From positions 62,001 through 126,000 of the forward strand of contig CALKCP010000014.1 in assembly GCA_938083445.1 (NCBI GenBank): a stretch of 64,000 bases of DNA. Reading direction: 5' to 3'. The translations under genes were made by a program, and so were the position numbers. The notes beneath the pieces are model-generated. The model was not told the origin of the DNA, ran no database searches, and worked only from the letters and a program-made list of their open reading frames with translations. This document shows positions 1-64,000 of the stretch, piece after piece (position 1 is the stretch's first letter; every line of letters starts with the position of its first letter). The DNA is from an uncultured Ulvibacter sp. (GTDB taxonomy: Bacteria > Bacteroidota > Bacteroidia > Flavobacteriales > Flavobacteriaceae).

Positions 1-922
1 CAATTCCGCTTCGTGGTCCACTGGCAAGCATACGAACATCATTGGCAATTTTATTTAAAGAAACGGCTAGCTGCTTTAAAGCACCGTGCGATTCAACAAT
101 AGCATCATGCGCAGCTAAGGCTTCAAATTTATTTTTAGCAGTTATAAATGGCAATCCAGTAAAGGATGAAATATAGGAGGCTACATTAACATCATACCCT
201 ACTGGTGTGTTAATACCTGTTCCAACTGCAGTACCTCCTAGTGCTAACTCGCTTAAATGTGGTAAGGTGTTTTTCAATGCTTTAAGGCCATGTTCTAATT
301 GCGATGCATAGCCACTAAATTCTTGCCCCAGTGTTAAAGGAGTAGCATCCATTAAATGAGTACGTCCTATTTTTACAACAGTATCGAATTCCTTTGCTTT
401 AGCAGAAAGTGTTTTATGTAATTGCGATACACCAGGAATCGTAACTTCAACGAGCTTTTTATAAGCCGCGATGTGCATTCCTGTGGGAAATGTATCGTTA
501 GAGGATTGTGATTTATTAACATCATCGTTGGGTTGTAGCGTTTTTTCTCCTTCTCCTATGGTGTTACCAGCAAGTTGATGTGCTCGATTTGCAATAACTT
601 CGTTTAAATTCATGTTGCTTTGCGTCCCACTTCCTGTCTGCCATATTACCAAAGGAAATTGATCGTCGTGAGTTCCATTCAATATTTCATCGCACACACG
701 CGCTATGAGGTTTCTCTTTTCTTCACTTAAAACACCCAATTCACAATTTGAATAGGCAGCAGCTTTCTTTAAGTATGCGAAGCCATAAACTATTTCCAGT
801 GGCATTGATGCAGGTGTTCCAATTTTAAAATTATTTCGTGAACGTTCTGTTTGAGCACCCCATAGCTTATGCGAAGGGACTTTTACCTCACCCATTGTGT
901 CTTTTTCAATCCTGAATTCCAT
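1..922 (-). CDS. fumC: fumarate hydratase class II, 3' end outside window
   Basis: Class II (iron-independent) fumarase, which interconverts fumarate and L-malate in the cytoplasmic TCA cycle. Reading leftward from the ATG at 922, about 307 residues are visible and the gene runs off the window edge. Visible family marks are the fumarase block [10 protein letters not shown] near residue 100, and [16 protein letters not shown] near residue 190, which contains the active-site His. The family signature GSSxMPxKxNP, expected near residue 320, lies outside the window. The start is fixed by a good Bacteroidetes promoter 30 bp upstream and by the N-terminus [13 protein letters not shown], typical of FumC. 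It is transcribed away from the small membrane-protein gene at 1084. Confidence 0.95.
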
Positions 923-951
923 ATTGGTTGTTATTTATGTGCGAAACTATA

Positions 952-982
952 CAAAGGTAGTTAAATCGGTACTTTTACTCAA
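952..982 (-). promoter_or_regulatory. promoter of fumC
   Basis: On the minus strand, TTG (982-980) is followed after 20 bp by TACCTTTG (959-952). This matches the Bacteroidetes primary-sigma consensus TTG-N17-23-TAnnTTTG. The predicted transcript would start about 7 bp further left and leave a leader of roughly 20-25 nt before the fumC ATG at 922. Confidence 0.7.
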
Positions 983-1026
983 TGCTTCAAATTGTTAATT
1001 TCTGGCAAATAATTTGAAAAGATTTA

Positions 1027-1058
1027 TTGCTTTATCTGAAATAATCATATTATCTTTG
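1027..1058 (+). promoter_or_regulatory. promoter of the 56-aa membrane protein gene
   Basis: TTG at 1027-1029, a 21-bp spacer and TATCTTTG at 1051-1058 fit the Bacteroidetes TTG/TAnnTTTG promoter. The predicted start point lies about 20 nt before the ATG at 1084, which supports the small gene being expressed. Confidence 0.6.
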
Positions 1059-1083
1059 GAGCATTCATATAAACACGCATATT

Positions 1084-1254
1084 ATGTTCGATTTTGATCA
1101 GTATTTAGGGTTTTTAGCATTCTTAACCATTTTGACAATCGGTTTTTGGCTAATGATTTTTTTAATTTCAATTATTCCCTACTGGATTGGTGGAGCGTTG
1201 TACGAAAATTGGAAAATGAAGCGTGACGGTATAACAGTTCAAAGAAAGCCATAA
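1084..1254 (+). CDS. 56-aa single-pass membrane protein, function unknown
   Basis: A short gene of 56 codons. The protein begins MFDFDQYLGFLAF and has one strongly hydrophobic segment (about residues 8-34) that ends in PYWIGGALYENW, followed by a short basic tail (KMKRDG...QRKP). This is the layout of a one-pass inner-membrane peptide with a charged cytoplasmic end. Support for its being real: a well-formed promoter just upstream, a strong terminator 25 bp downstream, and a reading frame filling the space between them. I do not recognise a named family. The alternative is a chance ORF, but promoter and terminator on both sides make that less likely. Confidence 0.6.
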   Translation: MFDFDQYLGFLAFLTILTIGFWLMIFLISIIPYWIGGALYENWKMKRDGITVQRKP

Positions 1255-1278
1255 TTTTATGGTCGCTATATATTATTA

Positions 1279-1310
1279 AAAAAGGGATTCACTAAAGTGA
1301 ATCCCTTTTT
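1279..1310. terminator. bidirectional intrinsic terminator
   Basis: A perfect 10-bp stem (1284-1293 with 1296-1305, GGGATTCACT/AGTGAATCCC) is flanked by an A-run on the left and a T-run on the right. It works in both orientations and serves the small gene ending at 1254 and the leftward barrel gene ending at 1333. Confidence 0.85.
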
Positions 1311-1332
1311 TATGTTAGTTTACTTTATCTTT

Positions 1333-3795
1333 TTAACCCTCGTATCCACCGCCACCACCGTTACTATCAAATCTTTCACTTTTCTTTTTCTCATTGAATC
1401 GATATGTAAATGTCAATCTGAACTGTCGTTCTCGCCACTGAAACTCACTGTTACTAGTAAAAGTATCCGTTTCAGTAAAAGATTTACGTTTCCTCGAATT
1501 AAGTAGGTCGCTTACATTAAATGCGAGCGTTCCGTTATCATCCATAATGTCTTTACTTAGGGCAAGGTTCAAAGAAAATATTCCTTGACTCGTTGTTTGT
1601 GAATTATTTCTCGGGCCGCGATAACTTCCGTTTGTCTGCCAATCAACATTCCCAGGTAAGGTTATTTTTACACTGCCTCTAGCAAACCAGCTCGTATCTT
1701 CATTGCCATAATCAACATTGTTAAAAGTTCCCTCGGTAACAAACTTGAAGAAATTAAAACTTCCATTAAAACGCAGCCATTTTTTTGGGTTATACAAAAG
1801 ACCCGCTTCAAAACCGTAGCGACTATTCGTAGATAGGTTAATTGGGATGGTGCGAATAATAGGAACACCATTTTGAGTGCTTAGTCCAGTGTCTTCCTGA
1901 ACCCTCTCAAAGGAGTCTGTTTCATATTGATAATAAACAGAAGTAGATAAGGTAATTTTACGTCCCCAGCGTTTTAAGTATCCTAGATCAAAGGCACTCG
2001 CAAAGGCAGGATTTAGATCGGGATTCCCTTGAAATACATTGGCCTCACTCGATCTTGATGGAAATGGATTTATATACCAGCTACGTGGACGGTTAATTCT
2101 TCTATTGTAGCCCAACGTTATATCCTCATCTTTAGCTAATTCGTAAATTAAATTGACTGTTGGAAAAAGACCAACATAGTTCTTGTCGAAATTTAAGTTA
2201 ATTTCTGTGCCCTCTGTTGTAATGAGGTTTTCTGCATCTACTTTTCCTTTAAGCTCTGTATTCTCTAAGCGCAATCCCAATAGAAATGAAAAATTGCCAA
2301 ACTTATTTCCGTATTGAGAGTAGACAGCGTTCACATTTTCATTATAAGTAAATATATTGGAAAGGCTATCGTTTCGTACAAAGGCGCCACTTGTGCCAAC
2401 TTCTTGAAAAAGTACATAATCTGTTGTACTCTCCTCGAATGTACCTCTATAGCCTGCCTCAAATTGAGCATTTTCACCAAGCGGTAACACATAGTCTGCC
2501 TGAACCAAATATTCCTCTTGATCTTCTTTATTGATAATGTCTTCCGAAGATAACCGCAGGTTGCTGGGAAAAGTCATCACTTCACCAATAAGCGACTGCT
2601 CTGTTTCTTCACCATTTTCATATTGAAAATCGACGGTTAGTTTGTGTCCCTTTTCATTAAAATTATTGACGTAGTTTAAAGAGAATTGATAGCTTTTGTC
2701 GTCTTCTGTTTCTGTTTCTGTGCGCACCGTGGTTAAAGCCAAATCATTCGCTGCGGTAAACTCACTTGTATTATTGGTTGTAACTGTCTTATTCTTTCCC
2801 GTTCTAAAAAAGCCAATTGCTGTAATTGAAGAGGCATCAGTAATGAAATACTCAACGCCTAAATTTGTATTAAAACCTTCGTTTAATCGATCGTAAACTC
2901 GGTCTTCGCGTAGCATTGGATTTTGAACGGATGGAGAAAAATAGCGGTTTTCATAGGTAGCATTTCCAGGCGACTTTTGATAACGAATTCCAGAGGTGTT
3001 AAATATATTGAATTTGTCTGTTCTCAGGTTAAAATTAGTAGTTAGGCCACTTTGCAATGGGAAACCATAATTGGCTGTAAAAGAACCATTAAGTCCAAGT
3101 GTCTTTTCTTTCCTTAGGATAATATTTAAAATTCCTGCGGTGCCTTCAGCATCATATCGCGCAGAAGGTGATGTTATTACTTCCACACGCTCTATAGCGT
3201 CTGCAGGTAATTGCCTTAGTGCATCAGTAGACCCAAAGCCTGCTATGGCAGATGGTTTACCGTTAATTAGCACCCTTACATTTTCATTTCCTCTAAGGCT
3301 TATAGCACCTTCAATATCAACGGTGACAGATGGAATGTTGTTTAGGGCTTCACCCACATTAGCACCACTTGTAGTAAGGTCTTTTCCAATATTATATATC
3401 TTTTTATCAAGTCGAATCTGAACTTCTGTAGTTTCAGCGCGTATAAGTACTTCATCAAGGCTTTCACTATCAATGGCAAGTGAAACAGGAGGAAGTTTGG
3501 TGTTTTTAAATAACGATCTATCTGTTAGTGATTTTGTCTTATATGAAATAAACTCGAACTGAATGGTATAAACCCCGGCAGGCACGGTAATACTATAATT
3601 TCCTTTCGTGTCTGAAATGCCACCATTTACAATGTTCCCAGATTGGTTAATAAAAGCTATAGTCGCATACTCTAAGGCTAGATTTGTACCTTCTTCAACG
3701 ATGTTTCCCGTAACTATAATTTCGGTGTTTTGAGCCGTCTGAGCAGATAGTATTACTGAGATGAAGATAAAGAATAATAAGAATTTCTGTTTCAT
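1333..3795 (-). CDS. TonB-dependent-receptor-like outer membrane beta-barrel protein
   Basis: Outer-membrane protein of about 820 residues. A signal peptide (MKQKFLLFFIFISVILSAQ) is followed by a carboxypeptidase-regulatory-like Ig domain (about residues 25-110, including TKGNYSITVPAG), a receptor plug domain (about 125-220, with NIPSVTVD and VLINGKPS) and a long barrel of the OMP_b-brl_3 type to the C-terminus. No substrate can be deduced, and there is no SusD-like partner or other transport gene beside it. The C-terminus is low complexity and glycine-rich (SNGGGGGYEG). I chose the ATG at 3795 rather than the one at 3816 because it places the signal peptide at the N-terminus. It ends at the shared bidirectional terminator at 1279-1310. 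Confidence 0.85.
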   Translation of the reverse strand: MKQKFLLFFIFISVILSAQTAQNTEIIVTGNIVEEGTNLALEYATIAFINQSGNIVNGGISDTKGNYSITVPAGVYTIQFEFISYKTKSLTDRSLFKNTKLPPVSLAIDSESLDEVLIRAETTEVQIRLDKKIYNIGKDLTTSGANVGEALNNIPSVTVDIEGAISLRGNENVRVLINGKPSAIAGFGSTDALRQLPADAIERVEVITSPSARYDAEGTAGILNIILRKEKTLGLNGSFTANYGFPLQSGLTTNFNLRTDKFNIFNTSGIRYQKSPGNATYENRYFSPSVQNPMLREDRVYDRLNEGFNTNLGVEYFITDASSITAIGFFRTGKNKTVTTNNTSEFTAANDLALTTVRTETETEDDKSYQFSLNYVNNFNEKGHKLTVDFQYENGEETEQSLIGEVMTFPSNLRLSSEDIINKEDQEEYLVQADYVLPLGENAQFEAGYRGTFEESTTDYVLFQEVGTSGAFVRNDSLSNIFTYNENVNAVYSQYGNKFGNFSFLLGLRLENTELKGKVDAENLITTEGTEINLNFDKNYVGLFPTVNLIYELAKDEDITLGYNRRINRPRSWYINPFPSRSSEANVFQGNPDLNPAFASAFDLGYLKRWGRKITLSTSVYYQYETDSFERVQEDTGLSTQNGVPIIRTIPINLSTNSRYGFEAGLLYNPKKWLRFNGSFNFFKFVTEGTFNNVDYGNEDTSWFARGSVKITLPGNVDWQTNGSYRGPRNNSQTTSQGIFSLNLALSKDIMDDNGTLAFNVSDLLNSRKRKSFTETDTFTSNSEFQWRERQFRLTFTYRFNEKKKSERFDSNGGGGGYEG

Positions 3796-3906
3796 TCGTT
3801 TTTTACTTAAGTCCAAGTGAAAGTATCACTTTGTTTGATACCTAATAGTTAGATTTTTGTTAAAAAAACCAGTGCATTGAATAGGTGTGAAAAAGGCTCG
3901 CTGGGC

Positions 3907-4248
3907 TTAAATAATTTCATTTATTTTCTCCAAAGGTCTTGCTATTACCGCTTTACTTTTATTAACGACAATAGGGCGTTGAATAAGTTTCGGTTCAGCC
4001 ACCATCGCTTTAATAATCTCAGAATCACTCATCTGTTTTCCTTTGTAAGTTTCTTTCCATATTTTCTCTGCAGTCCTCACCAATTCAATTGGTTTAATAG
4101 CAAGAAGTGCTATTAGTTCTGAAAGAGATTCAAATGTGAAGGGGGTCTTCATATAATTTACAATGGTTACATCTTTGTTTGAACTCTCGAAAAAAACAGC
4201 GCATTCTCGCGATTTAGAACAGCGTGGATTGTGGTAGATGGTTATCAT
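3907..4248 (-). CDS. arsC: arsenate reductase, glutaredoxin-coupled ArsC family
   Basis: Small (113 aa) thioredoxin-fold ArsC/Spx-family protein. The N-terminal NPRCSKSR loop holds the catalytic Cys10, and the C-terminal part has LIQRPIVV, where the family's arginine binds the oxyanion. Members reduce arsenate to arsenite with glutathione and glutaredoxin; some relatives have other thiol roles. It is not next to the arsR-arsC-acr3 operon at 44.4-46.4 kb, which has an unrelated thioredoxin-type ArsC. A 39-bp gap separates it from the hypothetical gene upstream, so the two may be cotranscribed. Assignment to the family is firm; physiological arsenate activity is inferred. Confidence 0.85.
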   Translation of the reverse strand: MITIYHNPRCSKSRECAVFFESSNKDVTIVNYMKTPFTFESLSELIALLAIKPIELVRTAEKIWKETYKGKQMSDSEIIKAMVAEPKLIQRPIVVNKSKAVIARPLEKINEII

Positions 4249-4287
4249 AGTTGAAAATTTATAGTGTTTACATTATTATGGAAGTAT

Positions 4288-4764
4288 TTAGAGCTCTAAC
4301 GCTTTCAATTCTAGAGCATAATCGTACTGTAAGTCCTCATGAAGCATCGACACTTTCTTTTTTATAAATACGATTTGCCGTTCATATAAATTGGTGAGAG
4401 TCACATTGCTTCGAATGGGTGGAGTAAAGTCTTTTAACGATTTACAAAAGTAGAGCAACAACTCTACTTCGGTCTCTTTTTTAGGAGAATACCGACTGTA
4501 CTTTTTAACACCTCTCAATATTTTCCGAACGCTTTTTTTAATATAGAAATATGAATTGGTATTTATTTCCCAAAACTGTTGGTCCATTTCTTCTTTAATA
4601 CCTTTAATAAAGGCTTCTTCATCTTCAGATTCGAACAACAGATAGGTAAGGAGTTCCTTGTTCTCTTTCTTGAAACGGGATAAACGCAGGCAGAGAGCAG
4701 TAAGATCCTCTTGAGATTTAAAAGTAAGTTCCTTTTTGATTTCGGTAATAGTGGCTGCTTTCAT
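4288..4764 (-). CDS. conserved-looking soluble protein of unknown function
   Basis: A 158-aa protein without signal peptide or membrane segment. It is rich in Lys/Glu/Leu and mostly helical in character, with amphipathic stretches such as LTALCLRLSRFKKENKELL near residues 20-40 and FYIKKSVRKILRGVKKYSRY near 72-91. I do not recognise a domain or catalytic motif. Its start (ATG at 4764) follows a short AT-rich spacer after the HAD gene, and arsC follows 39 bp downstream, so it probably belongs to a leftward transcript with its neighbours. It resembles proteins usually left as hypothetical in flavobacteria, but I cannot verify this here. Confidence 0.7.
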   Translation of the reverse strand: MKAATITEIKKELTFKSQEDLTALCLRLSRFKKENKELLTYLLFESEDEEAFIKGIKEEMDQQFWEINTNSYFYIKKSVRKILRGVKKYSRYSPKKETEVELLLYFCKSLKDFTPPIRSNVTLTNLYERQIVFIKKKVSMLHEDLQYDYALELKALEL

Positions 4765-4835
4765 TTCTTTTTTTAAAAGATAATCTATCTAAATTCACTC
4801 GCAATGGGCCTCACGTCTAAACGCATTCATCGCAT

Positions 4836-5444
4836 TCAATCTAAGAGTCCTAACTCTTGTAGCCGATGTTCAAGATGTACATCTTCAGTGAAGTGAATGG
4901 TCTGAAATCCTAAGTTATTGGCTGCAATAATATTCTTATAATTGTCATCGATGAAAATGGATTCTTCAGCTTTTAAATTATACCGCTCCAATAGGAGCAA
5001 GTAAATTTCTTTATTCGGCTTGATCATTTTTTCATCTCCAGAAACTACAATCCCTTCAAATTCTTTAAAAAAACCAAAGCGTTCGAGAGCTATCGGAAAG
5101 GTTTCACCAGACCAGTTCGTGAGTCCGAAAAGACGATACTTCTTTCGGTCGAATTGACTTAGAATTTTCGTGTTTTCAGAAATTTCATCTTTTAACATTA
5201 CTTCCCAACCGTCATAAAACTGCTGAATCATCTTACGTTCTTCGGGAAATTTCTCTTGAAGAATTCTTGTGCCTTCAGCCAGTGTTCGTCCTGCGTCTTG
5301 CTCAATATTCCAAGGCTCCGTACAGATGTTTTTTAAGAAAGACTCCATTTTTTCATCATCATTAAATAGATCCTTGAATAAGTAACGTGGATTCCAGTCT
5401 ACTAAAACACCACCAAAATCGAATATTATGTTTTTTATCTTCAT
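4836..5444 (-). CDS. HAD-superfamily phosphatase (YihX-like)
   Basis: Haloacid-dehalogenase-fold hydrolase of 202 aa. Motif I is IIFDFGGVLVDW at residues 5-16, with the nucleophilic Asp. A helical cap follows, then motif III lysines around KMIKPNKEIY, and motif IV FIDDNYKNI near residue 165. The DFGGVL form of motif I is typical of the YihX/alpha-glucose-1-phosphatase and epoxide-hydrolase-N-like branch, so small sugar phosphates are plausible substrates; the actual one is unknown. The ATG at 5444 is preferred to an upstream ATG at 5495 that would overlap the preceding gene. With this start the gap to the amidohydrolase gene is only 13 bp, consistent with one operon. Confidence 0.85.
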   Translation of the reverse strand: MKIKNIIFDFGGVLVDWNPRYLFKDLFNDDEKMESFLKNICTEPWNIEQDAGRTLAEGTRILQEKFPEERKMIQQFYDGWEVMLKDEISENTKILSQFDRKKYRLFGLTNWSGETFPIALERFGFFKEFEGIVVSGDEKMIKPNKEIYLLLLERYNLKAEESIFIDDNYKNIIAANNLGFQTIHFTEDVHLEHRLQELGLLD

Positions 5445-5457
5445 AACGGGACGCAAA

Positions 5458-6546
5458 TTAGTTTGGAAATAGGGTTTTGTCCAGGCCCGGAACAATTCTC
5501 AATGCATTTTTATAATATACTTTCTTAAGGACATCGTCTGGGAGGTCTAGCCCATACATGGGCCAGTACGCATGGTATTTTTTATGGTAGGGGAAATATT
5601 CATCATCACTTTCCAAGACCCTAAAATACGTGGGAAATTCATTTGGTTTCCAGCTATCTTTTCCGAAGAGAATGCGGTCTTGGTATTTTATAAAGAAGGC
5701 CTTGGCGAAACGCGGTTGCCTGCCTAATTCGGCTATAATAGCACCAATACCCACGTTCATATTGGGAATCTCGTCTAATAGTGTTCCAAGCTTTCCGAGA
5801 TCATTTGCCAACCAACCCATATGAGCATTGATAAATATTGTCTTTGGGTGTTTCTTAAACATGCGGTGTTGTTCATTCATTAATTGCTCCCAAGGAGCGG
5901 GATTGTTTGCCTCACGCTTCCTGTTAGGTTTCGTTTTTAATTCAAGCCAGCGCTCATTATCACCATCGAAAGGATCCCAAAATGATTTTGGATCTGCAGT
6001 ATGTATGAGTACTGGAACACTCATTTCGCCACACAGAGCCCAAATAGGGTCAAGGCGCGGATCATCGATTTTTACTCTATTTCCATCAGTATCCTTATAT
6101 CGTAGGCCTAAACTCTTGTATATTTTCAATCCTCTGGCGCCATTCGAAATATCCTTTCTAAGCTGTGCTACTGCGTTTTTTGTCCAGTCTTTTTTACCAA
6201 CATTATCGAAATCTACATTTGCGAAAACCACAAAACGATTGGGATAATTGTCTTTTATGTTTTGGACTGACTTTTTAAGATTCGAGCCTGAACGGCCGCT
6301 CAGGTTTACCATGATCCCCATGTTCAATGTATCCATTGCCAAAATTACTGGCGACAGATCTTGATTTGACATTCTGTACTGATGCCCGTGCACATCGATA
6401 AAAGGAAACTTCGCTTTTTTAATGATTCCACCTGGCACCACCAAAGTAGATTTTGGATTGTATTCTTCAAAAGAGAGGTCTTGAGCCGAACTATTTAATA
6501 TGACAAAAAGTGCAGCAACAAAAAACAGTGATTTATAAAGCTTCAT
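5458..6546 (-). CDS. secreted metal-dependent amidohydrolase (TIM-barrel)
   Basis: Amidohydrolase_2 family protein of 362 aa. A signal peptide (MKLYKSLFFVAALFVILNSSA) suggests export to the periplasm. Metal-site features in order are DVHGH near residue 50 (the H-x-H pair), GLKIYKSLGL, PVLIHTADP, INAHMGW and LFGKDSW near the C-terminus, the last holding the catalytic Asp of this fold. Relatives are metal-dependent hydrolases or decarboxylases; the substrate cannot be told from sequence. The ATG at 6546 is chosen over one at 6600 because it starts exactly at the signal peptide. The gene is followed closely by the HAD phosphatase. Confidence 0.85.
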   Translation of the reverse strand: MKLYKSLFFVAALFVILNSSAQDLSFEEYNPKSTLVVPGGIIKKAKFPFIDVHGHQYRMSNQDLSPVILAMDTLNMGIMVNLSGRSGSNLKKSVQNIKDNYPNRFVVFANVDFDNVGKKDWTKNAVAQLRKDISNGARGLKIYKSLGLRYKDTDGNRVKIDDPRLDPIWALCGEMSVPVLIHTADPKSFWDPFDGDNERWLELKTKPNRKREANNPAPWEQLMNEQHRMFKKHPKTIFINAHMGWLANDLGKLGTLLDEIPNMNVGIGAIIAELGRQPRFAKAFFIKYQDRILFGKDSWKPNEFPTYFRVLESDDEYFPYHKKYHAYWPMYGLDLPDDVLKKVYYKNALRIVPGLDKTLFPN

Positions 6547-6621
6547 ACATTCAATTAAACTAGAGTTAAAGGTACAACCTTGTACCCGTTTCAAGTACAT
6601 TTTAGCATCTCTTTAACTTCT

Positions 6622-6972
6622 TTAATTATACCATACTGCATATCGTTCTCTCCGAAGCTCCAACGCCAATTGTGCCTCCATTTTAAGAGCCTCAGATCTC
6701 GTGGTCATTGCAGGAATATGATTGTAAAGACTCGGTCTTAAATACATGCCGTATTTTTCAACAAGATTTGACGAAAGTTTATACCCCTTCTTGTTTCTAT
6801 GTCCCGTTTTATGCTGTAAAAAACGTTCTTTGGGCGATTTACTGGTCATACCGACGTACAAACATTGTAAAACGCCATTAAATTGTGGGTTGGCTGTTCT
6901 AAATTTTAAACTCTCCGTAAAGACTTTTTTAGACAATTCTATCACATAGACATGATATTGACCTTTCGACAT
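6622..6972 (-). CDS. GIY-YIG-fold nuclease-like protein
   Basis: A 116-aa single-domain protein of the GIY-YIG superfamily. Its two signature strands read YHVYVIEL (residues 6-13) and CLYVGMT (38-44), followed by the conserved Arg in PKERFLQHKTG and a C-terminal Glu in ALKMEAQLALE. These occupy the positions of the usual GIY-YIG active-site Tyr, Arg and Glu. Stand-alone proteins of this kind occur widely in bacteria; whether they cut DNA is mostly unknown. It lies in the gap between prfB and the amidohydrolase gene, in the same orientation. Confidence 0.75.
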   Translation of the reverse strand: MSKGQYHVYVIELSKKVFTESLKFRTANPQFNGVLQCLYVGMTSKSPKERFLQHKTGHRNKKGYKLSSNLVEKYGMYLRPSLYNHIPAMTTRSEALKMEAQLALELRRERYAVWYN

Positions 6973-7004
6973 TTTTTAACTATTAATTGTACTCTTAGCA
7001 AACG

Positions 7005-8112
7005 CTAGAGTTCATCGCTTTTTTCCTTTTGTCCAGACATCATTAAAAAGGCTTTCAGAAATCCGTCAATGTGTCCATTGAGCATAGCGTCAGTATTTCC
7101 TGTTTCGAAACCGGTTCGCACGTCTTTCACCAACTTGTATGGATGCAAAACATAGTTTCGAATTTGAGATCCCCATTCGATGGCCATCTTGCTGTCTTCA
7201 ATTTCTGCTCGCTGCGCTTGTTGCTTCCGAAGTTCTATTTCATACAACTGCGATTTTAGCATTTGCATAGCTTTTTCTCGATTTTCCAATTGAGAGCGCG
7301 TTTCAGAGTTATGAATTACAATACCGCTGGGCTTGTGCGTTAAAATGGCTTTTGTTTCTACTTTGTTAACATTTTGACCACCTGCGCCGCCTGAACGGGC
7401 AAAATCCCAGGAAAGATCGGCAGGATTAATATCAATTTGAATGGAATCATCCACTAAAGGGTATACATAAACAGAGGCAAAGCTTGTATGTCGTTTGGCA
7501 TTGCTGTCAAAAGGAGAGATTCGAACAAGGCGGTGTACGCCATTTTCACTTTTTAGCCAACCAAAAGCATATTCTCCTGCAATTTCTACAGTCACTGTTT
7601 TAATTCCGGCAACGTCCCCTTGTTGAAAATTAAGTTCTTTTACTTTAAATCCGTTTCTTTCCGCCCACATCAGGTACATTCTCATAAGCATCTCTGCCCA
7701 GTCACAACTTTCTGTGCCGCCTGCACCAGCGGTAATCTGCAATACTGCACTTAAATCGTCACCTTCCTCGCTAAGCATGTTTCGAAATTCGAGCGCTTCA
7801 ACAACTTCAAGCGCGCTGTTAAAGGATGTTTCAAGGTTTTCCTCGGTTCCTTCACCTTCCTTAAAGAATTCAAGTATTATCTCGGCGTCATCTGTTAAAG
7901 AAACAGCTGTGTCGTAGTCTGAAACCCACTTCTTTTTAAGCCGAAGCACTTTCATAAAAGCTTCCGCTTCTCTTGGGTTATTCCAAAAATTAGGATCGAA
8001 GGTTTTTTCTTCCTCGTTGGTAATTTCTATTCGCTTTCCAGCAACGTCAAAGATACCTCCTTAACGCATCCTGTCGATCCCTTAGATCTTTTATGTGATC
8101 TTGTGTAATCAT
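7005..8112 (-). CDS. prfB: peptide chain release factor 2, with programmed +1 frameshift
   Basis: RF2 reads UAA and UGA stop codons and triggers peptide release. The gene is in two frames. The first 21 codons run from ATG 8112 to an in-frame TGA at 8049-8047; a +1 shift then joins the long frame that starts GAC (8048) and ends at 7005, giving 368 aa, the normal RF2 length. The anticodon-mimic SPF is visible in [11 protein letters not shown] and the catalytic GGQ in [13 protein letters not shown]. An internal ATG at 7955 would give a truncated protein lacking the N-terminal domain, so the frameshifted reading is right. It heads the leftward gene run. Confidence 0.95.
8046..8061 (-). promoter_or_regulatory. 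prfB autoregulatory frameshift site
   Basis: On the minus strand the sequence is AGGAGG TAT CTT TGA C. An internal Shine-Dalgarno-like AGGAGG (8061-8056) lies three bases before the slippery CTT (8052-8050), which is followed by the UGA codon read by RF2 itself and a C that weakens termination. The spacing is the same as in the well-studied E. coli element. Low RF2 favours slippage and more RF2 synthesis. Confidence 0.95.
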
Positions 8113-8458
8113 TGTATGGCCCAAGAAGATGGGGTGTTTAGTTGATTTAGGTACATAATAACAACTGTAAAAGTAGCGGTTCTTTTATCAAATTAAAAGT
8201 GAATCATCTGCGATTTTGATTTTATTTTTTGACTAGAATAAAGAATCAATAGAGACAAATTATGAGGGTCGTCTTTATATGTTTCGCGGGGCCATAGAAA
8301 TGAGGGTTTAGAAACTAGTTAAAAGATTCTGATTTTGATAAATAAATTACTTAATTTTAGCTTCATTAGTTTCTTCTTTTGTGTGAGGTTTTTATTTTAG
8401 CCTTCCATACTGTATCGATTGGTTTCAAGGAGAACCTGTCGTTGAAAAAATACTTCTT
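8113..8458. other. intergenic region between prfB and the metzincin gene
   Basis: A divergent intergenic region of 346 bp, AT-rich, holding the promoters of both flanking genes. On the minus strand TACTTTTA (8175-8168) is a weak -7-like match for prfB. No clear TAnnTTTG is visible for the rightward gene. I see no RNA gene or additional ORF of note. Confidence 0.5.
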
Positions 8459-8461
8459 ATG

Positions 8462-10867
8462 ATGAAAAAAATAATTTACTTGTTTCTCTTCTTAGGAAGT
8501 ATGAGTTGCTGGTCTCAATTTCTTGACGCAAAGAAAAATCTTGAAAAATTTAATGGCTTTTTTGATTTTCATTATTCTGACGAAACAGGTAAAATCTACC
8601 TTGAGGTAGATAGGCTAGATACCGAATTTCTTTATGTTCATTCACTAAGCACAGGTTTAGGGTCAAATGACTTAGGTCTTGATCGAGGTCAGTTAGGCGA
8701 TGGGGTTCTCGTTAAATTTGTGAAGAGCGGCGATAAGATTTTACTAATTCAGCAAAATGTGAATTATCGGGCGATTACAGATAATTTGCTTGAAAAGAGA
8801 TCGACAGAACAAGCATTTGGAAGATCTGTTTTATTTGGATTTCAAATTAAAGAGACAAAGGGACAAACATACGTTATAGATTTCACCCCATTTCTAATGT
8901 TGGATGCTCATGGTGTGGCTCAAAATCTAAAGCGAAATAAGGAGGGTATCTATAAACTTGATAAAACGAGAAATACTGTTTGGATGGAAAACACGAAGGC
9001 TTTTCCTAAAAATGTAGAATTCGAAGCCATGCTTACCTTTGTTGGTGAACCTGTTGGAAAGAAGTTAGCAACGGTTATTCCAGATGCTAGATCGGTTACA
9101 GTTATACAGCATCACAGTTTCGTAGCCTTACCAGATATCGGTTATAAAATGAGGCGTTTTGATCCTCGTTGCGGTTCTTATCCAATGAGTTATCTAGATT
9201 ATAGCACACCAATCTGGGAACCAATCAAGAAACGATTTATTACAAGACATCGCCTAGAGAAAAAATCAAATGGAATTAATACGGGCTTAATAGAAGCCGT
9301 GGAGCCCATTATTTATTACCTCGATCGTGGGGCACCAGAACCCATACGCTCTGCTTTAATGGAGGGTGCTAGCTGGTGGAATGAAGCCTTTACGGCTATT
9401 GGTTATAAAGATGCGTTTCAGGTGAAATTACTACCCGAGGATGCCGATCCTATGGATTTACGTTACAATGTAATTCAATGGGTGCATCGCTCTACCCGCG
9501 GTTGGAGTTATGGATCTACAATTAACGACCCGAGAACGGGAGAAATTATTAAAGGGCATGTGAGTTTAGGAAGTTTGCGTATTAGACAAGATTTTTTGAT
9601 TGCACAGGCACTTATGAATAAGCCATTTTCAGAACGTGATGACAACTACAAACCGATGCTTGAAATGGCATTAAGCCGAATACGACAGCTTTCAGCTCAC
9701 GAAGTTGGGCACACGCTAGGTTTTGCTCATAACTTTGCAGCTAGCACCTTAAATAGGGCGAGTGTTATGGATTATCCTCATCCTACATTACGTTTAAAGG
9801 ACGGTGAAGTTGATTTTAGTAATGCCTATGCAAAAGGAATTGGGGAATGGGATAAGGTAACCGTGGCTTACAGTTATGGCGATATCCCGAATTCTGTAGA
9901 TGAGAATACAGCCTTGACAAGCCTGTTAGATGAGGCTTTTTCTAAAGGGATGCGATTTATATCAGATAAAGACGCAAGATCCCAAGGAGGAGCGCATGCA
10001 AAGGCACATCTATGGGATAATGGAGAAAGTGCGTCTACAGAACTGCTTGAATTACTAAGGCTTCGTAAGACAGCGATTGCCAATTTTGGGAAGGACAATA
10101 TTCGTAATGGAGAACCTTTGTCAGTATTGGAAGACGTTTTTGTACCTCTATACTTTTACCACAGGTATCAGACCGAAGCAGCAGTAAAGCTAATTGGTGG
10201 AATGAATTATGAATACAGCGTAAAAGGAAAAGATTTTGAGCCATCTTCGGTACTTTCCGAGGTGGATCAAAGCGATGCATTGGCTGCCGTTATGAAGACC
10301 TTAGAGGCAAAAACGCTTATGATACCTAAAGAGCAGTTGGCACTTTTCCCTCCCAGGGCATTTGGATATGCTCGAACGCGCGAATCATTTAAAAGTAAAA
10401 ATGATGTGGCTTTTGATGCTATTGGCGCAGCGGCAACTTCAGCAGAAATGACGCTTGCATTACTTCTTCATCCGAAAAGATCAAATAGGTTAATACAGCA
10501 ACAGGCGTTGAGTGAATCTGCTTTTGGTTTGGATAAGGTTTTAGAGGCATTAAACGTTACTGTCTTTAGCGCTGAGAGCACAACTGCTTATGAGAAGGAG
10601 GTAAACAATTCAATTCAATTTGTAACCCTCACTCGTTTGATGAACTTGGCCTCAAGTACTATGGCTATTGCGCAAGTCAAGTCTCAAGTCAATGCATTTA
10701 TGGATGGCCTTTTTTCCGACTTTGCTGAAAAAGGAGATGATTTTTCCAAGCAACTAGCAAGAGAGATTACAGCTTATAGAGAACATCCTGAAACTTTTAA
10801 AGTGGTTCAATCATCTAAAATACCAGATGGGAGTCCTATAGGGAGTTTTGAATGCTACTACGATTAG
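8462..10867 (+). CDS. secreted zinc-dependent metalloprotease (DUF5117/DUF4953 family)
   Basis: Metzincin-type protease of about 800 aa. A signal peptide (MKKIIYLFLFLGSMSCWSQ) is followed by the DUF5118/DUF5117 N-terminal region (about residues 25-260, with LSTGLGSNDLGLDRGQLG) and a catalytic DUF4953 region. The extended zinc site HEVGHTLGFAH lies near residue 412, with three His ligands and the general-base Glu, and a downstream SVMDYPHP supplies a Met-turn-like Met. Families of this kind are common in Bacteroidetes and presumed periplasmic or surface peptidases; the substrate is unknown. Two adjacent ATGs (8459, 8462) are possible; I prefer the second because it begins a standard lysine-rich signal peptide. 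It appears monocistronic. Confidence 0.88.
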   Translation: MKKIIYLFLFLGSMSCWSQFLDAKKNLEKFNGFFDFHYSDETGKIYLEVDRLDTEFLYVHSLSTGLGSNDLGLDRGQLGDGVLVKFVKSGDKILLIQQNVNYRAITDNLLEKRSTEQAFGRSVLFGFQIKETKGQTYVIDFTPFLMLDAHGVAQNLKRNKEGIYKLDKTRNTVWMENTKAFPKNVEFEAMLTFVGEPVGKKLATVIPDARSVTVIQHHSFVALPDIGYKMRRFDPRCGSYPMSYLDYSTPIWEPIKKRFITRHRLEKKSNGINTGLIEAVEPIIYYLDRGAPEPIRSALMEGASWWNEAFTAIGYKDAFQVKLLPEDADPMDLRYNVIQWVHRSTRGWSYGSTINDPRTGEIIKGHVSLGSLRIRQDFLIAQALMNKPFSERDDNYKPMLEMALSRIRQLSAHEVGHTLGFAHNFAASTLNRASVMDYPHPTLRLKDGEVDFSNAYAKGIGEWDKVTVAYSYGDIPNSVDENTALTSLLDEAFSKGMRFISDKDARSQGGAHAKAHLWDNGESASTELLELLRLRKTAIANFGKDNIRNGEPLSVLEDVFVPLYFYHRYQTEAAVKLIGGMNYEYSVKGKDFEPSSVLSEVDQSDALAAVMKTLEAKTLMIPKEQLALFPPRAFGYARTRESFKSKNDVAFDAIGAAATSAEMTLALLLHPKRSNRLIQQQALSESAFGLDKVLEALNVTVFSAESTTAYEKEVNNSIQFVTLTRLMNLASSTMAIAQVKSQVNAFMDGLFSDFAEKGDDFSKQLAREITAYREHPETFKVVQSSKIPDGSPIGSFECYYD

Positions 10868-11013
10868 GTTAGAAATTAGAACGTCTACTTCGACAAGGTT
10901 CAGCGCGAGCGGCCAAGAACAAGTCGTTGAGAGAAATAAGAACAAAGATGAACCTCAAAGAACTGATACTAGTACATTGGGATTCTAGAAAACAATAAAT
11001 TTTTAAAATAAGT

Positions 11014-12036
11014 ATGATTATAGATTTACGAAGTGACACGGTCACTAAGCCTGGTGATGGAATGTTAACCGCAATGATGAGCGCGGAAACTGGAGATGAT
11101 GTTTATAAAGAAGACCCTTCTGTAAACGAGCTGGAAGCGAGAGTAGCCCAGATGTTTGGAATGGAAGCTGCTTTGTTTTTTCCGACAGGTAGTATGGCTA
11201 ATCAGGCGGCAATAAAATTACATACGCAACCAGGGGAGCAACTAGTATGTGATAAATGGGCACATGTCTACAATTATGAGGGAGGTGGTGTTTCATTTAA
11301 TAGTGGTGTTTCTTGTAAGTTAATTGATGGGCATAGAGGGATGATCACTGCAAGTCAAGTATTAGAATCAATAAACCCTCCAGACTTTTATCACAGCCCA
11401 CTTACTTCGTTGGTTTGTATTGAAAATACAACCAATAAGGGCGGAGGAGCTTGTTACGATCTCGAAGAATTAAAAAAGATAAAAAAGGTTTGCGATGCAC
11501 ATGATTTAGGGCTTCATTTAGATGGTGCACGTTTAATGAATGCAATTGTGGCGAATAATGAAAACCCGGAGGATTATGGTAACATTTTCGATACAATCTC
11601 AATCTGCTTCAGCAAGGGCCTTGGAACCCCTTTAGGTACTGTTTTAGTTGGGAAGAATACGCTTATGCAAAATGCTATTCGAGTTCGGAAGGTACTTGGA
11701 GGAGGTATGCGTCAAGTTGGTTACATTGCGGCAGCGGGTCTTTATGCATTGGACAATAACATAAAGCGATTGGCAGATGATCATCAGAAGGCATTAGAGA
11801 TTGCTGCCTGTTTAGAGCAACAGGAATATGTAAAGAGCCTTGAGAAAACAGAAACGAATATTGTTATCTTTTACCTTAATGACGAACATTCAGAAGAAAA
11901 ATTCATGAACGATTTACTCAAAGAAAATATTAAAATAAGCAATATGGGACATGGGAAGTTGCGAATCGTGACGCATCTCGATTATACAGACGCTATGCAT
12001 ACACGTTTCCTAAACGTTCTAAGTAGTTACTTATAA
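11014..12036 (+). CDS. ltaE: low-specificity L-threonine aldolase
   Basis: PLP enzyme of fold type I, 340 aa, cleaving L-threonine (or allo-threonine) to glycine and acetaldehyde. Marks of the family: the N-terminus MIIDLRSDTVTKP, FFPTGSMANQAA at residues 55-66, HLDGARL near 168-174 with the PLP-binding Asp, and the Schiff-base Lys201 in ICFSKGLGTPLG. It is preceded by 146 bp that include a degenerate REP-like stretch, and followed by a 312-bp gap, so it is probably transcribed alone. It takes part in glycine/threonine interconversion, linking to thrBC and serCA elsewhere in this window only at the level of metabolism. Confidence 0.92.
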   Translation: MIIDLRSDTVTKPGDGMLTAMMSAETGDDVYKEDPSVNELEARVAQMFGMEAALFFPTGSMANQAAIKLHTQPGEQLVCDKWAHVYNYEGGGVSFNSGVSCKLIDGHRGMITASQVLESINPPDFYHSPLTSLVCIENTTNKGGGACYDLEELKKIKKVCDAHDLGLHLDGARLMNAIVANNENPEDYGNIFDTISICFSKGLGTPLGTVLVGKNTLMQNAIRVRKVLGGGMRQVGYIAAAGLYALDNNIKRLADDHQKALEIAACLEQQEYVKSLEKTETNIVIFYLNDEHSEEKFMNDLLKENIKISNMGHGKLRIVTHLDYTDAMHTRFLNVLSSYL

Positions 12037-12348
12037 TTAATCTGGTGTAAGGGAAGAATAGCATGTTGTGTTTGTTGAAACAATATTTTTAACGTTTCTT
12101 CCAATAGATCACTTTTGACACCTTTAGGTTTGCAGATGTATTTCCTGTAGTTCCATATAATTTTTACGAGTGTTATTGGTCTATTTTTCCTTTGTAAATG
12201 GCAGACGAAAATCGAATGTTTAGAACGAATAAATAAATACTTTTAGCAATACTTTTTGAATTAAAAGAGTAAGTGTGCATTGCTTATTTGAGTTTTATAT
12301 TAGGTTCAAATTCACTATTTTGCACAACTATAAATGATCTAATTAATT
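12037..12348. other. AT-rich intergenic region upstream of oligopeptidase B
   Basis: No ORF, repeat or RNA structure stands out in these 312 bp. TATTTTGC at 12316-12323 resembles a shortened Bacteroidetes -7 element and would place a start point about 20 nt before the ATG at 12349, but no matching -33 TTG is at the right distance. Confidence 0.4.
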
Positions 12349-14484
12349 ATGAAAAATATAATCGCAGGCTGCATTGCTTCTCTAATATTTATCACGTCCT
12401 GTACGACGAAAGAAACTGCTAAAAAATCTATGACTCTTACGCCCCCTAGTGCTCAAAAAATTGCAAAGAACCTTGAAATTCATAATGATAGCAGAATCGA
12501 TAATTATTATTGGTTAAATAATCGCGATGACGAAGAAGTAATTGATTATCTAGAAAGAGAAAATGATTACTACACTAAAATGACTGCGCATACAAAAGCG
12601 TTTCAAACCGACTTGTTTGAAGAAATGAAGGCTAGGATCAAGGAGGATGATGAATCTGTGCCATATAAATTGCGGGGCTATTTTTATATTACGCGTTACG
12701 AAATCGGAAAAGATTACCCTATCTACACCCGTAAGAAAGATTCTCTAGATGCTCCTGAGGAAATACTCTTTGATGTAAATGAAATGGCCAAAGGTCACTC
12801 TTATTATAACCTTAGTGGTATGAATATAAGTGAGGACAATCGTTTGGTTTCATTTGGTGTGGACACATTGAGTCGCCGAAAGTATACTATTTTCATAAAG
12901 GATTTAGAAACAGGAGACATTCTTGAAGAAAAAATACCTTTAACCACTGGTAGTTCGGTCTGGGCAAACGATAATAAAACATTGTTTTATACACGAAAGG
13001 ATGAGAAGACACTCCGGTCCAATCAAATATTCAAGCATGTCTTAGGCACCAACCAAACCGAAGATTCTTTGGTTTACACCGAGGAGGATGACACTTTTGG
13101 CACGTATGTTTATAAAACAAAATCGAAAGAATATTTGATTATTGGCTCTTACAGTACCCTCACCTCAGAGTTTAGATTTGTAAAAGCAAACGAACCAAAT
13201 GAAGAATTTAAAATATTTCAGCCGAGGGAAAGAGGATTAGAATATAGCATCTATCATTATGACGATCGTTTTTATGTGCTGACAAATTTAGAGGAGGCAA
13301 CAAACTTTAGATTGATGAAAACCTCTGAAGAAAACACAACAAAGGAGTATTGGACCGACATGTTGCCGCATCGTGAAAATGTTTTATTAGAAGACATTGA
13401 TATTTTTAAGGACTATTTGGTGGTTAGTGAACGTTCAAACGGGTTAAATGAGATTCGGATTATTCGATGGGATGCTAAGGAAGATTATTACCTGCCTTTT
13501 GATAATGAAACCTATACCGCTGGAACTGGCGGGAATCCAGAATTTGACACTGAAGTTTTACGCTATGGTTATAATTCATTGACAACGCCTTCGTCAGTGC
13601 TCGATTTTAACATGAAGACCCGAGAAAAGACGGTTGTAAAGGAAACAGAAGTATTAGGGGGTCAGTTTGATAAAACGAACTACGAGTCCAAGCGGTTATG
13701 GGCGACAAGTGCAGATGGAGCTAAGATTCCAATTTCAATGGTATATCGAAAAGGGATAAAAATGGATGGTACGAATCCTTTGTTGCTGTATGGATATGGT
13801 TCTTATGGATCCACGATAGACCCTTATTTTTCATCGGTGCGATTAAGTTTACTGGATAGAGGTTTTATTTATGCAATTGCGCATGTTCGTGGCAGTGAAT
13901 ATCTTGGAAGGGAATGGTATGAAAATGGAAAACTTCTTAAAAAGAAGAATACGTTTACCGACTTTATTGATGTTTCTAAATTTTTAATTTCTGAAAAGTA
14001 TACTTCAAAAAACCATTTATATGCATCAGGAGGCTCGGCAGGTGGTTTGCTTATGGGATCGATTGTGAATATGGCGCCCGAACTTTACAATGGAGTAATT
14101 GCATCTGTACCTTTTGTGGATGTGGTTACGACGATGTTAGACGACAGTATTCCGCTAACAACAGGAGAATACGACGAATGGGGCAATCCTAACGAATTAG
14201 AATATTATAATTATATAAAGTCGTATTCCCCCTATGATAATGTAAGGTCTAGAGAATATCCAAACATGCTTGTAACCACTGGACTTCATGACAGCCAGGT
14301 TCAGTATTGGGAACCAGCCAAATGGGTCGCTAAATTAAGAGAATTCAAAAAAGGGAATACAGTTTTACTGCTTCAAACAAATATGGATGCGGGTCATGGA
14401 GGAGCTTCTGGAAGGTTTGAAGCTTTAAAGGAAGTTGCGATGGACTATTCATTTCTACTCGATTTGGAGGGGATTAAGGAGTAA
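12349..14484 (+). CDS. ptrB: oligopeptidase B (S9A serine peptidase), lipoprotein
   Basis: Prolyl-oligopeptidase-family enzyme of 711 aa. The N-terminus carries a lipoprotein signal (SLIFITSC, lipid-modified Cys near residue 18), so the enzyme is probably membrane-anchored on the periplasmic side. An N-terminal beta-propeller (about residues 60-430) precedes the alpha/beta-hydrolase domain. The nucleophile is in GGSAGG near residue 563; the acidic residue is probably in [12 protein letters not shown] and the catalytic His in DAGHGG near the C-terminus. Family members cut small peptides after Arg or Lys. The gene stands alone; the cysteate-synthase-like gene starts 73 bp downstream behind its own -7 element. 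Confidence 0.9.
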
Positions 14485-14498
14485 TAAAAATAATTCCG

Positions 14499-14506
14499 TA
14501 CCTTTG
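14499..14506 (+). promoter_or_regulatory. -7 promoter element of the cysteate-synthase-like gene
   Basis: TACCTTTG is an exact TAnnTTTG match 50 bp before the ATG at 14558. No TTG lies at 17-23 bp upstream, so only the -7 half is supported. Confidence 0.5.
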
Positions 14507-14557
14507 CACCGTTATAAAATTGAGTGTTATCGCTCGATTTTTTACAATAATCCCTGT

Positions 14558-15595
14558 ATGAAAGAAGATATAAAAGCCCATAATAGTGTTTTAGATTTAA
14601 TCGGAAATACCCCGTTGATAAAGCTGAATAGAATCGCAGCGAAGATGAAGGGCAATTATTTTGCCAAGGTTGAAGCTTTTAATCCAGGGCATTCAGCAAA
14701 AGACCGAATCGCATTATACATTATCGAACAGGCTGAAAAAGAAGGCATTCTTAAGCCAGGTGATACCATTATTGAAACCACCTCTGGAAATACGGGTTTT
14801 AGTATTGCTATGGTTAGTATCATTAAAGGGTATAAGTGTATTCTTGCAGTGAGTTCTAAATCATCGCCTGATAAAATAGATATGCTGAAGTCGATGGGTG
14901 CTATCGTTTATGTATGTCCAGCGAATGTCCCAGCAGATGATTCTAGGTCTTATTACGAAGTGGCGAAACGTTTGCATAAGGAGACAGCCGGGTCGGTATA
15001 TATTAATCAATATTTCAACAAACTGAATACAGATGCTCATTACCTATCTACAGGTCCAGAAATATGGGAGCAAACAAATGGAAAAATAACGCATTTTGTT
15101 GCCTGTAGTGGTACAGGAGGTACGATTTCAGGAACTGCACGTTATCTAAAGGAACAGAATCCAAATATAAAGGTTCTCGGTATAGATGCGTTTGGTTCAG
15201 TATTGAAGAAATATCACGAAACCAGAGAGTTTGATTCGAATGAAATTTATCCATACCGTATAGAAGGTTTGGGTAAAAATTTAATTCCGTCTGCAACAGA
15301 TTTCGATTCCATAGACGAGTTTACCAAGGTTACCGACGAAAGCAGTGCTCATATGGCACGGAAGCTTTCAAAAACAGAGGGCTTATTCGTAGGCTATACG
15401 AGTGGTGCGGCAATGCAAGGAGTGATTCAGTTGGAAGAGGCTGGTGTGTTTGATGAAAACAGTAACGTTGTAGTACTCTTTCCAGATCATGGATCTCGAT
15501 ATATGAGCAAGGTTTATAATGACGATTGGATGAAAGAACAAGGGTTTTTCGATGCTGAAAATAAGGAAGCCGCGAGTATCGAATATATCAAATAA
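14558..15595 (+). CDS. cysteine-synthase-family PLP enzyme, probable L-cysteate synthase
   Basis: Fold-type II PLP enzyme of 345 aa. Visible motifs: [10 protein letters not shown] (residues 15-24), NPGHSAKDR with the PLP Lys48, [10 protein letters not shown] near residue 72 and SGTGGTISG near 187. Sequence alone fits O-acetylserine sulfhydrylase or cystathionine beta-synthase-like enzymes. Its position directly upstream of an alpha-oxoamine synthase of the cysteate-acyltransferase type suggests instead the capnine pathway enzyme that makes L-cysteate from O-phosphoserine and sulfite. The ATG at 14558 is chosen because it gives the normal family N-terminus; an open frame extending further upstream overlaps the peptidase gene. 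A terminator and a separate promoter lie between it and the next gene, so the pair is adjacent but not strictly one operon. Confidence 0.75.
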
Positions 15596-15616
15596 AATGT
15601 ATCAATATACTTTACG

Positions 15617-15648
15617 AGCCGTCTACCTATTAGGGATGGCTTTTTTTA
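15617..15648 (+). terminator. intrinsic terminator after the cysteate-synthase-like gene
   Basis: A 7-bp stem AGCCGTC/GATGGCT (15617-15623 with 15635-15641, one G-T pair) is followed by a run of T to 15647. It lies 20 bp after the stop codon. Confidence 0.75.
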
Positions 15649-15674
15649 TGTTCCATCCTTAACTAAAAAGAATA

Positions 15675-15704
15675 TTGTAATCCTGATTAATTTACTTAAT
15701 TTTG
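15675..15704 (+). promoter_or_regulatory. promoter of the cysteate acyltransferase gene
   Basis: TTG (15675-15677), a 19-bp spacer and TAATTTTG (15697-15704) make a near-ideal Bacteroidetes promoter. It overlaps a possible TTG start codon at 15702, which could not be on its own transcript, so translation should start at the ATG at 15729. Confidence 0.75.
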
Positions 15705-15728
15705 TCCCTTATTAAAAAAGATAGTTTC

Positions 15729-16988
15729 ATGAGAGATTTGTTCGAAAAAATATACAGAGATAAAGGGCCACTTGGAAAATGGGCAGAACAAGCTGAGGGC
15801 TATTTTGTTTTTCCAAAATTGGAAGGACCTATCTCCAACCGGATGAGCTTTAGAGGAAAAAAGGTCATTACATGGAGTATAAATGATTACTTAGGTCTTG
15901 CCAACAATGCTGAGGTTCGGAAAGTAGATGCAGAGGCAGCAGCAGCATACGGATCTGCTTATCCTATGGGCGCGAGAATGATGAGCGGGCATACCGACTT
16001 GCATGAACAATTACAACGAGAACTTGCCGCTTTTGTAAGCAAAGAAGCTGCTTATCTTTTAAATTTTGGGTATCAAGGTATGGTTTCGACCATAGATGCT
16101 TTGGTTTCTAAAGATGATGTTATTGTATATGATGTAGATGCGCATGCATGCATTATAGACGGTGTTCGATTGCACTTAGGACAGCGTTTTACATACAAGC
16201 ATAACGATCTGGAAAGTATCGAGAAAAACTTGATGAGAGCAACAAAAATGGCTGAAAAAACAGGTGGAGGAATTTTATTGATTTCTGAAGGTGTTTTTGG
16301 TATGAGAGGGGAACAAGGGAAATTAAAAGAAATCGTTGCGCTCAAGAAAAAATATAATTTTAGATTCTTTGTTGATGATGCCCATGGGTTTGGAACACTT
16401 GGTAAGACGGGAGCTGGAGCAGGTGAGGAGCAAGGAGTACAAGATCAAATAGATGTATATTTCGCAACCTTTGCGAAATCTATGGCCAGTACAGGCGCTT
16501 TTATTGCAGGTGATGAGGAGATTATGAATTACCTGAAATACAATCTTCGCTCTCAGATGTTTGCAAAATCACTACAAATGCAATTGGTGGTTGGTGCCTT
16601 GAAGAGACTAGACATGTTGCGTACGATGCCATCACTGAAAGAAAAGCTTTGGGAAAATGTAAATGCGTTGCAAGATGGTTTAAAGAGCAAAGGGTTCGAT
16701 ATTGGAACCACTCAGAGCTGTGTTACGCCAGTTTACTTAAAAGGTAGTATTCCAGAAGCCATGGCTTTGGTTAAAGACCTGCGTGAAAATCATGGTGTAT
16801 TTTGTTCTATTGTTGTGTATCCAGTAATACCGAAAGGTTTAATATTACTGCGCATGATTCCTACTTCGACTCATACCAAAGAAGATATTGATGAGACTTT
16901 GGTGGCTTTTTCTTCGATAAGAGAACGATTAGAAAACGGAACTTACAAACGTCTTTCGGCTTCTGTGGCGGCCGCTATGGGAGAATAA
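15729..16988 (+). CDS. alpha-oxoamine synthase, probable cysteate-C-fatty acyltransferase (SPT-like)
   Basis: Fold-type I PLP enzyme of 419 aa in the family of serine palmitoyltransferase and KBL/BioF. The PLP Lys is K250 in FATFAKSMASTGAF and the cofactor-pairing Asp is in FFVDDAHGFGTLG. The N-terminus (MRDLFEKIYRDKGPLGKWAEQ, then FPKLEGPISN) matches, as I recall, the flavobacterial enzyme that condenses L-cysteate with an acyl thioester to give 3-dehydrocapnine, rather than the serine palmitoyltransferase of Bacteroides. The cysteine-synthase-like gene immediately upstream supports that reading. A dehydrocapnine reductase is not seen in this window. The start is set by the promoter at 15675-15704. 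Serine palmitoyltransferase activity remains the main alternative. Confidence 0.8.
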   Translation: MRDLFEKIYRDKGPLGKWAEQAEGYFVFPKLEGPISNRMSFRGKKVITWSINDYLGLANNAEVRKVDAEAAAAYGSAYPMGARMMSGHTDLHEQLQRELAAFVSKEAAYLLNFGYQGMVSTIDALVSKDDVIVYDVDAHACIIDGVRLHLGQRFTYKHNDLESIEKNLMRATKMAEKTGGGILLISEGVFGMRGEQGKLKEIVALKKKYNFRFFVDDAHGFGTLGKTGAGAGEEQGVQDQIDVYFATFAKSMASTGAFIAGDEEIMNYLKYNLRSQMFAKSLQMQLVVGALKRLDMLRTMPSLKEKLWENVNALQDGLKSKGFDIGTTQSCVTPVYLKGSIPEAMALVKDLRENHGVFCSIVVYPVIPKGLILLRMIPTSTHTKEDIDETLVAFSSIRERLENGTYKRLSASVAAAMGE

Positions 16989-17024
16989 TCTATAGTTAAG
17001 ATAGTTTATAATATTTATCAAAAC

Positions 17025-17048
17025 ACCGCCTCACAAGGGCGGTTTTTT
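17025..17048 (+). terminator. intrinsic terminator after the acyltransferase gene
   Basis: Stem ACCGCC/GGCGGT (17025-17030 with 17038-17043), 7-nt loop, then six T. It is preceded by an A-run and may also act weakly on the opposite strand for the convergent GNAT gene. Confidence 0.85.
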
Positions 17049-17176
17049 GGTATTCTATGACCTCAGGACTTCATTCAAAAAAACTTGTAAATAGCCATGC
17101 GGAAGGGAATCTTTTTCGATAAGCTTCTTGAAATTTATCGGTCACTTATTTGTGAAGAATACATTTTGAATACAGT

Positions 17177-18295
17177 CTAGAGTGATTTTCTGAAGGTACT
17201 TCTTTCTTTATGCTGAACTGGGCTATAGTCCTTCCAAAGCAATTGGACCGCTGTATTTTCTATCAGTTCTGGATTTGTTTCTACCGTATGAATTCCTTTC
17301 GAATTAAAAAGATTTTGCATTTCTTCAAAAATAATGGCCGTAACCCCTTTGCCTTGATATTCTGGGTCAATACCAATTAAATAAAAAGCGGCGTTTTCAT
17401 TCTTTTTTTGAGCCTTTAAAATATGAATCCATCCAATAGGCATTAATTTGCCGTTTGCTTTTTTAAGTGCCTTTGAGAATGAAGGCATAACCACTGAAAA
17501 GGCGATTAGCTTGCCGTTTTTATCGTTAATGCAGGTAATATAATCGGGGTTAATGAAACTGAAGTATTTCTTTTTGTAATAATCAATTTGATACTGTTGA
17601 ATAGGTACAAAAGTTTGCAAAGAATTATAGGTTTTGTTCAATAAGTCAAACATATCGTCAACGAAGGGAAGTATTTCTTTTTTATTTTTGAACCGAACAA
17701 CTTTTAATTCGTATCGTTCCCGAATGATTCGCGAGAATTTCTTGACTTTTTCAAATGCCTCTTTTGGAATGCTCAGCCTGTATTCAACCCAAGTAGCCTG
17801 TTTTTCGAACCCTAGTTGTTCAAAATGTTTGGCATAATATGGATAATGATACCAGGTAATCATGGTGTTGAGCTCATCGAAACCTTTGGTAAGAACACCA
17901 GCCTTTTCCATATTAGAAAAGCCAACAGGGCCTTCAGCATATTCTAGTTTATGTGATCGGCCAATTTCATAAACTTTTTCTAGTAGTGCCTTGGTTACCT
18001 CAATATCATCAATCATATCAAGCCAGCCAAACCGAACTTTCTTTTTACCTATTTCATCTATCTCTAAATGATTTATTATTACCGCAATTCTGCCAACAGG
18101 CTTTTTGTCTTTGTATGCTATGTAATAGGTTGCCTCTGCATTTTTAAAAACAGGGTTTTTAGCAGTATCAAGAGTTTCCATTTCATCATTAATCAAAGGA
18201 GGGACCCAATACTGGCAATCCTTGTATAACCGGAATGGCAACATAACAAACTGTTTCAGTTCTTTCTTAGAAGAAATATTTTTAATAATAATCAT
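17177..18295 (-). CDS. GNAT-fold acyltransferase-like protein, function unknown
   Basis: A 372-aa cytoplasmic protein. The N-terminal part has the pattern PFRLYKDCQYWVPPLIND (residues 20-37) and a degenerate first acetyltransferase region (YIAYKDKKPVGRIAV). The C-terminal part carries a recognisable GNAT acyl-CoA-binding motif A, FYLIGIDPEYQGKGVTA, near residue 315. Proteins of this shape are long GNAT members; bacterial ceramide synthases are reported to use a GNAT fold, so N-acylation of a sphingoid-like amine is possible. It lies tail-to-tail with the probable capnine acyltransferase gene, and 15 bp downstream of an outer-membrane protein gene with which it probably forms an operon. The lipid role is inference from location only. 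Confidence 0.7.
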   Translation of the reverse strand: MIIIKNISSKKELKQFVMLPFRLYKDCQYWVPPLINDEMETLDTAKNPVFKNAEATYYIAYKDKKPVGRIAVIINHLEIDEIGKKKVRFGWLDMIDDIEVTKALLEKVYEIGRSHKLEYAEGPVGFSNMEKAGVLTKGFDELNTMITWYHYPYYAKHFEQLGFEKQATWVEYRLSIPKEAFEKVKKFSRIIRERYELKVVRFKNKKEILPFVDDMFDLLNKTYNSLQTFVPIQQYQIDYYKKKYFSFINPDYITCINDKNGKLIAFSVVMPSFSKALKKANGKLMPIGWIHILKAQKKNENAAFYLIGIDPEYQGKGVTAIIFEEMQNLFNSKGIHTVETNPELIENTAVQLLWKDYSPVQHKERSTFRKSL

Positions 18296-18310
18296 ATAAA
18301 AAACTACCTA

Positions 18311-19342
18311 TTACCTATTTATACTACTGTCAATATCATTTTCAAAACCACTGTTCTTTTTCTTTTTCTTTTTTCTCTTCCTTTTCTTTTTCGCGCCATC
18401 TTCCATCCCAGCCTCAATTCTTTCTTTTTTCAACTTTTTTCCAGCCTTGCCTTTTTCTTCAATATACTCATCTTCTCCGTGCATGTCAAAACGATAAGCC
18501 ATTCCTATTCTTCCGTAAAGAAGAGAGGGGGTGTCTTTAACGTTTGCTACAATCGACGCATCTACATGAAAATTTTCATTTATTAGCGCAGCAGCACCAC
18601 CTCGAAAAATTTGATCTGCATAAAAGTCGCTTTTAAAACCTTGGTTTTCAATAAAAATAGAAAACCAATTTGTTAGTGTGTGAGTTAATGTAAGGACATA
18701 CCCATAAGAAGGTGTATCTGTGGTGATACGGTCAATAACGATGTTTGTTACGAATACAAATCCTCCCTTCCAGTTGTTTTGAGTCGAAATAACAAACTTT
18801 GGGCTAATACTACTTTCTGGTTCCGGAGTGAACGGATTCTCGGCAAAATCAAAATTAGCTCCCGCATAAAATGAAATCGCAGGAATAAAATCTTTCCATT
18901 GAAATTTATTATTCGCTTTCCAGTTATATAAATTTGGTCCATCGAGGATCATTTTTTTGTATGGATCGTAAAATAAGTACTTAACCCCTAATGTGTTACT
19001 TCTGAAATTGCGTTCGGTATACTTTGTGGAGATTGCTCCACGATTATCAGTAACTGAATTTGACTGAAACGCACCAATAAGGCTAACCTCTAATTCTTCC
19101 TTCCAAAATCCATATCGTATGGCATAGTCAATGCCAAATACGCCTGTCTCTGTTTTGAGTAATTCATGCTTCTCTTTTCCAAAGGCGATCCCACTTTCAA
19201 ATTGAAGCACTTTTTTTCCAACAGAGAATGCCCCTTGCGAAGCACCTGGTCTATTATTATTTATAGTCTCCGTATATTGCGCTTGAGCCGGATAAAATAC
19301 AATTAGAAATAAAAAAGAAAGACAATAAAGACTCGTCTTCAT
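18311..19342 (-). CDS. outer-membrane beta-barrel protein with poly-lysine tail
   Basis: A 343-aa secreted protein. Signal peptide MKTSLYCLSFLFLIVFYPAQAQ is followed by alternating beta-barrel sequence from about residue 25 to 290, resembling the 'MetA-pathway of phenol degradation' outer-membrane family. The C-terminal 55 residues are quite different: highly charged, with KKKRKRKKKKKK near the end. Barrels normally end on an aromatic strand, so this basic tail must be a separate soluble extension. The ATG at 19342 is preferred to one at 19381 because it starts the signal peptide. The GNAT gene follows after 15 bp. Function is unknown. Confidence 0.72.
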   Translation of the reverse strand: MKTSLYCLSFLFLIVFYPAQAQYTETINNNRPGASQGAFSVGKKVLQFESGIAFGKEKHELLKTETGVFGIDYAIRYGFWKEELEVSLIGAFQSNSVTDNRGAISTKYTERNFRSNTLGVKYLFYDPYKKMILDGPNLYNWKANNKFQWKDFIPAISFYAGANFDFAENPFTPEPESSISPKFVISTQNNWKGGFVFVTNIVIDRITTDTPSYGYVLTLTHTLTNWFSIFIENQGFKSDFYADQIFRGGAAALINENFHVDASIVANVKDTPSLLYGRIGMAYRFDMHGEDEYIEEKGKAGKKLKKERIEAGMEDGAKKKRKRKKKKKKNSGFENDIDSSINR

Positions 19343-19422
19343 AAAAGTTTGGTTTAGCTCAAAGATATAAGATTTTATCATTTATTTAATAGTTGACTTT
19401 CTTCTTTTTATCAATCAATTCT

Positions 19423-19430
19423 TACTTTTG
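19423..19430 (+). promoter_or_regulatory. -7 promoter element of the DUF4834 gene
   Basis: TACTTTTG matches TAnnTTTG and sits 17 bp before the ATG at 19448. The nearest upstream TTG (19393-19395) is 27 bp away, longer than usual, so this is a partial match. Confidence 0.45.
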
Positions 19431-19447
19431 GAAAAGATTTATAAAGT

Positions 19448-19708
19448 ATGGAGACTTTTGTCAAAACAATTTTCATTGTTCTTCTTGGATATTATAGTTT
19501 AAAGTTTTTATTTAAGCTGGCTATGCCTTACCTAATGCGCTATATCACTAAGAAAGCAAGTCAAAAATTTGGTGATGCATTTGGACAGCAACCTCAAAAA
19601 AATAGTAAAACAGAGGAAGGAGATGTTAGTATAGATAAAATCCCTTCTTCCAAATCAAAAAATAAAAATACAGTGGGTGAGTATGTTGATTTTGAAGAAG
19701 TAGATTAA
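19448..19708 (+). CDS. DUF4834 family small membrane protein
   Basis: An 86-aa protein with one N-terminal membrane segment (about residues 4-30) and a hydrophilic, lysine-rich tail ending NTVGEYVDFEEVD, which is the usual end of DUF4834 proteins in flavobacteria. The family has no known function; the conserved acidic C-terminal peptide suggests a docking site. It lies 81 bp upstream of the YfhO-like gene in the same orientation and may be cotranscribed with it and the glycosyltransferase. Confidence 0.75.
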   Translation: METFVKTIFIVLLGYYSLKFLFKLAMPYLMRYITKKASQKFGDAFGQQPQKNSKTEEGDVSIDKIPSSKSKNKNTVGEYVDFEEVD

Positions 19709-19789
19709 TATTTACTATTTCATTTTTCTAATGGGGAAAGTCTAGTTGTTTTTTTATAATTTACCCACTTCGTAATTTATAACAATCTC

Positions 19790-22237
19790 ATGCAGTTTTA
19801 TTTTAAGAAATTTCTTCCACATCTTGTTGTTTCACTTTTATTCATAGTTACGTCACTGATTTATTTCAACCCTGTTTTACAAGGAAAAAAAATATATCAA
19901 AGTGATATTGTACAATACAGCGGGATGGCCAAGCAACTTGTCGACTATCGCGAAACCACGGGAAAAGAGACGTATTGGACAGATACTTCTTTTGGCGGGA
20001 TGCCAACATACCAACTTGGCGCAAAATATCCTCACAATTATATTAAAAAGCTAGACTTATTCCTACGGTTTTTACCTCGACCAGCCGACTACTTGTTTCT
20101 CTATTTCATTGGAATGTATATCTTGTTCTTGGTATTAAAAGTGGATTACAAGCTGGCTTTCCTAGGTGCGCTTGCCTTTGGTTTTTCCACTTATTTAATT
20201 ATAATTTTAGGAGTTGGTCATAATGCCAAAGCCCATGCTATTGCATACATGCCACTCGTTTTAAGCGGTGTAATACTCACCTTTAGAGCTAGGTATTTTT
20301 ATGGATTTCTTTTAACCACTATTGCTATGGCTTTAGAGTTGGTATCTAATCATTTTCAAATGACCTACTACTTGCTGTTCATTGTAATTTGCATTGGGGT
20401 TGCTTATTTAGTCGATGCCTATAAAAAACAAATGTTAGTTCATTATGGAAAGGCGATTTTGGTTATGATCGCAGGCGTTCTTATAGCATTAGGCTTAAAT
20501 GCCACCAATTTGATGGCAACTAAAGAATATGCCGATACGTCGACAAGAGGCAAGAGCGAGCTTACGATTGATCCAGATGGAAGCCCAAAAGAGCTAACAA
20601 ATGGTCTTGATTACGATTATATTACAGAATATAGCTATGGAATTATAGAGAGTTTTAACTTATTCATTCCGAGATTTATGGGAGGTGGGTCTGGAGATTC
20701 TTTGCCAAGTGATTCTAAAGCTTTAGATGAAATTTTGAAATTAGGAGCCTCTCCACAAGAGGCTAATGAAATAGTATCCCAATTGCCAGCATATTGGGGA
20801 GACCAACCTATAGTGGCTGCTCCGGCTTATATTGGATCGATTATTATTTTTCTAGCTGTTCTTGCTCTTTTCTTGGTTCATGGAAGAATCAAATGGTGGA
20901 TTACTGCTGCTTTTTTATTGAGCTTATTTTTGTCTTGGGGAAAGAATTTTAGTTTTTTAACGGAGTTCTTTATTGATTATGTGCCCTTGTACGATAAGTT
21001 TAGAGCCGTGTCTTCAATTCAAGTGATTATTGAGCTTGTTGTTCCTGTTCTGGCGGTTCTTGGACTACACCAATGGTTTAATTCTTACGTTTCTGATGAA
21101 AAAAAGAAGAAAGCCCTGGTTCAATCGGTAAGCATAGTAGGTGGATTAACATTGGTTTTTATTTTTTTCAAATCCAGCTTATTTGATTTTAGTAGTATCT
21201 ATGATCAAATGATTAGGGAACAACTCGGAATTGCAGTTTTAGACGCAGTTCGCGAGGATAGAATGCATTTGCTCACTGTCGATGCTGTTCGATCCCTAGC
21301 ATTCGTTTTAATAGCAGCTGGTGCCTTGTGGTTTTTCTTTACATCTAAAATAAAAGAAATCACTGCTATTGGTGTTTTAACATTTTTAATAGTTTTAGAC
21401 CTAGGTCTGGTCGATAGGCGTTATGTAAATAATGATGATTTTGTGTCGGCTAGGCTTATGGAACAACCCTTTCAAAAAAATGGGGCAGATGAGCAGATTT
21501 TGAAGGATGAGGGGCATTATAGAGTATACGATCTAGCAAATAGAGGAAATCCAGCCAGGGCTAGCTATTACCACAATTCATTAGGTGGCTATCATGCAGC
21601 AAAGCCAAGACGTTATCAAGAAATTGACGATTTTTATATTAGCCAGGGTGATATCGGGATATTAAATATGATGAATGTAAGATACATAATAACCCAAAAT
21701 AAGAACGGTGGGCCTTATGCTCAGCGAAACCCTTATGCTAATGGAAATGCTTGGTTTGTTGAAAATGCCCTAATGGCCGAAACTGCTAACGATGAGATGA
21801 GGCTTTTGGACAGTTTGAATTCAAAAACAACGGCGGTTATTAATCGAGAGTTTATGGATTTGATTCCAGCGAAAGATATTGTTAGAGATAGCACAGCTTC
21901 GATTGCATTAGTTTCGTATCAACCAGAGCATTTAGTGTATGAGGCATCCACCAATTCTGAGCAACTTGCCATTTTTTCTGAAGTGTATTATTCAAAAGGT
22001 TGGAACGCTTATATCAATGATCAACCGGCTACCTACTTTAGAGCAGACTATCTTCTAAGAGCAATGTCGATACCTGCCGGAACGAATAAAATTGAATTTA
22101 AATTTCAACCTCAGGTTATAGAAATTGGAAGTAATGTTAGTCTTGGGAGTAGTATTCTTTTGGCACTTATCTTCGCAGGAGGAATGTATTATAAATCGAG
22201 AAAGAAGGAAATTGTCACCAAAACAAGTTCCTGTTGA
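19790..22237 (+). CDS. YfhO-like polytopic membrane protein
   Basis: An 815-aa integral membrane protein with about a dozen hydrophobic segments between residues 10 and 560, a large extracytoplasmic domain (about 560-780) and a final membrane segment near 785-805. The topology and the early sequence TYWTDTSFGGMPTYQLG match the YfhO family, which is related to GT-C glycosyltransferases and proposed to transfer sugars to cell-wall polymers or proteins. The early Asp in IYQSDIVQYSG fits the acidic loop residue of GT-C enzymes. The gene overlaps the downstream glycosyltransferase by four bases, indicating translational coupling and a shared surface-glycan role. Confidence 0.8.
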   Translation: MQFYFKKFLPHLVVSLLFIVTSLIYFNPVLQGKKIYQSDIVQYSGMAKQLVDYRETTGKETYWTDTSFGGMPTYQLGAKYPHNYIKKLDLFLRFLPRPADYLFLYFIGMYILFLVLKVDYKLAFLGALAFGFSTYLIIILGVGHNAKAHAIAYMPLVLSGVILTFRARYFYGFLLTTIAMALELVSNHFQMTYYLLFIVICIGVAYLVDAYKKQMLVHYGKAILVMIAGVLIALGLNATNLMATKEYADTSTRGKSELTIDPDGSPKELTNGLDYDYITEYSYGIIESFNLFIPRFMGGGSGDSLPSDSKALDEILKLGASPQEANEIVSQLPAYWGDQPIVAAPAYIGSIIIFLAVLALFLVHGRIKWWITAAFLLSLFLSWGKNFSFLTEFFIDYVPLYDKFRAVSSIQVIIELVVPVLAVLGLHQWFNSYVSDEKKKKALVQSVSIVGGLTLVFIFFKSSLFDFSSIYDQMIREQLGIAVLDAVREDRMHLLTVDAVRSLAFVLIAAGALWFFFTSKIKEITAIGVLTFLIVLDLGLVDRRYVNNDDFVSARLMEQPFQKNGADEQILKDEGHYRVYDLANRGNPARASYYHNSLGGYHAAKPRRYQEIDDFYISQGDIGILNMMNVRYIITQNKNGGPYAQRNPYANGNAWFVENALMAETANDEMRLLDSLNSKTTAVINREFMDLIPAKDIVRDSTASIALVSYQPEHLVYEASTNSEQLAIFSEVYYSKGWNAYINDQPATYFRADYLLRAMSIPAGTNKIEFKFQPQVIEIGSNVSLGSSILLALIFAGGMYYKSRKKEIVTKTSSC

Positions 22238-23514
22238 AGCGTATTCTCATCATAACATATTATTGGCCTCCCGCAGGTGGACCTGGCGTGCAACGCTGGT
22301 TGCAATTTGTTAGGTACTTCAAAGACTTTGATATAGCGCCTATTGTCTATGTTCCAGAGAATCCAAGTTATCCATTAATAGATGAAAGTTTTGAGAAAGA
22401 AGTGCCTTCTGAGGTCACTGTAATTAAACGTCCAATTAAGGAGCCATATCGCTTTGCTAAAGTACTTTCAGGAAAGAAAACGAGACAAATAAGTAGTGGA
22501 ATCATTTCGAATGAAAAACAATCGTTTGTTGAAAAACTATTGCTTTTTGTGCGAGGAAATTATTTTATTCCTGATGCGAGAGTTGGATGGGTAAAACCAT
22601 CTGTGTCTTTTTTGAAAGAATATATTTCTGAAAATCCAGTAGATGTTATAATAACGAGTGGCCCTCCACATAGTCTACATTTAATCGGATTAAAACTGAA
22701 GAAAGAATTAAACCTGAAGTGGATTGCAGATTTTCGTGATCCATGGACTACAATTCATTACCACAAATCACTACGGTTAATGGATAAAGCCAAGAAGAAG
22801 CATAAGGCCTTAGAAAAGGAGATTCTTACAGAGGCACATTTAATTGTGGTCACAAGCCCTACCACAAAAAAAGAGTTTGAAGCAATTACCAGTAGGCCAA
22901 TTGAAGTAATTACCAATGGGTATGGCGAATCCTCTGTAAAACCGCAAACATTAGACGGTTCTTTTTCTATTTCTCATATTGGTTCCTTATTAAGTGAACG
23001 AAACCCGAAAATCTTATGGGAGGTGCTTTCTGAAATTACTTCGGAAAACATCGATTTTAAAAGAGACCTAGAACTGAAGCTAGCGGGAAATGTGAGCAAA
23101 GAGGTCCTAGAGAGTATTTTTAATACCGGATTGAAATCTAATTGCAAACTACTGGGATATGTATCGCATTCGGAAGCGCTTCAATTACAACGAAATTCGG
23201 GTGTGCTTCTTATCGTTGAAATTGATAGCGAGGATACTAAATCAATCATTCCAGGGAAATTATTTGAATATCTAGCTGCAAATCGTCCTATTCTTGCTTT
23301 AGGGCCTAAAGCGAGTGATATGGAGGATATTATTCATGAGACGAAGAGCGGAAAATTTTATGATTACAGCCAAGCGGAGCTATTAAAAGCACACATTCTT
23401 CAATTGTATGCAGACTATAAAAGCGGTTCTCTTATAAGTTCCTCTGAAGGCGTTGAAAAATATAGTAGGAGGGAACTTACGAAGCGCATGTCAGAAATAA
23501 TAAAAAGCATATAA
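22234..23514 (+). CDS. GT4-type glycosyltransferase
   Basis: A 426-aa GT-B-fold glycosyltransferase. The N-terminus ILIITYYWPPAGGPGVQRW holds the glycine-rich loop of the acceptor-binding Rossmann domain; the second domain has GSLLSERNPKILWE and the donor-site block SIIPGKLFEYLAANRPILAL near residues 330-350, with the family Glu. It likely extends an envelope or extracellular glycan; donor and acceptor are unknown. The start is the TTG at 22234, whose TTGA overlaps the TGA stop of the upstream gene; no better start is available before the conserved N-terminus. A hairpin terminator follows. Confidence 0.85.
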   Translation: MKRILIITYYWPPAGGPGVQRWLQFVRYFKDFDIAPIVYVPENPSYPLIDESFEKEVPSEVTVIKRPIKEPYRFAKVLSGKKTRQISSGIISNEKQSFVEKLLLFVRGNYFIPDARVGWVKPSVSFLKEYISENPVDVIITSGPPHSLHLIGLKLKKELNLKWIADFRDPWTTIHYHKSLRLMDKAKKKHKALEKEILTEAHLIVVTSPTTKKEFEAITSRPIEVITNGYGESSVKPQTLDGSFSISHIGSLLSERNPKILWEVLSEITSENIDFKRDLELKLAGNVSKEVLESIFNTGLKSNCKLLGYVSHSEALQLQRNSGVLLIVEIDSEDTKSIIPGKLFEYLAANRPILALGPKASDMEDIIHETKSGKFYDYSQAELLKAHILQLYADYKSGSLISSSEGVEKYSRRELTKRMSEIIKSI

Positions 23515-23555
23515 AAAAACTCCCACTCGGCTTAATACCGAATGAGAGTTTCAAA
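23512..23555. terminator. bidirectional terminator between convergent genes
   Basis: An imperfect long hairpin (AAACTC...CTCGG, loop CTTAATA, CCGAA...GAGTTT) with an A-run on the left. It sits between the rightward glycosyltransferase gene and the leftward gene ending at 23578; the T-run in the minus orientation is the stronger. Confidence 0.7.
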
Positions 23556-23577
23556 TTAACAAAACAACTAAAAAGTG

Positions 23578-24651
23578 TTATAATCCTCTTCTTCTTGTTG
23601 AAGACCTGCCTTGGGGATTGATGCTACTGCTCCGGTTTTTAGATAGATTCGATTCTGAACTTGTACTTCTATTTACAGTTCGGTTTCTGCTTTTATTTGT
23701 ATTTGCTTCTGTTCTTGAAGACCCCCTAGCGACCGAAGATAAGGGCTTCCCATTTGTAAAAGCACTCGATCTATTTCTGTTTGCACTTCTAATATTAGAT
23801 GTGTTTCTTCCTCTCATAGTTGAACTAGGTCTATTTCTATCCACTTTTCCATTAGTGGCTAAAGGCCTGGCTTTTGCCGTATTCCCTCTACGTCCAGAAT
23901 CCGTTATCGTTGTATTTCTCCGATTTGATTTGTAACGATCATTTCTTGCAGTGCGACCATTTTTATAATGCAATCGACTGCCCGGTCTGTGAAAACCTCT
24001 TCTGCCATTTTGATATGCAACGCGATTACGGTTTTTATAATAATACCTATGATTTTCGTAGCTATAGCGCATGGGCCTGTAATACCTTCTGTAGGGGTCG
24101 TTATAGACAATACAATTTGAGTAAAATGGAGCGCTATAATATGCGTGCCATGGCCGATATACATAAAATGGATTGTACGCATTTATAAATCCAGTAGTAT
24201 GGAGGTAATGACCATAGTAGTTATAGGTTATAAACAGGCCGCCAACGCGAACGATCCGACGATTTTTATAGTGGATATCAATCGTACCCGCTCGCGAAAT
24301 CCTTCCATAATGATCGTAATAAATAGCCACGTTTTCTATTTGTGTTACGGCGCCATAATCATCATACTGTATATACATTTCATAATCGTATCCCCCGTTA
24401 AAACTAATGTTTACATGTGGCGAGCCGGCACTCACTTGAACTTGTCGACTATTGTAAGGGCCCACATAAGAGAAGTCAAATTGACCATCTGTAAAAACAG
24501 AAAATTCAACACCGCCCTCTTCAAAAATATATGCTCTACCATCGTAAGGATTGTAATTATTGTTTTCTGAAGCTTCGGAATTGTTTGCAATTCCATTTGA
24601 TGTTATTCCCATTAATAGGAATCCGAATACTAGGGTTGCTAATTTTTTCAT
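23578..24651 (-). CDS. secreted Tyr-rich protein with Arg/Ser/Asn-rich tail
   Basis: A 357-aa protein of unknown function. It has a signal peptide (MKKLATLVFGFLLMGITSNGIA) and a conserved-looking beta-rich region (about residues 35-165) with repeated tyrosines such as NVAIYYDHYGRIS and a duplicated pattern IDIHYKNRRIVRVGGLFITY. A Tyr/Pro/Arg-rich stretch (170-215) contains many YY and RY pairs, and the last 140 residues are low complexity, dominated by Arg, Ser, Asn and Thr and strongly basic. The composition suggests an envelope or matrix protein binding an acidic polymer, but that is speculation. It is monocistronic, with the terminator at 23512-23555 downstream. Confidence 0.75.
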   Translation of the reverse strand: MKKLATLVFGFLLMGITSNGIANNSEASENNNYNPYDGRAYIFEEGGVEFSVFTDGQFDFSYVGPYNSRQVQVSAGSPHVNISFNGGYDYEMYIQYDDYGAVTQIENVAIYYDHYGRISRAGTIDIHYKNRRIVRVGGLFITYNYYGHYLHTTGFINAYNPFYVYRPWHAYYSAPFYSNCIVYNDPYRRYYRPMRYSYENHRYYYKNRNRVAYQNGRRGFHRPGSRLHYKNGRTARNDRYKSNRRNTTITDSGRRGNTAKARPLATNGKVDRNRPSSTMRGRNTSNIRSANRNRSSAFTNGKPLSSVARGSSRTEANTNKSRNRTVNRSTSSESNLSKNRSSSINPQGRSSTRRRGL

Positions 24652-25146
24652 AACTGTAGTTTTAAGTGATACTTACTTTAATTTTATGGTCAGACCTGTA
24701 CGTTCAGGTTAATTACAACGACCGTGCCATAAAGTTCAAGACACTAGTTGTTAGATTTTTATGATGTAAGTGTTCTCATCGCACGTGGATGGGGCAGGAC
24801 TATTAAAATAAAGGGAGCTTGTTAAACTTTGGTCAAAAAAAATCCGCCTAAACCATTTTACTGGTCCGGCGGAAACTTAACTAATCAAACAAAGATTTTA
24901 ATTTTTTTCTATAATGTATAAACTAATCTATTATAAAGTAATTGTTAATTGATACAATTCAATCATCGTGCCAACTCTAAAAAAGACTGCTAAATAGCTG
25001 TGGAATTATGTTTTTTTTAACATTAAATAGAAGACGGCATTATAAGTATGTTAATTACATGTAACACGGCTAAATAAAAACATATACCCTTTGTATTAGT
25101 ATTTTTCTAGCGAGTAAATATAACGAGATAATATGCCTTATTTTCT
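24652..25146. other. 495-bp intergenic region with orphan minus-strand terminator
   Basis: Between the Tyr-rich protein gene and uvrA, both leftward. There is no ORF of note. It contains a strong minus-strand terminator (24834-24873) 270 bp beyond the uvrA stop, and a sigma-54-like element on the minus strand: TTGGCACG at 24974-24967 and TTGAA at 24962-24958, against the consensus TTGGCACG-N4-TTGCW. Together they could bound a small RNA of about 110 nt, or the terminator may simply end a long uvrA 3' UTR. Confidence 0.4.
24834..24873 (-). terminator. strong intrinsic terminator on the minus strand
   Basis: Outer stem TCCGCC/GGCGGA (24843-24848 with 24868-24873) and inner stem ACCA/TGGT, followed on the minus strand by eight T. 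It is not near the end of any coding region: uvrA stops 270 bp upstream on that strand. Confidence 0.8.
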
Positions 25147-27924
25147 TTATATTTTCTCTCTTAAATAGGGAGCTGTAATAGATTTAATGCTTTTTGCAAC
25201 TTCTTCAGGGGTGCCCTGAGCAATTACTTCTCCGCCCCGAATTCCGCCTTCAATTCCTAGATCAATAATATGATCGGCACATTTAACTAGGTCCATATTG
25301 TGTTCAACAACAACGACCGTGTGGCCTTTGTCAAGCAAGGCATAAAAGGAAGCTAAAAGCTTCTTGATATCATGAAAGTGCAAACCGGTGGTAGGTTCGT
25401 CAAAAATAAACAAGGCCTTTTCTTTCGTAGTACCTTTTAAAAGAAATGAAGCTAATTTAATACGTTGTGCTTCTCCACCAGATAACGTAGAAGAGCTTTG
25501 ACCGAGTTGTACATACCCCAAACCAACATCCTGCAGTGGCTTTAGTTTGTTGGTAATTCTCTTTTCACCCTGTAGGTCGAAGAATCCAATTGCATCATCC
25601 ACGGTCATGGTTAGAATATCATGAATATTCTTCTCATGAAATTTCACTTCTAAGGTTTCCTTTTTAAAGCGCCTTCCATGACAGGTGTCACAAGTTAAAT
25701 GCACATCGGCCATAAATTGCATTTCAATAGTAACTTCGCCATCTCCTTTGCAATTTTCACATCTTCCACCGTCCACGTTAAATGAGAAATGTTTTGGTTT
25801 GTATGCACGAATCTCGGATAACTTCTGTGAAGCAAAGAGGTTCCGAATATCGTCATATGCCTTGATGTAGGTAACCGGATTCGACCTACTAGAACGGCCT
25901 ATGGGATTTTGGTCAATAAATTCAACACTTTTAATTGTCTCAAAATTCCCTTCTAAGGAGGTAAACTGTCCAGGTTTTGAACCATAGCCTCCTATTTCTC
26001 GAAGCAACGCTGGGTATAATATTTTCTTGACGAGGGTGCTTTTTCCACTTCCTGAAACACCAGTTACCGCTGTAAATACTCCTAGCGGAAAACGAGCATT
26101 AATATTTTTCAGATTGTTTTGACGAGCTCCAATAACATCTATACTCTTTGTCCAAGACCTTCTTTTCTTCGGTACTGAAATTTCTAAGGTGCCATTTAAG
26201 TAGTCGGCCGTTAATGAATTGGATTTTAATATTTCAGTATAAGATCCAGTAGCAACAACCTCGCCTCCAAAAGTACCCGCTTCTGGCCCGATATCTATAA
26301 TTTCATCGGCTGCCTTCATAATATCTTCATCATGCTCCACAACAATAACGGTGTTACCGAGTTTTTGAAGCGATTTTAAGACATCTATTAGCCGTTCTGT
26401 ATCTTTTGGATGTAATCCAATACTAGGTTCGTCTAGTATATACATAGAGCCTACCAAACTACTTCCTAATGATGTTGCAAGGTTAATACGCTGAGACTCT
26501 CCTCCCGATAGTGTGTTGGATTTACGATTTAATGTTAAGTAACTAAGCCCCACGTTCATTAAGAAAGAAAGACGGTTGTTTATTTCAATTAGCAACCTTT
26601 TTGCAACGACTTTGTCATATTTGTTGAGTTTCAGATTACTGAAAAAAGACGCCACTTCATCCAAAGGCAATGCTACTAACTCCTGTATTGATATGCCTCC
26701 CACTTTAACATATGCGGCTTCTGGCCGGAGTCTTCTTCCTTCACAAACGCTACATTTTGTTTTACCCCGATAGCGTGATAACATGACCCGATTCTGAATT
26801 TTGTAATTTTTTGACTCCAGACCCTTGAAGAAGGTATTGAGTCCGTCAAAAAAATTATTTCCAGACCAAACCAATTCCTTTTGCTCTTCAGACAGTTCAA
26901 ACCATGGCTTATGAATCGGAAAATTAAATTTATATGCGTTATTGACTAACTGATCTCTGTACCAGCTCATACTTTCACCACGCCAGGGGTAGATTGCATT
27001 ATCGTATATCGAAAGTCCTGTGTTGGGAACGACTAGACCTGCATCAATTCCAATGACATCGCCGTAGCCTTCACAATTGGGACAGGCACCAAAGGGATTG
27101 TTAAAACTAAATAAGTGCTGGTTTGGTTCTACAAAACTAAGTCCATCGGCTTCAAATCGATTGTTAAATCCTGTGATTTGTTCATTGGCTAGATCTTCAA
27201 TAAACAGTTCTCCTTTACCTTCAAAAAAGGCCATTTGAATGGCGTCGGCCAAACGATTGTAAAAATCTTCATCGTCAAGAGTGATAACTCTATCAATTAC
27301 AAGTGCTATTTTATCGTTCGATGAAAGCACCTTCACTTCATCAATCCTCATCACCTCACTATTTAATTTTACTCTAGAATAGCCCTGTTGTGCAAGCGCA
27401 TTCAATTTGTTTTCCATGCTTCTACCTTCCTCTAAGTGGATAGGAGCAAGGAGTAGGAGTTTGCTTCTTAATTGAAATTCTTTGATAAAGACAACAACAT
27501 CAGTAACTGTGTCTTTTTTAACTTCTCGACCAGAAACAGGTGATATGGTTTTACCAATTCTCGTAAATAAAAGTTTCAGATAATCATAGATTTCTGTCGA
27601 TGTACCAACTGTGGAACGCGGATTCGTTGAATTTACTTTTTGTTCAATGGCAATAGCAGGGGAGATGCCCTTAATGGAATCTACTTTAGGCTTATCCAAT
27701 TTACCTAGAAACTGTCTGGCATATGACGAAAGGCTTTCTACATATCTCCGCTGACCTTCTGCGTATAATGTATCAAATGCTAAAGTTGATTTTCCACTAC
27801 CCGAAAGGCCTGTTATAACGACCAATTTGTTTCTTGGAATAACAACCGAGATGTTTTTTAGGTTGTGCAACCTAGCCCCTCGAATTACAATGTTTTTTTT
27901 AATGTCTATGTTTTCGATATCCAA
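25147..27924 (-). CDS. uvrA: excinuclease ABC subunit A
   Basis: DNA-damage recognition ATPase of nucleotide excision repair, about 925 aa. It contains two ABC modules: Walker [10 protein letters not shown] near residue 40 and GVSGSGKST in the second half, signatures LSGGESQR and LSGGEAQR, and Walker B segments MYILDEP and LFIFDEP. Zinc-binding cysteine pairs CPNC, CSVC, CENC and CDTC are intact. A TTG at 27954 overlaps the -7 element at 27952-27959 and would lie before the transcript start, so the next in-frame TTG at 27924 is the likelier start, although this leaves a non-ATG codon. The gene stands alone, with no uvrB or uvrC nearby. Confidence 0.93.
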
Positions 27925-27951
27925 TTTTCGACTTGTTTTAATCCAATTTTG

Positions 27952-27959
27952 CAAAGATA
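27952..27959 (-). promoter_or_regulatory. -7 promoter element of uvrA
   Basis: On the minus strand TATCTTTG exactly matches TAnnTTTG. No TTG is seen at the proper distance upstream. It would start a transcript near 27945, about 20 nt before the TTG chosen as the uvrA start. Confidence 0.5.
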
Positions 27960-28177
27960 GTACATTGATTTCGTGATTAAAACTCTAGGTTGATTATATT
28001 TTTTTAGTGATTTAGCTAACTTTTTTTTGCTATTGTGGGCTCTTTGTTGTTATATTTACCACAGTTATTATTTAAACCTAAATATTCGCCTATAGCATAT
28101 TACTACTTTTTATAATTGATTTTATTACAACTAAGCAGCCCTATTTAAGTTGTTTATATTAAAAAAAAAGTATTGAT

Positions 28178-28762
28178 ATGAAAAAAATCACAAACAGTGA
28201 TGCGCTATTAGTAAGCGCATATATCGGAGGCGATGAATCTGCTATTTCAGCGTTAGTTACTCGACACAAACAAAGAATCTTCAGTTTTATATATTCCAAA
28301 GTATACGACCGTGATATCACGGAGGATATTTTTCAAGATACCTTTATAAAGGTCATTAGAACTCTAAAAAGAGGGGCATATAATGAGGAAGGCAAATTTT
28401 TGCCATGGGTCATGCGAATTGCACATAATTTGGTAATCGATCATTTCAGAAAGAATAATAGAATGCCAAAATTTGAAAACACAGGTGATTTCAATATCTT
28501 TTCTGTGTTATCAGACTCCTCGTTGAATGCTGAAAAAAGCATGATAAAAGGGCAGGTGGAAAGCGATGTGAGGCGCTTAATTGAAGAGCTTCCTGACGAT
28601 CAAAAAACGGTCCTCTTAATGCGAATATATAGAGACATGAGTTTTAAAGAAATTAGTGAACAAACGGGTGTTAGTATAAATACTGCCTTGGGTCGAATGC
28701 GCTACGCACTAATTAACTTACGTAAGGTAATTGATAAGCATAATATTATATTGACAAATTGA
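28178..28762 (+). CDS. ECF-type RNA polymerase sigma factor
   Basis: Sigma-70 family protein of 194 aa with only regions 2 and 4. Region 2 spans about residues 22-95 (ITEDIFQDTFIKVIRTL, then LPWVMRIAHNLVIDHFRK) and region 4 about 128-185 (LPDDQKTVLLMRIYRDMSF, then EISEQTGVSINTALGRM). No anti-sigma factor gene with a membrane segment follows. The next gene, 57 bp downstream, encodes a 50-aa soluble peptide. Which regulon it drives is not visible. The N-terminus begins at the ATG at 28178 after an A-run; no clear promoter was found in the 223-bp upstream gap. Confidence 0.9.
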   Translation: MKKITNSDALLVSAYIGGDESAISALVTRHKQRIFSFIYSKVYDRDITEDIFQDTFIKVIRTLKRGAYNEEGKFLPWVMRIAHNLVIDHFRKNNRMPKFENTGDFNIFSVLSDSSLNAEKSMIKGQVESDVRRLIEELPDDQKTVLLMRIYRDMSFKEISEQTGVSINTALGRMRYALINLRKVIDKHNIILTN

Positions 28763-28819
28763 TGCAATAAAGTGTTTTTTGGTGCGTTAAAGATAGCAAT
28801 AACCACTAAACAATGTTTT

Positions 28820-28972
28820 ATGCAAAAACTATACTTTGACACTTCACATTTGGAGCGTGTGGATGAAAAATTAGCTCCGAGAGAAGAAACGATTCAATTT
28901 ATTCTCGATTATTCGAAGGCTTTAAGTGTTTTAAATTTCGGTAAATTGAAGTTTGAAGCACTTCTAAACTAA
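28820..28972 (+). CDS. 50-aa conserved-looking small protein downstream of the sigma factor
   Basis: A 50-residue acidic, probably helical peptide beginning MQKLYFDTSHLERVDEKLAP and ending KFEALLN. There is no membrane segment or cysteine. I recall similar short proteins in other flavobacteria right after an ECF sigma gene, though this cannot be checked here. The ATG at 28820 is preferred over one at 28772, whose extra 16 residues look non-coding. A clear terminator begins 7 bp after the stop, so sigma factor and peptide form one transcript. It could act on the sigma factor, but nothing in its sequence proves that. Confidence 0.65.
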   Translation: MQKLYFDTSHLERVDEKLAPREETIQFILDYSKALSVLNFGKLKFEALLN

Positions 28973-28978
28973 ACTTTG

Positions 28979-29014
28979 ACCCTCTTTAATTTTTTAATTT
29001 TGGAGGGTTTTTTT
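28979..29014 (+). terminator. intrinsic terminator of the sigma-factor operon
   Basis: Stem ACCCTC/GAGGGT (28979-28984 with 29003-29008) followed by seven T. It sits directly before the convergent nth gene. Confidence 0.85.
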
Positions 29015-29025
29015 GTGTCTTATAA

Positions 29026-29685
29026 TTACTTTCTTTTGTTTTTAAAATAGGCGTCTATTACCGTTTTTCTTCCTATTGTTTTCGTTATAATGTCCTTATC
29101 CAAGTCCCATGCTCTAGCTGGAGAATATTGCCGCCCATACCAAATGATTTGAAGGTGTAGGCTATTCCAAAGTTCTTCTGGAAATAATCTTTTCGCATCT
29201 TTTTCAGTTTGCACCACGTTCTTCCCGTTCGTGAGCCCCCAACGATACATCAACCTGTGAATGTGCGTGTCTACTGGGAATGCTGGAATATTAAATGCTT
29301 GCGACATAACGACACTCGCTGTTTTATGTCCAACCGCTGGAAAAGATTCTAGGGCCTCAAAGCTAGCCGGAACGACACCCTTATATTTTTCTATTAGAAT
29401 TTTTGACAGGCCATAAATACCTTTTGACTTCATAGGTGATAATCCGACGGGTTTAATAATCTCTCGAATTTCTTCAATAGATAATTTCACCATATCGTAG
29501 GGATTATCGGCAATTTCAAACAAAAGTGGTGTTATTTTATTTACGCGTACATCAGTACTTTGGGCAGAAAGCAATACGGCAATAAGCAATGTATAAGGAT
29601 CCTTGTGATCTAATGGAATAGGGATTTCTGGATATAACTCTTCTAAGGTGTTAATGACGAAGTTTACCTTTTCTTTTTTGGTCAT
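29026..29685 (-). CDS. nth: endonuclease III-like DNA glycosylase lacking the Fe-S cluster
   Basis: A 219-aa HhH-GPD DNA glycosylase/AP lyase. The helix-hairpin-helix is SFPAVGHKTASVV, with catalytic Lys121, and the catalytic Asp139 lies in VDTHIHR. It would remove oxidised pyrimidines in base excision repair. Classical endonuclease III ends in a CX6CX2CX5C loop binding a [4Fe-4S] cluster; here the corresponding end (YGRQYSPARAWDLDKDI) has none, and the whole protein has no cysteine. The fold must be held without the cluster. The gene is divergent from bcp, with only 30 bp between start codons. Confidence 0.88.
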   Translation of the reverse strand: MTKKEKVNFVINTLEELYPEIPIPLDHKDPYTLLIAVLLSAQSTDVRVNKITPLLFEIADNPYDMVKLSIEEIREIIKPVGLSPMKSKGIYGLSKILIEKYKGVVPASFEALESFPAVGHKTASVVMSQAFNIPAFPVDTHIHRLMYRWGLTNGKNVVQTEKDAKRLFPEELWNSLHLQIIWYGRQYSPARAWDLDKDIITKTIGRKTVIDAYFKNKRK

Positions 29686-29715
29686 TTTGATTACTTTTAT
29701 ACAAAAATAAGCTAA

Positions 29716-30168
29716 ATGAACACATTACAAGTAGGAGACAAAGTACCAAATTTTATTTCTTCAGATCAACATGGAAATACAGTGGCATTGTCAGATTTTA
29801 AAGGGAAGAAGCTCGTGGTGTTTTTTTATCCTGCTGCAAGTACCCCTACGTGTACAGTGGAAGCTTGTAATTTAAGAGATCATTATAAGGAACTTCAGGA
29901 TGCGGGATATGAAATACTTGGGGTGAGCAAAGATACTGAGCGGAAACAGAAAAATTTTAGTGATAAATATAATTTTCCTTTTCCATTGCTTGCTGATACT
30001 GATAGAGAGGTTATCGAGACTTTTGGTGTTTGGGGGACAAAAAAGTTTATGGGACGTGTTTACGATGGCATACACAGGAAATCATTTGTTATAAATGAAG
30101 AGGGGATTGTTTCAAAAGTGATTGACAAAGTGAAGAGCAAAGAACACGCGCGTCAGATCTTAGATTAA
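29716..30168 (+). CDS. bcp: thioredoxin-dependent thiol peroxidase (BCP/PrxQ peroxiredoxin)
   Basis: A 150-aa peroxiredoxin that reduces hydroperoxides using thioredoxin. The peroxidatic Cys46 is in PAASTPTCTVEAC and the resolving Cys51 follows five residues later, the atypical two-Cys layout of BCP. The protein is cytoplasmic with no signal peptide. It is divergent from nth, pairing oxidative DNA repair with peroxide defence, and its TAA stop overlaps the stop of the convergent gene at 30165. TACTTTTA at 29692-29699 in the short shared intergenic region resembles a -7 element. Confidence 0.93.
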   Translation: MNTLQVGDKVPNFISSDQHGNTVALSDFKGKKLVVFFYPAASTPTCTVEACNLRDHYKELQDAGYEILGVSKDTERKQKNFSDKYNFPFPLLADTDREVIETFGVWGTKKFMGRVYDGIHRKSFVINEEGIVSKVIDKVKSKEHARQILD

Positions 30169-31619
30169 CCTTCAATTTTCGTTTTGTTTTCACGATAGCC
30201 GAAAAGTTTTTTATCTCTTATAATTTCTGAAACCCCTTTTGGCAGCATGTCGCCCCAACCTTTTTCACCATTTTCAATCATAGAGAGTACTTTACGAGAG
30301 AAAATATTAAGAATTTCCGGGTTATAGTCAACTATGTCTACCACTTTTCCATTGTATTTGAAGAATTTATAAAGCTCTTTCATACGAGGATGTACCTTAA
30401 GATTTTCACTGTTTGTGTATTTTCCTGTTTCAGGGTTCTTCATAGGATATAAATAAACTTTTAGATCCTTAAAGAATAGTTTTCCAAATGCTTCCAAAAT
30501 TCCACCACTAAGATGACGATAGTATTGCTCGTCAAATATATCAATAAGGTTATTTACACCCATTGCTAGGCCGAGGCGCATTTTCGTGTAGCGTGAAAAG
30601 TATTCTACAACCTTGTAATACTCTTGGAAATTTGATATCATCACCGAATGCCCCAATGAGCATAATAATTTTGCACGATGCATAAAGTCCTCTTCATCAA
30701 TTTCACCCTCAGCGCGCAGATTAGATAATGTAATTTCAAAAATCACCTCTGTGCGATCTTCATCGACCCTGTTTTCGCTGAGAAACATTTTATATGATTT
30801 CTCATACATGTCGATATTAACCTTCGTTACAGGACGAAAACTACCTCTGAAAGCAAGGATGTTTTTTTTGTATAATATCTTAGCTGGAAGAATGTTTCTG
30901 CCATCAGGCCCAAACATTACGGCGTCTGTCATTCCGTTTTTAATAAGCTGCAAACTCATTAAACGGTTATCAATGTTTTCAAACCTTGGACCAGAAAAAT
31001 TAATAGTGTCGATCTCGAGCTTATCTTTATCGATGTGATCATATAAATAGCGAAGAAGCTTGTTTGGCGCATCGAATTTGTAATAGGCACTATATATTAA
31101 GTTTACGCCTAAAATCCCAAGTGTTTTTTGTTGTAAAATAGCATCATTTTCATGAAAACGAATATGTAGGGTTATTTCATTATACTCTTCATTTGGATCT
31201 ACTTGATAGCGAATTCCAACCCAACCGTGACCTTTGTATTTCTTTGCAAAATCAATAGTAGATACAGTATTTGCATAAGTGAAGAACAGTTTGTTTGGAT
31301 GCTTCTCTCGCTTAATGCGCTCTTCTATCAGATTGCTTTCATGATGGAGCATTTTTTTTAACCTAGATTCAGTTACATACCTTCGATCATTCTCAATTCC
31401 ATATATGGCATCACTAAAGTCTTTATCGTATGCAGATACGGTCTTTGCAATGGTTCCTGAAGCTCCACCTGCTCGAAAAAAGTTACGAACCGTTTCTTGA
31501 CCAGCTCCAATTTCAGCAAAGGTTCCGTAGATATTTTCGTTGAGATTTATTCGAAGCGCTTTATTTCTAATGGAGGGAACATCTTCGAATTTCTTATCTC
31601 CTGAAATATATTTAGGCAT
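30165..31619 (-). CDS. large conserved-looking cytoplasmic protein of unknown function
   Basis: A 484-aa soluble protein without signal peptide or membrane segment. Features include an N-terminal NENIYGTFAEIGAGQETVRNF-like start (residues 27-47), a glycine-rich RAGGASGT block at 49-56, WVGIRYQVDP near 131 and RLGLAMGVNNLIDIFDEQYY near residue 345. I recall proteins of this type in Bacteroidetes sometimes carrying the name nicotinate-nucleotide adenylyltransferase, but no HxGH nucleotidyltransferase motif is visible, so I do not accept it. The gene is convergent with bcp, with overlapping stop codons. TACCTTTA on the minus strand at 31655-31648 may be its -7 element. Confidence 0.8.
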   Translation of the reverse strand: MPKYISGDKKFEDVPSIRNKALRINLNENIYGTFAEIGAGQETVRNFFRAGGASGTIAKTVSAYDKDFSDAIYGIENDRRYVTESRLKKMLHHESNLIEERIKREKHPNKLFFTYANTVSTIDFAKKYKGHGWVGIRYQVDPNEEYNEITLHIRFHENDAILQQKTLGILGVNLIYSAYYKFDAPNKLLRYLYDHIDKDKLEIDTINFSGPRFENIDNRLMSLQLIKNGMTDAVMFGPDGRNILPAKILYKKNILAFRGSFRPVTKVNIDMYEKSYKMFLSENRVDEDRTEVIFEITLSNLRAEGEIDEEDFMHRAKLLCSLGHSVMISNFQEYYKVVEYFSRYTKMRLGLAMGVNNLIDIFDEQYYRHLSGGILEAFGKLFFKDLKVYLYPMKNPETGKYTNSENLKVHPRMKELYKFFKYNGKVVDIVDYNPEILNIFSRKVLSMIENGEKGWGDMLPKGVSEIIRDKKLFGYRENKTKIEG

Positions 31620-31892
31620 AGCAATTGTTTGTTATTGTACTTGCATGTAAAGGTATTGAATTAGTCACTTAAAGAAAAATATATACTTCTTTTAACTTTA
31701 CAAACATGCTTCTATGTTTAGGACTTTTATTTTATTTCTTTTTAAACCATTTACAGATATAAAACTTGCACTCTTTTGGAAACCTAAATATGTTACTCTG
31801 AAAATATAAAACGAAGAAAATATAAAATAAAACACCTATTGTTTCGCACAGGACTATAATAAGCTATAATTTTAGATCATTAAAAAGAATAT

Positions 31893-32657
31893 ATGGAAGT
31901 TACTTTTCTAGGTACTGGAACATCGCAAGGAATTCCTATTATTGGGAGCAATCACCCCGTTTGTAAGAGTTCAAACCCGAAGGATAAAAGGCTGCGAGTT
32001 TCTGTGTTATTACGTTGGGGAAATTTCAGTTATGTGATTGATTGTGGTCCAGATTTCCGGCAGCAAATGCTTCGGGAGGAGGTAGAAAAAATACACGGGG
32101 TTTTGCTAACGCACGAGCACAGTGATCATACAGCGGGAATCGATGATATTCGGCCCTATTATTTTAGGCAAGGTAATATCCCTTTTTATGCCGAAAAAAG
32201 AGTTTTTAATGCATTGCATGAAAGATTCAGTTATATCTTTGCAACGAAAAATAAATATCCAGGGGCACCTACAATCGATGAAATCGAGATCGACGAAAAT
32301 TCGAATTTTGTAATTGGAAACAAAAACGTGACCGTGCTTAGAGCGTTTCATGATCGTTTGCCTGTGCTGGGGTTTAAGATTGAAGGTTTTACCTACCTAA
32401 CGGATGTAAAGACCATATCAGATGTGGAAATAAAAAAAATAAAGAATACGAAAGTTTTGGTTATTAATGCATTAAGAGTAGAGCCACATTACTCTCACTT
32501 TAATCTGTCCGAAGCACTAGCGTTTATTGAAAAAGTAAGGCCAGGGGTTGCCTATTTAACACACATTAGCCATTTATTGGGATTTCATGATGAGGTTGAA
32601 AAACAACTCCCAGAGAACGTCTTTTTAAGCTACGACAATTTAAAAATTACTGTATAA
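31893..32657 (+). CDS. metallo-beta-lactamase-fold phosphodiesterase, PhnP-like
   Basis: A 254-aa MBL-fold hydrolase. The N-terminus MEVTFLGTGTSQGIPIIG and the metal motif HEHSDH at residues 74-79 are joined by a distal Asp in YLTDVK and His in THISHLLG. The layout is that of PhnP and related cyclic phosphodiesterases. PhnP opens phosphoribosyl 1,2-cyclic phosphate in phosphonate use, but no phn genes are present here, so the natural substrate is probably another cyclic phosphate. It forms a two-gene unit with the hypothetical gene 3 bp downstream. Confidence 0.83.
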   Translation: MEVTFLGTGTSQGIPIIGSNHPVCKSSNPKDKRLRVSVLLRWGNFSYVIDCGPDFRQQMLREEVEKIHGVLLTHEHSDHTAGIDDIRPYYFRQGNIPFYAEKRVFNALHERFSYIFATKNKYPGAPTIDEIEIDENSNFVIGNKNVTVLRAFHDRLPVLGFKIEGFTYLTDVKTISDVEIKKIKNTKVLVINALRVEPHYSHFNLSEALAFIEKVRPGVAYLTHISHLLGFHDEVEKQLPENVFLSYDNLKITV

Positions 32658-32660
32658 GTT

Positions 32661-33155
32661 ATGAAGAATAAAATTTTTATGTACCTCTTTTTTTTCGCAT
32701 TGTTATTTGTCATATTTCAATATATGAACGAAAAAACAATCTACGAATCTCAAGATAAGAAGATAAAAGCGCTAACTGAAAAGAAAATTATAGGTTTAGA
32801 TTCGATTGATATATTAAATGATAGAATTGCCAATCTAAATTATTTTACTCTTCAAGGAAATGAAAATGCCATGACTTATTTCGAAAACTTAGGACTCGAT
32901 CCTTTGCAAGTAGAACAGCAAGTTGCAGATGCAATCTATGACAGAGTATTAGAAGATGGTGGAAACAGCTTAATACCATTCAAAGGGGCCAAAGGAACTA
33001 TGAAAATTAACAAATTAAAATTCCTGAATCATCGATGGATAATAGCCGATTTTTCTGATGGTACGTCCTGGGGGGAAATGATTGTGGAATACTTTTTTGA
33101 TGATAAAATGGAGCTCCAATTAACTGTAAATGGTTCGGTTTTGTATCCTAATTAG
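32661..33155 (+). CDS. membrane-anchored protein of unknown function
   Basis: A 164-aa protein with one N-terminal hydrophobic segment (about residues 4-22, FMYLFFFALLFVIFQYM) acting as anchor or uncleaved signal. A short coiled-coil-like stretch rich in Lys/Glu (25-55) follows, then a globular C-terminal domain with LNHRWIIADFSDGTSWGEMI. I do not recognise the family. It starts 3 bp after the PhnP-like gene stop, so the two are translated from one message. An intergenic repeat copy lies just after its stop codon. Confidence 0.75.
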   Translation: MKNKIFMYLFFFALLFVIFQYMNEKTIYESQDKKIKALTEKKIIGLDSIDILNDRIANLNYFTLQGNENAMTYFENLGLDPLQVEQQVADAIYDRVLEDGGNSLIPFKGAKGTMKINKLKFLNHRWIIADFSDGTSWGEMIVEYFFDDKMELQLTVNGSVLYPN

Positions 33156-33163
33156 AAGATAGG

Positions 33164-33194
33164 CCATTCGCTTTGCCCATTGAGAGAAGAAAGA
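33164..33194 (+). repeat. intergenic imperfect repeat, copy 1
   Basis: A 31-nt core beginning CCATTCGCTTTGC, just downstream of the gene ending at 33155. Copy 2 is in inverted orientation at 57599-57629, with 28 of 31 positions identical. Similarity continues loosely on the left side (AATTAGA...AG). Both copies are non-coding. Confidence 0.6.
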
Positions 33195-33263
33195 CTAATT
33201 AACTTTCAACCTTCCAACTCACATCTAATTGTTTTCTCAATACTCAAGTCTAGTATCTTAAAT

Positions 33264-33923
33264 CTATTTCCCAGTATTTTCAAGCCATTCTTTAAACTCA
33301 TGAAAGTTCTGCGGGGCAACACCATGGCCCACAGGGAATTCTGAATAGGTACTATGGATATTTAAATTCTTTAAAAAAGGTTCTGTTTTTCGCGCCCAAT
33401 CAACCGGTATTACTTGATCTACACTGCCATGAGACGAATATATTTTTAAATTGTTGAAATTGTTATTTTCATAACCATCTAAAAGCAGATCTTCATTAAT
33501 GTAACCACTTAGACCGATTACATTTTTTATTTTCTCAGGATAGCTTAAAGCTACTGAAAAACTCAATATCGTACCTTGACTAAAGCCCAAAAGGGTGATA
33601 TTGTCTTTCTGCACATTGTATTTGTCAATTATTTCATCAATACAATCCCTGATTAGATCTCTCGATTTTATAGCTTGTTCGGTATCACTAAATTTCCCAT
33701 CCGAGCTGTCAAAATATATAGTATACCATGCATTTCCTGATGGTTGCATAGAAATAGGGGCCTTTAATGCGATAATGCTATAGTGATCGGGCAATTCTCT
33801 TGCAAAAGAAAAAAGGTCATTTTCATCACTGCCAAAACCGTGCAGCATTATAATAACCGGTGAGGCTTCATTAGGATTAGACGCCGCCTTGTAATTGTGT
33901 TCGAGTGATAAGTGTTGCTTCAT
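33264..33923 (-). CDS. carboxylesterase/phospholipase-type alpha/beta hydrolase
   Basis: A 219-aa cytoplasmic serine hydrolase of the Abhydrolase_2 (phospholipase/carboxylesterase) family. The oxyanion region is IIMLHGFGSDE (residues 24-34), the nucleophile is Ser115 in GFSQG, the acid is in HGSVDQVIP and the His in PVGHGV near the end. These enzymes cleave short acyl esters or lysophospholipids. It is the last gene of a leftward run that includes the two small membrane proteins, the dihydroorotase-like and the BatA-like genes; its 74-bp separation leaves cotranscription uncertain. Confidence 0.87.
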   Translation of the reverse strand: MKQHLSLEHNYKAASNPNEASPVIIMLHGFGSDENDLFSFARELPDHYSIIALKAPISMQPSGNAWYTIYFDSSDGKFSDTEQAIKSRDLIRDCIDEIIDKYNVQKDNITLLGFSQGTILSFSVALSYPEKIKNVIGLSGYINEDLLLDGYENNNFNNLKIYSSHGSVDQVIPVDWARKTEPFLKNLNIHSTYSEFPVGHGVAPQNFHEFKEWLENTGK

Positions 33924-33997
33924 TGTTTCTTAAATAAAGTATGTCGTTACCACTGAGGTTATTCAGCAACTAACGACATCATGCAATGTTGATTTTA

Positions 33998-34327
33998 TTA
34001 TCCGATATTCTTAAACCATTCTTGAAAGTGCCCGCCGAGGTATGGGACAGGTTTTTTTTCACCTTGGATAGCTCCAACAAATCCTAAAACCCAAAACACG
34101 ATTAAACCGAGTTCAAATATCCAACCTAATACAGCGATATCAACAAACGGGTTAATGATACCTAATAAAAACGAAAGTAAATTTATTCCTAGTGCTTGTC
34201 TAAGGTGAAAGGTTGCATATGTCGTTTTGCTATTGTTATTCATTATATAGGCTATGATCCAACCCACAGGAGTTAAATAGGATATAATTGCGACGGTTTT
34301 TCCGTTATCTGAAGATGTTTGTGACAT
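33998..34327 (-). CDS. small polytopic membrane protein (DUF4870/Tic20-like), copy 2
   Basis: A 109-aa protein with about three membrane segments. It starts MSQTSSDNGKTVAIISYLTP, has YATFHLRQALGINLLS in the middle, and ends VPYLGGHFQEWFKNIG. This is the general layout of DUF4870 proteins. The gene at 34376 encodes a shorter paralogue with the same key pattern (FATWHL, then IPFLSEKFQQWF), so this is a tandem duplication that has diverged. The function of the family is unknown. The gene follows its paralogue by 48 bp. Confidence 0.75.
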   Translation of the reverse strand: MSQTSSDNGKTVAIISYLTPVGWIIAYIMNNNSKTTYATFHLRQALGINLLSFLLGIINPFVDIAVLGWIFELGLIVFWVLGFVGAIQGEKKPVPYLGGHFQEWFKNIG

Positions 34328-34375
34328 AATAAAGTATTTAGTAGTTATGGAAATTATAAGCTCAATATAAACTAT

Positions 34376-34696
34376 CTAATCTAAAAAGGTAAACCATTGT
34401 TGAAATTTTTCACTTAAAAATGGGATCCCCTTTTTTTTACCCTGTATCGCCATAATGAGCGAATACATTACAAAAACGATACTTGCTATTTGAAGCATGT
34501 CGCCTGTTAAGAGATTCATATTAAATTGGGCTGCGAGTGAAATGATCCATAGAATGATAATTCCAAACATGTTTTTTAAATGCCAAGTGGCAAAGGCATC
34601 TTTTTCATTGCTATTCATTGAAGCTGCAATTAAGAACCCAACGAAGGTTGCATACGCTAGTATTGCTTTGTTTTTTCCGGGAATTGATTCTGCCAT
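34376..34696 (-). CDS. small polytopic membrane protein (DUF4870/Tic20-like), copy 1
   Basis: A 106-aa paralogue of the neighbouring protein, with about three membrane segments. Shared marks are a soluble N-terminus, an A-T-[WF]-H-L motif (FATWHLKNMFG) and the ending AIQGKKKGIPFLSEKFQQWF. The start codon lies two bases after the stop of the dihydroorotase-like gene, so the two are translationally linked. The function is unknown; linkage to a BatA-like protein points to the envelope. Confidence 0.75.
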   Translation of the reverse strand: MAESIPGKNKAILAYATFVGFLIAASMNSNEKDAFATWHLKNMFGIIILWIISLAAQFNMNLLTGDMLQIASIVFVMYSLIMAIQGKKKGIPFLSEKFQQWFTFLD

Positions 34697-34698
34697 GA

Positions 34699-35952
34699 TT
34701 AAAGTATTAGCAGTTTTTTATTCGCATAAATTCCGTACGCTTTTCCTTTTAACCTACTTTTTAGAAATGCAGCGTTTTTTGATGTTGAAAGGATATCGTC
34801 CTCTTTTAACGTCCATTCGATGTTCGGGTCGAAGAGGGTGATATTGGCTTTCGAGCCTTCCTTTAATTCCTCCTCTACACATCCAAATACACCTCTCAGG
34901 GCAGTGAGTGCAGTAATGGTTGTTTCTAGGTCAATAAGACTGTTTAACGCACCAAAAGCGCTTTCTAAACCGACGCTTCCAAAAAATGCATGATCAAATT
35001 CTGTTTTTTTATTTTCAATATCAATAGGATCGTGGTCACTCGTAACACCGTCAATTACGCCTTCTTTTAGACCTTTGAGCAACGCCTTGGTATCGTCTTT
35101 TGTTCGCAGTGGGGGCATCAATTTATAATTCGTATCGAAACTCTCCAGTGCATCGTCTGTAAGATATAAGTTGGCCACTGCAACACTGCAGCTCACATCA
35201 AGTCCTTTCGTCTTGGCATCTTTTATAAGCTCAACCGATTTCTTTGTTGATATGGTGGGGATGTGGAGTTTTCCTCCTGTATATTCTAATATAGATAAAT
35301 CTCTAGCTATTTGAAGCGATTCGGCTAAGGCTGGAATCCCTTTCAAGCCTAAACGAGTGCTATTAATTTCTTCATTCATCATTCCTCCTTTCGCAACTAA
35401 TTTTTCTAAAGGAAAGGACTGCACCATTCCATTAAAACCCTGTGCATATTGTAGCGCAATTTTTAATAGGTTGGGGTTCTGTATGGGTTTTTTGTAGTCA
35501 TAGAAGGATATGGCACCTTCGTTCTTCATGTCAAATAATTCGGCTAAATCCACACCTTTGCTTTCTATAGTGAGTGCGCCGATAGGGTGGAGGTCGACCG
35601 CATGCCCGCTTGCTTTCGATTTTAAATACTGTATCGTTGCTTTACTGTCTGTTACCGGAAAGGTATTTGCATTTACAGCAACTTCGGTGAAACCACTTAA
35701 AGCAGCTGTATTCAATCCATTTTCAATAGTTTCACGTTCTTCAAACCCAGGTTCGCCAAAGGATACGCTGGGATCGAACCAGCCTTTAGAGATATGTAGA
35801 TTGGGAAGAAAAATCTCTTTCTCCTTACCAGATTTGGTAATCTTGGCTCCAATTTTTTTTATCACGCCACTTTCAATTAAAACGTCTCGCTTCTTTAAAT
35901 GGTGTTTATTGCCTAAGTCGACAATGGTGGCGGATTTTAATAGAATATTCAT
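34699..35952 (-). CDS. dihydroorotase-like protein without metal ligands
   Basis: A 417-aa amidohydrolase-fold protein clearly related to type I dihydroorotases over its full length (FGEPGFEERETIENGL, GLKGIPALAES, TSDHDPID). Active enzymes have D-x-H-x-H at the start of the barrel; here residues 60-64 read DPSVS, with both His lost. The later metal-site histidines are also replaced (SFPLE for the usual H-x-E region, and PTIST where H-x-S-T is expected), leaving only the late Asp. It is probably catalytically inactive as a zinc dihydroorotase and may be a structural partner, as inactive PyrC' is for aspartate transcarbamoylase in some bacteria. I therefore leave the gene symbol blank. It lies between the BatA-like and small membrane protein genes. 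Confidence 0.8.
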   Translation of the reverse strand: MNILLKSATIVDLGNKHHLKKRDVLIESGVIKKIGAKITKSGKEKEIFLPNLHISKGWFDPSVSFGEPGFEERETIENGLNTAALSGFTEVAVNANTFPVTDSKATIQYLKSKASGHAVDLHPIGALTIESKGVDLAELFDMKNEGAISFYDYKKPIQNPNLLKIALQYAQGFNGMVQSFPLEKLVAKGGMMNEEINSTRLGLKGIPALAESLQIARDLSILEYTGGKLHIPTISTKKSVELIKDAKTKGLDVSCSVAVANLYLTDDALESFDTNYKLMPPLRTKDDTKALLKGLKEGVIDGVTSDHDPIDIENKKTEFDHAFFGSVGLESAFGALNSLIDLETTITALTALRGVFGCVEEELKEGSKANITLFDPNIEWTLKEDDILSTSKNAAFLKSRLKGKAYGIYANKKLLIL

Positions 35953-36006
35953 TTTTTTAAAGATTCAATTAATATACGATAGTCTTCAGTCTTTATACGA
36001 CATCCA

Positions 36007-37932
36007 CTAACTTTTGTAAAACTTTAATAATAGCATTTCAAAAATGAGAAATAATAGCGCCAAAGCTGCAAATAACTTCCAAAAACTATTGATTGTATTC
36101 TCTTTTACAATACTATTAAATAAATCGTTAACGTTGTTAAATACTTCTACTCCTTCCCAGTTTATCGGGTCGGCATATTGAAGAAGGCTTTCATCTCGAT
36201 TATAATTGTAACTCACATACTCCAGAAACTCTTTATTATTCTCAATATCGTAGGTTCCTGCTATAGAAGGCTCTTCGCTAGTTGTTATATTTACTTGATT
36301 TGCTTTCACTTCCTGCATGGGAATATACTTAAATACGCTATCTCTTACCGTTAAAATTTCATCTTGTATCAATGAAACAGGAACCGCGTACTTGTTTGCT
36401 ATGCCTATGGTATAATAAAGTTTCGACAGTTTTATACTCTGCTGAGCCATATTGTAAATTGTTGGGACGATCAAGGGGGAATTTTGAAAGTTTGAATTTT
36501 CAGAGTTGATCGGTGCTGTAAATAAGTAGGTGTTGTTTTTTTGAATTAAAAAGGGATTCCCGTCTTCAATTTTTAGCGCTGAAGTTGCGTTCGTCTCTAG
36601 GTTGAAATATGAATTTACTTTTGGATATTGAAAGTTTACAACCCTTTTTTCAAAAACGTCTTCATACAAGGGGTGATCAAAAACGATTTGTGTTATTTTC
36701 TTCTCTCGTTTTTTGAATTCGGAAAAGGCTCCTAGCTGAAATACATTCAGTAGATTAGTATAGCTGTTTGTAGTAGCGTCTGCCGATGGAATGATCAATA
36801 AACTACCGCCATTGTCGCTAAAAGATTTCAAGGCGGTTACTAGGGAAGGAGGGGTTTCTTTAAGCTCATTAAGAATTACAAAGTTCTGTGATGGTATTTC
36901 GCTATAATCCAATTTCTTGAAAGATTGTTGAGAAAAGTTAAACGTCTCTTGATTAAAAATACGCTCTAAAAAATCTGAAGCTGTTTCATTTATTGAAAGA
37001 ACGTTGAGTTTTTGCACTGTATTAATGCTAAAGAAAAGGGTGTTGTCGAACGACAAGTTTGGATCGGTAAGTTTTAACCTACCCTTAAACCTGCCATTAT
37101 CTTCAATATCGAAAGTAATTGTGTTTTCTTGATTGTTACTGAAATCTACTTCTGTCTTGGCTATGAGCGTATCTCCTTTATATAAAGAAACAGGGGTGCT
37201 TTGGTTGCTTTTTCCATGTGAAGAGACCTTGGCCTTTAATTGAATAATGTTTGACCTTTTTGAGGCAATATAAGCCGTATCGATAGCAAAATTTGCAACC
37301 GTATTTGGCACCAGTTTTACCACATCTATCGTCAAATCACTTGGAATTTCAGGTAAAGCTTCTTTTTGCTGAAAGTCTGATACGATTATCAATCGTTTAT
37401 CGGCATCGAGATCCCTAGAAAATAACTGATTAGCCTTTAATAACACCTCGGTAGGCGTGAGTTGCCTTTGGGAATATGAAACGTCAAGTATGTCATTTTT
37501 AAAATCTTGTTGGCTGCTGTTTTTATAGGAAGAATCATTGCTAAACCAGCTAAGGTTCTCCTTGCCAGTAGCACTATCAAATAAATCTTGAACCGCTCGT
37601 TGAAGCAAGGGGCCTTTATCTCCTTTTGCCTGCATGCTAAAAGAATTGTCAATATAAAGAACTGTTTCTTTTTTGGTGTTTAAAGCAGTTTGGTTTGCAG
37701 TAAAGGGCTGTGCAAATGCAAGAATTAAGAAAGCCATGGCCAGAAGTCGCATCAAGAGCGTGAGCCATTTTTTAAGTTGCGAGCTTTTTCTGGTTTGTAT
37801 CGTTACTTTCTTAAGAAAGGCAACATTTGTAAAAGCAACCTTTTGAAATCGTCGTAACTGAAAAAGATGAACAATTATTGGAATGAGCAGAAGAAAAAGA
37901 GCGTAAAGTAATTCTGGGTGTTTAAACAGCAT
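36007..37932 (-). CDS. BatA-like membrane protein with VWA-type domain
   Basis: A 641-aa membrane protein. The N-terminal BatA (aerotolerance regulator N) module has two membrane segments: PELLYALFLLLIPIIVHLF near residues 5-23 and a second at about 60-78. It is followed by a von Willebrand-A-like domain (VLYIDNSFSMQAKG, a MIDAS-like D-x-S-x-S), a long periplasmic beta-rich region and a final membrane segment (about 615-635). Such proteins are widespread in Bacteroidetes and linked to stress tolerance, mostly without proven mechanism. The dihydroorotase-like gene follows after 54 bp; TIGR02757 lies 59 bp upstream, so a long leftward operon is plausible. Confidence 0.85.
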   Translation of the reverse strand: MLFKHPELLYALFLLLIPIIVHLFQLRRFQKVAFTNVAFLKKVTIQTRKSSQLKKWLTLLMRLLAMAFLILAFAQPFTANQTALNTKKETVLYIDNSFSMQAKGDKGPLLQRAVQDLFDSATGKENLSWFSNDSSYKNSSQQDFKNDILDVSYSQRQLTPTEVLLKANQLFSRDLDADKRLIIVSDFQQKEALPEIPSDLTIDVVKLVPNTVANFAIDTAYIASKRSNIIQLKAKVSSHGKSNQSTPVSLYKGDTLIAKTEVDFSNNQENTITFDIEDNGRFKGRLKLTDPNLSFDNTLFFSINTVQKLNVLSINETASDFLERIFNQETFNFSQQSFKKLDYSEIPSQNFVILNELKETPPSLVTALKSFSDNGGSLLIIPSADATTNSYTNLLNVFQLGAFSEFKKREKKITQIVFDHPLYEDVFEKRVVNFQYPKVNSYFNLETNATSALKIEDGNPFLIQKNNTYLFTAPINSENSNFQNSPLIVPTIYNMAQQSIKLSKLYYTIGIANKYAVPVSLIQDEILTVRDSVFKYIPMQEVKANQVNITTSEEPSIAGTYDIENNKEFLEYVSYNYNRDESLLQYADPINWEGVEVFNNVNDLFNSIVKENTINSFWKLFAALALLFLIFEMLLLKFYKS

Positions 37933-37991
37933 TCCGGTAATTATTTTTCAAAGATATAAAAAGTAGGGATACAGATATCTCTAATAATTCA

Positions 37992-38756
37992 TTAAAATTT
38001 TTCAAAGGCTCCGAGCCCGAAGAGTGCGAAATCATACTTTACAGGGTCTGAAGCATCTAATTTACGCAGCGAATCATCCAATTCACTAACTGCTTTGCCG
38101 TCGTTCTGTTTTCTTGAAAGTAACTTGAGTTTTCTTGCCACATTACCACTGTGTACATCGAGAGGGCAGGATAGGAGTGATGGTGATATGTTTTTCCAAA
38201 TACCAAAATCGACACCGCTATTGTCGTTTCTAACCATCCATCGCAGGTACATGTTAATGCGTTTGGCTGCCGAATTTTTTAAAGGATCACTAATGTGTTT
38301 TTGTGTTCTGTCAAGATGAGGAATCTCAAAAAAAACTTTCTTAAACTCGTGAATAGCTGGCTGAAGACTCATTTTTTCTGAGTTTTTAGAAAATACGGCT
38401 TCCATTCCACCATGATTCAGATAGATATGCTGGAGTGCTTTTATAAAAAAGCTAAGGTCATATTCGTTGAAAGTACGGTGTTTAAATCCAGAAAATATTT
38501 TAGAATTCTTTTCAGAAAAATTCATTACAAAGTCATAAGGCGAATTACCCATGATTCGCATGAGTTTTGTACCATTGTTAATAATACTTTTGCGATTTCC
38601 CCAAGCAATTGTCGCAATTAAGAAACCAGAAATTTCAATGTCCTCCTTCAAAGAAAATAGATGTGGTATTTGAATTGGATCACTTTCAATAAAATCAGTA
38701 TGGTTATACTGAAGTACCTTTTCATCTAGAAATTCTTTTAATTCCTTCTTGTTCAT
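37992..38756 (-). CDS. TIGR02757 family protein
   Basis: A 254-aa cytoplasmic protein of the TIGR02757 (DUF2400) family. Typical features are the N-terminal LKEFLDEKVLQYN, FLIATIAWGNRKSI near residue 45, and the conserved C-terminal CPLDVHSGNVARKLKLL with YDFALFGLGAFE at the end. The function is not established; the C-terminal helix-turn region recalls HhH DNA-binding glycosylase folds, but no catalytic role is proven. It is located between the LolD-like ATPase and the BatA-like gene, all leftward. Confidence 0.85.
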   Translation of the reverse strand: MNKKELKEFLDEKVLQYNHTDFIESDPIQIPHLFSLKEDIEISGFLIATIAWGNRKSIINNGTKLMRIMGNSPYDFVMNFSEKNSKIFSGFKHRTFNEYDLSFFIKALQHIYLNHGGMEAVFSKNSEKMSLQPAIHEFKKVFFEIPHLDRTQKHISDPLKNSAAKRINMYLRWMVRNDNSGVDFGIWKNISPSLLSCPLDVHSGNVARKLKLLSRKQNDGKAVSELDDSLRKLDASDPVKYDFALFGLGAFEKF

Positions 38757-38854
38757 TTAAATGCTTAATCTAGTTTTATTAAAATTCTGCGCGATGGAAT
38801 GCTTTACATAAATATTGGACTCATATTGTATGTGCGGTTAGAGTGACTCTTTTT

Positions 38855-39511
38855 CTATACAATTTTACCATCTTGCATGACTAATTTACGATCAGCCATC
38901 TCCGCTAATTCCTCATTATGAGTAACGATTACAAAAGTCTGTCCAAAAGTATCTCTTAGTTTAAAAAATAAATGATGCAAATTTTCAGCACTTTCTGTGT
39001 CTAAATTTCCACTTGGTTCATCTGCCAAGATAATGGCGGGATTATTAATAAGTGCTCTTGCAACGGCAACGCGCTGCTGTTCACCGCCAGACAACTCATT
39101 TGGTTTGTGTGACTCTCGATGAGACAGCCCAAGAAAAGAAAGTAATTCTTTGGCTCTTTTTTCTACTTCAGCTTTGGGAGTGTTTTTTATAAAGCCTGGA
39201 ATACATACATTTTCAAGTGCCGTAAATTCTGGTAATAATTGGTGAAATTGAAAAATAAACCCAAGGTGCTCATTTCTAAATTTCGCTAAATCCCTTCTGT
39301 TTAAACGAGCGATATCGGTGTCGTTAATAACAAGAGATGCGCCATTAGACTGAAACGAATCAAGGGTGCCGATTATTTGAAGTAATGTCGTTTTTCCCGC
39401 CCCCGATGCACCTACGACAGATACAATCTCACCTTTGGAGATGGAAAGATCCACCCCTTTTAGCACATGCAATGCGTCGTAATACTTGTGAAGGTTCTTT
39501 GCTACTATCAT
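38855..39511 (-). CDS. ABC transporter ATP-binding protein, LolD/MacB type
   Basis: A 218-aa ATPase. Walker A is GASGAGKTT (residues 34-42), the Q-loop [12 protein letters not shown] near 90, signature LSGGEQQR near 140, Walker B ILADEP and the H-loop VTHNEE. It is closest in type to LolD, which powers lipoprotein release from the inner membrane, and to MacB-type exporters. No permease gene (LolC/E-like) is adjacent, so it must pair with a permease elsewhere. TACTTTCA on the minus strand at 39537-39530 is a possible weak -7 element. Confidence 0.85.
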
Positions 39512-39645
39512 TTATATTTGTTTTCACTGTGAAAGTAATATTTTAGTCTCGATTAAACAATAACTCATCGATCCCTTTTAGAAGAATAGCAGCAATCGTC
39601 TTTCACAGTACCCATTTAAATTTGGCACGCAATGTATTCATCCAC

Positions 39646-42069
39646 TTAAGAGTCTTTGTTAAAAATAGATTTCACGTTGTTGTAATCAATGAAGTAGGTA
39701 AGCTTTAAAGAGAGCGTGTTTTGTTGTGACTCATTAAATAGGTTGTTTAGGCTTTCTCTATATCCTAAGTTGGAAAGCGCATCAAAATTAAAAATCTGGT
39801 TGCGATACAAAAGGGTTGCCTCGCTACCAGGAGCAAATCGCCAGCGAAAGCTTAGATCTAAATTCCAAATATTAAAATTTGCGTTGGGATTGTTTTCTGC
39901 AATATCATAATCGACAGGGGATAGGCTCCCATCATCGTTGAGTTCAAAGAAGATGTTTTTACTATAATCTGCTGTACTCCAGAAATTTCTGAAACGCAAG
40001 TCAATGGCCTTATATGGGTCAAAATTAAAACTTGCTTGAATAGAGTTTTCTATATTTGTTCGTTCTCTTTGCCCGAAATATATCCCAGTTTCGTTATTTG
40101 CTACATATCCAAAATCATTTTCTGTTTTAGACAATTCTGAAGAAACTATTATCAGAAATTTATCTGAAAATCGATATCTCGGGCTCGTCCTTAAAAATCG
40201 TGATTCTCGTGGATCATCATTGAAGTATTTTGTGTATCCAACCCTTATATCAATGGCTAATTTTTTTCGATAATCGGATGATATCCATGTATTGCCAGAA
40301 AATCGAGATCCGTAGGTAACATAACGTCCAGCAACTCTTGGCTCAAAATAGTTGTTATCTCTGGAGTTATATCCAAAATCACCCCCCAATGCAAAGCGAG
40401 ATGGTAAAATAAAAAAAGCATCTAAATTTATTTGATTTCTCGTTTGTACGTTGGGTTTGTATAGACGCCGGTGCCGGGCAGTTAATTTAAGCTGATAGGT
40501 ATTAAAAGTTTTTGTGGGCACAAAAATTTCGTAAGAAGCTCCAGCCGTAAAGTTGTTGTAGTTATTTTGATTACTGATGCCAAAATCATTGATATCATAA
40601 GTCTCATTGGCAAAATCATGACCGAATCGATATCTAAAATTCCCTTTTATTCTTTCAATGTCTAGCTCCGATCTAAACCCAGTTGTATTTCCATCAACAT
40701 CATTTACGTTGCTCATTACGGTGCGCCCGGAAGTACGAAATCTATTTTCTTTGTCGGCAAGATCAAAAACAAAAGCAGACGTATTTGCGTCTCTAAAATC
40801 ATTTTCGCGGGTTACGTTTGTATTGACAATTGAAATGGATGAGTTGCCATTAAATTGCTGATCAAAGACCAAGACATTGTAGTTTGCTATAGGTTCTACA
40901 AGCACTTTTCTTCTATCCAGAGTAAGGGTGTCTTCAATGGTAGCGTATGTTTTTTGAGTAATAGCGTTGAAAAAACCAATTCCCATCCCTGCCTGAGTCC
41001 TCCCAGATATTTTGACAGCGTTTAGTAGGTTTACTCTATCTGGATTTTCTATTACATCTTCGTTTGTTTCCAGAGCGCCTACATCACCAGAGGGAGCGCC
41101 GCCAACCCTTCTCGAAAAGAAAATCTCACCCTTTCGAAAAAGATCGACTCCTTCCGTAAAGAAGGGCCTGTTTTCATCAAAAATTTGTTCGAAGGGACCT
41201 AAATTAAGGGTCACTTCATCAAAGGCTGTTTGCCCAAAATCTGGTATTAATGTTGCATCAAGAGTAAAGCTGTCAGTTAGGCCATATTTCAAATCCAATC
41301 CCGCACTAAAATCGGCATCTGTTTTGCCATCAAAATTACTAACTGCGCCTTGAACAAAAGGAAATAACGTTAAACGCACTGGCGGATTAATGGCCCTGAT
41401 TCCTTTCACCAATCCGCTATATTGCGATTCATTCCCCTTCGTTTTATCAATGAAATTCCAAGTATGGGTCTCATTCTGACTAATTATTTTCCGGTAAAAG
41501 TTTACGGCCCAATTTTGTTCATTTATTTCTGGAAAACGCAGCGCATTATACGGGATTTTAAATTCTGCGTACCAACCTTTTAAGTCTTTTGATGTTTTAC
41601 ATTCAAAAACAACGTTATGACTAAAATCAAAATCATTTTGTGTTGCAATAGCATCTCCTATCGTTCCAGCAGCCGTAACAAAGAAATGACTTTCATTAAT
41701 TCCATCATTGTAGGTGTTTAAGGCAATTGAAAAATGATCTGCTTGAACAAAAATCTCATCTCTTTGAGAAAACTGACTGAATATTTTAGAGGGGTTAGGG
41801 TCGAACATATACGCAGCTACATATACGGCTCTATCATCGTAAAGCATTTTTACTTTGGTTTCATAGCCTACAGGAATAACGCCTTCATTTCCTGGCTCAT
41901 ACATGAAGAAATTTTCTGCGAATGGCACGTTTTGCCATACGGTATCATTTAAGATACCGTCAATTTTGGGTGGGGTTGCAATTTTAGTAGCTACAATACT
42001 TTTTTTTTCCTGAGAAAAGAGCCCGTGACAGTTTAGGAAAATTATAAGTACTAAAAAAGTTCTTAGCAT
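39646..42069 (-). CDS. DUF5916 outer-membrane protein with CBM9-like N-terminal domain
   Basis: An 807-aa secreted protein. A signal peptide (MLRTFLVLIIFLNCHGLFSQ) is followed by a CBM9-like sugar-binding domain (about residues 30-210, with PKIDGILNDTVWQ and WYAEFKIPYNALRFP) and a long DUF5916 barrel, which includes ENRPFFTEGVDLF near residue 300 and ends in alternating strands. It is probably in the outer membrane; the ligand is unknown, although the first domain suggests a carbohydrate. The ATG at 42069 is used because a TTG at 42108 overlaps the -7 element at 42106-42113. It appears to be transcribed alone. Confidence 0.85.
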   Translation of the reverse strand: MLRTFLVLIIFLNCHGLFSQEKKSIVATKIATPPKIDGILNDTVWQNVPFAENFFMYEPGNEGVIPVGYETKVKMLYDDRAVYVAAYMFDPNPSKIFSQFSQRDEIFVQADHFSIALNTYNDGINESHFFVTAAGTIGDAIATQNDFDFSHNVVFECKTSKDLKGWYAEFKIPYNALRFPEINEQNWAVNFYRKIISQNETHTWNFIDKTKGNESQYSGLVKGIRAINPPVRLTLFPFVQGAVSNFDGKTDADFSAGLDLKYGLTDSFTLDATLIPDFGQTAFDEVTLNLGPFEQIFDENRPFFTEGVDLFRKGEIFFSRRVGGAPSGDVGALETNEDVIENPDRVNLLNAVKISGRTQAGMGIGFFNAITQKTYATIEDTLTLDRRKVLVEPIANYNVLVFDQQFNGNSSISIVNTNVTRENDFRDANTSAFVFDLADKENRFRTSGRTVMSNVNDVDGNTTGFRSELDIERIKGNFRYRFGHDFANETYDINDFGISNQNNYNNFTAGASYEIFVPTKTFNTYQLKLTARHRRLYKPNVQTRNQINLDAFFILPSRFALGGDFGYNSRDNNYFEPRVAGRYVTYGSRFSGNTWISSDYRKKLAIDIRVGYTKYFNDDPRESRFLRTSPRYRFSDKFLIIVSSELSKTENDFGYVANNETGIYFGQRERTNIENSIQASFNFDPYKAIDLRFRNFWSTADYSKNIFFELNDDGSLSPVDYDIAENNPNANFNIWNLDLSFRWRFAPGSEATLLYRNQIFNFDALSNLGYRESLNNLFNESQQNTLSLKLTYFIDYNNVKSIFNKDS

Positions 42070-42105
42070 ATTTCTGGGATTCGCTTCATTGAAATTTAAT
42101 GCTGA

Positions 42106-42113
42106 CAAAACTA
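42106..42113 (-). promoter_or_regulatory. -7 promoter element of the DUF5916 gene
   Basis: TAGTTTTG on the minus strand matches TAnnTTTG. It lies about 37 bp before the ATG at 42069 and overlaps a competing TTG start, ruling the latter out. No proper -33 TTG was found. Confidence 0.45.
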
Positions 42114-42463
42114 ATATTCTCAGGTTGGAGAAATATTAAATAAAAGTTAAAAGACAGCGAATTATATTCTCTTTATGAACATGTTATTTTATCTCTTTTT
42201 TGACAAAATGTATACTCATAATGACCCCTTTGTTAGTTTAGATGAAACGACAAGAATGTTTGCTTTTTTAGAAGCACACGTTGAGTTTAGCGAGCTTTAT
42301 ATACATGACTTTTTGGGTTGTATATCGTTCTTTAAAACATAAAATAATTTTTATAAATGAATCGCTTTGGGCATCAGTGAAGCAAGGACGTTCGAATATG
42401 GGTGAGATATATTTTCGGTATATTTTTTGATTCGGAGTAGTATTATATTTTATAGGATACGAC

Positions 42464-42772
42464 ATGGAAGATTCAAAATTTAAATTACTTAGAGAAGGTA
42501 TTGTTTACGACGCGATAGGAATGCTTTCGATGTCTATTCCTTTTGTTGGAGCGATACTTGACATCTTATGGGCGCCTTATGCCGCAATGAAAATGAGAGA
42601 TATGTACAAAGGTAAGGAAGGTAAAATCGCCTCTGTTATTGTTTTTATAGAAGAAATACTTCCAGTTACGGACCTTATACCAACCTTCACCATCATGTGG
42701 CTATACACCTTCGTCTGGAAGCCTCAAAATCAAAAGAAACCACAAACCATTAAAGCGGAAACAGACGATTAG
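42464..42772 (+). CDS. small membrane protein of unknown function
   Basis: A 102-aa protein with two hydrophobic segments, at about residues 17-38 (MLSMSIPFVGAILDILWAPY) and 57-85 (IASVIVFIEEILPVTDLIPT, then TIMWLYTF), separated by a basic loop with the pattern AAMKMRDMYKGKEGK. The tail is soluble and lysine-rich. The motif with two Asp residues inside hydrophobic stretches is conserved-looking, but I do not recognise a named family. It is followed 17 bp later by a bidirectional terminator and is the only gene of its unit. Confidence 0.75.
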   Translation: MEDSKFKLLREGIVYDAIGMLSMSIPFVGAILDILWAPYAAMKMRDMYKGKEGKIASVIVFIEEILPVTDLIPTFTIMWLYTFVWKPQNQKKPQTIKAETDD

Positions 42773-42789
42773 ACGCCGCTTTAGTCCAT

Positions 42790-42828
42790 AAAAAAAGTGC
42801 CTGACTTTTAAGAATCAAGCACTTTTTT
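42790..42828. terminator. bidirectional intrinsic terminator
   Basis: Arms AAAAAAGTGCCTGA and TCAAGCACTTTTTT pair with one mismatch or G-T around a 9-nt loop, with A-run and T-run flanks. It serves the rightward gene ending at 42772 and the leftward gene ending at 42843. Confidence 0.8.
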
Positions 42829-42842
42829 AAATTATATAACTA

Positions 42843-43538
42843 TTATAGGGAGTTGGTATATGCTAGCACTTTTATCAAATCTTTTTCTTTCTTGAGGTTT
42901 AATTTGTTTTTTTGAGCGTACTCTTTCACCTCTTTCTTCATCTTACCAAAGGCATTCAAATTTCCTTTCTTAGAAGAAGGCAATGCTGTAAATGCACCCT
43001 GTTCATCCACAAGGTAAAGGAATATTTTTTCTTTGTACAATGCCGCAACATCTGAAGCCATGGAGCTTACCGCTCTTTGAGACGCTATATATTCCTTTTT
43101 TATTTTCTTATATAAAGAATATTTCCCTCCCTTATATAAGGGGATAAAATATCCTCTTAATCTATTTTTCTCATTGGTAATATATTCAAACGATTCTTCT
43201 CCAATTTGTATCGTAATCTCTGTATTCCTAAGAATGGTTTTTACAATTTTACTTTCCTGGTTCCGCGGGTCCCTGATTTCGAATTCTTCTTTACTCACAT
43301 TGTACCTTAGACTTTTATTTGAGGCAATTGTTTTTCCTTCAAAGAGAATGTTCCCTGTTAAATATTCTACATTATAATAGGGCGATCCTGTGTAATCATT
43401 TTGATTCTCCAATAAATTAACAGTTCTATTAGAAATGTATTCGGCTCGGGAAGGCTCTTGCATTTCGGGTTGTGCTATTGTAGTTACAGAAATTAGCAAT
43501 GTAAAAATGAGGTAATATAAGACACTAATTTTTTTCAT
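42843..43538 (-). CDS. secreted protein of unknown function
   Basis: A 231-aa exported protein: signal peptide MKKISVLYYLIFTLLISVTTIA, then a mostly beta-type mature part with PYYNVEYLTGNILFEGK (about residues 52-68) and NKSLRYNVSKEEFEIRDP. The C-terminal third is helical and lysine-rich (KKGNLNAFGKMKKEVKEYAQ). There is no cysteine cluster or catalytic motif. It is probably periplasmic or surface-located and I do not recognise a family. It is a single gene sharing the terminator at 42790-42828. Confidence 0.75.
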   Translation of the reverse strand: MKKISVLYYLIFTLLISVTTIAQPEMQEPSRAEYISNRTVNLLENQNDYTGSPYYNVEYLTGNILFEGKTIASNKSLRYNVSKEEFEIRDPRNQESKIVKTILRNTEITIQIGEESFEYITNEKNRLRGYFIPLYKGGKYSLYKKIKKEYIASQRAVSSMASDVAALYKEKIFLYLVDEQGAFTALPSSKKGNLNAFGKMKKEVKEYAQKNKLNLKKEKDLIKVLAYTNSL

Positions 43539-43678
43539 AATAGTACAATTTTTTTAACCAGAATTATAAAGCGAAAATAACGCACACTTTACTATAATAA
43601 AATTTTTTTGTAGAAATTAACAGTAATTTAATGTTTCGACCAGAGTTGAAATAACTTCGAGTCATCCCACAAAGGTAC

Positions 43679-44110
43679 TTAGTGTTCTTGAGCTTTTTTT
43701 AGTGCCAATTTAACGCCAATCTTCCCTCCGAGCCAAGCCATAGGAATATAGGCCAGAACAATATCTGCTACTGCGAACCAGGTTGGTCCAGCTAGCATAT
43801 AATTTACCGCAATACCACCTAGAAGAAATAACCCGCCAATGTATAATGCAAACTTCATTTTCTTACTCTCTGCGATCATACTAGCCATTATGGCGCCAAC
43901 AAAAGTACCCAAAGCATGCGCTAGAAACGGAAAAATAAAATATTCAAATCCTAAGGTTGGCATAACTTCAGCAAAGGCATCCATATCGTTGGGGTCAATA
44001 CCCGATATTGGAAATATATAAAGCCCCGTTTGTATCAGGCCCATATTCAAACTACTGCCTACGAGCCAACCCAAAACTACAGCCGAAATATTTTTAAAAA
44101 TGGGATGCAT
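43679..44110 (-). CDS. four-helix membrane protein of unknown function
   Basis: A 143-aa integral membrane protein with four hydrophobic segments (about residues 8-32, 55-80, 86-106 and 110-132) and a lysine-rich C-terminus (KIGVKLALKKAQEH). The glycine-rich helices (FLAHALGTFVGAIMASMIAE) are typical of small uncharacterised inner-membrane proteins. It is leftward and 271 bp from the end of acr3, so probably independent of the arsenic operon; an inverted repeat TATCTAC/GTAGATA at 44217-44246 lies in that gap. Confidence 0.75.
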   Translation of the reverse strand: MHPIFKNISAVVLGWLVGSSLNMGLIQTGLYIFPISGIDPNDMDAFAEVMPTLGFEYFIFPFLAHALGTFVGAIMASMIAESKKMKFALYIGGLFLLGGIAVNYMLAGPTWFAVADIVLAYIPMAWLGGKIGVKLALKKAQEH

Positions 44111-44380
44111 GATTTATTTAATTTAAAACATATGAGAATAAAATCAATCTAGGGCGCTTGTTGATTCATTATTAATTCGAACATATGCTGATTCAATTAT
44201 ATAGACCTCAAGTATTTATCTACCCTTATAATTTCCCGAGTAGATAGAAACAGTACAAACATAAATAATAATAAGGGCAATGTCAATCCTATGTAAAACA
44301 GGAGTTAAAAGAACCTGCGCGTCATTAAATGTTTTTTATAGAGGCATGCTATTTTTTGCTTTTTCGAATGTTGCTTCGCT

Positions 44381-45430
44381 TTATACGCTACTATTTCTGA
44401 AGTACTTTTTTCGTAACCAAAAGGAAACTCGAACCAATACGATAAGAGCAGGAACTTCCACTAAAGGTCCAATAACACCGGCAAATGCTTGACCTGAGTT
44501 TAAACCAAAAACGGCAATAGCCACTGCAATTGCCAACTCAAAGTTATTTCCGGCCGCCGTGAATGCGACCGCAGCCGTTTTATCGTATTCGGCTCCCATA
44601 GCTCTTGTAAAAAAGAACCCAATAATGAACATAACGCTAAAATAAATAAGTAGTGGAACGGCAATAATGAACACATCTATAGGGATTTCAACAATTAGCT
44701 CTCCTTTTAATGAGAACATAACGACGATTGTAAAGAGAAGCGCAACCAATGTTAAAGGCGAGATCATTGGGATAAATGTGTTTGTATACCAATCTTCTCC
44801 TTTGCGTTTCACTAAAATAAGTCTGCTTAAAATTCCTAATAAAAATGGAACACCCAAATAAATAGCTACGCTTTCGGCTATGGTAGCCACAGATATATCA
44901 ACAATCGCTCCCTCAAACCCAAAATAGGGTGGTAATACAGTGATAAAAAGCCAGGCGTAAAAACTGTATGCGAAAACTTGGAAAACACTGTTCAGGGCTA
45001 CCAAGCCTGCGCCATATTCACTGCTGCCGTCTGCAAGATCATTCCAGACAAGTACCATAGCGATACAACGTGCCAGACCTATTAAGATGAGACCCACCAT
45101 ATATTCAGGATAGTCTCGTAAAAATGTGATTGCCAAGATAAACATAAGCACTGGCCCAATAATCCAATTCAATAGTAATGAGATCGAAAGTATTTTGGTA
45201 TTTCTGAATACCTTCGGAAGGAGGGAATAATTTACTTTCGCCAAAGGCGGGTACATCATGACAATTAAACCGATGGCAATAGGTATGTTGGTAGTTCCAA
45301 TGCTCAATGAATTGATACTATTGGAAAATGATGGAATAAAATATCCAATCCCCACACCTAAGATCATTGCAATGAAAATCCAAAGCGTTAGATAACTGTC
45401 GAGAAAACTTAATTTTTTAGTTGAAGCCAT
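44381..45430 (-). CDS. acr3: ACR3-family arsenite efflux permease
   Basis: A 349-aa inner-membrane permease with about ten membrane segments, exporting arsenite (and perhaps antimonite) by proton antiport. The family's essential cysteine is in [18 protein letters not shown] near residue 125, and the late segment [18 protein letters not shown] contains the conserved N-[NF]-E-L block. The ATG at 45430 is chosen over one at 45457 because the latter would overlap arsC. It then begins one base after the upstream arsC stop codon, so the two are translationally coupled. It is the last gene of the arsR-arsC-acr3 operon. Confidence 0.95.
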
Positions 45431-45431
45431 T

Positions 45432-46046
45432 TTAGGAATTAATTTGAGAGAAAACATAGGTTAGTTCGGCTGCGATTTGCAAACTTCTTTCTTGATACTT
45501 TTGAGCTTGTTGGGTCGTGTTATCAAATACTTTAGGGTCTTCGAATGTTATTGGAATTCGTATTTCTGCACCCGGAATAAAAGGGCACCCTTGATCTGCT
45601 TGCGAGCAAGTAAGAATAGCTGCAAAAGCTTCTTTAGGATTGAAGTTGTCGTCAAATCTTTTTGAAAATCCAATGATAGGGTGCTCATTTTCAGCATATT
45701 TTATGCTATAAATAGGATTCTTATTTTCTGAAATTGAATTTATTTCGAAGCCTGAATGCTCTAAAGTTTTGGCAACTATTGGAAAAAGAGCGGTAGCTTC
45801 TGTTCCACCAGAATAACAAAACACTTTCTCAATAGAAAAGTGAAATGCCAAGGCCTGCGCCCATACTTGAGCTAAATGACTTCTACGAGAGTTATGGGTA
45901 CAAATAAAGTTCAAACGAATTTCTTGATTGTCCTTTGCCTTGATTTGGATAAAATCTATTAATGGCTGAAGGATTTCTTTGCGATCTACAGAAATATGTT
46001 CCACTTTTAACTCATTGATTCTATTTTGTATTGTCTTGAACAGCAT
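45432..46046 (-). CDS. arsC: thioredoxin-type arsenate reductase (LMW phosphatase fold)
   Basis: A 204-aa protein of the low-molecular-weight phosphatase fold. The P-loop is CTHNSRRS, with Cys49 and Arg55 forming the CX5R oxyanion site. A second cysteine pair seven residues apart in [11 protein letters not shown] matches the Cys82/Cys89 relay of thioredoxin-coupled ArsC. It reduces arsenate to arsenite for export by Acr3. The ATG at 46046 gives a normal N-terminus; an alternative at 46106 would overlap arsR. It is unrelated in fold to the glutaredoxin-type ArsC at 3907. Confidence 0.88.
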
Positions 46047-46096
46047 GGTTTTGATTGATAGGTTTGTTTGTAAATCGAGAATTATTATACATGCTA

Positions 46097-46426
46097 TTAG
46101 CAACAAGCTTCTTCTGAAATGTCTTGGTCTAAAAACTGAAACATTACCGTTTTCATTTTAGTCCAATTTTTAGTCTCGATACAGTAACAAACACTTGTAC
46201 CTTCTACATTTCCCTTGATTAGACCTAAATGTTTTAATTCTTTTAGATGTTGGGAAATGGTAGGTTGAGCAAGTCCTATTTCATGCACTAAGTCACCACA
46301 TATACAAGCATCTGTTTTGAATAAATGCTGCAAAATCGCAACTCTGGCAGGGTGCCCAAAAGCCTTTGCGAACAATGCAATCTCGTTTTGTAGATCTGAA
46401 AATTTTTCAGTTTTAACTAGTCCCAT
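46097..46426 (-). CDS. arsR: ArsR-family metalloregulatory repressor
   Basis: A 109-aa winged-helix repressor that leaves DNA upon binding arsenite. The N-terminal half has FGHPARVAILQHL, the metal site is the Cys41-x-Cys43 pair in DACICGDLV, at the position of the ELCVCDL metal motif of classical ArsR, and the recognition helix follows in QPTISQHLKELKHLG (residues 54-68). The C-terminus ends Cys-Cys, which could supply further thiolate ligands. First gene of the arsenic operon; it probably controls its own promoter through the inverted repeat at 46452-46467. Confidence 0.93.
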   Translation of the reverse strand: MGLVKTEKFSDLQNEIALFAKAFGHPARVAILQHLFKTDACICGDLVHEIGLAQPTISQHLKELKHLGLIKGNVEGTSVCYCIETKNWTKMKTVMFQFLDQDISEEACC

Positions 46427-46449
46427 ATCATTTTTTGATTAGTTCATTG

Positions 46450-46467
46450 CAATATTACGATTAATAT
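46450..46467 (-). promoter_or_regulatory. candidate ArsR operator overlapping the ars -7 element
   Basis: A perfect inverted repeat ATATTA-N4-TAATAT (46452-46467) lies 26 bp upstream of the arsR start. On the minus strand TAATATTG (46457-46450) is one base off TAnnTTTG, so the repeat overlaps the probable -7 element, as expected for repression by occlusion. ArsR binding itself is inferred. Confidence 0.45.
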
Positions 46468-46506
46468 GTTTGTTCTGTGTTTATTTATGTATAATTTCTT
46501 AGACAA

Positions 46507-47067
46507 CTACTGTTCTAGCTCCCTAAGAACCTTACAAGGGTTTCCAGCCGCAAATACATCGGCAGGCATGTCTTTTGTGACGACGCTTCCTGCACCTATT
46601 ACTGTTCTGTCTCCAATGGTAACCCCGGGGCAGACAACGGTGTTTCCGCCAATCCAAACATCTTCTCCAATAACAATTGGTTTTGCCGATTCCAATAATG
46701 AAGCTCTTTCTTTAGCATTCATAGGATGCGTTGCTGTGTATAATTGTACGTTCGGCCCTATGAGTGTTCTAGATCCTATTGTAACCGCCATTACATCTAA
46801 AACGACACAATTAAAGTTGAAATACACATTTTTGCCGATATTCATATTATACCCATAATCACAGTAGAAGGGCGGCTGTATATATACGTTCTTCCCTTTA
46901 TTTGGTATGAGCTGCTTAAGAACCTCACGTCGCTTCGGTCCTTGATCTTCTCTAGAATCGTTCAATTCTTTTAATAGTAATCTCGCTTTTAAACGGTCTT
47001 GAGTAAGTTCTTTATCAAGAGCGTTATAAAGCGCTCCAGAGAGCATTTTTTGTTTTTCAGATTTCAT
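46507..47067 (-). CDS. sugar O-acetyltransferase (maltose/galactoside acetyltransferase family)
   Basis: A 186-aa left-handed beta-helix acetyltransferase. The N-terminal Mac domain (about residues 5-55) is followed by hexapeptide repeats such as IGKNVYFNFNCVVLD and IGEDVWIGGNTVVCPGVTIG, the latter ending IGAGSVVTKDMP. The catalytic His is in LYTATHPMNA near residue 113. It transfers acetyl from acetyl-CoA to a sugar hydroxyl; the acceptor is unknown. It is a single leftward gene ending 40 bp from the ars promoter region, not obviously part of that operon. Confidence 0.9.
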   Translation of the reverse strand: MKSEKQKMLSGALYNALDKELTQDRLKARLLLKELNDSREDQGPKRREVLKQLIPNKGKNVYIQPPFYCDYGYNMNIGKNVYFNFNCVVLDVMAVTIGSRTLIGPNVQLYTATHPMNAKERASLLESAKPIVIGEDVWIGGNTVVCPGVTIGDRTVIGAGSVVTKDMPADVFAAGNPCKVLRELEQ

Positions 47068-47191
47068 ATGGTTGTTTGCTATTATATTCAGATTAAGAGC
47101 GGTTATTAGTGCTTGCTTTTTAAGAGAGGATACAGTTCCCCAACGTGTTACTTATGTTCTAATCGCGCATGGATTTAACGAAGTAGAAGGC

Positions 47192-47308
47192 TTAACTGCC
47201 ACTTATTGGTGATCCAAAGATTCCAACGGCCATTTCTACCCAAAGAAGCAATAGAACTAGAATTACAAGGAGCGCCAAAAGTATATAAACACCTTTTTTA
47301 TTTTTCAT
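47192..47308 (-). CDS. 38-aa small membrane protein
   Basis: A short gene of 38 codons within the 409-bp gap between the acetyltransferase and cupin genes. The peptide begins MKNKKGVYILLALLVILV, has a single leucine/valine-rich membrane helix (about residues 6-28) and ends AVGIFGSPISGS. A positively charged N-terminus and a short non-charged C-terminus suggest N-in topology. The clean frame with ATG and stop, and the classic small-membrane-protein composition, support it; TACTTTTA 4-11 bp before the ATG may be part of the promoter or chance. The function is unknown. The rest of the gap shows no other feature. Confidence 0.6.
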   Translation of the reverse strand: MKNKKGVYILLALLVILVLLLLWVEMAVGIFGSPISGS

Positions 47309-47476
47309 AATCATAAAAGTAGGAAAAATTTAAAGAAAGTGGTGCAAGGAAATGGAACAGAGGTTTGGCGTATTACATAGGGATTTTTAAAACTTTTTAA
47401 AGTACTATGTTCATTAACTTCAATTATAATGAATCGCACTATGTTTTGTATAATTACTTTTGTAAGTACTGCTTTA

Positions 47477-47983
47477 TCAATGATGTGTTAATTTCGAAAT
47501 CAGTTCTTTTTTATCAGGAAATAGGGCGGTAAGATCCTTTCGTGACTTTAGCTCAAAGTCATCAAAACTAAACCCTGGAGATACGGTACAACCCACTAAA
47601 GAATAGGCATTTTCGTGGATAACCTCGGCTGCAAACCAACAACCGCCAGGAACAACAAATTGAGGAGTTTCTCCTTTGAGTACATCGGGTCCAATAACAG
47701 TAATGGTATGGATACCTGCTTCTGAAATGCTATGTAAACGGATAGGCGAACCGTCGTAGAAATGCCAGATTTCATCTTGTTTAATTCTATGTAATGCTGA
47801 AAATTTATCTGAAGTTAAAAGAAAATAAATGCAGGTAGCATAATTTCTATTTCCATTATAATCTGAGTCTAAATGTGCTTCTTTAAGCTCTCCAACACTT
47901 CGATAGGTCTCTTTAAAATAACCCCCTTCTGGGTGCGGCATTAACGCTAATTTGCTTATTATTTGGGCTATAGTTTCTTTCAT
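47477..47983 (-). CDS. cupin_5 (DUF985) family protein
   Basis: A 168-aa beta-barrel protein of the DUF985/cupin_5 family. The family start LMPHPEGGYFKETYRS is at residues 14-29, and the cupin metal-like residues lie in HRIKQDEIWHFYDGSP and near the late Glu and His of FAAEVIHENAYSLVG. A role in epimerisation of small sugars or metabolites has been suggested for related folds, but function is unclear. It overlaps putP by four bases (ATGA), so it is translationally coupled to the transporter; a shared role in osmolyte or proline use is only a guess. Confidence 0.82.
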   Translation of the reverse strand: MKETIAQIISKLALMPHPEGGYFKETYRSVGELKEAHLDSDYNGNRNYATCIYFLLTSDKFSALHRIKQDEIWHFYDGSPIRLHSISEAGIHTITVIGPDVLKGETPQFVVPGGCWFAAEVIHENAYSLVGCTVSPGFSFDDFELKSRKDLTALFPDKKELISKLTHH

Positions 47984-49491
47984 TCTTGTATCTCTGGCGT
48001 GGATTTGTTTACATCTGTGGGAGGATATATTTTTGACACAATATACCCAACAATCATAGCTAATAGGAATGATGGTGCAAGTACATCTAACTCTATCAAA
48101 TAAGCACCTATTCCTTCAATATTTGCAAACACAAATTTGAATAATATTACCGAGAGAAACCCAGTAATCATCGAGGCAATGGCACCTTTTTCAGAATAGC
48201 CTTTCCAAAAAAGAGACAGAATGATTACGGGACAGAATGTGGCTGCAATACCGGACCATCCAAAAATCATTATCCAGAATATTTTCCTATCAGGATACAA
48301 ATTATACAAGAGTACAGCAATGCCAAGCGCCACCATGGCCATCACAACGGTAACAATACGTGAAAACTTTGTTAAGTCTTCGTCTTTTAAATCGGGCCTA
48401 AAAATTTTCTGATAAAAATCACGTGTTATGGCACTAGAGGCAAGAATGAGCAGTGAATCGATGGTTGACATAATCGCAGAGAGTACAATAGCAATAAAGA
48501 TGGCTACCAAAATTGTGGGTAGAAATTCGTTGGTTATCAAACTTAGTACATCCTCTCCACCAGTTCCTAATACAGCTTCCGGGTCTTGCCCTTCCGCTGT
48601 GAAATAAATTCGAGCAAGTATACCAATCGTCACAGCTGCCGCATCCGTTAGAAGCGTGAATAGCAACGCGACCCATTTCCCTTTATCAATCTCATTCACG
48701 CTTTTGATGGACATAAATCGCACATACACCTGTGGTGACCCTAAGAACCCTAATCCAATCATAGAGAAACCTAGAATCGTAAATAAGTTCATCCAACCGT
48801 CATCGCTTCTCCCCATTATTTGAGTTAGTGTAGGGTCAATTGCGTTTAACCCTGCGGTAACTCCTGCACCATGATCCATGGAAAACCAAACAACAATAGG
48901 AAGTAATACCAATCCGAAAAACATTAAAACTCCTTGGAACATGTCCGACCAAACTGCGGCTACGAACCCACCGATAAAAATATAGATAAGAACAATACTG
49001 AAACCAATGAGAACACCAATGCGATAGTCAATATTAAGCATCGATTCGAAGGCGATTCCTGTTACATCCATTTGAGACGCGACATAAATAACCACGAATA
49101 CAACTAATACAGAAGCTGAAATGATTCGAAGCGTGTTTGAGGATGATTTAAAATGACTTTGAAGGTAGTCGGGTATTGTAATTGCTTTATAATCGTCGGA
49201 CCTTTGTTTAAATTTTTTAGCCATGAATTGCCATGAAATGAAAACCCCCAGGAGTTCGCCAGCAACCACCCAATACCCTGAATAGCCTGCAATAGCTCCC
49301 ATTCCTGTCAAACCAATTAACAGCCACCCAGATTCTCCTGTTGCTCTAGCAGAGAAAGCGACAGCCCAAAAACCCATCTTTTTTCCACCTAGGTAAAAAT
49401 CACTCATGCTTTTGACTCTGCGAGAGGCTAGTATTCCTATTAGAAACAGAATAGCGACATACACTCCTAGAACGATAATCTTTGTAATCAT
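47980..49491 (-). CDS. putP: sodium:solute symporter, PutP-like (sodium/proline)
   Basis: A 503-aa sodium:solute symporter of the SSS family with about 13 membrane segments. The N-terminal block SMSDFYLGGKKMGFWAVAFSARATGESGWLLIGLTG (residues about 28-63; read as two parts, the second beginning ARATGESGW) contains the conserved Ser/Thr/Gly residues of the substrate and sodium region of PutP. Proline uptake is the best guess; other amino or organic acids are possible. No proline dehydrogenase gene is nearby. The cupin_5 gene overlaps its 3' end by four bases. Confidence 0.87.
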   Translation of the reverse strand: MITKIIVLGVYVAILFLIGILASRRVKSMSDFYLGGKKMGFWAVAFSARATGESGWLLIGLTGMGAIAGYSGYWVVAGELLGVFISWQFMAKKFKQRSDDYKAITIPDYLQSHFKSSSNTLRIISASVLVVFVVIYVASQMDVTGIAFESMLNIDYRIGVLIGFSIVLIYIFIGGFVAAVWSDMFQGVLMFFGLVLLPIVVWFSMDHGAGVTAGLNAIDPTLTQIMGRSDDGWMNLFTILGFSMIGLGFLGSPQVYVRFMSIKSVNEIDKGKWVALLFTLLTDAAAVTIGILARIYFTAEGQDPEAVLGTGGEDVLSLITNEFLPTILVAIFIAIVLSAIMSTIDSLLILASSAITRDFYQKIFRPDLKDEDLTKFSRIVTVVMAMVALGIAVLLYNLYPDRKIFWIMIFGWSGIAATFCPVIILSLFWKGYSEKGAIASMITGFLSVILFKFVFANIEGIGAYLIELDVLAPSFLLAMIVGYIVSKIYPPTDVNKSTPEIQE

Positions 49492-49819
49492 TTTTTGTTG
49501 TTTAAATTTAGGCGGATTGATTTATAAGTTCTCCATTGATAGGTGAGCTTTGGCTTCATTTTTTTAAAGGTCGTATAACATAGAACCTATAAGGTGATTC
49601 AGACATATCAATATGCGTTGAGCTCTGAAGCCTCTAATATAGTACGCCAGACCTAAAGTAATGCTAGTACCGCTATTACTTTTTCGATAAATAGCAATGT
49701 ACACAAAATGCTAGATAAAACAATTCACAATATTAAAAACAATGTTTAAAGGACGAATATGGAGATCTTTTTATTTTTATGTTTTTTCAGTACAGCAAGT
49801 CTAGATAATGCAGGGTGTT
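49492..49819. other. intergenic region downstream of the cupin lipoprotein gene
   Basis: These 328 bp separate two leftward genes. One hairpin is present, AGTAATGC/GCTATTACT at 49657-49680 with a one-base bulge, followed by five T on the plus strand; on the minus strand the trailing T-run is short. It may terminate the cupin-lipoprotein transcript weakly. No ORF of interest was found. Confidence 0.4.
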
Positions 49820-50251
49820 TTAATCGCTGTTCTTTTTTTTTAATACCGTGATTGGAGTTCCTTGAACTCCTGCATAAAAAACAATTATTTCGACTGGTTC
49901 GTTACCTTCATTTTTTCCAAAATGCCATGTGTTTACCAATTCTACAATGGGTTCTCCTGCTTTTAGACGAAGCGTGTCTTTCGTTTCACTAATTACAGTT
50001 AATTCGCCTTTTAGGACAACCCCTGCATTCGCTTCTGGGTGTTTGTGCATAGGCAAATTAGTTTTTGGAGGAATAATTATTTTTAAAACAGTTATTTCAG
50101 GGGTGCCGTCAAGATATTTTGGAAGTTTCGCGCCATTCCAACTCTCAGTTGTTTTGATTAGGGTAATCACTTGAGTAGTCGCAGTCTTATTGGTCTTACA
50201 CCCACTCAAAACAATAAGCAAGAAAGCTAATGAGATTTGTATTTTATTCAT
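49820..50251 (-). CDS. cupin-domain lipoprotein
   Basis: A 143-aa lipoprotein: lipobox LIVLSGC with the modified Cys at residue 18, then a single cupin barrel. Metal-binding histidines sit in LPMHKHPEANAGVVLKG (H-x-H then a Glu-like position) and a later His in VNTWHFGKNEG. Small cupins like this often bind metal and a small molecule; its function is unknown. It would be anchored in the periplasm or outer membrane. It appears to be a single gene. Confidence 0.8.
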   Translation of the reverse strand: MNKIQISLAFLLIVLSGCKTNKTATTQVITLIKTTESWNGAKLPKYLDGTPEITVLKIIIPPKTNLPMHKHPEANAGVVLKGELTVISETKDTLRLKAGEPIVELVNTWHFGKNEGNEPVEIIVFYAGVQGTPITVLKKKNSD

Positions 50252-50295
50252 TTTAATATAATTAACAAAGATTCTTTTTTATTGTGAGTATCCTT

Positions 50296-50335
50296 AAAAA
50301 TAGAATGGACCACTACCTAAAAGCAGTGGTCCATT
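50296..50335 (-). terminator. intrinsic terminator of the NTF2-like lipoprotein gene
   Basis: A perfect 11-bp stem AATGGACCACT/AGTGGTCCATT (50304-50314 with 50325-50335), followed on the minus strand by a short T-run. It lies 25 bp after the stop codon of the leftward gene at 50361. Confidence 0.8.
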
Positions 50336-50360
50336 ATTGGATTCAAGAATACATTATTAA

Positions 50361-50885
50361 TTATTCAGCATCTTCTATTTCGACAGCTGCTGCTGCCTGT
50401 GCAATGGCTTCCGCTTGAATAAAATTCATTAAGCCACTTGCGTCAAAATAATCACCTCCATTTATGATAAGACCGTCTTTAAAGTCCCAGGTATGATATG
50501 TTATCATTTCCCATTTTACACCAGTGGCACTGTGTGTTCCAGACCACGTTCCATAGGTTCTAACACTTCCATCAGGCATCCCGGTTTCAGCCAAAACTCC
50601 TGGAAGCCAATTATTAGGCGTATACACTAGATCTTCCATCTCATCTTGCCAACCTTTTAGGTATTTTCCGAATTCTTCTTTACCAATTACAGAAGAACCA
50701 AAAAATACGGGTTGCCATTGAATGTCCTCGTGAAGTAAATCAAGCTGCGCTTGAAAATCTGCCTCAGAAGCCTGAAGCTCTAGCATTTTTTTTGCAGTAA
50801 CTAAATTTGTATTAAACTCTGGAGGTAATCCTTGAGCACAAGAGAGAAGAAGTGCCATTGCGAAAATACTGAGTAATTTTTTCAT
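50361..50885 (-). CDS. SnoaL/NTF2-like lipoprotein
   Basis: A 174-aa lipoprotein with a type II signal (ALLLSC, Cys at residue 16) and an NTF2-like cone-shaped domain (about residues 35-160). Recognisable pieces are HEDIQWQPVFFGSSVIG, the central DGSVRTYGTWSGTHSATG and a late strand FKDGLIINGGDYFD. The C-terminus is Ala/Glu-rich. Such stand-alone domains bind small hydrophobic ligands or act as isomerases; nothing specific can be said here. It has its own terminator. Confidence 0.78.
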   Translation of the reverse strand: MKKLLSIFAMALLLSCAQGLPPEFNTNLVTAKKMLELQASEADFQAQLDLLHEDIQWQPVFFGSSVIGKEEFGKYLKGWQDEMEDLVYTPNNWLPGVLAETGMPDGSVRTYGTWSGTHSATGVKWEMITYHTWDFKDGLIINGGDYFDASGLMNFIQAEAIAQAAAAVEIEDAE

Positions 50886-51290
50886 TGTAAAATTGATTTA
50901 GTGATTGTTAAGGGGTAAATATACTGTTATTATTTTACTTTTAAACACGGCCCATGATTAGCCACTAATCGACAGAAGTCTCGCTCCTGCGGCATATAGA
51001 CCGCCTGTACTTTTTTAGACTAAAGTACTTTCAACTAATTATTGACTCAAGTTTAGCACTATGAAGTTAGAACGGTTTGTAGATCTAGTAGTAATGCAAT
51101 CAAGAGAAAATTAGCAAAAACTTAAAAGAAATAATTCAATTTGTTTTTTTAATACTTATGTAGTCCAATATACGTGTGATACTTCCTTTTTTTTGGTCTT
51201 TTTGATGCCAAGGTCGCTATAGAACAACTGAGTGTACATTAAAAAAAAGTAACTTTTATTTTATTGCAATAGTATGGTCTTAGGGTGTGT
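50886..51290. other. intergenic region upstream of the NTF2-like lipoprotein gene
   Basis: 405 bp between two leftward genes. It holds a 7-bp inverted repeat GTACTTT/AAAGTAC (51007-51013 with 51022-51028) of unknown meaning; otherwise AT-rich sequence without ORFs or RNA-like structure that I can support. Confidence 0.4.
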
Positions 51291-52424
51291 TTAATTTTTC
51301 ACGATCTTTCTAGTAATTATACCATCGGATGTCTTAAGAACGAGTATGTAAATACCCGTGCCTAAGTATTCGATATCAATACTATCATTCTTAAACCTTA
51401 CGTCTAGATTTGTTCCTAAACTATCGTAAAGAAGGACCTCTTGCAGTGCTATGTTATTGTTACTTTCTATGCGAATTAAACCATTACTAGGATTTGGAAA
51501 AAGGCGGATACTATCTTCTAACGTTAAAGAATCAGGAGTTGACAATATATCATCGATATATTTTTGAAAAAACAACCAAGCTTCTTCACCAGCATTAATG
51601 TCCATATTTCCCCAAGCTCCAGGCCAATCATGTCCACCACCAACTACCTCATAGTACCAAACTTCATTATTGTTAATACCATTTATATGTTTTTCACTTA
51701 TCACAATACTACCGTCTGAAGGATTTGTATTTGGCAAGGTTTCGGTGACCACATCTGTACAGTCATTTTTTTCTGAAAAATAATTAATAGTAAAAGGAAT
51801 ACTAGGATAGGCTCCCCATCCATCCGAGTTATTTGGGTCTCCAGAGAGTGGGGTCACGTTATCTTGAGAGCCATGTATTTCAAACAAAGGAATAGGAGGG
51901 CTGTCATCGCATTCGTCTAGGATGTCTTGTAAAATCATACCTGCTACAGGAGCCACAGCTTTAAAGGTGTCGTATGCTTGGCAAGCGAGCATATAACACA
52001 TTTCACCCCCATTAGACATTCCAGTTGCGAATGTATAATCCGGATTTAATCCGTGATTTGATTGAAGGTACTCAGCTAATTCCGTTAGGAAGCCAACATC
52101 ATCGACGGTTTCATTTGGATGAAATGCATATCCTACATTCCAAAACCGATCTCCACTAGAGTCTGTAGTTCCTCTTGGATAACAAACAGCAAAACCATAC
52201 TGATCTGCAAATTGATTCATTTCCGAGTAGTTTTTAATGCTATTCGCATCCCCTGTAAAGCCGTGCATCACAAATACTAATGGCATTTGATCGTTTAAAC
52301 TACTTGGCTCATAATAGATATATTGGCGAGTAATCCCATCGTGCTCGAATTCAGTGTATTGCGCTTGTGCATATGAACAAAACAAAACGAAAATGAAAAC
52401 GGATAATGTGTATTTAATTTTCAT
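51291..52424 (-). CDS. secreted feruloyl/PHB-depolymerase-type esterase with T9SS sorting domain
   Basis: A 377-aa secreted serine esterase. Signal peptide MKIKYTLSVFIFVLFCSYAQA; esterase domain of the PHB-depolymerase/LpqC type with LVFVMHGFTGDA near residue 50, nucleophile in GMSNGGEM near 137, acid in EIHGSQDNVTPL and His in GGGHDWPG. The C-terminal 75 residues are a type IX secretion sorting domain (LFPNPSNGLIRI, ending GIITRKIVKN), so the enzyme is released to or attached on the cell surface. It probably cleaves ester links on plant or algal polysaccharides. It is a single gene. Confidence 0.88.
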   Translation of the reverse strand: MKIKYTLSVFIFVLFCSYAQAQYTEFEHDGITRQYIYYEPSSLNDQMPLVFVMHGFTGDANSIKNYSEMNQFADQYGFAVCYPRGTTDSSGDRFWNVGYAFHPNETVDDVGFLTELAEYLQSNHGLNPDYTFATGMSNGGEMCYMLACQAYDTFKAVAPVAGMILQDILDECDDSPPIPLFEIHGSQDNVTPLSGDPNNSDGWGAYPSIPFTINYFSEKNDCTDVVTETLPNTNPSDGSIVISEKHINGINNNEVWYYEVVGGGHDWPGAWGNMDINAGEEAWLFFQKYIDDILSTPDSLTLEDSIRLFPNPSNGLIRIESNNNIALQEVLLYDSLGTNLDVRFKNDSIDIEYLGTGIYILVLKTSDGIITRKIVKN

Positions 52425-52706
52425 AAAAATAATTATAGAATAACAATGAATTAGACGTAATAAGCCTCTTCTAGTAAAATCAAAAATACCAATAAATTAA
52501 CTTGTATCACAGAATAAAACGATGCGCACTCAATATTGGGACGAAAAAGAGTTATCCTGTTTAAATGCAGTCCAAAATTAAATACACATATGCTGTTCTC
52601 TAAAAAGAACTCTCGAAGAAGCTGGGTACTCTTCTCCAATGATCTTATTTTTTAGAGACCGTATCTCTGTTCCATTCGATTCGATGGTACATAACAACAT
52701 TTCTGT

Positions 52707-53177
52707 TCAACTAAAAGGAGGTATAAAATTGTTTGCTTTTTCATTGTGCAAGACCATAGTTGTTTGAGTGCTTTGTATGTAATCTAAGGTAGACAATCTA
52801 TCGAGAATAAAGCCCCGCAATTCATCAGAGTCTTTCACGGCAACATGCAAAATAAAATCACTGTCGCCTGCCATATGAAATACTTGAATAACGCCAGGGA
52901 ATTGAGATGCCTTTTCTATAAAATCTGCAATTATTGAACGGTGTTGTTTGTTTAGCTTAATTGCTAAGATTACCTCAACATTGAGGCCCAGTTTTTTTTG
53001 ATCGATTTGGCCATATGCTCCTTTAAAATATCCTTTCTGGGTTAATTTTTTAATTCTATCGTGCGCGCTAGACTGAGCAATTTCAACCTTTGCGGCAATT
53101 TCTTTATTAGATAGCCGTGCATTATTCAGTAAAAGGCGTAAAATCTGAATATCTTTCGAATCTAGTTCATTTTTCAT
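52707..53177 (-). CDS. Lrp/AsnC-family transcriptional regulator
   Basis: A 156-aa DNA-binding regulator. The N-terminal winged HTH (about residues 5-60: LDSKDIQILRLLLNNARLS, then EIAQSSAHDRIKKLTQKG) precedes a C-terminal RAM ligand domain with the family block VFHMAGDSDFILHVAVKD. Lrp/AsnC proteins sense amino acids. It is divergent from thrB-thrC, with 141 bp between starts, so it may respond to an amino acid such as threonine and control its neighbours; that is inferred from position. Confidence 0.88.
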   Translation of the reverse strand: MKNELDSKDIQILRLLLNNARLSNKEIAAKVEIAQSSAHDRIKKLTQKGYFKGAYGQIDQKKLGLNVEVILAIKLNKQHRSIIADFIEKASQFPGVIQVFHMAGDSDFILHVAVKDSDELRGFILDRLSTLDYIQSTQTTMVLHNEKANNFIPPFS

Positions 53178-53248
53178 AGTGGTATCGAAACTATTTTGGT
53201 TAATGTTATGATTATAAAAATATAATTTCTAATAAATCTTGTTTTATG

Positions 53249-53256
53249 TAATTTTG
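53249..53256 (+). promoter_or_regulatory. possible -7 element of the thrB-thrC operon
   Basis: TAATTTTG matches TAnnTTTG 62 bp upstream of the thrB ATG, but there is no TTG at 17-23 bp before it. It lies in the divergent region shared with the Lrp-type regulator gene. Confidence 0.35.
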
Positions 53257-53318
53257 AGCGGATATAATGCCAAATATAGAATTAAATACATTATGTATCA
53301 TAATTGCAATAGATTCAA

Positions 53319-54254
53319 ATGAATGAAATAAAAATATTTGCACCTGCAACTGTGGCGAATGTAGCCTGCGGATTCGATGTGCTAGGCTTTTGCTTAGACA
53401 GTGTCGGTGATGTTATGGTGATTAGAAAAACCAATCAAAAAGGCATTAAAATCAGTAGAATAGAAGGGTTTGATTTGCCTTATGAAGCCGAATTAAATGT
53501 TGCTGGCGTTTCTGCACTAGCCATGTATAAAACCGTTCATGTTGATTATGGGTTTGAAATCGAAATCTACAAAAACATAAAACCGGGAAGTGGTATTGGT
53601 AGTAGTGCAGCCAGCGCTATCGGAAGTGTTTTTGGAATGAATGAGCTCTTAGGAAGACCATTTAATAAAACCGAATTGGCTCAATTTGCCATGAAAGGTG
53701 AAGCTTTAGCTAGTAGATGTGATCATGCAGATAACGTCGCAGCTGCAGTTTTTGGCGGCTTTACTTTAGTTAAAAGCCTATCACCTTTAGAAATCTTAGA
53801 AATTCCGTCGCCAGATAATTTATATGTAACCATTATTCATCCACAAATAGAAATTAAAACATCTGAATCTAGAGCTATGCTACCAAAAGAGGTAAAGCTT
53901 CAAGATGCGATTACACAGTGGGCAAATTTTGGAAGTTTGATTCATAGCCTGCATACCAATAATTACGAATTGATGAAAAAATCGCTACACGATGTAATTA
54001 TAGAACCCTATCGAAGCAAATTGATCCCACATTACAACGAGGTTAAGAAAGAAGCGCTGAATGCAGGAGCTTTAGGTTCTGGTATTTCAGGCTCTGGACC
54101 CTCTGTCTTTTCTCTATGCAAAGGAGTTGAAACCGCAAACAAAGTGAGAGATGCAATTATAAAAACATATTCAAAAACAGGGATTGAATTTGATATACAT
54201 GTCTCAAGAATTAACACCGAAGGTGTAAAGGTTTTAGACCACAAGTTGGAATAA
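53319..54254 (+). CDS. thrB: homoserine kinase
   Basis: GHMP-family kinase of 311 aa that phosphorylates homoserine in threonine synthesis. The N-terminus IKIFAPATVANVACGFDVLG is the usual start, the ATP-binding GHMP loop is PGSGIGSSAASAIGS near residues 90-104, and the C-terminal glycine-rich motif reads GSGISGSGPSVFSL near 255. Threonine synthase follows 74 bp downstream. In many flavobacteria a bifunctional aspartokinase/homoserine dehydrogenase gene (thrA) precedes thrB; here it is absent and a divergent regulator gene occupies that place. Confidence 0.95.
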   Translation: MNEIKIFAPATVANVACGFDVLGFCLDSVGDVMVIRKTNQKGIKISRIEGFDLPYEAELNVAGVSALAMYKTVHVDYGFEIEIYKNIKPGSGIGSSAASAIGSVFGMNELLGRPFNKTELAQFAMKGEALASRCDHADNVAAAVFGGFTLVKSLSPLEILEIPSPDNLYVTIIHPQIEIKTSESRAMLPKEVKLQDAITQWANFGSLIHSLHTNNYELMKKSLHDVIIEPYRSKLIPHYNEVKKEALNAGALGSGISGSGPSVFSLCKGVETANKVRDAIIKTYSKTGIEFDIHVSRINTEGVKVLDHKLE

Positions 54255-54328
54255 AAATTAAAAACACTACGTTTCATTGGCTTACATTGATATATCCTAG
54301 CATTGCATTCGTAACACAAGAAAAGAAC

Positions 54329-55621
54329 ATGAAGTACTACAGTTTAAATAAAAAAGCACCGAACATATCTTTTAAAGATGCTGTTATAAAGGGATTAGCA
54401 CCAGATAAAGGTCTGTATTTCCCTGAACGCATTACACCGTTGCCTAAAGCGTTTTTTGATAACATAGCCCATGTATCTAATTCTGAAATTGCCTTTGAAG
54501 CGATAAAGCAATTTGTATCATCAGAAATCCCAGAGGATATTTTAAAAACAATTATAGAAGAAACGCTATCATTTGAATTTCCGATTGTGGAGTTGAATGA
54601 AAACATTTCAACTTTAGAACTTTTTCATGGTCCGACAATGGCATTTAAAGATGTTGGAGCTCGTTTTATGGCGCGTTGCTTGGGCTATTTTAATCAAAAC
54701 AATACCAATGAAGTTACTGTGCTAGTGGCAACATCGGGTGATACAGGAGCCGCTGTGGCCAATGGTTTTTTAGGAGTTAAAGGCGTAAAAGTAGTCATAT
54801 TATATCCTAGCGGAAAAGTGAGTGATATTCAAGAAAAGCAATTAACGACCCTTGGGCAAAATATTAGTGCGCTGGAAGTTAAGGGGACTTTTGATGACTG
54901 TCAAGCCATGGTAAAAAACGCTTTCTTAGACGAAAACCTTACGAGTAAAATGCAATTAACTTCGGCCAATTCTATTAATGTGGCACGCTGGTTGCCGCAA
55001 TTATTTTACTTCATGTTTGCTTACAAAAAACTCCACACAAAGTATAAAGACATCGTTTTTTCTGTGCCAAGTGGAAATTTCGGAAATGTATGCGCTGGTA
55101 TGATGGCACAGCAATTAGGACTGCCAATTAAACATTTTATTGCATCAAATAACGAAAATAACGTGGTGACTGAGTATTTAAACACACAGTTATATCACCC
55201 CAAGCCATCGCTACAAACCATAAGTAACGCCATGGATGTAGGCAATCCAAGCAATTTTATTCGCATCCAAGAAATTTATAAAAATAAATTTGAAAGCTTA
55301 AAAGAAAATATGTCTTCCTTTAGTTTTTCTGATGATGAAACAAAAGCGGCCATATTAGAAATTTATAGCCATTATAATTATGTTGCAGACCCTCACGGTG
55401 CGGTTGGTTATTTGGGTTGTAAAGCGTATTTGGAAAACAATCCCAACACACATTGTGTCTTTTTAGAAACGGCACATCCAACGAAATTTTTAGACGTTGT
55501 TGAAGGTGTCATCAAAACAAAACAAGCCTTGCCGAAGCAAATTCAATCTGTAATAGGGAAGGATAAAGTGGCAACCATAATTTCTACTTACGATGAATTT
55601 AGAGCGTTTTTGCTAAGGTAG
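54329..55621 (+). CDS. thrC: threonine synthase
   Basis: PLP fold-type II enzyme of 430 aa that converts O-phosphohomoserine to threonine. The Schiff-base Lys107 is in HGPTMAFKDVGARFMA, the phosphate-binding block is ATSGDTGAAVANG near residue 145, and the mid-region has PSGNFGNVCAGMMA. The ATG at 54329 gives the standard family N-terminus (MKYYSLNKKAPNISFKDA); an upstream in-frame start at 54287 only adds residues of non-coding character. The gene is cotranscribed with thrB. Confidence 0.95.
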   Translation: MKYYSLNKKAPNISFKDAVIKGLAPDKGLYFPERITPLPKAFFDNIAHVSNSEIAFEAIKQFVSSEIPEDILKTIIEETLSFEFPIVELNENISTLELFHGPTMAFKDVGARFMARCLGYFNQNNTNEVTVLVATSGDTGAAVANGFLGVKGVKVVILYPSGKVSDIQEKQLTTLGQNISALEVKGTFDDCQAMVKNAFLDENLTSKMQLTSANSINVARWLPQLFYFMFAYKKLHTKYKDIVFSVPSGNFGNVCAGMMAQQLGLPIKHFIASNNENNVVTEYLNTQLYHPKPSLQTISNAMDVGNPSNFIRIQEIYKNKFESLKENMSSFSFSDDETKAAILEIYSHYNYVADPHGAVGYLGCKAYLENNPNTHCVFLETAHPTKFLDVVEGVIKTKQALPKQIQSVIGKDKVATIISTYDEFRAFLLR

Positions 55622-55696
55622 ACTCGTTTAAACCTGTATCGAAAATACGAAAGCTGCGAGGATTTTAGTACGTAGATGCTATTTGGTTCTTCAGGA

Positions 55697-56014
55697 TCAA
55701 TCTTTAGTATCCTCTTTCAGTAAAAATCCGAGTTTCATGCGTCGTAGTAGCTTCTTTTCAAAATTCCAGAAAAACTCAAACTGTCCAAAAAGCCATCCGT
55801 AGGATACAATTAAAATTTGGTAAAACGGAAAAATCAATATGAGCCGCAAGGGTCTATAGATCCAGGGATTGGTCCCTTCTTGAGAAAGGCCGATAAATTC
55901 TAATATGGGTTTGGCAATAAACAGCGATGAGTAGCCCGTAACTGAGAATACTAGTAGAATTACAAAGAGCTGCCAGTTGCTTTCAATAGCCCACTTTTTT
56001 TTAAGTCTTTTCAA
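55697..56014 (-). CDS. small inner-membrane protein (probably DUF6787-type)
   Basis: A 105-aa protein with two hydrophobic segments: LFVILLVFSVTGYSSLFIA near residues 16-34 and LILIFPFYQILIVSYGWLFG near 58-77. A basic N-terminus (MKRLKKKW) and a basic tail (FEKKLLRRMKLGFLLKE) flank them. It overlaps the upstream lipoprotein gene by four bases. In flavobacteria I recall this pair lying next to serA, as here. The function is unknown; the DUF number is from memory and uncertain. Confidence 0.72.
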   Translation of the reverse strand: MKRLKKKWAIESNWQLFVILLVFSVTGYSSLFIAKPILEFIGLSQEGTNPWIYRPLRLILIFPFYQILIVSYGWLFGQFEFFWNFEKKLLRRMKLGFLLKEDTKD

Positions 56015-56430
56015 TTTCTTTTGTTTATAAAATTCTGTTTATACTTCTGTTGGAAATAGAGGAAGTAGTTATATAGCATATAATTTACCTCTAGTCCATA
56101 ATGTGTACCCATATCATAATTGATTTGCATCGGGTACAATAGCATTGAATAACGCTGCGGGTTTAGTACCCTATTGTTGTACTCATACACAAAACTCCGA
56201 TTCTTAGATTCTAGAAATGGAATCCCGTAATAGCCTTTTGGTGGCTGGGTAAGCACCCAACTATTGAAGCCAGGTTCGATAATAAGTATTTCATATTCTA
56301 AACTATCGTTTGCAATCCGAATCGTATCATTTACAGCAATAGCCTTTGCAGTAGCTTTCATCGCATACTTGCTTGTATTGCAGCTGTAAAAACCAATTAG
56401 TCCTGTTAAAATGAGAAATAAATATTTCAA
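56011..56430 (-). CDS. small lipoprotein (probably DUF6146-type)
   Basis: A 139-aa lipoprotein with signal MKYLFLILTGLIGFYSC (modified Cys at residue 17). The mature part has NDSLEYEILIIEPGFNSW and a repeated Tyr pattern near the end, with a conserved-looking final segment YNYFLYFQQKYKQNF. The last four bases overlap the next gene, so the two are coupled. The function is unknown, and I name the family only tentatively. It is situated 112 bp downstream of serA on the same strand. Confidence 0.72.
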   Translation of the reverse strand: MKYLFLILTGLIGFYSCNTSKYAMKATAKAIAVNDTIRIANDSLEYEILIIEPGFNSWVLTQPPKGYYGIPFLESKNRSFVYEYNNRVLNPQRYSMLLYPMQINYDMGTHYGLEVNYMLYNYFLYFQQKYKQNFINKRN

Positions 56431-56542
56431 AATGATATTATAAAATTACAAAACGTCGACTTGTCGCATATTTTTTCAAAAGCAATGAATAGAAAAGCAC
56501 AGATTTTATAGTTTCTTAGGAGCTTAACCTAACGATACGCTA

Positions 56543-57499
56543 CTAAGCCTTTTCCATGATGCTCACAATCTGACTTGCTAATTCTGTACCAATTCTGTCC
56601 TGTGCCTCGTTTGTCGCGGCCCCAATATGCGGGGTTAACGATATTTTACCATTCATTAACACCTTCAATGCTGGGGCTGGTTCGTTTTCGAAAGTATCCA
56701 AACCTGCAAAAGCGAGCTTACCGTCGTCTAAGGCCTCAACTAGGGCAACCTCATCAATTACACCACCTCTTGCTGCGTTGATGATCGCCGCACCATCTTT
56801 CATTTGGTCTATTTCGGCTTTCCCGATCACATACTTTTTTTGAGCCGGAACATGTAAGGTGATAAAGTCACTTTGTTTTATAACTTCTGAAATCGGCGCT
56901 GTTTTAATGTTAAAAGTTGCGTGCTGGCCGTCAAAGAAATCCAATTGAATAGCTGCTTCTGAGACAAATAGGTCGCTAGCAAGCACATTCATTCCACAGC
57001 CAATAGCAATTTTTGCTACTTCTTGGCCAATTCGTCCAAATCCAATTATCCCTATGGTCTTAGCGCGTAATTCGCTTCCCGCTGCATAGTTCTTCTTTAG
57101 GTCTTTAAAACGGCTATCTCCATCCAAAGGCATATTTCTGTTAGAGTCGTGCAAATAACGAACTCCCGTAAATAAATGAGCAAAAACCAATTCGGCAACA
57201 GACGATGATGAAGCGGCAGGTGTATTGATTACTTTTAATCCGTTCTCTCGCGCATATTCAACATCGATATTGTCCATTCCAACACCCCCACGGCCAATTA
57301 TTTTTAGACTTGGGCAGGCATCAATTAGTGCTTTTCGTGCGGTAGTAGCACTGCGCACTAGTAATACATCTACCTTATTTTCATTAATATAGTTTACAAG
57401 TTGCTCTTGAGCTACCTTAATGGTGATAACTTCAATTCCAGCTTTTTCCAAAGCTGCTACTCCTGTTTGAGAAATTCCGTCGTTTGCTAATACTTTCAT
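56543..57499 (-). CDS. serA: D-3-phosphoglycerate dehydrogenase
   Basis: A 318-aa D-2-hydroxyacid dehydrogenase, the first step of serine synthesis from 3-phosphoglycerate. The NAD-binding loop is GIIGFGRIGQEVA near residue 145; the catalytic Arg lies in NAARGGVID, Glu in DTFENEP and His in LTPHIGA. The protein lacks the C-terminal ACT domain of E. coli SerA, so serine feedback through ACT is not expected. The ATG at 57499 is chosen because an upstream start at 57583 adds residues of non-coding character. It lies downstream of serC with 149 bp between, containing an intergenic repeat. Confidence 0.92.
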   Translation of the reverse strand: MKVLANDGISQTGVAALEKAGIEVITIKVAQEQLVNYINENKVDVLLVRSATTARKALIDACPSLKIIGRGGVGMDNIDVEYARENGLKVINTPAASSSSVAELVFAHLFTGVRYLHDSNRNMPLDGDSRFKDLKKNYAAGSELRAKTIGIIGFGRIGQEVAKIAIGCGMNVLASDLFVSEAAIQLDFFDGQHATFNIKTAPISEVIKQSDFITLHVPAQKKYVIGKAEIDQMKDGAAIINAARGGVIDEVALVEALDDGKLAFAGLDTFENEPAPALKVLMNGKISLTPHIGAATNEAQDRIGTELASQIVSIMEKA

Positions 57500-57598
57500 A
57501 GGGATACCGCCTAAGCGGGTATTTTTAATTAAACTTTTATTTAAAATCAAACCTTCTTCAATTTGTTGAATCAGTTTTCTCAATAATCACCAACCATA

Positions 57599-57629
57599 TC
57601 TTTCCTCTTTCAATGAGCAAAGCGAATGG
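57599..57629 (-). repeat. intergenic imperfect repeat, copy 2
   Basis: On the minus strand this 31-nt core begins CCATTCGCTTTGC and matches copy 1 at 33164-33194 with three substitutions. It lies between serC and serA. No function is evident; it may be a small dispersed repeat of this genome. Confidence 0.6.
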
Positions 57630-57648
57630 TCTTCCTTCTCTTCTCTAA

Positions 57649-58716
57649 TTAAGCCTTACGCTTCAACTCTTGCATCACATCAACCAAGACTTGAACGCTT
57701 TCCAATGGAAGCGCATTGTACATTGATGCGCGATAACCGCCCACACTTCTATGACCGTTTAGTCCCGATATCCCTGCGCTTTTCCATAAAGTGTCAAACC
57801 TCTCTTTTAAATCATCGTTGTTTAATGTGAAGGTGGCATTCATTTTAGAACGGTCTTCGGCATTCGTAACAAACCCATTAAACAAAGGATTTTCGTCAAT
57901 TTCTGAATACAATAATGCTGCCTTCGCATTGTTTATTTTTTCTATTTCAGCAATACCCCCAAGATCTTTTAACCATTCTAAAGTAAGCATGGATACATAA
58001 GTAGGATAGACTGCAGGTGTATTAAACATGCTATCTTTTGATATATGAACCTGATAATCTAACATCGACGGAATGACTCGCGAAACCTTACCAAGAATTT
58101 CTTCTTTTACGATAACAAGTGTCGTTCCAGCTGGCCCCATGTTCTTTTGGGCGCCGGCGTAAATTAAATCGAATTTTGTAAAATCTAATACTCTTGAGAA
58201 AATATCACTACTCATGTCACAGACCAATGCAGCATCCGTATCTGGAAAATTTTGCATCTGTGTACCGAAGATCGTATTGTTGCTCGTGCAGTGAAAATAA
58301 TCTGCATCTGCTGGAATTGTAAAACCCTTTGGGATATAATTGAAATTTTGATCTTTAGAGGAGGCTACCACATCTACATTTCCTAATAATTTGGCCTCTT
58401 TGATCGCTTTATCAGCCCAGGTTCCTGTATTCATGTAGGCACCTTTTGTTTCCAGTAGGTTGTAAGCAACCATGAGAAATTCTAAACTTGCACCACCTTG
58501 TAAAAACAGCGCTTTATAGCCCTTATTTTGAAGGCCTAAATGTTCTAATGCTAATTCACGAGCACCCTCCATGACATTAACAATGTCTTTACTTCGATGT
58601 GACACTTCCAGAATTGAAAGGCCTGAGTCGTTAAAATTGGTAACTGCTTGGGCTGCTTTTTGCAATACAGACTGCGGCAATATGCAAGGTCCGGCGCTAA
58701 AATTGTGTTTTTTCAT
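57649..58716 (-). CDS. serC: phosphoserine aminotransferase
   Basis: A 355-aa PLP enzyme converting 3-phosphohydroxypyruvate and glutamate to O-phosphoserine. The start KKHNFSAGPCILPQSV is standard; the PLP Lys is in YAGAQKNMGPAGTTL near residue 190, with STLEW-like and GGYRASMYNA blocks at the C-terminus. In the presumed capnine pathway O-phosphoserine would also be the cysteate synthase substrate. The gene lies upstream of serA on the same strand. On the minus strand GACCTTTG (58743-58736) is one base off a -7 element. Confidence 0.95.
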   Translation of the reverse strand: MKKHNFSAGPCILPQSVLQKAAQAVTNFNDSGLSILEVSHRSKDIVNVMEGARELALEHLGLQNKGYKALFLQGGASLEFLMVAYNLLETKGAYMNTGTWADKAIKEAKLLGNVDVVASSKDQNFNYIPKGFTIPADADYFHCTSNNTIFGTQMQNFPDTDAALVCDMSSDIFSRVLDFTKFDLIYAGAQKNMGPAGTTLVIVKEEILGKVSRVIPSMLDYQVHISKDSMFNTPAVYPTYVSMLTLEWLKDLGGIAEIEKINNAKAALLYSEIDENPLFNGFVTNAEDRSKMNATFTLNNDDLKERFDTLWKSAGISGLNGHRSVGGYRASMYNALPLESVQVLVDVMQELKRKA

Positions 58717-58863
58717 AGATCATTTTTTCAAAAGACAAAGGTCTGAAATATGTATCTATTTAATATCAAAAAAACGCATAATTTATTCAGAGTCTTTCAA
58801 CAAATCAATAAATTACGAACTTTGTAATTTCTAATTCATTTTCTAATAAAAGTGCAAAAAGTG

Positions 58864-59922
58864 CTAAAGATTTAAGAGAAACTTTATGGTATCTTCATTA
58901 TCTGCGTACTCCCATAGATCTGGAGACTGTGCCTTTCCGAAGGGAATTTCATTTTTAAGACCAGCAGCAGATACGATGCATTGTATCGCATCGGTATCTG
59001 CTTCAAGTTTTTGCGCTATTGAATCTAAACTGGAATAATGTTCATAAAAGACTACCGAGATGGGTGAGGAGTAGCCCTGGTCTTCCTTTAACAACATAAA
59101 CTCGTTATCGAGTAAGTTGAAGTTACTCATTAAATAAACGGCTTTGTTGTAATCGTAATTATTAATGTATTTGTTATTGTTTATAATTCGTTGCCAAGAA
59201 AACATTCCGTTAAAGAAAAGATCTTTGTTGAAATCGGGGGGAAGATATAATTTAGAAACATTACGGCACCCCAAACCGAAGTATCTAAAAATATCATTGG
59301 CCAATGCCTCCATTTCTTCTTTTGTTTCGTTTCCTGTTAACACAGCTATTGAATTTCTGTTTTTGCGAATAATGTGCGGGTATTTTTTAAAATAATGGTC
59401 AAAATAGCGTGCTGTATTGTTACTTCCTGTGGCTATCACGGCGTCAAAGTCTTGAAGCCTGTTTTCGGTAAATAAAATCTTTTCTTCGAATGAAGGGGCA
59501 ATCGCGATTAAGTATTTGGCAAGAAAAGGAAGCAGCTGTTTATCATTACTTGAGAGTTTAACAACGACCTTATGCCCACTTATTAATACAGAAAGGAAAT
59601 CATGAAAACCTACTAGAGGTACATTTCCAGCCATAATAATAGCCACTCTTTTTTCAGCTACAACATTAAAATCATAAGCAGAGACCCATTTTTGGAGACT
59701 TGCTTCGGAAAGCGCTGAAGACCAACTTTCGCAGGCGAAGCTTAGGTTGTCTTTCGTAAACCATCCATTGTGATGGGTCGCAACTTCCAATTGCTGAAGC
59801 ATCCCATCATAAAATGCATCATTGTGTATAATTTCGATATTTCTCTCTGGGTTTTCCGAAGAAAATTGCCCTAAAAACCTTCCTAATTGAATAAAAGCGT
59901 TAATTCTTTCCTCTAATTGCAT
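58864..59922 (-). CDS. acyl-CoA reductase, LuxC-like
   Basis: A 352-aa protein of the LuxC acyl-CoA reductase family in the aldehyde dehydrogenase superfamily. The substrate/cofactor region includes IIMAGNVPLVGFHDFLSV near residues 94-111, VIATGSNNTARYF near 160, and the catalytic Cys region FGLGCRNVSKLYLP near 218. It reduces an acyl thioester to aldehyde. There is no luxD or luxE nearby, so this is not a bioluminescence gene. It is divergent from a ferredoxin with overlapping promoters. In Bacteroidetes it is commonly found beside a ferredoxin and serC, as here (from memory). Confidence 0.85.
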   Translation of the reverse strand: MQLEERINAFIQLGRFLGQFSSENPERNIEIIHNDAFYDGMLQQLEVATHHNGWFTKDNLSFACESWSSALSEASLQKWVSAYDFNVVAEKRVAIIMAGNVPLVGFHDFLSVLISGHKVVVKLSSNDKQLLPFLAKYLIAIAPSFEEKILFTENRLQDFDAVIATGSNNTARYFDHYFKKYPHIIRKNRNSIAVLTGNETKEEMEALANDIFRYFGLGCRNVSKLYLPPDFNKDLFFNGMFSWQRIINNNKYINNYDYNKAVYLMSNFNLLDNEFMLLKEDQGYSSPISVVFYEHYSSLDSIAQKLEADTDAIQCIVSAAGLKNEIPFGKAQSPDLWEYADNEDTIKFLLNL

Positions 59923-59928
59923 ACTTCG

Positions 59929-59960
59929 TTTGGAGTTGCCCTTTCTAGGGGTTAAATTTG
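59929..59960 (+). promoter_or_regulatory. promoter of the ferredoxin gene
   Basis: TTTG (59929-59932), a 20-bp spacer and TAAATTTG (59953-59960) are an exact Bacteroidetes-type promoter 25 bp before the ATG at 59986. It is interleaved with the divergent promoter of the acyl-CoA reductase gene. Confidence 0.75.
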
Positions 59961-59962
59961 TA

Positions 59963-59992
59963 CAAAGTTAGAAAAAGAAAAATCGATGGCAA
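59963..59992 (-). promoter_or_regulatory. promoter of the acyl-CoA reductase gene
   Basis: On the minus strand TTG (59992-59990), a 19-bp spacer and TAACTTTG (59970-59963). The -33 TTG lies inside the first codons of the ferredoxin gene. The two -7 elements lie back to back, two bases apart, so polymerase can hardly occupy both promoters at once. Confidence 0.7.
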
Positions 59993-60336
59993 TTATAATA
60001 ACTGATGAATGTATTAATTGTGGCGCCTGTGAACCTGAATGTCCAAATACTGCCATATATGAAGGGGCTGACGATTGGCGTTATGCAGATGGCACCGATT
60101 TGGAAGGGAATCTAGTGTTGCCTAATGGGAAAGCCGTTGATGCAAATGAAACACAAGAACCTGTTAGTGACGAATTGTACTATATAGTGGCAGATAAGTG
60201 CACCGAGTGCAAAGGATTTCACGATGAGCCACAATGCGCCGCTGTATGTCCTGTAGATTGTTGTATTCCAGATGAAAATAATGTTGAAACCGAAGAAGTG
60301 TTATTAGGCAAGCAGGCCTTCATGCATCACAAATAA
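59986..60336 (+). CDS. 4Fe-4S dicluster ferredoxin
   Basis: A 116-aa electron carrier with two [4Fe-4S] motifs. The first is [12 protein letters not shown] (residues 9-20, Cys 9, 12, 15, 19), the second [18 protein letters not shown] near residues 71-88, with the longer insert typical of the Bacteroidetes/Alvin-type ferredoxin. Between them lies an acidic insert ([20 protein letters not shown]). It probably shuttles electrons in the cytoplasm; the partner is unknown. It is divergent from the LuxC-like acyl-CoA reductase. Confidence 0.92.
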
Positions 60337-60389
60337 AAGGCAATATGTAGTTTTGGTTGCATCTCGACAAGACCCATATCTAAATTGGA

Positions 60390-60545
60390 CTAATTAAACT
60401 CTAGCGTTTTTTGCCCCTCTGACATTACGACAGTACCATCTTTATCGTGTGTATATATTCTCCCAATATCTTTATTATTAGTCGATTAAGCTTGTGTTAT
60501 CCCGTCAAAAATGAAGTGTATTTTAATGGCTATTGCTAGTAAATT
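60390..60545 (-). pseudogene. possible gene remnant, C-terminal fragment
   Basis: On the minus strand an open stretch of 31 codons before a TAG at 60392-60390 reads as a plausible protein end (GRIYTHDKDGTVVMSEGQKT and a short tail LEFN). Directly before it is a TAA (60488-60486), beyond which the same frame continues for 19 codons before another stop. The amino-acid pattern looks protein-like, but no family is recognised, and the interruption could mean chance. It is listed as a weak candidate in the decayed region between the ferredoxin and the secreted-protein gene. Confidence 0.3.
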
Positions 60546-60611
60546 TTACTTCCAAGCATAACAACCCTGTTTTTAATTTTAATGAATATAGACTAGGGAT
60601 TGATTCGGCCC

Positions 60612-60643
60612 TAAAATAAAAAACCCTGCAAGGTTCCGGGTTC
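60612..60643 (-). terminator. intrinsic terminator behind the secreted-peptide remnant
   Basis: On the minus strand AACCC/GGGTT (60642-60638 with 60626-60622), with an extended imperfect stem, is followed by T-rich sequence. It lies 25 bp beyond the pseudogene stop and suggests that the pseudogene was once a transcribed unit. Confidence 0.6.
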
Positions 60644-60667
60644 TATATACGGTTTGAAAATCTAGAA

Positions 60668-60864
60668 TTAGCTTTCTACAGTTTTCGCCATTTGTTTTGC
60701 TTTCTTTTCTTTATTTCAATTGCTTGAGCTTTGCCACCCTCTTTAAAAACTAGCCTTTTATTGGCTTTAACAACATCTAAATCATTTTGAGCATTTAAAG
60801 TAGATGCTCAAAGCGTCAAGGCGGCTGTGGCACATAAGCAGAATCTCCTAATTTTTGATGTTTA
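60668..60864 (-). pseudogene. decayed gene for a small secreted peptide
   Basis: Read on the minus strand this gives a signal-peptide-like start (IRRFCLCATAALTL), an in-frame TGA, ASTLNAQNDLDVVKANKRLV, then FKEGGKAQAIEIKK, and a short end (AKQMAKTVES, stop at 60668) reached only after a frameshift in an A-rich run. The first codon is ATC where an ATG would be expected. Missing start, internal stop and frameshift together make a pseudogene, formerly an exported peptide of roughly 60 aa cut after AQ. Its terminator is still present at 60612-60643. The family is unrecognised. Confidence 0.5.
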
Positions 60865-61120
60865 TTTATTTCTTGAATGTACGCTCTTTTAAAAAAGTTA
60901 TTATACATATTTAAATAGACGATTTAAAAACCTCTTGATAAAAACAAAGACGTTCTTCATTTTTAAATGTCCTACAAACACAATAATTATTTTCAATAAG
61001 AATCACAATATCAGCACTTTATCGAATATTTAGGTCTCTTCATCAAAAAAAAAATAGAAATCAAAAAAAAACTTGTAACTATACCTAATGCTTTCAATAA
61101 ACAAGGGAAAAGATCATTAA

Positions 61121-61888
61121 ATGAAAATTTATTTTTATTTATTTTTATTATGCCTGGGGCCATGGATGACCTATGCTCAAGTTGGAATTGGAAATACGAA
61201 TCCTAATCCTAACGCACTATTGGAAATTGGTGATGGTACTGATTCTGGAGGTATTATTTTACCTAGAGTTGCATTATCTAGTCTTATTAGTTTTTCACCT
61301 TTAACAAGTCATATAGAGGGAATGATAGTTTATAATACTAGTGATACAGGAGATGTAAGCCCCGGATTTTATTATAATGACGGCGCTTGCTGGTGTAGAA
61401 TTAATGCCGATGTCGATGACGATGACGATGACGATGATATTGATAGTGTTACTTTAGGCACCGACCAATTAATTTCGGGGAGCACCTTTGCAGATATACC
61501 AGCAATGTCCGTTTCGTTTACAGCAAGGAAGTCAAATGTTATGGTAATGCTCACCGGTTCTGGTCTGGGGTATACGAGCTCTATCAGTAATCTGCACTTT
61601 CAAGTTTATAACAACACTTCTTCTACCATAGTTGGAGGAACAAATACTAAAGTTCAAAATATTACAATTATTTCCTATGGTAGAAACAGTCCAACCATCG
61701 ATGCGATATATTCCACCACTACATGGAGTACGAGTTTCAGTAAAATGCTCACAGGTTTATCGATTGGCACAACATATACGTTAAAAGTTCAAGGGAAAAC
61801 TACGAATGTCTACGGTACAGATGGCGCAGCAATATATCCAGTCACATACCCGGAAGACAACCACCTAACATTGAGTATAATTCAATAA
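61121..61888 (+). CDS. secreted surface protein with poly-Asp linker
   Basis: A 255-aa exported protein. Signal peptide MKIYFYLFLLCLGPWMTYA; an N-terminal module (VGIGNTNPNPNALLEIGDG, ILPRVALSSL, then GMIVYNTSD, residues about 21-95) of a type common at the N-terminus of Bacteroidetes surface proteins; a linker of eight Asp in a row near residue 98-108; and a C-terminal beta-rich domain (about 110-255) full of Ser, Thr and Asn. No T9SS sorting signal or anchor is seen. The Asp run is encoded by a GATGAC repeat. Calcium binding by the linker is only a guess. A second secreted protein gene follows after 13 bp. Confidence 0.75.
   Translation: MKIYFYLFLLCLGPWMTYAQVGIGNTNPNPNALLEIGDGTDSGGIILPRVALSSLISFSPLTSHIEGMIVYNTSDTGDVSPGFYYNDGACWCRINADVDDDDDDDDIDSVTLGTDQLISGSTFADIPAMSVSFTARKSNVMVMLTGSGLGYTSSISNLHFQVYNNTSSTIVGGTNTKVQNITIISYGRNSPTIDAIYSTTTWSTSFSKMLTGLSIGTTYTLKVQGKTTNVYGTDGAAIYPVTYPEDNHLTLSIIQ
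61409..61438 (+). repeat. in-frame GATGAC hexamer repeat in the secreted protein gene
   Basis: Five hexamer units: GATGTC, three GATGAC and GATGAT. They encode Asp-Val followed by eight Asp. Unit gain or loss would change linker length by two residues without breaking the frame. Confidence 0.85.
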
Positions 61889-61901
61889 ATCAACCCAAAA
61901 C

Positions 61902-62249
61902 ATGAAGTCATTCGTATTGTTTGCTTTCCTTTTATTTAGTTTTTGCTCTTTTTCACAAAACAAAATAAACAATGCTACTATTCCGGTTATAGCACACTCT
62001 TCAGTAACAACAGTAGAGCTGCAAAACAAGGCAGTATCTGAAAAAAATGGAGGTGCTTCTCTTATTCCAATTATTAACGAAGAACAACTGCCACAACCAA
62101 AACTAATTCATATTGAAGTGACTGAAATAATAACTGATAAGAGTATTGTTATAAATGACAAAAAAGCTATCAACTCTAAGCCAGTCTTAAAATCAATAGA
62201 TAAAATAATAATTAAGAAGGCTGCTCATTTAGAAAAAGATAATAAGTAA
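61902..62249 (+). CDS. small secreted protein of unknown function
   Basis: A 115-aa exported protein: signal peptide MKSFVLFAFLLFSFCSFSQ, then a mature part of about 96 residues rich in Ile, Lys and Val (KLIHIEVTEIITDKSIVIND and later IDKIIIKKAAHLEKDNK). There is no cysteine or known motif. It starts 13 bp after the poly-Asp protein gene and is followed by a terminator, so the two are one transcript and may work together at the surface. Confidence 0.65.
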   Translation: MKSFVLFAFLLFSFCSFSQNKINNATIPVIAHSSVTTVELQNKAVSEKNGGASLIPIINEEQLPQPKLIHIEVTEIITDKSIVINDKKAINSKPVLKSIDKIIIKKAAHLEKDNK

Positions 62250-62288
62250 GTTAATTCTACGATAACTCAATAGTACTATTCAACAACC

Positions 62289-62326
62289 AAAAAAAAGGCC
62301 TCTTCTTTTAAATAGTCGAGGTCTTT
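62289..62326 (+). terminator. intrinsic terminator after the secreted protein genes
   Basis: AAAAAGGCCTC pairs with GAGGTCTTTTT (with a G-T pair) around a 13-nt loop, preceded by an A-run and ending in T. It lies about 40 bp after the stop at 62249. Confidence 0.75.
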
Positions 62327-62578
62327 TTCATTTTTAAATAACAATCGTTTCCTAACATTCAGTTTCTTTCCGAACCACTTACCTAATCAACTTCGGGTAT
62401 TTTGTTTTAGATACAGTAGTTGCTTTTTACTGTGTATTCATAATAACACGTGCCATAATAAGTGAATTAAGGTGTAGAAAAACAGTTTCGTTATTTATTG
62501 GCTTTTTAATTTGTCTCATAAAAATAGATGCTTTAAAAAGCTCTTGAATAAAACAGGCTAAATGTTTGAATGAAGATG

Positions 62579-62586
62579 TATATTTG
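62579..62586 (+). promoter_or_regulatory. -7 promoter element of ychF
   Basis: TATATTTG is an exact TAnnTTTG match 83 bp before the ATG at 62670. No TTG is at the standard distance upstream. It predicts a leader of about 75 nt. Confidence 0.4.
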
Positions 62587-62669
62587 CACGTTAATAATTT
62601 AGATAATTTTCTTTTTGATTGTTTTTAATAAAATAATTGAAACGTGAATTATGTTAATATAGAACGTTT

Positions 62670-63764
62670 ATGAAAGCAGGAATCGTAGGATTGCCAAATG
62701 TTGGAAAATCCACTCTTTTTAATTGTCTGTCGAATGCGAAAGCGCAAAGTGCAAATTTCCCATTTTGTACCATAGAGCCTAATATAGGTGTTGTTACCGT
62801 GCCCGACGCTCGATTGGTTACCTTAGAGGAGCTAGTTAATCCGGAGCGAGTCTTGCCTGCAACTGTCGATATCGTTGATATTGCAGGTTTGGTTAAAGGC
62901 GCAAGTAAAGGGGAAGGTCTTGGAAATCAGTTCCTCGGAAACATTCGTGAAACAGATGCAATCTTGCATGTGCTTCGCTGCTTTGATGATGATAATATTG
63001 TACACGTAGATGGCAGTATAGATCCGATTAGAGATAAAGAAACTATTGATATTGAGCTGCAACTAAAAGATCTTGAGACTGCCGATAAAAAATTAGAGAA
63101 GGTGAAACGCGCGTCTAGGACAGGAAATAAAGAAGCTCAAAAGGAAGAGGCTGCTTTATTAAAAGTAAAAGAAGGTCTAGAGGCAGGTATTTCTGTTCGT
63201 GCGATTGAGTTGTCTTCTGCTGAAAGAGAAGAGTATATTAATCAGATGCAGTTTATCACAGATAAGCCTGTTATGTACGTGTGTAATGTAGATGAGTCTG
63301 CAGCGGTTACTGGAAATGCATATGTTGATAAGGTCAAAGAAGCAGTTGCTATTGAAAATGCTGAAGTAGTTGTATTAGCAGTAGGCACTGAGGCCGATAT
63401 TACAGAGCTAGAGACTTTTGAAGAAAGACAGATGTTTTTGGAGGATTTAGGGCTAGATGAGCCTGGTGCTGCTAAATTAATTCGTGGCGCTTATGCTTTG
63501 CTAAATCTTCAAACCTATTTTACTGCAGGTGTCAAGGAGGTAAGAGCCTGGACCATCCCTGTTGGTGCAACGGCGCCGCAAGCGGCTGGAGTAATTCACA
63601 CCGATTTTGAAAAAGGCTTTATTCGTGCAGAAGTAATTAAGTACCAAGATTACGTTCAATTTGGCAGTGAAGCGAAAGTTAAAGAAGCAGGTAAGATGGG
63701 CGTTGAAGGCAAAGAATATGTCGTTAGTGATGGTGATGTTATGCATTTCAGGTTTAATGTTTAG
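62670..63764 (+). CDS. ychF: redox-regulated ATPase/GTPase YchF (OLA1 family)
   Basis: Obg-family P-loop NTPase of 364 aa, associated with ribosomes and prone to hydrolyse ATP. G1 is GLPNVGKST at residues 6-14; the switch region contains CTIEPNIGVV; G3 is DIAGLVKGASKGEGLGNQFL near residues 70-89; a coiled-coil insert follows (about 130-190), and the C-terminal TGS domain ends AKEAGK-like/VSDGDVMHFRFNV. It is a single gene and the start MKAGIVGLPNVGKS is unambiguous. It belongs to the core genome, with no mobile context. Confidence 0.96.
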   Translation: MKAGIVGLPNVGKSTLFNCLSNAKAQSANFPFCTIEPNIGVVTVPDARLVTLEELVNPERVLPATVDIVDIAGLVKGASKGEGLGNQFLGNIRETDAILHVLRCFDDDNIVHVDGSIDPIRDKETIDIELQLKDLETADKKLEKVKRASRTGNKEAQKEEAALLKVKEGLEAGISVRAIELSSAEREEYINQMQFITDKPVMYVCNVDESAAVTGNAYVDKVKEAVAIENAEVVVLAVGTEADITELETFEERQMFLEDLGLDEPGAAKLIRGAYALLNLQTYFTAGVKEVRAWTIPVGATAPQAAGVIHTDFEKGFIRAEVIKYQDYVQFGSEAKVKEAGKMGVEGKEYVVSDGDVMHFRFNV

Positions 63765-64000
63765 CACTCCCTTTAACTTCACAAATTAATCTCTTTTCAT
63801 AACTTTTAGATCGAGCTCAGCATGTAAATTGGAGAACAAGTAGCTAGATGTGGGAAGTTGCATTTTTTTAATTTCTGAGTCTTATAAGATTTCAATTACA
63901 TAGCAATCAGTGCCCTAGACGTTACTAACAATCAATTTTTTTTATTGTTAATTACTTTCCATAAATTGGGTTTTTAATTGTGCTTGATAATTTTATATTC

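Follow-up and report, generated by a model that had tools for sequence, protein, structure and literature searches.

Can an endonuclease III (EndoIII, Nth) do without its [4Fe-4S] cluster and, if so, by what route was the cluster given up? This question is raised by an nth gene found in the window analysed here, i.e., the whole stretch of 64,000 nucleotides from an uncultured Ulvibacter sp., since its product contains no cysteine at all. In the available part of a review of glycosylase domains, Nth is treated as the prototype cluster protein (PMC9266487), and the EndoIII cluster is held to be essential for DNA binding in an excerpt of a second source (PMC7005299). Whether this cluster serves as a structural strut or as a redox sensor in a search mediated by DNA is a matter of dispute (passages of PMC9266487 and PMC9268735).

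Table 1. Coordinates, strands and basis of the features discussed (positions are those of the window)
Feature	Position	Strand	Basis
nth, endonuclease III without cysteine, 219 aa	29026..29685 (including stop codon)	(-)	ORF, PF00730, TIGR01083, PDB EndoIII match, predicted fold
Catalytic Lys121 codon	29323..29325	(-)	Lys in 198/198 aligned rows
Catalytic Asp139 codon	29269..29271	(-)	Asp in 198/198 aligned rows
Former cluster loop, apparently rebuilt, residues 186-208	29062..29130	(-)	Column counts, pN/pS
bcp/prxQ thiol peroxidase, divergent neighbour	29716..30168	(+)	PRK09437, 192.6 bits, cut-off 140
ECF sigma factor, downstream side of nth	28178..28762	(+)	TIGR02937, 81.8 bits, cut-off 42.9
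uvrA, conserved neighbour	25147..27954	(-)	TIGR00630, 1125.2 bits, cut-off 729.8

The initial annotation had described an EndoIII with an intact catalytic pair but with none of the four cysteines of the [4Fe-4S] loop and no other Cys, and this description holds in all its parts. The reading frame starts with ATG, and the residue count gives zero Cys for the whole product; Lys121 lies in a GHKTA motif and Asp139 in VDTHIHR. The HhH-GPD domain (PF00730) is found at 71.2 bits against a cut-off of 26.2, and the same family matches all 30 members of an alignment (A1) of the window protein and 29 of its 80 best named relatives at E 0.1 or better (L108 was left out, having a stop codon in range). EndIII_4Fe-2S (PF10576), the cluster-loop family, had no match in the window protein or in the other members of A1 and was over its cut-off in both of the canonical Bacteroidia Nth proteins that were tried. 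The top PDB sequence match is an endonuclease III, 1p59 (E 2.1e-41), and the nearest PDB relatives are the EndoIII entries 1p59, 1orn and 2abk; the first is presumably the enzyme of Geobacillus stearothermophilus, and 1orn is likewise taken to be from Geobacillus.

A match was found in 30 of the 31 nearest genomes, a set that includes the window's own; 26 of these were ligand-free, two carried a new motif and two were canonical. The ligand-free loop was also present in 79 of the 80 best named relatives, and 71 of these 80 have no Cys in the whole protein. Most of the named loci are titled Flavobacteriaceae or carry the name of a genus that we place in this family (Aequorivita, Winogradskyella, Aquimarina, Maribacter, Flavobacterium and others), and some are MAGs with broader titles. 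In an even, class-wide draw of 247 genomes, a match was obtained for 245, but in eight it was weak (E 2e-7 or weaker) and resembled that of MutY, leaving ten genomes (these eight and two matchless ones) with no clear Nth. The listed Nth matches of this draw fell into two groups, one at 57 to 100% identity (type II) and one at 43% at most. All loops of the 70 full-length type II genes were read, of which 22 were ligand-free and 48 had the form C-x4-H-x4-C-x2-C (CHCC); a contig-edge piece of 95 aa (L181, 63% identity) looks CHCC by eye. In the low-identity group, all 20 loops examined were of the canonical four-Cys form. The initial annotation had suggested a check of whether the loss is clade-wide; it is so for the nearest genomes and the named relatives but does not extend to the Bacteroidetes as a whole, as the 48 CHCC genes among the 70 demonstrate, the remaining genomes of this draw having an Nth of canonical type or no clear one.

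For a closer view, 176 type II and 22 canonical sequences were aligned in 198 rows, with L181 and L002 (the same gene as L003) omitted. The canonical loop, C-x6-C-x2-C-x5-C (CCCC), is present in 22 of 22 canonical Bacteroidia Nth proteins. In type II, the ligands, counted at Cys188, His193, Cys198 and Cys201, are there all or none: no ligand is left in 125 rows, the complete CHCC set is present in 50, and a single row (L100) retains one, Cys188. The loop classes were set by pattern and counts of the pattern residues are thus partly given by construction, although the all-or-none count is independent of the pattern. That the four positions were gained or lost together fits a shared metal site, to which shared descent contributes as well.

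Within the phylum, type II Nth was seen in the window's class only. When 247 genomes drawn across the phylum were searched with a CHCC protein, the 40 best listed matches were 62 to 77% identical, all of them from this class, and the next stood at 44 to 45%; among the matches listed, down to about E 2e-37, from the 186 genomes of other classes, identity was at most 45% and no type II Nth was seen. Beyond the phylum, the search covered plasmid and viral collections. Of 20 Nth loci examined from other classes, 17 were canonical and three had an odd loop spacing. These three (L206, L209 and L212; family code f91, same phylum, another class) share a loop C-x12-C-x6-C-x-C, which is neither canonical nor CHCC and reads CKARIS...DHPxC...CEC, with a His preceding the second Cys. 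Spread of type II Nth by phage or plasmid was considered and rejected, none being seen in either collection: plasmid matches (200 records with the window query, 207 with the CHCC query) were all below 60% identity and the listed ones at 44% at most; viral contigs gave zero matches to the CHCC protein or motif. The viral contigs held 11 other Nth-like loci, and all seven with a frame reaching the loop have four Cys. A viral structure library yielded nothing beyond distant HhH proteins.

Two further cysteines, Cys43 and Cys80, follow the loop form. In the CHCC form, Cys43 is present in 49 of 50 rows (the remaining one is unreadable) and Cys80 in all 50, and Cys43 also occurs in 22 of 22 canonical proteins. 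In the ligand-free form, they are found in 27 and 29 of 125 rows, respectively, and both are absent in 96. Because Cys43 is universal in the canonical set, the ligand-free rows still bearing Cys43 and Cys80 seem to represent an earlier stage and the Cys-free Flavobacteriaceae a later one, and this pattern suggests that the change ran from CHCC to ligand-free. The two cysteines, which adjoin Gln42 and Leu82, are both present in 76 and both absent in 97 of the 176 type II rows; the exceptions are two rows with Cys80 alone and one that is unreadable at position 43. A coupled loss of the pair was set aside as a candidate, as only two supported independent pairs were available, too few for a test.

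Positions 43 and 80 were masked in a tree of 92 of the 198 rows, which was built from columns 1-185. It parts the type II rows from the canonical ones with full support. Free quick trees scatter the ligand-free rows and need 8 to 10 changes between the CHCC and ligand-free forms, so they do no more than allow a single origin; when the 32 ligand-free rows were forced into one clade, the log-likelihood was 15.27 above that of the free quick tree (p-AU 0.66). A single origin of the ligand-free form is therefore allowed and, on these sequence trees, somewhat favoured. Several independent losses are suggested by the free quick trees, but the one-clade tree scores higher. The route to the ligand-free loop probably passed through a Cys3His intermediate.

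The ligand-free loop does not look like a relic. Ser188, Trp193, Asp198 and Thr201 occupy the ligand columns of the CHCC form, the register of the loop being unchanged. Ser188 is found in 125 of 125 rows (a count partly by construction, as the class pattern asks for it), Ile200 in 124, Asp198 in 119, Thr201 in 118 and Trp193 in 106. Among 79 ligand-free loci, pN/pS was 0.108 in the loop (186-208), 0.136 in the core (1-185) and 0.359 in the tail, these being uncorrected proportions with synonymous sites near saturation. The CHCC rows (n = 50) showed the opposite, with a less constrained loop (0.339) than core (0.262). Hence, the ligand-free loop appears to have been rebuilt without decay, under a constraint at least equal to that of the core. 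The loop value also counts against a decaying pseudogene, and an assembly or frameshift artefact or mere chance is refuted by the relatives, given that the same loop is shared by 79 of the 80 named loci and by 46 further genomes, including the window's own; nothing was found in favour of such explanations, and their probability is negligible.

Another reading is that a metal is still bound by the loop, with other residues as ligands, e.g., Asp198, Thr201 and core histidines. It draws on the conservation of Asp198 and on that of His141, His143 and His177, which are present in 122 to 125 of the 125 ligand-free rows. However, His141 and His177 are equally conserved in the canonical form (22 of 22) and His143 in the CHCC form (50 of 50), so they do not make up a new ligand set, and the column counts of the 125 rows revealed no newly conserved Cys or His in the loop. 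Ser and Trp are poor metal ligands. Binding of a metal by such substitutes is thus very improbable, and the evidence favours the suggestion of the initial annotation, i.e., a glycosylase free of iron-sulfur chemistry, as far as it can be judged from sequence.

The predicted structure agrees with an EndoIII fold. The AlphaFold2 model of the window protein has a mean pLDDT of 89.2, with blocks over residues 181-219 at 80 to 92; the five models ranged from 71.0 to 89.2. In a comparison with 1p59, 213 residues were aligned (model residues 1-216, rmsd 1.9, Z 26.8), and the former cluster loop falls inside this alignment. Since AlphaFold2 likely copies known EndoIII structures, the modelled shape of the loop is weak evidence; the sequence is, by this model, compatible with the fold over its whole length. 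For human MUTYH, a passage of one source describes how Arg241 connects the catalytic Asp236, via Asn238, to the main-chain carbonyl of Cys290, a ligand of the cluster; according to the same passage, EndoIII conserves a network of this kind (PMC12000561). By alignment, the counterparts of Arg241, Asn238, Asp236 and Cys290 in the window protein are Arg144, His141, Asp139 and Ser188, respectively. Cys290 is taken here to be the first cluster ligand of MUTYH. As the bridge runs through a main-chain carbonyl, it could outlast the loss of the cluster, and by analogy Ser188 could keep it in the window protein.

It had been noted in the initial annotation that the true enzyme might be a second, cluster-containing nth elsewhere in the genome. 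None was detected in the 2.3-Mb assembly: a PF00730 search returned two HhH-GPD genes, the window nth and a MutY of 363 aa, and a canonical Bacteroidia Nth query likewise found, besides the window gene, MutY only. At 93.8% completeness, a second Nth could be missing from the assembly. No match to the Fpg/Nei family (PF01149) was found in this genome and, for this reason, Nth may be its sole enzyme for oxidised pyrimidines. The loop of the MutY is C-x6-C-x2-C-x5-C; it reaches only 14.4 of the 20.5 bits needed for PF10576, and its cluster was therefore read from the Cys motif instead. The MutY loop has four cysteines in all 15 genomes examined, and genes of the SufB/D family are present in the window's genome. 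Loss of iron-sulfur assembly was accordingly rejected as a cause: the assembly of clusters itself is retained, the cell should be able to build them, and MutY, by its motif, seems to use one.

It might still be argued that the protein has lost its EndoIII activity or switched its substrate, perhaps as a monofunctional enzyme, and that the work of EndoIII is done by another one. The score of the window protein for the NCBIfam nth equivalog (TIGR01083), 205.2 bits, lies narrowly under the cut-off of 211.7, although two other ligand-free members exceed it (215.9 and 217.9); three CHCC members reached 215.9 to 221.5 and two canonical ones 245.8 and 252.8. The surroundings of the active site are also altered in type II, with His120 for the canonical Arg and His143 for Phe, and when 80 of the 96 type II genomes were searched, six proved to carry a second Nth-like gene. 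In these extra genes (L222-L227, from G250, G223, G044, G187, G094 and G244), DLH replaces DTH and the loop has four Cys. Against such a loss or switch stand the invariance of Lys121 and Asp139 across all 198 rows, the strong purifying selection on ligand-free Nth, the failure to detect either a second Nth or a PF01149 glycosylase in the window's genome, and the fact that the extra gene was not seen in the other 74 of the 80 genomes, among matches listed to about E 5e-14. Moreover, Gln42, Leu82, Gly119, Lys121, Asp139, His141, Arg144 and Arg185 are each present in 125 of 125 ligand-free rows. Gln42 and Leu82 are presumed to be the DNA-inserting positions. Taken together, a loss or switch of activity is judged to be unlikely.

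The neighbourhood of the gene was found to be shared by both type II forms, which fits their orthology. The peroxiredoxin gene that had been described as lying divergently beside nth is a Bcp/PrxQ gene, and the two start codons are 30 nt apart. A divergent bcp within 300 nt upstream occurs in at least 92 of 125 ligand-free and at least 7 of 50 CHCC loci and in 0 of 39 CCCC loci; on the downstream side of nth, the ECF sigma factor gene is in the same arrangement in at least 105 and at least 15, and uvrA in at least 95 and at least 12, of the 125 ligand-free and 50 CHCC loci, respectively (all lower bounds, as the flank length varies among loci). The 30-nt gap contains TATTTTTG at 29702-29709 (-), which we take to fit TAnnTTTG, the Bacteroidota promoter element; nth and bcp may therefore have a very compact common divergent promoter region. 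Upstream of nth and in the same orientation lies the gene of a 484-aa protein (30165-31619, (-)), found in at least 80 of 125 ligand-free loci; it matched no Pfam family over cut-off and no NCBIfam model at E 1e-10.

From this evidence, the window protein is most probably a working, metal-free HhH-GPD glycosylase/AP lyase with a rebuilt loop, and the sole EndoIII detected in its genome. The type II lineage would have swapped the canonical loop for the CHCC loop, a probable zinc site or Cys3His-ligated cluster site, and one branch would then have exchanged all four ligands, with Ser in place of Cys188 and, in most members, Trp in place of His193, Asp in place of Cys198 and Thr in place of Cys201. 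Packing and hydrogen bonds would hold the rebuilt loop in place of the metal. In this state, the loop would keep its structural task of closing the C-terminal subdomain and would support the helix after Asp139 that bears His141 and Arg144, with Lys121 and Asp139 presumably performing the chemistry as in other EndoIII enzymes. The wider proposal has about even chances: one Nth lineage of the Bacteroidia would have passed from a [4Fe-4S] cluster through a Cys3His site, binding zinc or a His-ligated cluster, to no metal in a branch that includes the Flavobacteriaceae, where Ser188, Trp193, Asp198, Ile200 and Thr201 took over, and the three living states would separate the structural from the DNA-mediated redox role of the cluster.

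The series of three states (CCCC, CHCC and ligand-free) makes a larger point than a single Cys-free protein, as these are matched natural proteins on which the role of the cluster can be tested. The Nth of a large bacterial group has no ligands for the cluster, and MutY in the same cells keeps its four Cys residues; should the enzyme prove to work, the role of Nth in repair cannot depend in general on its redox signalling. As reported in part of one source, Cys-to-Ser changes in MutY harm stability, the refolded cluster-free protein was inactive and did not bind DNA, and the C199S variant of DrEndoIII2 was unstable, with comparable activity and redox properties (PMC9268735). Given its redox properties, this variant probably kept its cluster; hence, it sets no precedent for cluster-free activity, and the chemistry tolerates Ser at that ligand. 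A ligand-free Nth, if active, must have overcome both the instability and the loss of DNA binding. Several other glycosylases for oxidised bases are without clusters, and Fpg, Nei and OGG1 are redox-inert, according to an excerpt of the review cited above (PMC9266487); since clusterless MutYs are known as well, the surprise is limited. A loop with a metal-independent fold could also serve as a guide to designing EndoIII reagents that are stable and tolerate oxygen.

No naturally clusterless Nth was found in the largely open-access literature searched. The closest known system is EndoIII itself (2abk of E. coli, 1orn and 1p59), which shares with the window protein the whole-length HhH-GPD fold, the Lys/Asp pair and 35 to 37% identity; it differs in its cluster ligands, whereas the window protein has neither these nor any cysteine, falls under the NCBIfam cut-off and is without PF10576. 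Clusterless MutYs are already in print (PMC11078426, citing Trasvina-Arenas 2016, in the part available), and a structure so titled (8uuc) was among the fold-search matches. Like the window protein, they are HhH glycosylases that have dropped the [4Fe-4S] cluster of their relatives, but they form a MutY subfamily with another substrate; in the window's genome, the loss is in Nth and MutY keeps its four Cys. The window protein scores only 24.7 bits for TIGR01084 (cut-off 286.5), and the C-terminal NUDIX-like domain (NUDIX_4) that is present in the MutY of the same genome is absent from its 219 residues. MagIII is not known to bind a cluster, and a carbamylated lysine lies at that site. This Helicobacter protein is, in the excerpt available, assigned to the EndoIII family as a 3-methyladenine glycosylase (PMC6467930). 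Its structures (1pu6, 1pu7) share 15% identity over 185 residues with the window protein, at a fold Z of 16.7, and H. pylori MagIII was not among the PDB sequence matches at E 0.001; MagIII acts in alkylation repair, while the window protein keeps the Lys/Asp pair of EndoIII. Finally, the zinc linchpin of MUTYH is a Cys3His zinc site in an HhH glycosylase (passage of PMC12938805), which gives the CHCC form a precedent in chemical terms, although it is located in the mammalian interdomain connector and not in the cluster loop.
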